Source: a virus. From it: a stretch of DNA of 24,010 nt. This document shows, piece after piece, positions 1 to 24,010 of this stretch. Position 1 is the first letter of the stretch, and each line of letters opens with the position of its first letter. The stretch spans positions 1 through 24,010 of the IMG/VR virus record IMGVR_UViG_3300033144_002533. One strand, 5' to 3'. Below the pieces are notes generated by a model. It did no database searches. It was not told the DNA's origin and worked only from the letters and a program-made list of their open reading frames with translations. A program made the position numbers and the translations under genes.

Positions 1-467
1 GGATTCATCATCAGCATGCCGGCTTTCTTCCACCAGCCATCCTGCTCGCGCATGTCCTCGAAGATGGCGATGTCGTCGTCGGACATGCGCCACTGTTCCA
101 TGTTGCCGTAATGCTCGGCGAGTTCGTCGTAGTCGCCTTGAGCAACATCCGGCATCGCGCGCATGCGTTCTAGGCCGCGCATGAATGCGTAGCCGATACC
201 AGTGTCGTAGTCGCGTACTTCTTCCGGCGCTCTTATCGCACTACGCCAGTCCGGATCTGTGCCATACGTTTCGTGAATGCCAGCTATTCTGGCGTTATGT
301 TCAACGGCCCGTTGATCGTAATCAGATGCTTGCTCAGGCGCTGCTGCTGGCGCTGCCGTGACCGGTGGCAGTTCAGCCGTAGGAGCCTCAACTGGCGGCA
401 CACTTTGTTTGTCACGCCAATTCGGATCTGTACCGTATGTAGCGTGAATTTCTTCTGGCGTTGCCAC
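1..467 (-). CDS. Hypothetical virion-region protein, C-terminus cut by window edge
   Basis: The frame stays open from a GTG at 467-465 to the window edge, giving 155 codons without a stop. The GTG shares one base with the TAG stop of the upstream gene (TAGTG), and an AGAGG ribosome site sits just before it, which decides the start and suggests translational coupling. The protein contains two copies of an IHxTYGTDPxWR motif, at residues 7-18 and 64-75. A proline/alanine-rich linker (about residues 23-47) separates them, and an acidic, charged stretch follows. I do not recognise the family. Its place at the end of the internal-protein cluster suggests the beginning of a large virion or ejection protein, but that is inference from position only. 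Confidence 0.75.
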   Translation of the reverse strand, partial: MATPEEIHATYGTDPNWRDKQSVPPVEAPTAELPPVTAAPAAAPEQASDYDQRAVEHNARIAGIHETYGTDPDWRSAIRAPEEVRDYDTGIGYAFMRGLERMRAMPDVAQGDYDELAEHYGNMEQWRMSDDDIAIFEDMREQDGWWKKAGMLMMN

Positions 468-2020
468 TATTCGACCTCTGTTGGCGCTACTTCTTCCTGA
501 TAGATTTCAAGCTCTGGCGGTGTCCACGCTCCCCGCTCACGCATGCTACGAATTTCATCCGGTGTTCTCGGCCTTAACTCTGCGCCCGGCTTCTTTCCTA
601 CTCGCGCTTCACCTGACATCCATTTTTCAACGTAACTGGCAATTGAAGCAGCATCCTCATCATTGAGCGTCGGCTTGCCGCTTCTGTACCGAACTATCGG
701 ATTTATATGCTCGACGCCTGTGACCCTTCGCTTCTGTAACCATTTCCAAAACGGTGATTGCGAATCGCCTTGTGCCTCGGCAACCAATCGATCGAGTTCT
801 TCCGGATCGATTACCTCGATGTCACCCATGCGAAGTTTCTCAATCATTTCCGGTGGCCCGACTTCTATAACTTCCGGCGGGATCTCCGGTGGCGTTGGGC
901 CGAACTCGCCTTCGGCCCCTTCGTCTAACAAGCCGCCGCCACTTGAATCGAGAACTCGTTGACCGAATTCAGTGGGAGTACCGTCGCTGCCTTCAAAGTC
1001 GCTCTGATACGGCGAACCCATGTCGCCCGGCTCAACGCCAGGCGGATACTCGTCCAGTCCCTGCCGGTCACGATACTTCCGAAGAATTGCATCCGTTTCG
1101 TCGGGCGTAGGATCTCGGCCTTCCTTTTCGGCGAGCGCGCGCAGTTCAGCCGACGCGCTGTTGGCAGAACTACCGCCAGCAGCAGCGCCAAGTGGCTCAT
1201 CATCAATTCTGCCTTTGTCGTCGCCACCGGATCTGCGGCGATCGCTTGTATCGAGTAAGTACGCTGGAATACGAATGCCATCGCGCCGCATTGAATCTTG
1301 CAGACCGGCATCATCGCGAGATACTTGTCCGAAAATGTATCCGGACGGAATGTAGCCGAAGGAGCGATAGTAATCTTCGGCCGTCCATTTGCCAGCATAT
1401 AAATCTTCTTCGGCTGCTTGTTTCTTTCCAACCGCGTCTGTACCGCCACCAAAATCGTGGGCCACTGGATTCAGTTCGCCACCATAAAATGCATCAGCGC
1501 CTTGAATTTTCCACGCACGACCGTCCGGCCCTTTCGCGTTTACATATTCTACTTGTCTGAAACCAGATGGCTGCGAAGGATCAATAACCGAATCGCGTTC
1601 GAACTCGACAGTCCAACCGTTGCCCGACAACGTTTTCTGCGCACTGCGCGCGTAATACTGCTTGATGTATTCCCTAGCAATATCAGTTTGCGAGCGAAGT
1701 TCTTCGACTTCCATTACTCGCGTGTGGCCGACTGTCGCTGATGTTATGTCGCGTTCGCTCTCGGTTGTCGCTTGAGTAGCGGAGCGTTCGGTTTCCCGGT
1801 CGAACATGGTTCCTTCAAAATCTTCTCGACGTTTCGCGCGCGTGGCATCCGATTTGATGCGCTTATCCAGCAAACTGGAATCGTGCTGCATACGTTGCTT
1901 CTGAAGCTGCATTTCACGTTGCGATTCTTCATCGATCCGACGATCATCACGCTTGTCTACTGCGATGTCTGTGACCGCACCGCCGACTTCAGTGGCTACG
2001 CTTCCGAATAAACTTGCCAT
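467..2020 (-). CDS. Hypothetical internal-virion-type protein with N-terminal coiled coil
   Basis: This 517-residue protein starts at an ATG with an AGGGGAG ribosome site just downstream of the preceding stop. The first 25 residues are small and hydrophobic (MASLFGSVATEVGGAVTDIA). They are followed by about 90 residues of highly charged helix (KRDDRR...ESQREMQLQKQRM) that looks like a coiled coil. Residues from roughly 130 to 240 have mixed globular character (for example GYIPSGYIFGQVSRD). The second half is acidic, with many proline, glycine and glutamate residues. No catalytic motif is visible. Position after a membrane protein and before another large protein, in the slot where T7-type phages encode internal core proteins, suggests a virion or ejection component. 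The family is not recognised, and the function is inferred from context only. Confidence 0.75.
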   Translation of the reverse strand: MASLFGSVATEVGGAVTDIAVDKRDDRRIDEESQREMQLQKQRMQHDSSLLDKRIKSDATRAKRREDFEGTMFDRETERSATQATTESERDITSATVGHTRVMEVEELRSQTDIAREYIKQYYARSAQKTLSGNGWTVEFERDSVIDPSQPSGFRQVEYVNAKGPDGRAWKIQGADAFYGGELNPVAHDFGGGTDAVGKKQAAEEDLYAGKWTAEDYYRSFGYIPSGYIFGQVSRDDAGLQDSMRRDGIRIPAYLLDTSDRRRSGGDDKGRIDDEPLGAAAGGSSANSASAELRALAEKEGRDPTPDETDAILRKYRDRQGLDEYPPGVEPGDMGSPYQSDFEGSDGTPTEFGQRVLDSSGGGLLDEGAEGEFGPTPPEIPPEVIEVGPPEMIEKLRMGDIEVIDPEELDRLVAEAQGDSQSPFWKWLQKRRVTGVEHINPIVRYRSGKPTLNDEDAASIASYVEKWMSGEARVGKKPGAELRPRTPDEIRSMRERGAWTPPELEIYQEEVAPTEVE

Positions 2021-2029
2021 TGCGCTCCC

Positions 2030-2791
2030 CTACTTTGCTTGAGACAGAATTTGTCGGTTCTGCTGTTGAAGGGCATCCAAGTCGTTCGGTGCCATACCGC
2101 TAACAACTTCGTTATATTCCTCGACGCCGCCTTCGTTGCCCCACATCGACTGAACAGACTCCCATACAGCACCGAGAACTTGCTCCATGTCCTGAGTGCT
2201 GTACTCAGTTTGATGCCGTGCTTCGGCCAACTCCGCAATTCGCTCGACGGACTCGCGCGTCACTTCAGAAACAACCGCGACATCCATGTTGATCGCTCGA
2301 TCGAGTTCCTTGATGAACAACGCGGTGACTTTCACTGTCGTGCTGACAAGATCGTCAGGCCTGACTTGATCCACGATTGAGTTCGCCGTTTTGTCGTTGC
2401 CGTACAGCACTTTCGCCATCGCCCGAATCGCGCGCTCATACTCTTTTTGCTGCTCCGGAGTTGCATCTTGCAGATACGGCTCGATTGCACCGGCCGGGCC
2501 GGCTTTCGCGCCGCCGCCTGCTGGTTGTCCTTCTGCGCCTGCTCCCGCTTCTGCCCCGATGTCTGCTGCTCCCGGTGGCGGTGCTGCTCCCGGTGGCGGT
2601 GCGCCTGGCGGTGGTGCGCCGCCTGCTGGCCCCGGTTGTGGCAAAGGTGCTGGCCCCGCAGCGGCAGGCGGTGGTGCGCCTGCTCCCGCTTCTGCGCCGG
2701 CTGGTGGTGCGCCAGCCTGCGCTGCTGCTGCGGCGAGATCCGGCGTTAATGCGCCGCCGCCTGCTTGTGCTGCTTGATCTAATGCGCCCAT
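2030..2791 (-). CDS. Virion-associated protein with Ala/Pro/Gly-rich N-terminus and conserved helical C-terminus
   Basis: The gene encodes 253 residues. A strong AGGAGG site six bases before the ATG overlaps the end of the upstream gene. Roughly the first 105 residues are low complexity, made of alanine, proline and glycine with repeated GAPPP-like units. The rest is a compact helical domain (ATPEQQKEYERAIRAMAKVL, then NDKTANSIVDQ, then TVKVTALFIKELDRAINMD and QDMEQVLGAVWESV). I recall similar helical domains in uncharacterised virion-cluster proteins of aquatic phages, but I cannot name a function. The disordered head could be a flexible tether. It lies between a one-helix membrane protein and a coiled-coil protein, consistent with an internal virion role. 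Confidence 0.8.
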   Translation of the reverse strand: MGALDQAAQAGGGALTPDLAAAAAQAGAPPAGAEAGAGAPPPAAAGPAPLPQPGPAGGAPPPGAPPPGAAPPPGAADIGAEAGAGAEGQPAGGGAKAGPAGAIEPYLQDATPEQQKEYERAIRAMAKVLYGNDKTANSIVDQVRPDDLVSTTVKVTALFIKELDRAINMDVAVVSEVTRESVERIAELAEARHQTEYSTQDMEQVLGAVWESVQSMWGNEGGVEEYNEVVSGMAPNDLDALQQQNRQILSQAK

Positions 2792-2793
2792 GA

Positions 2794-3774
2794 TTATCCT
2801 CCTGCGGTCGCGCCGTAAGCGCGATCAAATTTCATCCGACCCTGACCTTCTTTGGCCGTGTTACGTGATACGCGAGCGATGTCTTGTGCGTTCGGAACTT
2901 GAAGCCGTCCGACTCGCGCGCTTTGCTGCCTGATATTTGCCCGGCCTTGACTGTTCGGGTTCATCCAGTCGCGACGAATTCGATCATCGAATTCCTGCTG
3001 ATCTTTCGATGTGTAGTAATTGCCGACGCCAGAAATCAACGCACCAGCAACTCGACCGCCGCCTTCGCTGCGTAAGAAACCGCCTTCATCGAACATTTCA
3101 CCGGCTGCTTTTTTAGCTTTGGACAACCAGTTGGTGCCTTCATCGAGCATATCGGTAACAGGCGGATTTGCGTTCGCGTTTGCAGCCATCTGTATTGCAG
3201 GATCACCCGCTTCTGGCGGCATTATGCTGCCACCGCCGACACCCACTTGATCTGAGCGTAACGCCGTTGTTGCAGCACCACTATCAGGTGGCCCCATCGC
3301 ACTTGATCCAGACATGTTGGCTTCGTTTAACAAACCGCCGCTGCCTTCGAGGGCGCTGTCGGCTCCTTGAATTCCGGACTGACCGGCAACACCGGGAGAT
3401 CCGCCTTGCTCCATCGCGAGTGCCGTTGCGTCGGCAGCCGGGCCACTTCCTTTCATCATCGCCTTCGCGGTTGTCTCGTTGGGCGCGAAGATACCGCCTT
3501 CGCCGCCACCAACACCAGTGAGCGTTGTCAAGAACGCTTTGCCACTTTCAACGAATGCCGTCATAAAGCCATTGGTCGCCATGTTCGCCGAGAACGCGGT
3601 GTAACCGGCGACCATCGCCGTTCCGAGAGTAAATATCGAAAGCCCGATCATCAGCGCCTTGCCAAAACTTGAATTCATCAGTTTGCCAAGCGGTTCGAGG
3701 ATCGGCTTAAATATGCTCAGAATGCCCTTAAAGACACCTGAAATCGCATCGCCTATCTTGCTAAAAATTCCCAT
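2794..3774 (-). CDS. Internal virion protein candidate with a single membrane helix
   Basis: I chose the ATG at 3774 because GAAGGTG lies just upstream and the start follows the preceding gene by 10 bases; an upstream in-frame start would overlap that gene by more than 100 bases. The 326-residue protein opens with an amphipathic helix (GIFSKIGDAISGVFKGILSI) followed by a predicted membrane segment at about residues 38-61. The middle is glycine/alanine/serine-rich and probably disordered. The C-terminus is basic (NIRQQSARVGRLQVPNAQDI). A small protein with one hydrophobic helix in this genomic slot resembles, in architecture, the T7 gp14 type that forms an outer-membrane channel during DNA ejection. 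That parallel is inference; there is no sequence match I can demonstrate. Confidence 0.78.
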   Translation of the reverse strand: MGIFSKIGDAISGVFKGILSIFKPILEPLGKLMNSSFGKALMIGLSIFTLGTAMVAGYTAFSANMATNGFMTAFVESGKAFLTTLTGVGGGEGGIFAPNETTAKAMMKGSGPAADATALAMEQGGSPGVAGQSGIQGADSALEGSGGLLNEANMSGSSAMGPPDSGAATTALRSDQVGVGGGSIMPPEAGDPAIQMAANANANPPVTDMLDEGTNWLSKAKKAAGEMFDEGGFLRSEGGGRVAGALISGVGNYYTSKDQQEFDDRIRRDWMNPNSQGRANIRQQSARVGRLQVPNAQDIARVSRNTAKEGQGRMKFDRAYGATAGG

Positions 3775-3784
3775 GATTGCACCT

Positions 3785-4215
3785 TCAGTTGTAGAGCAAG
3801 TACGCACCACCGCACTTACGAAAGCCGAGTCGTTCGGCCAACTTCCACACCAACGGATCGATGTGATCGCTGTCCGGTACGATACCGGCAACACGGATGA
3901 TGCGCCTGGCATCAACCCATTTCAAAAATTCCTTTACCATCTTGCGGCCGTCACCGACCACGACCGCCTTCCAGAGCGCAATAATACAGTTCTGTCGCTG
4001 CGCCCAAAGATTGTTACTTGACACCGCCAGCAGCGCACCGTTGACGCGGCCATCGTCCGTGCTGACCCACGCGAAGTGTTTCGCCGAACTGATCGCCGTC
4101 CTGATGCCCTTGCGGATCTTCTCTCGATCCGGTAGCAGCTTCGGGTACTTGCTCGCCTCGATGAATGCAATCTCGAAGATCGCGTCCATGTCGGCCAATG
4201 TCGCTGGTCGTATCA

Positions 4216-4216
<1 letters not shown>
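3785..4216 (-). CDS. GNAT-family acetyltransferase-like protein
   Basis: The 143-residue protein begins MIRPATLADMDAIFEIA, a typical N-terminus of GCN5-related N-acetyltransferases. It ends LAERLGFRKCGGAYLLYN, matching the usual final helix and strand of the fold. The acetyl-CoA loop region is around residues 84-100 (VVVGDGRKMVKEFLKW), but it departs from the classic Q/RxxGxG/A pattern, so catalysis is uncertain. The ATG at 4216 overlaps the upstream stop (TGATG); a GTG one codon earlier is possible. GNAT-like proteins are known among internal virion proteins of T7-like phages, and this one sits directly before a one-helix virion protein. It may therefore be structural rather than an enzyme. 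Fold assignment is moderate; role is inferred. Confidence 0.72.
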
Positions 4217-5592
<1,376 letters not shown>

Positions 5593-5614
5593 CTTAAATG
5601 CTCCATCTAATTTG

Positions 5615-6940
5615 TCAGTCTAGCTTTGTGAGAGCAAGGAAGCTCCCCGCCTCAAAATCCAAATCGCCCACTTGTGCCGTGCTTTGAGCGAACTCGACTT
5701 GAATTGAATTAGTGCCGCTGGTCACATCTAACGTCCCGGTGTAGTAGATCTGATCGGTTCCGGAGCCGGTAGAGAGTGACGGAAACAGCATTACGTCTTG
5801 CAATATGCCTTGAAGATCGGTCGTCGGTGCGCCAGATCCGGAGAAGTTTTTAACCGCTCCGCGTAAGACGCTAGTGCCGCCAACGCCGGTCGTGGAAATG
5901 TCAGTTCTCATGCCACAACCGGAGACTGCCACATCGCGAGCGTTTACCACCATAAGCAGGCTGTAGCGCCCAATCGGAATGTTAGTGAGCAGCAGTTCTG
6001 AATCTATCAACGTGGTCGTATTGTTGACGGTATCGTCTAGTGCTTGCTCGACAAACTGATGCCTTCCCGCAGCGCCGCCAATTGCAAAGTCAGTGCCAGC
6101 ATCATCCGTGAACATCAACGTGTTCGGCACATCGTCACGTACCCAAACCTGACCGTAAGCGGCAATATCTGCGACCGCTGCTGCTGATTCGCCAATCAAC
6201 ATTGGAACCTGAACCAACATGTAATCTTCAGTCGATTCGACACATCGAACGAATTCAACGCCGCCGGCGATCAAACTCATTTCATCAACTGCGTTGCCGC
6301 CGATACCTGTATCAATGTCGCCTGATCTCGGCAGAATAGTAGGCACGGTTGTTGTCGGCGCTTGATTCCGGAATCCTGCTCGCGACAGACTTACGCTGCC
6401 GAAATTAAACGCATTCATTTGATACAGTGCGGAACCGGCTATGGAGACATATATGCTGTCATCGGTGTTTTCGAAAAATCCTGAATCACCGTCGCCAAAG
6501 GCAAGCGTCGGAGTAACCGCATCGTTTGTTGACGGCAGAACCAGATGAAGGCCGCTTTCCAACATAACCACTTCGGAATCGACGCCAGTGTCGTCCGTGT
6601 ACATCAAGATATTTGGCACATCGTTACGCACCCAAACTTGACCTAAAGTAGCGGTATCTCCTGCCGCTGCGGCTCGTTCCTCCAAATACAAAGGAATGTC
6701 GTTGAGTCTCAGACCGGTCGTGTTGACGGCCCCGAAGTTGAAAAACGTGCCATCGTGCTGCATCGAGAAAGAATCAGCGAAAGTGGCATCGGTAAATCGT
6801 ACTTCACGGCCGCCAGCTATCACGAATGCAGCTACGCCTGCCGAGAAAGTCATTACGAACTCGTCGCTGTAGTCCACCCCAAGCGTTGCATGACCGCCGT
6901 AGTACGAAACCGCTTTCTTGAACGATGAAAGTGGTTCCAT
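5615..6940 (-). CDS. Tail fibre, C-terminal fragment (receptor-binding end)
   Basis: This 441-codon frame is the distal part of a fibre gene that begins at 7543. The first 15 or so residues from its ATG probably belong to the wrong frame; fibre-like sequence is clear from about GGHATLGVDYSDEFVM. It is beta-rich and carries two copies of a GQVWVRxDVPNxLMxTDDxG module (6569-6643 and 6080-6154). Short predicted-strand segments follow, and a C-terminal domain (RYSLLMVVNARDVAVSGCGM and onward, ending FEAGSFLALTKLD) plausibly forms the receptor-binding tip. There is no convincing ribosome site at the ATG, and an in-frame TAA lies just upstream, so independent translation is doubtful. It follows the nozzle-like gene and an N-terminal fibre fragment, as expected for a podoviral fibre. 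Confidence 0.78.
   Translation of the reverse strand: MEPLSSFKKAVSYYGGHATLGVDYSDEFVMTFSAGVAAFVIAGGREVRFTDATFADSFSMQHDGTFFNFGAVNTTGLRLNDIPLYLEERAAAAGDTATLGQVWVRNDVPNILMYTDDTGVDSEVVMLESGLHLVLPSTNDAVTPTLAFGDGDSGFFENTDDSIYVSIAGSALYQMNAFNFGSVSLSRAGFRNQAPTTTVPTILPRSGDIDTGIGGNAVDEMSLIAGGVEFVRCVESTEDYMLVQVPMLIGESAAAVADIAAYGQVWVRDDVPNTLMFTDDAGTDFAIGGAAGRHQFVEQALDDTVNNTTTLIDSELLLTNIPIGRYSLLMVVNARDVAVSGCGMRTDISTTGVGGTSVLRGAVKNFSGSGAPTTDLQGILQDVMLFPSLSTGSGTDQIYYTGTLDVTSGTNSIQVEFAQSTAQVGDLDFEAGSFLALTKLD
6080..6154 (-). repeat. Fibre module copy 2 (GQVWVRDDVPN-type)
   Basis: This encodes GQVWVRDDVPNTLMFTDDAG plus five residues. It is a diverged copy of the module at 6569-6643, 489 bases away, and both are preceded by an alanine-rich stretch. 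This suggests internal duplication within the fibre shaft. Confidence 0.75.
6569..6643 (-). repeat. Fibre module copy 1 (GQVWVRNDVPN-type)
   Basis: This encodes GQVWVRNDVPNILMYTDDTG plus five residues, and is the proximal copy of the duplicated fibre module. The DNA is recognisably similar to that of the second copy but not identical, so the duplication is old. Confidence 0.75.
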
Positions 6941-7226
6941 TCCAAGTTACATCAGGGTCGCCTTCGATCGTGTCGTCAGCCGTCCAAATTGCAATCTGGT
7001 TATTGACAGGCGTACCGGAAATTAGAACAGCACCCGCTGTGGACGCTGATTTTGCAGCCCAATGCAACGCTGAGTAATCGCTCACGCCATCGCCGCCGGC
7101 CGCGACCGAGACAAGCGTATCTTCAGGCGTGATCGCCCACTCGGATGCGTAACCTCGATTCAGATTTGCATCGAGCGTTGCGGCCAGTACAAATCTGGCA
7201 TTGGCACGAACGCAGAACCATCCCAA
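6804..7226 (-). pseudogene. Tail fibre, middle fragment in a shifted frame
   Basis: This frame carries fibre-like sequence from about 7190 (FVLAATLDANLNRGYASEWA, then DTLVSVAAGGDGVSDYSALH) to about 6940 (DDTIEGDPDVTWNGTTF). It connects the N-terminal fragment in the preceding frame to the C-terminal fragment in the following one. The residues before about 7190 and after about 6930 look like out-of-frame shadow. The nominal ATG at 7226 has no ribosome site. EWA...DTLVS...DYSALH is typical of the coiled-coil/shaft start seen in many phage fibres. It should be read as the middle of one fibre of about 642 residues and not as a separate gene. Confidence 0.65.
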
Positions 7227-7543
7227 TTGGTGAGCGCAACTGCGCCAATTCCATCGACATCGATCGTGGCCGCACCGGTGTTCGCGTGAGTCGCAAAGAA
7301 TCGAACGCCATCGCCATCTGCATTAGCCAGGCGCGTGTCGGGCATCGTCACGACATAAGCGTTACCGCTGCCGCTCTCCGGTGCGAAGATCGATGTGTCC
7401 GTTGTGATCGCTTCGTTGCTGTCAGGCATAAAGTCGAACGCATTCTGGATTGCCTGAAACTGCAAATTGACGGCATCAGATCTGACCTTCGAGCCGGGAT
7501 CGAAGTCAGGATCAAATTCGTAGTATTGGTTGGTGACTGTCAC
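7160..7543 (-). CDS. Tail fibre, N-terminal (virion-attachment) fragment, prematurely terminated
   Basis: The start overlaps the stop of the upstream nozzle-like gene (ATGA). The fragment contains MTVTNQYYEFDPDFDPGSKV, then NLQFQAIQNAFDFMPDSNEA, then SIFAPESGSGNAYVVTMPDT, a pattern I associate with the N-terminal domains of podoviral fibres. After ...GSAFVPMPD at about 7191 the frame runs out of fibre-like sequence and stops at 7160 with LYWPQRSMQI. Restoring one T in the minus-strand ATTTG at 7191-7193 would continue into the middle fragment (PDFVLAATLDANL). The break is therefore either a natural one-base loss or a homopolymer sequencing error. The sequence does not look like a -1 slippery heptamer. 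Confidence 0.78.
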   Translation of the reverse strand: MTVTNQYYEFDPDFDPGSKVRSDAVNLQFQAIQNAFDFMPDSNEAITTDTSIFAPESGSGNAYVVTMPDTRLANADGDGVRFFATHANTGAATIDVDGIGAVALTNWDGSAFVPMPDLYWPQRSMQI

Positions 7544-9795
7544 CGCTGTAGCCTCCGCATATCATAGTGCAACGTGATTCCCTGCATCACCCACGGATCT
7601 GAAAAAGCTGTCTCGTTGAAGATCAGAAAGCTGATGTTCTCACCAGTGCCGCGTAGTTCCGCTCGCGCGGTTGTAAGTGCTTGACCGTCCCACTGAAATT
7701 CGTCCCAATTGTCGATGTCCCAAAAACCACCGCCGCCTACGATGTCAATCGTCGGAATGTTTGCTATCTGATCGAGATTATCAACACTGCTCGATGACTC
7801 CAATGCGCTGTAGGAAAGATCGCTCTGGAATGAAAGTGTCAGTTGCCCCGGTGTGTTCAGTTCGAGATCCACACGCCGGAACTTCTTGCGGCGTGAAGGC
7901 GATCCAACCTGATTGAATGCCGTTCGTATATATGACGCTATCTCGTCGCCATCGAAATTCTTGCCGATCTGATCCTCGAACACGAAGCCTTCATTCGTCA
8001 CATCATTGGTGCAGAAATACGTGCGCTCTTTGCCGTTTTCGTCGTCGGTGTTGTAGATGCTTTTCACCGGGATGTCATAGGACAGAAAACCGAACTCCGC
8101 AGGAGTTTTCGCTGTTCTCCTTCGGACTTGGGTTTCAGCCTGCGAACCGGCCGTGACGTACATCACCAGACAACTGTTGTCGGTGAAATACATTCGGAAC
8201 TGGTTCGACTCGCGCACGATCGTTGAGTCATTAAAATTCTTTCGTGCCGCGATTAGGATCGGTTGCACTTGCTGAGACACGGTTGCCGATATGAAATCAC
8301 CGAACTGATCGGATCGGGCGACTGAAGTGATGCCAAGATCATCGAGCGAATACACAGTGTCGATCTTTTTAGATCCATACAGCAGAGATCCGGACTGCTC
8401 CGCAATGAGTCTGAGTTCCCAATCGATCACACCCGTTCCGAACAGGCCGCGTGTCTCGCGCGTAGTCGAAACGATCAGTGCGTTACCCACGACGCTGTTG
8501 AGCGACGTACCTTCGTCGCCGAGGCCGAACTCACCGGCTCCGAGGAACGCCTGCCAGTTCATCGGTACGCCGGGAATCGAATGTTGCAGAGATCCACCGG
8601 GGAACATGAAGAACAAATGATTGCGGTGTTCTTCGACAAGAAATGGCGTATTCGTCGGTGCAATGCCAGAGCCAGGCAGAGTCGTAAGTGGGTTCGTCGG
8701 CATCAGGATCGGCGACACGATCATGTTCTCATCGATCTCGAAGCCGGGATCGATGCCGTTGCAGCCATACGTCCGGTACGTGCCAGATCCGCCGAAGAAA
8801 TTGTGATTATGAAATCGGTATATGCCATTAGGGGAAAATGCAAATGTTACGTTCGCACCAACAGCATCGGAGAGGCGCGTCAAAGCAGGCGATTCGAGTT
8901 GTTCGCCATTTGTGAACGGCCCACCGACTACGTTTATCAGAACGTAATAGCCTTCACCTGAGCCATCCCACGCGACCGAGCCGCCGTTCAGAACTACTCG
9001 ATGGATCTCCGCAGTCGCACCGCTAGATCCACCGGTTATCGTGGCACCCTCGCCAATGGTTTCGCCGGCCAATTCTGCATTTTCAAAGCGAATGTAATCG
9101 GCCATCGTAATGCCAGCCGTGACCCAACCGGCCGCGCTTGAGTGGTGCATAACGCCAACCGTTTCGCCAATGTTGTTTCGCCATGCATAGATGTCGGCCT
9201 GCCGCTGCCATGCTCCGCGCACCCGACCTGCGCCTGGCACTTCGATAATGTCGGCCCGGTAGTTGTCCTCGGCTTCAAGTAGCCAGATTTCTTCCTGATC
9301 GGCATTCGGTGCGGCCAGTACGACCGGGGTGTTGTTGACCGTGTAATCACCGGCGTTGAGGCCTTCGCCGTTATTGAAAACACCTGTGCCGCCGCTGACC
9401 TTTGTCACACCCATCCAGTCAGTTCCGACTTGCAGGGCTGCATCTTCCGCTGAATCATCCCAAAGGCCACAGACCTCACCGGACGTACCGCTAATATCAC
9501 CCGTTACCGTGTCGCCGATCGCCAGCAGGGGTGTAGTGATGTCCGTGCATTCAAAGCCAACGTAGCTCGCGTCAGACGGCTTGGGCTGGCCGTCGAATCG
9601 TTCGTAACCGGGAATGCGGCGGTAGCCGCCTTCGTACCACGGCTCGAAGTTGACCATCGCGAGCGCGCGGCCGGGATCGAGCGTAAGCGCCGGCGACACA
9701 ATATCCAATCCGCCGGCCAACGCATAGTATTGCGTTCGAGTTGTATTTCTACCGCGTCGAGTTCTATCGCCGCGACGAGGAAACATTTCAGACAT
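7540..9795 (-). CDS. Large virion structural protein, probable tail nozzle or hub
   Basis: The 751-residue gene starts 6 bases after the adaptor gene, with GGAG upstream. Its N-terminus has basic residues (RRGDRTRRGRNTTRTQYYAL) and then AGGLDIVSPALTLDPGRALA and NFEPWYEGGYRRIPGYERFD. I associate this pattern with large structural proteins encoded right after the head-tail adaptor in short-tailed phages. The rest is beta-rich with many glycine and aromatic residues, without enzymatic motifs or membrane segments. Size and position match the tail tubular B / nozzle slot of T7-like phages (gp12, about 790 residues) and the P22 gp10 slot. The role is inferred from context plus pattern; the virion assignment is strong and the exact equivalence is not. 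Confidence 0.85.
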   Translation of the reverse strand: MSEMFPRRGDRTRRGRNTTRTQYYALAGGLDIVSPALTLDPGRALAMVNFEPWYEGGYRRIPGYERFDGQPKPSDASYVGFECTDITTPLLAIGDTVTGDISGTSGEVCGLWDDSAEDAALQVGTDWMGVTKVSGGTGVFNNGEGLNAGDYTVNNTPVVLAAPNADQEEIWLLEAEDNYRADIIEVPGAGRVRGAWQRQADIYAWRNNIGETVGVMHHSSAAGWVTAGITMADYIRFENAELAGETIGEGATITGGSSGATAEIHRVVLNGGSVAWDGSGEGYYVLINVVGGPFTNGEQLESPALTRLSDAVGANVTFAFSPNGIYRFHNHNFFGGSGTYRTYGCNGIDPGFEIDENMIVSPILMPTNPLTTLPGSGIAPTNTPFLVEEHRNHLFFMFPGGSLQHSIPGVPMNWQAFLGAGEFGLGDEGTSLNSVVGNALIVSTTRETRGLFGTGVIDWELRLIAEQSGSLLYGSKKIDTVYSLDDLGITSVARSDQFGDFISATVSQQVQPILIAARKNFNDSTIVRESNQFRMYFTDNSCLVMYVTAGSQAETQVRRRTAKTPAEFGFLSYDIPVKSIYNTDDENGKERTYFCTNDVTNEGFVFEDQIGKNFDGDEIASYIRTAFNQVGSPSRRKKFRRVDLELNTPGQLTLSFQSDLSYSALESSSSVDNLDQIANIPTIDIVGGGGFWDIDNWDEFQWDGQALTTARAELRGTGENISFLIFNETAFSDPWVMQGITLHYDMRRLQR

Positions 9796-9801
9796 TCAAA
9801 C

Positions 9802-10491
9802 TCACTCCGCGATTACTTCGATCATTGCTCCTGTTCTGAACCGTGAGTTGAATTGGTTCGGCAACTGATCGTTTTCTAAAAGGGCCAGTTGCTCGACGTA
9901 AATTTCTTCACCCTGATCTTTGATCTCAGGAGCGTTCTCGAAATTTGCATATAGAATCATGGCCCGACCAAGAATAGCTTGATGAAATCTCACTGGTATC
10001 AGTGAAATATCACCGCTGGCCGCCAACAAGGTGGGCCTGACGTAATAATCCGCCTCGATGGTGTAGATCCCATCGGGTACGGGTTCAAATTTAAGCGAGT
10101 TATCCGGCATGATGATGATGTTGTCGATCGACCCTTGAGTCGTGTCCAGAACGTCACCTTTCCGCTTGTCCCACTCACTAATGAAAACAGGATTTAGATC
10201 TGTTTCGCCGGGCAAAGCAATCATCATAGATTGCTCGTCCCAAAAGACGAGATCCGCCGGTTGCGCCAGATTGTCAACACCCGCTGCTGTGGCGTTGTTA
10301 CCGGCGTCACTAAACGTGCTGCGTAGAAACTTCCAGTTCGCCCACTTCATCTGGATCAGGTTATCGGCTCGCTTCACCCACGCTGCCAGGCGCTCTGCTT
10401 CACCGGATAGATTGGTCACAGCCTGCGGCTCGATACCAGCAGCGCCAACCGATATATGAAGATCCTGCACTAATTCAAGATAGGTACTCAT
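9802..10491 (-). CDS. Head-tail adaptor (connector) protein, gp4-like
   Basis: The 229-residue protein begins with MSTYLELVQDLHISVGAAGI, then a helical stretch with LAAWVKRADNLIQMKWANWK. The middle is rich in strands (DNSLKFEPVPDGIYTIEADY), and two late helices (PVRFHQAILGRAMILYANFE and EEIYVEQLALLENDQ) lead to a basic RFRTGAMIEV tail. This arrangement is typical of proteins that dock under the portal to complete the head and receive the tail. The start overlaps the upstream stop (ATGA), and GGAGG lies 7 bases before the ATG. The following gene is the nozzle-like protein, which is the conserved order adaptor-nozzle. The adaptor role rests on architecture and position. Confidence 0.8.
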   Translation of the reverse strand: MSTYLELVQDLHISVGAAGIEPQAVTNLSGEAERLAAWVKRADNLIQMKWANWKFLRSTFSDAGNNATAAGVDNLAQPADLVFWDEQSMMIALPGETDLNPVFISEWDKRKGDVLDTTQGSIDNIIIMPDNSLKFEPVPDGIYTIEADYYVRPTLLAASGDISLIPVRFHQAILGRAMILYANFENAPEIKDQGEEIYVEQLALLENDQLPNQFNSRFRTGAMIEVIAE

Positions 10492-10799
10492 GCGTTGTCC
10501 TCGGCCTGCCGGGCTGCCTCATCCTCCTTTTCTGCACTGGATACCGCGTCGGGTGTTTGTCTGTTGCGGAAGCCATCGAGGCCGGGCTTCTCTGATTTCT
10601 TGCCGCGCTTTTTCGCGATCTTCTTACGGGCGCTTGTGCGCGCATCATCTTTCTTTTCGGCCGGCTCTGGTTTGTCGGCTTTTAGCTTGCCGATGTACTT
10701 CCAGCCGGAATTGAATTTGCAGCCGTCTTGTTCGTAGTAGATACCATTCATACCGCGAATTTTGACGAAGTGCTGGTCGGGGTCAAATTCTTTGCTCAT
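10488..10799 (-). CDS. Small lysine-rich protein with N-terminal FVKIRG motif
   Basis: This encodes 103 residues. A short folded-looking N-terminus (DPDQHFVKIRGMNGIYYEQD, then NSGWKYIGKL) is followed by a long lysine/alanine/glutamate tail (EKKDDARTSARKKIAKKRGK) that should be disordered. It overlaps both neighbours by ATGA, so it is translated with the upstream basic protein and the downstream adaptor. The VKIRG core resembles FIQVRG and LVRVRG in the two preceding small genes. Function is unknown. Location between the head block and the adaptor, and the strong positive charge, suggest a DNA-contacting or capsid-associated minor protein. Confidence 0.75.
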   Translation of the reverse strand: MSKEFDPDQHFVKIRGMNGIYYEQDGCKFNSGWKYIGKLKADKPEPAEKKDDARTSARKKIAKKRGKKSEKPGLDGFRNRQTPDAVSSAEKEDEAARQAEDNA

Positions 10800-11014
10800 G
10801 GTCGCTTCTTCCTCTGCTGTTTTTTCTTGCGGTTCACTTTGCGTTTCGTTTTAGCTTTCCGCTTCGCTTCCATCTTTTCCACACGATGCGGTTTTCCTTT
10901 TTTGATCTTGCCTCTTTTCTCCCGTTGCTCGTCTTTGAACTGTTCGAGCGGAATCATGCGAAAACCCTTCGGGCCTCCCCTAACTCGAACGAGTTTAGTG
11001 AGCTTGGTCGTCAC
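10796..11014 (-). CDS. Small strongly basic protein with LVRVRG motif
   Basis: The 72-residue protein starts at GTG with a weak CAGG site; no better start exists upstream. It opens with TTKLTKLVRVRGGPKGFRMI and then becomes almost entirely lysine, arginine and glutamine (KAKTKRKVNRKKKQQRKKRP). The predicted charge is extreme for its size. It overlaps the next gene by ATGA and follows the previous one by 9 bases. Function is unknown; nucleic-acid binding or charge neutralisation inside the capsid is plausible from composition alone. The GTG start and small size lower confidence, but the tight packing and the motif shared with its neighbours support it being real. Confidence 0.65.
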   Translation of the reverse strand: MTTKLTKLVRVRGGPKGFRMIPLEQFKDEQREKRGKIKKGKPHRVEKMEAKRKAKTKRKVNRKKKQQRKKRP

Positions 11015-11023
11015 CGCCTGGCA

Positions 11024-11224
11024 CTACTGTTTCTGGTAGGCGTCGTATTCAGATTGCGTCATCATCCGAGTGCCGCCTACAGCAGTACCGCGAACTTGAA
11101 TAAACGCTTCCTCGACATGTGCTGGTTCAGCTTCGACTTCCTCGCCTTTCTGCTCGACCGGGGCCGCTACTTTCTTCGCGACTTTCTTCGCAGCTTTTTT
11201 CTTTGCAGTTTTCTTGCCTGCCAT
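11024..11224 (-). CDS. Small histone-H1-like lysine/alanine-rich protein
   Basis: This encodes 66 residues. The N-terminus is a Lys/Ala repeat resembling histone H1 tails (AGKKTAKKKAAKKVAKKVAA). An acidic patch (EQKGEEVEAEPAHVEEA) and then FIQVRGTAVGGTRMMTQSEY follow. The ribosome site AGGAG lies 8 bases before the ATG inside the end of the upstream gene. The FIQVRG segment is matched by LVRVRG and FVKIRG in the next two genes, which suggests three related or convergent small proteins. The charge pattern suggests binding to DNA or to an acidic capsid surface; no function is known to me. Confidence 0.72.
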   Translation of the reverse strand: MAGKKTAKKKAAKKVAKKVAAPVEQKGEEVEAEPAHVEEAFIQVRGTAVGGTRMMTQSEYDAYQKQ

Positions 11225-11225
11225 G

Positions 11226-11483
11226 TCACAAACTCCTGTGAGGGTACATTGGCCCTGTCAAGCACTTAGGTGCCGGGGTTGAGCCTTCACGCGGATTGTC
11301 AACGTAATCGCATGAAGTGTTCTCGTAGAGCGTGTCGATTTTCTTCACGCCTGAGCAGCCTTCCTCGATCTCACAAGCGGCCAAGAACGGCTCCTTCTCT
11401 TGATCTTTGTCCACCATTTCTGGACTGATAATCAGATCTTCATCTGACATCAAAGTCGGTTGTGGCATCGGTGATTTTCCCAT
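11226..11483 (-). CDS. Small hypothetical protein, first gene after the head-block terminator
   Basis: I chose the ATG at 11483 because GGAGAAAGAAG directly precedes it. The longer in-frame start at 11600 would run through a terminator hairpin and overlap the upstream gene. The 85-residue protein is acidic at first (MSDEDLIISPEMVDKDQEKE) and has four cysteines (CEIEEGC, SCDY and PKC). They are spaced irregularly, so a metal site is not evident. The C-terminus is proline-rich (STPAPKCLTGPMYPHRSL). I do not recognise it. It is followed after one base by the H1-like gene. Confidence 0.65.
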   Translation of the reverse strand: MGKSPMPQPTLMSDEDLIISPEMVDKDQEKEPFLAACEIEEGCSGVKKIDTLYENTSCDYVDNPREGSTPAPKCLTGPMYPHRSL

Positions 11484-11498
11484 CTTCTTTCTCCGGTT

Positions 11499-11527
11499 AA
11501 AAAGAAAGCAGGGGATTGCTCCCCTGC
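11499..11527 (-). terminator. Rho-independent terminator after the head genes
   Basis: Read on the minus strand, GCAGGGGA-GCAA-TCCCCTGC forms a perfect 8-bp stem with a GCAA (GNRA) tetraloop, followed directly by TTTCTTTTT. It lies between the stop of the 91-residue head gene (11539) and the start of the next gene (11483). It should end or attenuate transcripts that carry the capsid and scaffold genes. Confidence 0.88.
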
Positions 11528-11538
11528 CTCCATTGGTT

Positions 11539-11814
11539 TCAACATCCGAGATCGAATGTATGCCCCTTTTCAGAGACATCGTAACCGAGCTTCTTGCCAA
11601 TCGCCTGACGCGGGTTCCCGTTTACCGGGTTCACGCTTTCGGTGATCTTGAAGTCGCTGGATACTTCGGAGTCGAAGTCTTTGCGCTCGCTGAGTCCGTA
11701 CTTCACACCTGAACTCTCATCCGACATGAACGATCCACGGATCGTTGATGCCTTATGAGCAGGAGCGACGTACTCGCCCTTGAAGCCGCCGTGTGTGCTG
11801 TTTGCACTTTCCAT
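11539..11814 (-). CDS. Small hypothetical protein downstream of capsid, possible head accessory
   Basis: I chose the ATG at 11814. Its AGGGGA ribosome site overlaps the TAA stop of the upstream gene (TAAGGGG), whereas the ATG seven codons earlier has none. The 91-residue protein is polar and glycine/serine-rich (ANSTHGGFKGEYVAPAHKAS, KITESVNPVNGNPRQAIGKK), without membrane segments or known motifs. It is the last gene before the terminator and is presumably co-expressed with the capsid. A head-accessory or decoration role is plausible from position only. Confidence 0.68.
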   Translation of the reverse strand: MESANSTHGGFKGEYVAPAHKASTIRGSFMSDESSGVKYGLSERKDFDSEVSSDFKITESVNPVNGNPRQAIGKKLGYDVSEKGHTFDLGC

Positions 11815-11825
11815 AGCGATTCCCC

Positions 11826-12200
11826 TTAGTACCATTGAACGGTTACAACAACATCGCCGTCACCAGCCGCAGCACCCGCATTACTGTTGATTTGCACAAC
11901 AGTATCAGCGGGAAGCTCCGCACCAGCCTTCAACTCTGCCGCAGTGGCAGAGCCACCCAACGGAGCAGTCAAGACTGGAATGCTTGTGGAGAACGGTGCT
12001 GTCAATCCGGCTACGGTATCGATATCGATCACAGTCGGATTCGTCGTAGTCGTAACTGTCACGACATATTCGAATCCAACAACCCGACCGACTTTACCCG
12101 GTGGGCCTTGTATCTGACCAATAACGGTGGCCGTATCCAACGCGACTGCACTGAAGTTGTAAACCCGGCGTCCACTAACGCCATCATAAAAACTTGACAT
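11826..12200 (-). CDS. Putative head decoration protein
   Basis: This 124-residue protein is encoded directly after the major capsid gene with a strong AGGAGGT ribosome site, suggesting high expression. It is beta-rich and small-residue-rich (RRVYNFSAVALDTATVIGQI, VGFEYVVTVTTTTNPTVIDI) and ends in a strand (DGDVVVTVQWY). That composition, size and position are typical of capsid decoration or cement proteins. No sequence family is recognised. The small protein at 19245-19544 has a similar beta-rich flavour. The decoration role is inferred. Confidence 0.78.
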   Translation of the reverse strand: MSSFYDGVSGRRVYNFSAVALDTATVIGQIQGPPGKVGRVVGFEYVVTVTTTTNPTVIDIDTVAGLTAPFSTSIPVLTAPLGGSATAAELKAGAELPADTVVQINSNAGAAAGDGDVVVTVQWY

Positions 12201-12212
12201 AGCTTTAACCTC

Positions 12213-13136
12213 CTACTCAGTAGAGTCCCATTTGAGGATGCGAGCCTGCGCTGCATCGGTGTGGACAAGTCCATAACCGAGCAGTGCGTACCACGCAACG
12301 CCGCGAGATCGACCAAAATCGGTCGGGATCTTACCGCGAATTTCCTCTTGGATTGAGAACGCCTCGACAACCGTATCCTGTCCGAAGAAGAATATGCCAT
12401 CAGAGTTCGTCCAACCTTCCGCTGCGATATTGGTCTGTTCGCAATAGCGAATTCCCTCGTAGCGGCCCTTCTCACCATTCATAATGACATGCCAGCCTTC
12501 GCTGACGTACTGGTGAATCGCTTCCAACTCGTCCTTGAATGCTCTCAAGGTCGTCGGACGCGCCAGCGCCATGTAGTGAGTACCATCGAACGTCGGAATA
12601 TCACGTTCGGCCATTTCATCGGCGATCAGCTTCGCGTGAGCAGCCAAGAACTCTTGAGCGGGTGCGCCTGACGGCGTTCCGTTCGTTGTCACCGAGATCG
12701 TAGTTCCGGCATTACCCACAACACGAATCGGTGTAAGTTCAAACTGCGCATTTGCTGCTGCGTCGAGTGCCTTACGTGCGTCGTTTTTCAAGACCTTATG
12801 AATGATCTCAGTAACCGGATGCTCCGACAGGTCATCAAGTTTCTTGGAGAACGGAACAGAGTTGCCGTATTCCGTCACAGTCAAAGAACTCTGACTGATC
12901 GTGAAATTGCTTTCCGGCATAATATCCGTTTCGTTCAGCGTTCCACCCTGCGTTGCAACGTCTGAATAGACGTTCCAATTGAAGGTGTCGCCTTTGCCTT
13001 TTCCGAATGCCTCACGGGCATCACAGAACTGACGAAAACGCACCATCGGTTGCAGAGCAGTCCTGAGCTTTCTGCTCAGGTTGGCCGACCACATAAAGCC
13101 GCCCAAAGAGTTGGTTTGCCACACTTGTCCAGCCAT
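12213..13136 (-). CDS. Major capsid protein, HK97 fold, N4-gp56-like
   Basis: The 307-residue protein is the shell-forming subunit. Segments recognised as typical of this capsid group are RQFCDAREAFGKGKGDTFNW near residue 45, then EYGNSVPFSKKLDDLSEHPV. Later come IHKVLKNDARKALDAAANAQ, GEKGRYEGIRYCEQTNI, and KIPTDFGRSRGVAWYALLGY near the C-terminus. The perfect AGGAGGT seven bases before the ATG fits the highest-expressed gene of the phage. The gene follows the scaffold candidate by 37 bases and precedes the decoration candidate. No separate protease gene or N-terminal delta domain is visible, consistent with an external scaffold. Confidence 0.93.
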   Translation of the reverse strand: MAGQVWQTNSLGGFMWSANLSRKLRTALQPMVRFRQFCDAREAFGKGKGDTFNWNVYSDVATQGGTLNETDIMPESNFTISQSSLTVTEYGNSVPFSKKLDDLSEHPVTEIIHKVLKNDARKALDAAANAQFELTPIRVVGNAGTTISVTTNGTPSGAPAQEFLAAHAKLIADEMAERDIPTFDGTHYMALARPTTLRAFKDELEAIHQYVSEGWHVIMNGEKGRYEGIRYCEQTNIAAEGWTNSDGIFFFGQDTVVEAFSIQEEIRGKIPTDFGRSRGVAWYALLGYGLVHTDAAQARILKWDSTE

Positions 13137-13173
13137 GACAATTACCTCCTATTTTCGCTCGTTAATTTCATAG

Positions 13174-14439
13174 CTAAACCGGTTGCCCCCTCGACGCTTT
13201 CAATTGCATGAAAGCATCGTGCGGCGACTGCTCACCTTCCGATTCCTCAATCGGTTCAGAGTGAATTGCAGCCCCCGCTGGCGCAGGCATTCGGACTAGC
13301 CCCGTTTTGCGTTCAAGACGATTAGTTTGATCGAGCGTCACGGCAGCGTTGTCAGTGCCAGGCGCAGGGGCCGGCTTCTTGCCAGTATCCTGCGGTTGTC
13401 CTGTAAGACCTCTCACCCATTCTCTCGTTCGGCTTCCTGCTTCGTCCATGACTTGAGCGATTGTCCAGTTCGGATTTTCTCGCTCAATCGTGTCGGTCAT
13501 ATCGTCGGCCATACGATACAGTTTCGTGTCACCCATGATGTCCGGATAGTTCGTCTTGAAGCTGGTATAGCCCTTCTGAACGTCCTTCTTTCTTGATTCT
13601 TGACTCAATCTGCCGTATGCAGCCTCCGCTGCCCGGTTCGCGATCGCATTTTCGTCTATCGGTCGTGTAGGTGTTGCCACCGCACTGTCCCGAATTTTGA
13701 CCAATGTTTTCGCAAGTTTCTTCGCAGCATCTTCCTCAGTTCCTGAGAAAGCTGTGTTAAAGATGTCCGTCGCTTCTTCAAGCAAAACGTCATCCGTCAG
13801 GTCTGCCTGCAAAGGCGCGGATACTGACGAGCGTGTCGGTACTGTTCGCAATCTTGCCGCCAGCGCCGACTCACCCGCTGATAGCTTTTTGTCCCTTTCA
13901 TCGAGTCGCTTCTCGGTCTGCGCAGCATTCTGCATGCGGATCTCCGAGGACAGTCCGATCTGTACCTGGCGCTTCGCATCGGAGAGCGGGATCAGACGTT
14001 CCTGACCGTTCACCTTTGCTTTGACCATTGGCACAGCGCCGTCCATCACAATGAAATCTGCTAGTGGATCACCCTCTAAGTTCGCGGGTAAAGCCACTGG
14101 CGTGTCTGGTGTTGCTTTGTGCATCGGTTGTCGCGATGCCGCACCGTCATTGTGTCCGTATGACGGTGTATCGTCGTGCGTAATGCCGGCTTCGGCATTC
14201 GCCGCTACAATTGCGCCATCGATGGCGGCCTGCGTTTGTGCAAGACCGGGATCACTAGCGATTGCATCTGCAATTTCGTCGTTTCGAGCTTGTTCTTGGC
14301 GTTCGGCCATTGCTTCAAGCTGCACATTTCGTGGGTTGGGGTTGACCACAATCTCTTTGGACGTATCAACGTCCGGATCGATCGTTACTCTTGGCGGCTC
14401 AACATGAGCCGCGCCCTGATGGGTAGCGGTATCATTCAT
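13174..14439 (-). CDS. Capsid scaffolding protein candidate
   Basis: This 421-residue protein is encoded immediately before the major capsid gene and overlaps the upstream stop (ATGA), with AGGAAGG as ribosome site. It is hydrophilic and largely helical: NVQLEAMAERQEQARNDEIA near residue 40, ETEKRLDERDKK-type coiled coil near 190, and charged helices onward. It has long disordered stretches and no cysteine-rich or catalytic motif. A central segment (DFIVMDGAVPMVKAKVNGQE, then RLIPLSDAKRQVQIG) looks globular and may be the part that contacts capsid or portal. Composition, length and position match podoviral scaffolds, which are poorly conserved in sequence. Confidence 0.82.
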   Translation of the reverse strand: MNDTATHQGAAHVEPPRVTIDPDVDTSKEIVVNPNPRNVQLEAMAERQEQARNDEIADAIASDPGLAQTQAAIDGAIVAANAEAGITHDDTPSYGHNDGAASRQPMHKATPDTPVALPANLEGDPLADFIVMDGAVPMVKAKVNGQERLIPLSDAKRQVQIGLSSEIRMQNAAQTEKRLDERDKKLSAGESALAARLRTVPTRSSVSAPLQADLTDDVLLEEATDIFNTAFSGTEEDAAKKLAKTLVKIRDSAVATPTRPIDENAIANRAAEAAYGRLSQESRKKDVQKGYTSFKTNYPDIMGDTKLYRMADDMTDTIERENPNWTIAQVMDEAGSRTREWVRGLTGQPQDTGKKPAPAPGTDNAAVTLDQTNRLERKTGLVRMPAPAGAAIHSEPIEESEGEQSPHDAFMQLKASRGQPV

Positions 14440-14768
14440 TGTCCTTCCTCTCTATAGTTTTCCAACATGACTGCGGCCTGATCGCCGCGTGTCATCGCGT
14501 CAACGCACCAGCTTAAAAAATGTGTCGCTGCTGCTGCTTGTGCCTTCAACTTCAAATACTCCCGTTTGCCTTCTGGCGTGTAAGGATCAAGATCAAACAT
14601 TTCGTTGCGGCAGCGATCGTACTCCTGCTTCGCGCGGCCATGCAAATACTGTCCAGTGTTGGACGTAAGAAATTGTCGAACTTCCTCACCAATAACTGCT
14701 TCAGCGAAATACTCGCGTTCTTGCTCATTTATAAAATCCAAGTCCGATGGCATCGTCGGGTTTGCCAT
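14436..14768 (-). CDS. Conserved small helical phage protein
   Basis: This encodes 110 residues, with AGGAGAAG just upstream of the ATG. The sequence is helical, with NEQEREYFAEAVIGEEVRQF, then GQYLHGRAKQEYDRCRNEMF and KLKAQAAAATHFLSWCVDAM. I associate this pattern with small uncharacterised genes that sit between portal and scaffold in several short-tailed phages. It overlaps the scaffold start by ATGA, suggesting coupled translation and a role in head assembly. No catalytic residues are apparent. Confidence 0.78.
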   Translation of the reverse strand: MANPTMPSDLDFINEQEREYFAEAVIGEEVRQFLTSNTGQYLHGRAKQEYDRCRNEMFDLDPYTPEGKREYLKLKAQAAAATHFLSWCVDAMTRGDQAAVMLENYREEGQ

Positions 14769-14777
14769 GTACTTCTC

Positions 14778-15092
14778 CTATTCGTCGTTGTTGTCGTCGT
14801 CGTCGTCTTTCGCCTTCAACGGATCAGGTTTTACTGCTTTCTCTTTCTCGCTTTTCTCACCGCTAGGCTTAGGCGTGTCCATTGGAGCGCCGTAGGCCGG
14901 TTCACCCTCAGATCCTTCGTGGGCCGGGCCGGGATCTCTCACACCCGTTCGTGGCGACTCCACTTTGCTTCCGCCTCTGTTCCTGCGTCGAGTGCGTTCG
15001 TCGGGCGGCCCTCCTTGTGCATCTTCGACAGCGCCTAGTGTGCCGCGATAGTCGCGAAACACACTTCCTTCACTTGTGATTTTGTCAGCCAT
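14778..15092 (-). CDS. Disordered charged small protein
   Basis: The 104-residue protein has low hydrophobicity and is probably disordered. The N-terminus is mixed (ADKITSEGSVFRDYRGTLGA), the middle is arginine/glycine-rich (ERTRRRNRGGSKVESPRTGV) and the tail is acidic, with runs of aspartate and asparagine at the end. The ribosome site is weak (GGCGGA), and it follows the preceding gene by one base. I do not recognise a family. It lies in the portal-scaffold interval and may be a minor head protein. Confidence 0.65.
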   Translation of the reverse strand: MADKITSEGSVFRDYRGTLGAVEDAQGGPPDERTRRRNRGGSKVESPRTGVRDPGPAHEGSEGEPAYGAPMDTPKPSGEKSEKEKAVKPDPLKAKDDDDDNNDE

Positions 15093-15093
15093 G

Positions 15094-15627
15094 TCAGTAT
15101 CCGCCGCCGCTCATGCCGCCGCCACGACCACCCATAACTGGTGGCTTCGATAGTGATGTTGATGGCCTGCCGCCGCCACCCATACCGCGACCGCGACCGC
15201 CGCCGCCTGGCGCTACCGGTGGCATCGGTTTGCTACGGCCGCCTCTGGTTGCTCTGCCGGTGCCGCCGGCAACCGGTGGCATCGATATTGGTGGCATCGA
15301 TGTCGATGGCCGTGGCTTCACAGCCGGGCGCGGCGCTATGGCTGGCTTCGGCGTGGGTGTGGCAGCCGCAACCTGACCCTGCGCGTTGCTCATGGCACTA
15401 CGCTGGCTCAATGCGTTCGATTGTGCAGTGGCTTGGCCCTGCGCATTACTCATGGCACTGCCTGCACCGCCGCCGGGAGTGCCGCCGGCAACCGGTGGCA
15501 TCGCTGTCGGTGTAGCAGCAGATTGTGCAGCAGCTTGGTTCTGCATATCGCCTGCTCGCGCACGTAAGCCGGTAGATTGACCGTGTGCTGGCGAGCGTCC
15601 TGTACTTCCAATTCCTATTCTTGGCAT
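15094..15627 (-). CDS. Low-complexity Gly/Pro/Ala-rich protein with internal repeats
   Basis: I chose the ATG at 15627 because CGGAGA lies just upstream and the start is one base after the previous stop (TGACATG). The 177-residue protein is made of repeats: SAMSNAQGQ appears twice, MPPVAGGT appears twice, and proline/arginine stretches (KPAIAPRPAVKPRPSTSMPP) follow. The C-terminus is a glycine/arginine-rich tail (GGGGRGRGMGGGGRPSTS) ending SGGGY. There is no folded-domain signal. RGG-type tails often bind nucleic acid, and low-complexity proteins can drive assembly or form tethers; both are speculative here. Its place just after the portal genes suggests a minor virion protein. Confidence 0.72.
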   Translation of the reverse strand: MPRIGIGSTGRSPAHGQSTGLRARAGDMQNQAAAQSAATPTAMPPVAGGTPGGGAGSAMSNAQGQATAQSNALSQRSAMSNAQGQVAAATPTPKPAIAPRPAVKPRPSTSMPPISMPPVAGGTGRATRGGRSKPMPPVAPGGGGRGRGMGGGGRPSTSLSKPPVMGGRGGGMSGGGY

Positions 15628-15628
15628 G

Positions 15629-15991
15629 TCATATCTCCGTTGAACCGATTTCATTGCCATCGTCATCTTCGATGGTCAGGATTTCTTTCGCCGGGGCTTT
15701 TTTGCGACCTTTCTCGCGCACCGTTCTGAACGATGGGTTCAAGTCGTCGTCGAAAACGATCGCGTAATACGTGAAGCCGGGCAGCTTGTCTGGATCTGCC
15801 AGGTGCTTCGCAACCGCAGCGTGATCTGTCTCAAGGAAGCACTGAACAACTTCGTCATGCTCGATGAGCGGCACTTCTTTCACGGCCGGGATCGCTGGTT
15901 GGTCATCTGTGGCCGGCACTTTGGCAACGGCCGCAACGAATTGCTGATCGACGTAAGTCTTTTTTCGTACAACTAGAAAGTTGTGGCTCAT
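15629..15991 (-). CDS. Small hypothetical protein following the portal
   Basis: This encodes 120 residues and overlaps the portal stop by ATGA. It begins MSHNFLVVRKKTYVDQQFVA, with an alanine/proline/valine-rich middle (KVPATDDQPAIPAVKEVPLI). A mixed alpha/beta stretch (VVQCFLETDHAAVAKHLADP, FTYYAIVFDDDLNPSF) precedes an acidic tail (EDDDGNEIGSTEI). I do not recognise the family. Coupling to the portal suggests a role in head or connector assembly. Confidence 0.75.
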   Translation of the reverse strand: MSHNFLVVRKKTYVDQQFVAAVAKVPATDDQPAIPAVKEVPLIEHDEVVQCFLETDHAAVAKHLADPDKLPGFTYYAIVFDDDLNPSFRTVREKGRKKAPAKEILTIEDDDGNEIGSTEI

Positions 15992-18201
15992 ACCCCTGCT
16001 CCTGTTTCACGCCTGAGCGTGTGTTCTTTCAATGCGACAACATTATCGAGCGCCTTCGTTTGGCGCGTAGTACGATCTTTCATCTTTTCGATGCCGAGCT
16101 TCTGGTACATGTCACTCAACTTCAAGCCCTTATCGAGCGCCAGTTTCGCAAAGCCGAGTTGCGCCGTCATTTCCAGCTTCATCACTTCGCGCTGGTGACG
16201 CATCTTGTCATCTTCCCTGTTCTTTTCGAGTTCGGCTTTCTTGAGTTCAATCATCGGATCAGGCGGCGGCGGATTTTCTTCGATGAAGGCTGCCTGCTCG
16301 TCATCATTGCGGAAGAATCGCGAGGCATCTTTGTAGCCGAGCGATCCGTAGATCTCGTCGGCCACTTCAGATGATTTCATGCGCGGTGCCATTTCAGGCA
16401 GGCTCGCAGCATTTTGTGTTGCGTACATCAGCTTCTCGACGCGCTTCTGCGGATCGGTGTTACCCATTCCGACATTAACGCGCACCGTGAGTTCGTTGAT
16501 GAGCAAATCGTCAGTGATCTTGTCGATACCAAATCGCTGATACAGGCTGATCTTTTTGGCCGCCAGCGACAGAATCGTTTTGTCCGTTTCGTAGAACTGC
16601 TCAAGCCGTACCAGTTGCCGCAGCGTTGGTTCGGCCCAAGTCTCGAAGAAGATCCGCAGGCCATAATCCCTGACGGCACCAGCACCGGTGGACATAGCTT
16701 CCATGCCGCCGACTGTCTCGTTGAGATTTTTGTTGGACTGAACGGATGTCTGCGAGAAAGAGCCGGTCAGTTCGTCCATTTCGACGCTGAGTCGGTCTTG
16801 CTCCTGATACGATGATCCGGTCACATCGCGGGTATCTACTGTCTGAACATCCTTTTCGGGATCGTTCATCATCACGCCGCCGCCTGGCACGTTGCGAATT
16901 AACGCATCGAGATCCACTTGGCTACCGCGACGGATGTAGTACCGCTTATTGAGAACCAGCTTCACGTTATCGAGTCGCTGGTTCGCGACGACATTGATTT
17001 CTTCTTGCAGCCCTGCTGCCTGCTCAACGTCGCCAGCCGGATAGTTCCTGAAGGCCTCGATGGTGCTGAAGCCAACCGCGAATGGACGTTCACCTTCTCG
17101 TAAATGCGGGAAGGCATCAGTGAGCTTCACCGGATCTGTGAGGATCAGTTCAGTTCCCATCGTCCAGTACATCATGTCGTCGCCATTGATCTTGACGATA
17201 TTCATGTGCGCCCACAAAGTAGAATAGGCGCTGCTGGCCTGATCGTCAGCCGGGTCTATTCTACGTCGCCCTTCACGCGCTTGGCGTGTCCGGTCGTACC
17301 ACTTCTTGCGGGTTGCCAGCAGATCTCCCATCGCGTACTTACGCCATGTCGGCTGGCCGGTCTTGTCATCCATCTTCTCCATGTTTTCCATTGCCGCGTT
17401 TGCATAGATCGGCATCATGTAGATCAGGTAGGGCGACGTACCACACGGATCTCGCCAGTCGCACATCGGATCGAAGCGGAAGTTTTCAGGCGCGATCAGG
17501 TCAACGACGAGATCGTCCTTGCGAATCTTATCCATTTCGAAACCCATCAGGGTTCCGTCCTCATCGATGATGTATTCGCCGTTGTCGTCCTGAGCCGGGA
17601 TCACATCAGTGTCAACGTGGTAATCCCATCGCTGCATCGAAATGCACAGGCCGTACACCTGAGTGGACTGGTAGGCTCCGATCACGGTCTGATACCACTT
17701 CACCTTTCGGTCGAGGCGGTACTGAAGGATCTCTTTGTTGATCGCTGCACTGGCTAGTTGAACCAGATCCGTCTGATCTTCAGCCTGTATGTCCAGCACA
17801 TCGAGTGTCGAGAACATCGCTGCGGTCAGCGCGGCCTCGCTCGATTTTGTCATCGATCGCGTTTTCGGCCGGAATACGCGCGAGCGTTTGAAGTTTTTGG
17901 AGCGGAATTTCGAAGTCGTGCTGTGTTCGTTGTTGAAGTGATTGAGGTTGGTTTCCCACTGATTCGTGATATTCGAATCGAGGTAATCGGTGCTGGCGCG
18001 ATAGATCGTGCGCGCGGTTTCGATTAACTGATCGTCAGATGACACGAACTCTAACGCTTCATCGACATCACCATCCTCGGCGGCATCGATTGTCGATCCA
18101 TAGCCTGAGCGATCACTCGTCGGTGAATCGCCAGGCGGAAGATCCTGCGGCAGCCGACGATAGGGTGCAGTTACTTCAGATTGGTGGACTTCCGTTACCA
18201 T
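15988..18201 (-). CDS. Portal protein
   Basis: The portal forms the dodecameric ring through which DNA is packaged and ejected. I chose the ATG at 18201 (MVTEVHQ) because GGAGG lies 9 bases upstream; a start 11 codons earlier would overlap the preceding gene. The 737-residue length fits large podoviral portals (P22 gp1 is 725). Recognisable stretches are SMTKSSEAALTAAMFSTLDV, WYQTVIGAYQSTQVYGLCIS, and the core LQEEINVVANQRLDNVKLVL followed by NKRYYIRRGSQVDLDALIRN. Later, LNETVGGMEAMSTGAGAVRD precedes FFETWAEPTLRQLVRLEQFY. The C-terminus is a charged helical barrel-like tail (KKAELEKNREDDKMRHQREV). It sits in the classic terminase-portal-scaffold-capsid order. Confidence 0.9.
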   Translation of the reverse strand: MVTEVHQSEVTAPYRRLPQDLPPGDSPTSDRSGYGSTIDAAEDGDVDEALEFVSSDDQLIETARTIYRASTDYLDSNITNQWETNLNHFNNEHSTTSKFRSKNFKRSRVFRPKTRSMTKSSEAALTAAMFSTLDVLDIQAEDQTDLVQLASAAINKEILQYRLDRKVKWYQTVIGAYQSTQVYGLCISMQRWDYHVDTDVIPAQDDNGEYIIDEDGTLMGFEMDKIRKDDLVVDLIAPENFRFDPMCDWRDPCGTSPYLIYMMPIYANAAMENMEKMDDKTGQPTWRKYAMGDLLATRKKWYDRTRQAREGRRRIDPADDQASSAYSTLWAHMNIVKINGDDMMYWTMGTELILTDPVKLTDAFPHLREGERPFAVGFSTIEAFRNYPAGDVEQAAGLQEEINVVANQRLDNVKLVLNKRYYIRRGSQVDLDALIRNVPGGGVMMNDPEKDVQTVDTRDVTGSSYQEQDRLSVEMDELTGSFSQTSVQSNKNLNETVGGMEAMSTGAGAVRDYGLRIFFETWAEPTLRQLVRLEQFYETDKTILSLAAKKISLYQRFGIDKITDDLLINELTVRVNVGMGNTDPQKRVEKLMYATQNAASLPEMAPRMKSSEVADEIYGSLGYKDASRFFRNDDEQAAFIEENPPPPDPMIELKKAELEKNREDDKMRHQREVMKLEMTAQLGFAKLALDKGLKLSDMYQKLGIEKMKDRTTRQTKALDNVVALKEHTLRRETGAGV

Positions 18202-18202
18202 T

Positions 18203-18652
18203 TCATGCTGCCTCCGGTGCGCTATCGACCGCAATCACGCTGTCTTGTGAATCGCGCGTCAGCGTTTCTAAGTGATCGGGATTGAAGTGCTTATTCCGCG
18301 ATACATTGTGTCGCTCAAGGATCTCACCGGCCGCCATCTTAGCCTGCTCGATCAATTCCCCGATCGTGCGCTTGTGCATCTTGATGTGATAACCCTTGAA
18401 ATTGCAAATAGAATCACAGGCAATAATGAGCAGTTCGCCCTCCAAATCAACTATGACCTTCCATTCACGCTGGTTGTAGGTGTGCATTAACTCCGTGCCG
18501 ATCCGCATCCCCATCCACTGTTCGAGCTTGGCTTTGCGCTCGTCCATGTTGTCGCCGACATCAATCTCGTTGTAGTCGGCCCACACGGTATCAGGGCCGC
18601 GCTTAGTGCCAGGCAGTAGGTGAATCCGCTGTGATGGGGCCAATACGGTCAT
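18203..18652 (-). CDS. Hypothetical protein upstream of the portal
   Basis: This encodes 149 residues; its start overlaps the upstream stop by ATGA and its end lies one base before the portal start. The protein opens MTVLAPSQRIHLLPGTKRGP, has a basic/acidic helix (NMDERKAKLEQWMGMRIGTE), a compact strand-rich core (REWKVIVDLEGELLIIACDS) and ends in charged helices. Several small genes in this slot in short-tailed phages are of unknown function, and I cannot assign one here. It is clearly coding and part of the packaging/head block. Confidence 0.78.
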   Translation of the reverse strand: MTVLAPSQRIHLLPGTKRGPDTVWADYNEIDVGDNMDERKAKLEQWMGMRIGTELMHTYNQREWKVIVDLEGELLIIACDSICNFKGYHIKMHKRTIGELIEQAKMAAGEILERHNVSRNKHFNPDHLETLTRDSQDSVIAVDSAPEAA

Positions 18653-19245
18653 GCCGCTACCTCATGTACGCCATATTCGTTGCACCACCGAAGCAGGGCA
18701 ATGTCGTCGTGATAAAGATCTTCTAGCTTACGAAGTTGATTGGCACTCATTCGTCCTTTCAGGCTGTCCCACGGTTCTCGATCAGAATATGTATGGAGTT
18801 CGTCATGCAGCAGCCTCGTCTTATTCAGATGACTCAACGGGTAGCCGGGTAATTCTTCGGCCCATGTAGCGGCGAGATTGTAGAACGGATACACGCGCGT
18901 TGGCAAAAATATGCCGGAATGCGTGTGAGTTCGCGCTTGCGATGCCCAATGCGCGTCGTTCTCGCGTCCCGCTCTGGTGATGAACGTCGCCAGCGATGTG
19001 CGCCTGCCAAAAATACCGTGGGCGCTGGCAAACTTCTCGAACGGATCTCGTACCCACAACAGCACCGGCCATCCCTGCGAGCGCCTGGCAAGTGCCTCGG
19101 CGACCGTAATCAGGTTGGCCGGGCTGTCAGAGTAAGCCGGCCGCAACGCCTCGGCCATCGAGTTCGAGCCGGCGCGCTGCGTGGTGCAGACCACCTTTTT
19201 CAGATCCCCGACTTCGTAGTACCGTGGCTGTGCCAGCTTTCTCAT
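18649..19245 (-). CDS. Sulfotransferase-like enzyme
   Basis: Sulfotransferases move sulfate from PAPS to hydroxyl or amino groups. From the ATG at 19245 (TAATG overlap with the upstream stop; the longer start at 19314 has no ribosome site), the protein has 198 residues. TTQRAGSNSM (residues 21-30) occupies the 5'-phosphosulfate loop position normally TxPRSGST-like. WVRDPFEKFAS (64-74) matches the RDPxxRxxS motif that binds the 3'-phosphate, and HLNKT (139-143) is the usual late strand motif. DLYHDDIALL near the end matches the common YxxDixly ending. The usual lysine or arginine of the first loop is present as R24. It is short for the family, and its embedding between terminase and portal genes is unusual. 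The target may be a carbohydrate or a virion protein; that is unknown. Confidence 0.82.
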   Translation of the reverse strand: MRKLAQPRYYEVGDLKKVVCTTQRAGSNSMAEALRPAYSDSPANLITVAEALARRSQGWPVLLWVRDPFEKFASAHGIFGRRTSLATFITRAGRENDAHWASQARTHTHSGIFLPTRVYPFYNLAATWAEELPGYPLSHLNKTRLLHDELHTYSDREPWDSLKGRMSANQLRKLEDLYHDDIALLRWCNEYGVHEVAA

Positions 19246-19544
19246 TAGGTGAATCTGCCCATGCAGATAGCTTCCGTCGATGCCGGGGTTGTGATGTTCC
19301 AGTTCGTCACGCATTTCGCGTTAAGCACGTAACGAGTGCCAACGGCCGCAGCCGCCGGGATCACAAGGATCACCACTGCACCGTCGAGAACGGTGATCGT
19401 TCCGGTGTTCGCTTTGACGACTACGGCATGCAATACGTCGCCTGCATCGCCAGCAGAGCCTAAAACCTGCGCAGTTGCCGACGCTCCGACCAACTCGTAC
19501 TCAAAGTCCAAGTGTGCCATCTGTGCTTTTCTTAAATTTCCCAC
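19245..19544 (-). CDS. Small beta-rich protein, possible decoration or head-fibre component
   Basis: The start is GTG at 19544, decided by a strong AGGAGA site six bases upstream inside the end of the terminase gene; an ATG at 19520 is an alternative. The 99-residue protein is rich in valine, alanine and threonine, with regular strand patterns (VVVKANTGTITVLDGAVVIL, VGTRYVLNAKCVTNWNITTP). It resembles small virion surface proteins in composition but has no diagnostic motif. Its stop overlaps the sulfotransferase start (TAATG), so the two are translationally coupled, which may hint that they act together. Confidence 0.72.
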   Translation of the reverse strand: MGNLRKAQMAHLDFEYELVGASATAQVLGSAGDAGDVLHAVVVKANTGTITVLDGAVVILVIPAAAAVGTRYVLNAKCVTNWNITTPASTEAICMGRFT

Positions 19545-19554
19545 AATAAATCTC

Positions 19555-21090
19555 CTATGCTGCTATCGAATCCGGTTCGAACGCATCATCTGGCTCGAAG
19601 TAGTTGTGATTCATATCGCCGATGTGTTCGGCGAACGTGTACGCGATCGCGTCACCTTCGTCTGGTGAGTCTAGGCCGCGCTTCTTCATGTCCTGCTTGC
19701 GCTCAAGGCGCATCTGCTCTTTGTCGTTGAAGCCGTACTCGATGCCGATCAGCGCATTGCGCAGATCCGCGTCGTTCGGGATGTCCATGCCCTCGGCCAT
19801 CATAATTCGCATCCGATCCCACATTTCGCACCGCTTGTTCCAGTACGTTTCCTTGTCGTCAGGCTTCATGCCGGCGTTCACTTCGATGATGTCGTGGCCC
19901 AACATCCGGAGTCGATCTACAACGCCGGCACCAACGCCGACGACATCTACGAAGGTGGCGGCCGGTTGGTATTTACGAATGGCGGTCACGACTTTTGCTG
20001 ACAAATGCATGGTATCGATTTCACGGAACTTGATTAACTCGATGATCTTGCGGCCCTGCCGAACACATATAACCGATTTATCTTCGCCGAATCGGGCCAC
20101 ATCAACACCGAGGACGATGGGGAGTTGGAAGAACGCCTCATAGGGCATTTCGGCGAGCATGGCGATGTCGCAGACTTCGCTACTGATGAACTGCATGCTG
20201 CCTGCGCGTGGAAATTGACCCTTGATTCGAACTCTGCAAAAGTCACTGTCCTCTCCATAAACCGCGATCTGTTCGGCAAGCTCTTTCTTGTTGGTCATCT
20301 TGCAATCGCGACTGTCAATCTGGTGAACAACCCAACGTGGATCGTTGACGAACATGTTGCGGAACTTGCCGGTGTTTCGCGTCGGGTTGCCGTAGCAAAA
20401 GTGCATGGCTCGCGGATCTGTCATAGCGCCTTCAGACACTTCGTAGATCGCGTCGGCGATGGCTGACGCCTCGTCGTAAATAATGAGAACGTGCGTACCA
20501 TGCAGCCCGGCGAACGCCTCTGAGTTGTGTTCGGTATTCGGCGTTGCCGAACAGAACCAAGTCTCCGGATGCTCTACATGGAAAAACTTGGTCGCAGTCC
20601 ATTTGAACCAGTGCCGATTGGCAGCGCGCTTGTGCCAGAGTGCAAGCTCTCGCCACGTTTTAGTGTTTAGCTGAGTCGTTGTATTAGCAGTGATGACTCC
20701 GTTGAGGTGAGGTCGAGTGGACATGGCCCACATAATGATCCATGCGACTTCAGCAGACTTGCCGATACCGTGACCGGAAGCGATTGCCTCACGGATAGTT
20801 CCTTCAGGATCTCGGCGTATGTTGGCGCGCACCCGATCCATCTGTTCTGCTTGCCATTTGTCAGGGCCATCATGTTCTTCTAGCTCACTTCCTTTCTCGC
20901 CCCACGGAAACGCATACATCACGTAGCCGAGCGGGTCATCATAAAACTGGTCAATGTCGTGGACTAATTGCGATTCAAATTCCTGCTCGCTTAACGGCTC
21001 ACCCTCTGTCCACTGTACGAATTCCGGTGGGCCATACTCCTGCTCAGGCATCGCCTCGAATTCTTCAATCTGTAGGGCAACCGATTTCAT
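19555..21090 (-). CDS. terL: Terminase large subunit
   Basis: This is the ATPase-nuclease motor that packages concatemeric DNA into the prohead, 511 residues long. ATPase motifs are the P-loop SGHGIGKS at 105-112, a Walker B VLIIYDEAS at 201-209, and between them GVITANTTTQLNTKTWRELA (131-150). The RNase H-like nuclease domain shows GVDVARFGED (328-337), FVDVVGVGAGV (380-390) and SPDEGDA (475-481), which provide the acidic metal ligands. All key residues are present, so it should be active. It follows the small terminase after one small gene. No convincing ribosome site precedes the ATG at 21090. The GHGIGKS-type loop is one I associate with terminases of several podoviruses. Confidence 0.95.
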   Translation of the reverse strand: MKSVALQIEEFEAMPEQEYGPPEFVQWTEGEPLSEQEFESQLVHDIDQFYDDPLGYVMYAFPWGEKGSELEEHDGPDKWQAEQMDRVRANIRRDPEGTIREAIASGHGIGKSAEVAWIIMWAMSTRPHLNGVITANTTTQLNTKTWRELALWHKRAANRHWFKWTATKFFHVEHPETWFCSATPNTEHNSEAFAGLHGTHVLIIYDEASAIADAIYEVSEGAMTDPRAMHFCYGNPTRNTGKFRNMFVNDPRWVVHQIDSRDCKMTNKKELAEQIAVYGEDSDFCRVRIKGQFPRAGSMQFISSEVCDIAMLAEMPYEAFFQLPIVLGVDVARFGEDKSVICVRQGRKIIELIKFREIDTMHLSAKVVTAIRKYQPAATFVDVVGVGAGVVDRLRMLGHDIIEVNAGMKPDDKETYWNKRCEMWDRMRIMMAEGMDIPNDADLRNALIGIEYGFNDKEQMRLERKQDMKKRGLDSPDEGDAIAYTFAEHIGDMNHNYFEPDDAFEPDSIAA

Positions 21091-21093
21091 GTG

Positions 21094-21345
21094 CTAGATC
21101 GGTGAGGACGCAACAACACCTGTCGATAGCGACCACGTACTCGCGGCCAATCCAGCATCAGCCCAAACCGGCTGGCCTTTCGTGCTGTCAAACACCATGC
21201 GACCAGCAAACTTGTCGAGCGTGTTGATCTCGTTGCCAACGGCCGCCAACTGCGCGGTCGTGCGAACCGGGAACAATGCGTCCTGAAATTCGGCGACTGT
21301 CCCGACAAACGGTTGTGATAGTTGCTTCAAATCTATTACTGACAT
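21094..21345 (-). CDS. Small hypothetical protein between the terminase subunits
   Basis: This encodes 83 residues, with a GAGG ribosome site. It ends 3 bases before the large terminase and lies 12 bases after the small one. It contains RTTAQLAAVGNEINTLDKFA and GRMVFDSTKGQPVWADAGLA, then a serine-rich ending. The phrase AGRMVFDSTKGQPVWA resembles short segments seen in phage fibre and hub proteins, where a field of this kind precedes a shaft. It could be a small fibre-like virion protein; the function is not established. Confidence 0.72.
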   Translation of the reverse strand: MSVIDLKQLSQPFVGTVAEFQDALFPVRTTAQLAAVGNEINTLDKFAGRMVFDSTKGQPVWADAGLAASTWSLSTGVVASSPI

Positions 21346-21357
21346 GATGATTCCTCG

Positions 21358-22125
21358 TTACTCGTTAATGATGACTACTTCTTGTGTTTCGCTGTCGATT
21401 GTTTCGCCCTTGCGCTTGGCGTTCAACGCTTCGAGCCGCTTACGACCGCCCGACAGTATCGCCGCGTGGTTGATGTTGATGTCGCCTTCGTGCATGTGGT
21501 GCTTGGTATCCCCAAATCGACGCGGCGACCACTTCCCCGATAACCATTTCCTTGCATCAACCCGCAATCGGTCGCGGTTGATGACTTCGTGATTGATCTT
21601 GCCGTCCTCGTCCCGGTCAAACTCGCGGCTGTCAGCAATGTCGATGATGTCATCGCTGTAACTCTCGGCCTGCAACTCGCGAGCCTCGTCGTACAACTTC
21701 CGGATCGCCTTGTCCTTCAACAAAATCCGATACAACGTCCCAAGATGCTTGTCGTCAATGCCGCAACTTCTGAACGCCTGGCGTATCGTCTTGCCAATCG
21801 CGATCTGCTCCAACACATCATCAATCCGATCCATCGACCAGTCGCGCCTGTTCCACAACAACCGCGCATCACGCAGTTGCACCGTGGCCGATATGTTCGA
21901 AATAAGAAAAGCATCAACCGTTCGGATGCTGATGTTCGCCTTCTTAGCAGCCTCTCGCGGCGTAGCTCCATTGGCAGTCTGCTCGATCACCGTCTGCCAA
22001 CGCAGCTTGGTCATGTTCTCGCCTTCAGCAACGAGTCCAACCTTGCCGGGCTTGCGCCTGGTGTTCTTGACGCGCTTCTTGCCGCCATGATTCAACGCGA
22101 AGCCGGGCTTAGGTGCTTTCGCCAT
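21358..22125 (-). CDS. terS: Terminase small subunit, Sf6-like
   Basis: This is the DNA-recognition subunit of the packaging motor, 255 residues. After a basic N-terminus it has two helix-turn-helix-like units: ANGATPREAAKKANISIRTV (51-70) and IGKTIRQAFRSCGIDDKHLG (110-129). The central block LYDEARELQAESYSDDIIDI (144-163) and the block RLRVDARKWLSGKWSPRRFG (186-205) match the pattern I know from Sf6-type small terminases. The C-terminus is acidic, likely the contact with the large subunit. Two tandem HTH units are more than the single N-terminal unit usual in the family, so the second may be a divergent repeat. The ribosome site is modest (TAGGTC). It opens the packaging block. Confidence 0.88.
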   Translation of the reverse strand: MAKAPKPGFALNHGGKKRVKNTRRKPGKVGLVAEGENMTKLRWQTVIEQTANGATPREAAKKANISIRTVDAFLISNISATVQLRDARLLWNRRDWSMDRIDDVLEQIAIGKTIRQAFRSCGIDDKHLGTLYRILLKDKAIRKLYDEARELQAESYSDDIIDIADSREFDRDEDGKINHEVINRDRLRVDARKWLSGKWSPRRFGDTKHHMHEGDININHAAILSGGRKRLEALNAKRKGETIDSETQEVVIINE

Positions 22126-22130
22126 GTGAC

Positions 22131-22310
22131 CTACAGGCCTGCAAACGGATTGTGCTTCGGACGCTCAAAGAAATGACGACCACTGAAACGGTACACCGGG
22201 TAATCCTGTTCCGGCCCCGCTATGTGATGCACCGCAGAACGCATTGAGATCTTCCGCGTTCGTGGCTTTTTCCGCATGCCTGAGTCAGGCGTGATACCGG
22301 GTTGCGACAT
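22131..22310 (-). CDS. Small hypothetical protein, first gene of the leftward operon
   Basis: This is a 59-residue frame with ATG at 22310 and TAG at 22133-22131. A strong TGGAGG site six bases before the ATG and a gap of only 5 bases to the small terminase support it. The protein is basic (MRKKPRTRKISMRSAVHHIA) and ends with DYPVYRFSGRHFFERPKHNP then FAGL. I do not recognise it. As the first gene of the late operon, a small DNA-binding or packaging-accessory role is possible, but nothing shows it. Confidence 0.7.
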   Translation of the reverse strand: MSQPGITPDSGMRKKPRTRKISMRSAVHHIAGPEQDYPVYRFSGRHFFERPKHNPFAGL

Positions 22311-22536
22311 GAAAAACCTCCACCAAGAAGTGATGGACCGTGTGGGAAAAAATTACAAAAATTTTTTGAAATACAGGTACATACGGGGTGAAAAGTGTCC
22401 GAGAATCTTGGTAAAAATCGACAATATGAAAACTGTGGTTCTCTGATTTAGGGGTAGGTACTGAACGCTAGCTCGCGCAGCCCCTTCATCACTCTTTCGT
22501 CCTATTCAGTGAGCATGAGACTCTTTTTTGATCGTC
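22311..22536. promoter_or_regulatory. Intergenic leader with AT-rich tract upstream of the late operon
   Basis: No gene is supported here. An AT-rich stretch at 22346-22375 contains A5T6 (22356-22366) within an otherwise GC-rich genome. On the minus strand it includes TGTAAT, a -10-like hexamer, but the -35 at the right distance is poor, so a host-type promoter is only possible. The late promoter for the leftward genes must lie in or above this stretch, because the next convincing gene to the right is divergent. Phage-specific promoters cannot be recognised from one copy. Confidence 0.4.
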
Positions 22537-22891
22537 TTAACATAATCTCGGCCGCCGCTGCTCAATGGCCGGCGCGCGCTGATCGCAACGGCCGCCGGCT
22601 ATACGTTTGACCGTATCGAGTGCCGCCGGCCAGCCCGGCCGCCGTGATCGCGTGGCCGATCTTCCCGGTCTGAGTGTAGGACGATAGATCGCGGCCGCTC
22701 CGATGCCGCGCCGCCCGTTGTCATCAAGTGCCAGGTGATGCCGCCGGCCGTCATCGAGTGCCGCCGGCATGCGCCAGGGTGCCGCCGAAACGCGCCGCCG
22801 TGTCGATACTTGTGGCGATCTGTCCGAGAATCCCGGATAATGGCCGCAATGGCTGGCGATCCTCGCCGGCCCTTGATTGGAGTTAATTGCC
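22537..22891. repeat. GC-rich divergent intergenic region with repeated elements
   Basis: This roughly 355-base region holds no supported gene. ATCGAGTGCCGCCGGC occurs exactly at 22615-22630 and 22753-22768. GTCATCRAGTGCC occurs at 22720-22732 and 22750-22762, exactly 30 bases apart. TGCCGCCGGC also occurs at 22739-22748, and a partial copy lies near 22781. GCGGCCGC is present near 22691. A -10-like GATAAT lies at 22836-22841, about 50 bases before the rightward ATG, with TTGTGG 20 bases upstream, which is too far for a good promoter. The repeats could be binding sites for a phage regulator or replication initiator. A 118-residue minus-strand frame here looks like composition noise. Confidence 0.6.
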
Positions 22892-23197
22892 ATGAATCAT
22901 CCCGCCATTAAATCGGTGACTTGGGAACCCGGCGCGGAGCCGCGCGCCTTGCATGAGATCGCGCGCGACATTCGCAACAACTGGCGCACAAAGGACGGCC
23001 GCCCGAATATCAATTACGCGGCCGCGCCGTATCTCGATGCCATGTCGCAGCTTGGCAGCATGTCCGACAAGTACGGCTGCGACACCGCCACAAGTATCGT
23101 GATCTATTTCCTCGGCAACGCGCAGCACTGGCGCGGCACTGAAGCCAAGCGCATCAAAGCCGAATTGAAAGCCATGCTGCCGAAGTCCTACCGATGA
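22892..23197 (+). CDS. Conserved small phage protein, first rightward gene
   Basis: I chose the ATG at 22892, with GGAG 9 bases upstream; a TTG five codons earlier overlaps that site. The 101-residue protein contains LHEIARDIRNNWRTKDGRPN, INYAAAPYLDAMSQLGSMSD, KYGCDTATSIVIYFLGNAQH and WRGTEAKRIKAELKAML. I associate this arrangement with a small uncharacterised family encoded in early clusters of phages and prophages. Function is unknown. It is the head of a rightward operon, overlaps the next gene by ATGA, and is noticeably richer in GC than the late genes. It is probably an early gene. Confidence 0.8.
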   Translation: MNHPAIKSVTWEPGAEPRALHEIARDIRNNWRTKDGRPNINYAAAPYLDAMSQLGSMSDKYGCDTATSIVIYFLGNAQHWRGTEAKRIKAELKAMLPKSYR

Positions 23198-23490
23198 CGG
23201 CCGCCAGCAACAATGGCAGCCCGGCCGCCGGCATGCCGCCGGCGGCCGCCGTGCCGCTGCTCGCCGATTCGCGCGCCGTTGCAATAGTTCGCAACGGTTG
23301 CGCCGGCTATTGGCTTGTAACACTCGCCGACGACAAGCAGACCGCCGCCGCTATCATCGCCTCGATCAATCTGGCGTTAGGCGTGACCGCGCCGCAACGC
23401 GAGGCACTGCTAGCCGGCTCTTTGTTTGGTTTCAATTGTCCCGCCGCCGATCCGGCAACGTACACCGCCGCCGGCAATATCGCGCGATGA
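23194..23490 (+). CDS. Small alanine-rich hypothetical protein
   Basis: The start overlaps the upstream stop (ATGA) and the end overlaps the next start (ATGA), so it is the middle of a translationally coupled trio. The 98-residue protein has an alanine/proline-rich N-terminus, then a core with strands and helices (SRAVAIVRNGCAGYWLVTLA, DDKQTAAAIIASINLALGVT). It ends with ...LLAGSLFGFNCPAADPA. No family is recognised. No strong ribosome site is present, consistent with translational coupling. It is likely an early-region protein. Confidence 0.65.
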   Translation: MTAASNNGSPAAGMPPAAAVPLLADSRAVAIVRNGCAGYWLVTLADDKQTAAAIIASINLALGVTAPQREALLAGSLFGFNCPAADPATYTAAGNIAR

Positions 23491-24010
23491 CACAAAGCCG
23501 CACAGCCACGACAAAAGGCCGATCAGCCGCCAACGTTCCACCGTGGCCGTGCGCACCCTTTAACAACGCCCTGAGAAGCCGCACAGCGCGCGCAATCGTG
23601 GCGACCAATACCCAAGTAACCCCGAAAAAGGCCGAAATTATGACAACGACGACGACCAAGCCGCCGCCACTAGGCGCGTGGCAAGCCGGCGAGAATGACA
23701 TTCTCGCCGCCGCTTATCTCGACATGCTATCGCGCGAACTACTCGCGACGACATACAACAAAAGCGCGATCAGGCGCGAAGGCATAACCGCGATGGCATT
23801 CACGCGCGACGACAACGCGGCGCGATCTGGCGGCGCGTGGGAGATGAAATGCTGCAACGTATCAGCCGTTATGCGCGCCGCGCGGCTTCCGTGGATTAAC
23901 GGATACAAGCCGCTCGGACACGGGCAGGCGCGGCCGCTGGCCGCCGCACTGGTTCGCGGCATGCTGGCCGCCGGTTGGAGCGATGACGATATACGCGCAC
24001 TTGAGAAGGC
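23487..24010 (+). CDS. Hypothetical protein with YNKS...GYKP domain, C-terminus cut by window edge
   Basis: The frame is open from the ATG at 23487 to the window edge without a stop (174 codons). It overlaps the previous stop by ATGA; an internal ATG at 23640 with AAGG upstream is an alternative start. Residues 1-60 are low complexity. Residues about 68-150 contain YLDMLSRELLATTYNKSAIR, then RSGGAWEMKCCNVSAVM, then LPWINGYKPLGHGQ. I recognise this as a domain found at the N-terminus of several uncharacterised bacterial and phage proteins, often linked to nuclease-like domains. No catalytic part is visible within the window, so the function depends on the missing C-terminus. Confidence 0.7.
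   Translation, partial: MTQSRTATTKGRSAANVPPWPCAPFNNALRSRTARAIVATNTQVTPKKAEIMTTTTTKPPPLGAWQAGENDILAAAYLDMLSRELLATTYNKSAIRREGITAMAFTRDDNAARSGGAWEMKCCNVSAVMRAARLPWINGYKPLGHGQARPLAAALVRGMLAAGWSDDDIRALEK

Follow-up and report, generated by a model that had tools for sequence, protein, structure and literature searches.

A small sulfotransferase-like cargo gene between the terminase and portal genes of an SU10-like podovirus

Introduction

A small open reading frame (ORF) with sulfotransferase motifs between a large terminase and a portal gene of a phage raises the questions of whether it encodes such an enzyme, whether its site is unusual, and what it might modify. Several surveys count sulfotransferases among phage auxiliary genes, and their function in phage genomes has been called unclear (PMC10580990). 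Our search of the literature found no experimental work on phage sulfotransferase function or virion sulfation. We addressed these questions in a stretch of 24,010 nucleotides (IMG/VR record IMGVR_UViG_3300033144_002533; hereafter, the window) and in related contigs; all contigs of this phage group are metagenomic fragments.

Results and discussion

Gene order around the sulfotransferase-like ORF

The ORF (18649-19245, minus strand) encodes 198 aa from an ATG at 19245; a 221-aa alternative with an earlier start exists, but homology to the copy in a related phage (L003) favors the 198-aa start. All four motifs listed in an earlier note on this DNA were recovered. TTQRAGSNSM (residues 21-30) corresponds to the 5'-phosphosulfate loop for the sulfate donor PAPS, WVRDPFEKFAS contains the 3'-phosphate motif R66...S74, HLNKT occupies residues 139-143, and the C-terminal LYHDD overlaps YHDDIALL. 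We also found an HWxxQ motif at residues 99-103.

The minus-strand genes are transcribed in the order TerS (21358-22125), an 83-aa ORF, TerL (19555-21090), a 99-aa beta-rich ORF (19245-19544, GTG start behind AGGAG), the sulfotransferase-like gene, a 149-aa ORF without known family (18203-18652) and an SU10-like portal (15988-18234; Pfam SU10_portal PF23899, 1.6e-30). The TerS, portal and adaptor of the window match Sf6/SU10-type models. The gene thus lies between TerL and portal as first described, but its direct neighbor is the 149-aa gene, which it meets in an ATGA overlap, and not the portal. In 16 related contigs a version of the 149-aa ORF, at identities as low as 30%, precedes the portal; it is an uncharacterised core protein of the packaging block.

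The TAATG junction with the beta-rich ORF is real, as the end of the upstream ORF overlaps the start of the sulfotransferase-like gene. The special link to the beta-rich protein that this had implied is weak. Overlaps of 1-4 bp occur at 8 of 27 junctions (hand-chosen gene list, minus strand of the window), so TAATG reflects operon compactness rather than partnership, and in L003 and L018, both without the beta-rich ORF, the enzyme starts on the TerL stop. The 99-aa ORF was found solely in the window and the near-identical L002, and its single-sequence model was uninformative (pLDDT 44.8). A more distant carrier, L008, also has a beta-rich ORF (98 aa) that meets the enzyme gene at a TAATG-type junction, a suggestive parallel; kinship of the two beta-rich ORFs was rejected, with no BLAST alignment between them.

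Relatives and conserved residues

Relatives of the window protein were found in the same slot of the same or related phages (L002, a near-twin of the window, 99% identical; L003, 66%; L018, 45%), elsewhere in another phage (L008, 32-35%, tblastn 2e-21), and outside the slot in the contig of L023 (L030, 25%). The last was found by profile, and scored 22 bits with a profile that excluded it, against at most 2.5 bits for 500 shuffles. The recurrence in the same slot and in other phages, with dN 0.31 / dS 0.92 against L003, makes the ORF more than a chance reading frame.

Ten residues (R24, S27, S29, R66, P68, H99, W100, Q103, F121 and, close to the C-terminus, D181) are kept in all five divergent members (window, L003, L018, L008, L030). 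The window loop TTQRAGSNSM has the basic residue and S/T expected of a 5'-phosphosulfate loop, and for the R(x7)S 3'-phosphate motif the arginine is present in all five members and the serine in all but L018, which has C. In the window, L003, L008 and L030, both loops retain their arginines and serines. The L018 copy (4384-5001) has RAGS changed to RAAS, RDP to REP and S74 to C, and is perhaps inactive or altered; with key motif residues missing there, activity may not persist throughout the family, and these degenerate motifs show that activity in the slot could be lost or changed.

A further ORF in the L018 slot (5137-5646; IPHTGTRF...MRHPVETARSW) has sulfotransferase-like motifs by eye and no database match. 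It was rejected as a family member, because 255 of 500 (family HMM A4) and 329 of 500 (A6) shuffles scored as high; with a cyanophage profile it was marginal (2 of 500 shuffles as high).

Evidence for a sulfotransferase

Taken alone, the window protein had no sulfotransferase match in Pfam, PHROGs or NCBIfam, including the Sulfotransfer_2 model (PF03567, curated cut-off 22 bits) and the PHROG 3347 profile. PDB sequence searches gave nothing meaningful, and cyanophage sulfotransferases were not recovered from the phage collection by tblastn. The L008 copy scores 24.7 bits with PF03567, above the 22-bit cut-off (E 3e-5; profile positions 69-97 and 155-228), and reaches E 0.051 with PHROG 3347. 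The PF03567 match ties the group to Sulfotransfer_2 even though the window protein fails on its own.

Of the three cyanophage sulfotransferases, two exceed the Sulfotransfer_2 cut-off. The motifs IPRT, R(N/D)P...S, FRP and Y..D follow one another in these proteins as their counterparts do in the window group. Profile-profile comparison of the two groups gave E 1.4e-4 (116 columns, probability 52%) over the second half of both, against E 0.44 for a TerL control. With family HMM A4, two cyanophage sulfotransferases beat all 500 shuffles and the third beat 498 of 500. The cyanophage profile matched nothing in the related contigs, window included, in a run without positive control.

The AlphaFold model of the window protein (pLDDT 82.4, pTM 0.81) is confident except at residues 141-154 and in a moderate stretch at 21-40, which contains the 5' loop. 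Its top matches among viral predicted structures were annotated sulfotransferases, including a giant-virus carbohydrate sulfotransferase 8-10, and gp5.1 of Roseobacter phage SIO1 (E 3.5e-4 to 7.8e-4); TM-scores to the viral sulfotransferases were moderate, at 0.42-0.63. The structural support is divided, with viral sulfotransferases below E 1e-3 and, as the best PDB match, a weak one to the sulfotransferase SULT2A8 (E 0.3, probability 0.38).

The sulfotransferase assignment of the earlier note is supported by homology, conserved motifs and, less evenly, fold, and lacks a family-library match for the protein itself. We consider sulfotransferase ancestry very likely, and the protein is probably an active sulfotransferase at present. 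It is a divergent addition to a kind of enzyme already known in other phages. The family libraries that we used do not recognise this group, so podoviruses may carry more such enzymes than have been counted. A host-derived copy was sought and rejected: no relative turned up in a plasmid search or in two scans of 84,980 bacterial and archaeal genomes, the latter dependent on short conserved peptides and blind to distant relatives.

A variable cargo slot behind TerL

The earlier note had placed the gene in the most conserved synteny of the genome, a site unusual for an auxiliary gene. We compared 16 contigs in which a related TerL (66-100% identical) and the 149-aa gene both occur, and found the first statement unsupported and the second weakened: the borders are conserved, and what lies between TerL and the 149-aa gene varies, as in a cargo slot. 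In L020, L021 and L025 the slot contains next to nothing, in L013-L017 and L022 a small basic ORF, and in L011, L012, L023 and L024 other small ORFs. The L014 slot also has a LAGLIDADG endonuclease (7464-7904) right after TerL, which may help slot mobility. The sulfotransferase-like family occupies 3 of the 16 slots (L003, L018 and, counted among them, the near-twin L002), too few for a core packaging gene, which would accompany this TerL and portal throughout the relatives. Among more distant phages, the TerL-portal gap of Pseudomonas phage HU1 contains a GNAT acetyltransferase (Pfam score just under the cut-off) and that of vir555 an ORF with weak resemblance to a papain-type amidase; MZH0603, Vibrio 1.185.O and Cobetia Carin1 have hypothetical ORFs there, and BIS08P22 has nothing. 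TerL and portal keep their order while the genes between them change, so a cargo enzyme in this gap is unremarkable.

Acetyltransferases were also seen at other sites. The window has a GNAT-like acetyltransferase among its late genes (3785-4219; PHROG 1249, 2e-13), the HU1 TerL-portal gap has a weak match to PHROG 1249, and SIO1 has an annotated acetyltransferase adjoining a tail appendage gene.

The sulfotransferase-like gene is under purifying selection (dN 0.31 / dS 0.92 against L003; 0.56 / 2.65 against L018, where dS is near saturation). For TerL the same pairs gave 0.07 / 0.93 and 0.16 / 2.36. The gene is constrained yet changes more quickly than the packaging core does, in keeping with a role as cargo.

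These data bear on two readings in which the protein is not an active sulfotransferase. That it is an unrelated protein with motifs by chance would fit the missing Pfam, PHROG and NCBIfam matches of the protein itself and the weak PDB fold match, and is very improbable given the motif set common to five divergent members, the PF03567 match of L008, the profile matches and the viral fold matches. A vestigial or non-enzymatic protein, its sulfotransferase fold retained for binding or as a structural element of the head or the packaging machinery, is somewhat less remote and still unlikely. The altered PAPS-loop residues of L018, the location among packaging genes and a dN/dS above that of TerL (0.33 vs 0.08) speak for it. 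Against it, the window, L003, L008 and L030 retain the loop arginines and serines, and the gene is missing from this site in most relatives that share the TerL, 149-aa gene and portal, which makes it dispensable for packaging.

Possible mechanism and substrate

The reading we favor, with moderate confidence, is a late-expressed cargo gene for a carbohydrate-sulfotransferase-like enzyme that acts on a surface component, either a virion appendage or a host glycan. In this SU10-like podovirus the gene, inserted between TerL and the conserved 149-aa gene, would be transcribed late, and its product would be a compact PAPS-dependent sulfotransferase of the cytosol with kinship to Sulfotransfer_2 (the carbohydrate-sulfotransferase group). 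The sequence argues for PAPS as the donor, which the host would have to make. In the 5' loop R24, S27 and N28 would hold it, together with R66 and S74 in the 3' loop, and an acceptor hydroxyl bound near HWxxQ would be sulfated. The invariant HWxxQ may help to form the acceptor site or take part in catalysis. We infer both the late timing and the substrate. Modification of a surface, a glycan or a small molecule, as the earlier note had suggested, is plausible; the late-gene position and the carbohydrate-sulfotransferase kinship together favor a surface component exposed late, likeliest the protein or glycan of a virion appendage or else a glycan of the host envelope. A change of the host envelope glycan would stop the loss of progeny to debris or sibling cells. 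If the protein is catalytic, we would rank a virion substrate first, a host surface glycan next and a small molecule or other acceptor last, each of them by itself short of probable.

The two surface substrates define narrower forms of this explanation. The enzyme might sulfate a tail, fiber or decoration protein, by tyrosine O-sulfation or on a virion glycan, and so alter receptor binding or particle stability. Sulfotransferase genes lie beside virion genes in several phages: that of P-SSM7 overlaps the end of the baseplate gene gp5, that of Sf-CH8 adjoins a tail protein gene on the opposite strand, that of S-T4 is about 2.3-2.5 kb from a tail fiber gene, and SIO1 gp5.1 (L029, 4688-5254), alike in fold only, lies between a tail-fiber-like gene and TerL. 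Within the window family, the L008 enzyme precedes an 890-aa LamG-domain protein and the L030 copy is between proteins of 746 and 715 aa without known family. The argument is one of neighborhood, from a small hand-picked phage set without control for late-gene frequency, so the adjacency is a lead and not a result. The sulfotransferase of Sinorhizobium phage AP-20-A, reported to lie in the replication region, is a counter-example (PMC13299392). In addition, we found no literature on tyrosine sulfation in bacteriophage virions, and the beta-rich partner is missing from same-slot relatives. We consider virion sulfation by this enzyme less likely than not.

Late sulfation of a host glycan or lipid, for receptor masking or superinfection control in the manner of a serotype-converting enzyme, is marginally more doubtful. 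Characterised Sulfotransfer_2 members are carbohydrate sulfotransferases, and the family's kinship, the giant-virus carbohydrate sulfotransferase 8-10 among the top fold matches and the Nol-like carbamoyltransferase adjoining the S-T4 gene are in line with it. However, no glycan-modifying companion was recognised among the window proteins searched, and late lytic expression would leave little time for surface remodeling. The surface-acting cargo enzyme in its broader form remains our preferred reading.

The recurring adjacency to late virion genes raises the question of whether phages sulfate their own virions. That diverse phages carry small late-operon sulfotransferases for sulfating the proteins or appendage glycans of their own virions, with the TerL-portal enzyme as one case, is a speculative proposal that we think unlikely as it stands; if true, it would be a modification for which we found no description in the literature.

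Comparison with known systems

With Sulfotransfer_2 (PF03567), the window protein shares the basic 5' loop, the R...S 3' motif, a PQ segment and the Y..D C-terminus in the same order; it differs in having 198 aa against the 252 positions of the model, and falls below detection by it. The galactose-3-O-sulfotransferase-like proteins of P-SSM7, S-T4 and Sf-CH8, whose annotation is the same as that of PHROG 3347, are also small (196-241 aa) and are profile-similar to the window group. The cyanophage carriers are large T4-like phages, and their gene is outside the TerL-portal slot, unlike that of the window.

SIO1 gp5.1 (188 aa, without annotated function) was the second-best viral fold match and carries VPKT and R...S motifs. 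It has no Pfam match and no meaningful sequence match to the window protein; the likeness is by fold alone, and the gene lies on the other side of TerL. The GNAT of phage HU1 is likewise a small group-transfer enzyme carried as cargo in the same TerL-portal interval, and differs from the window enzyme in fold, donor and chemistry.
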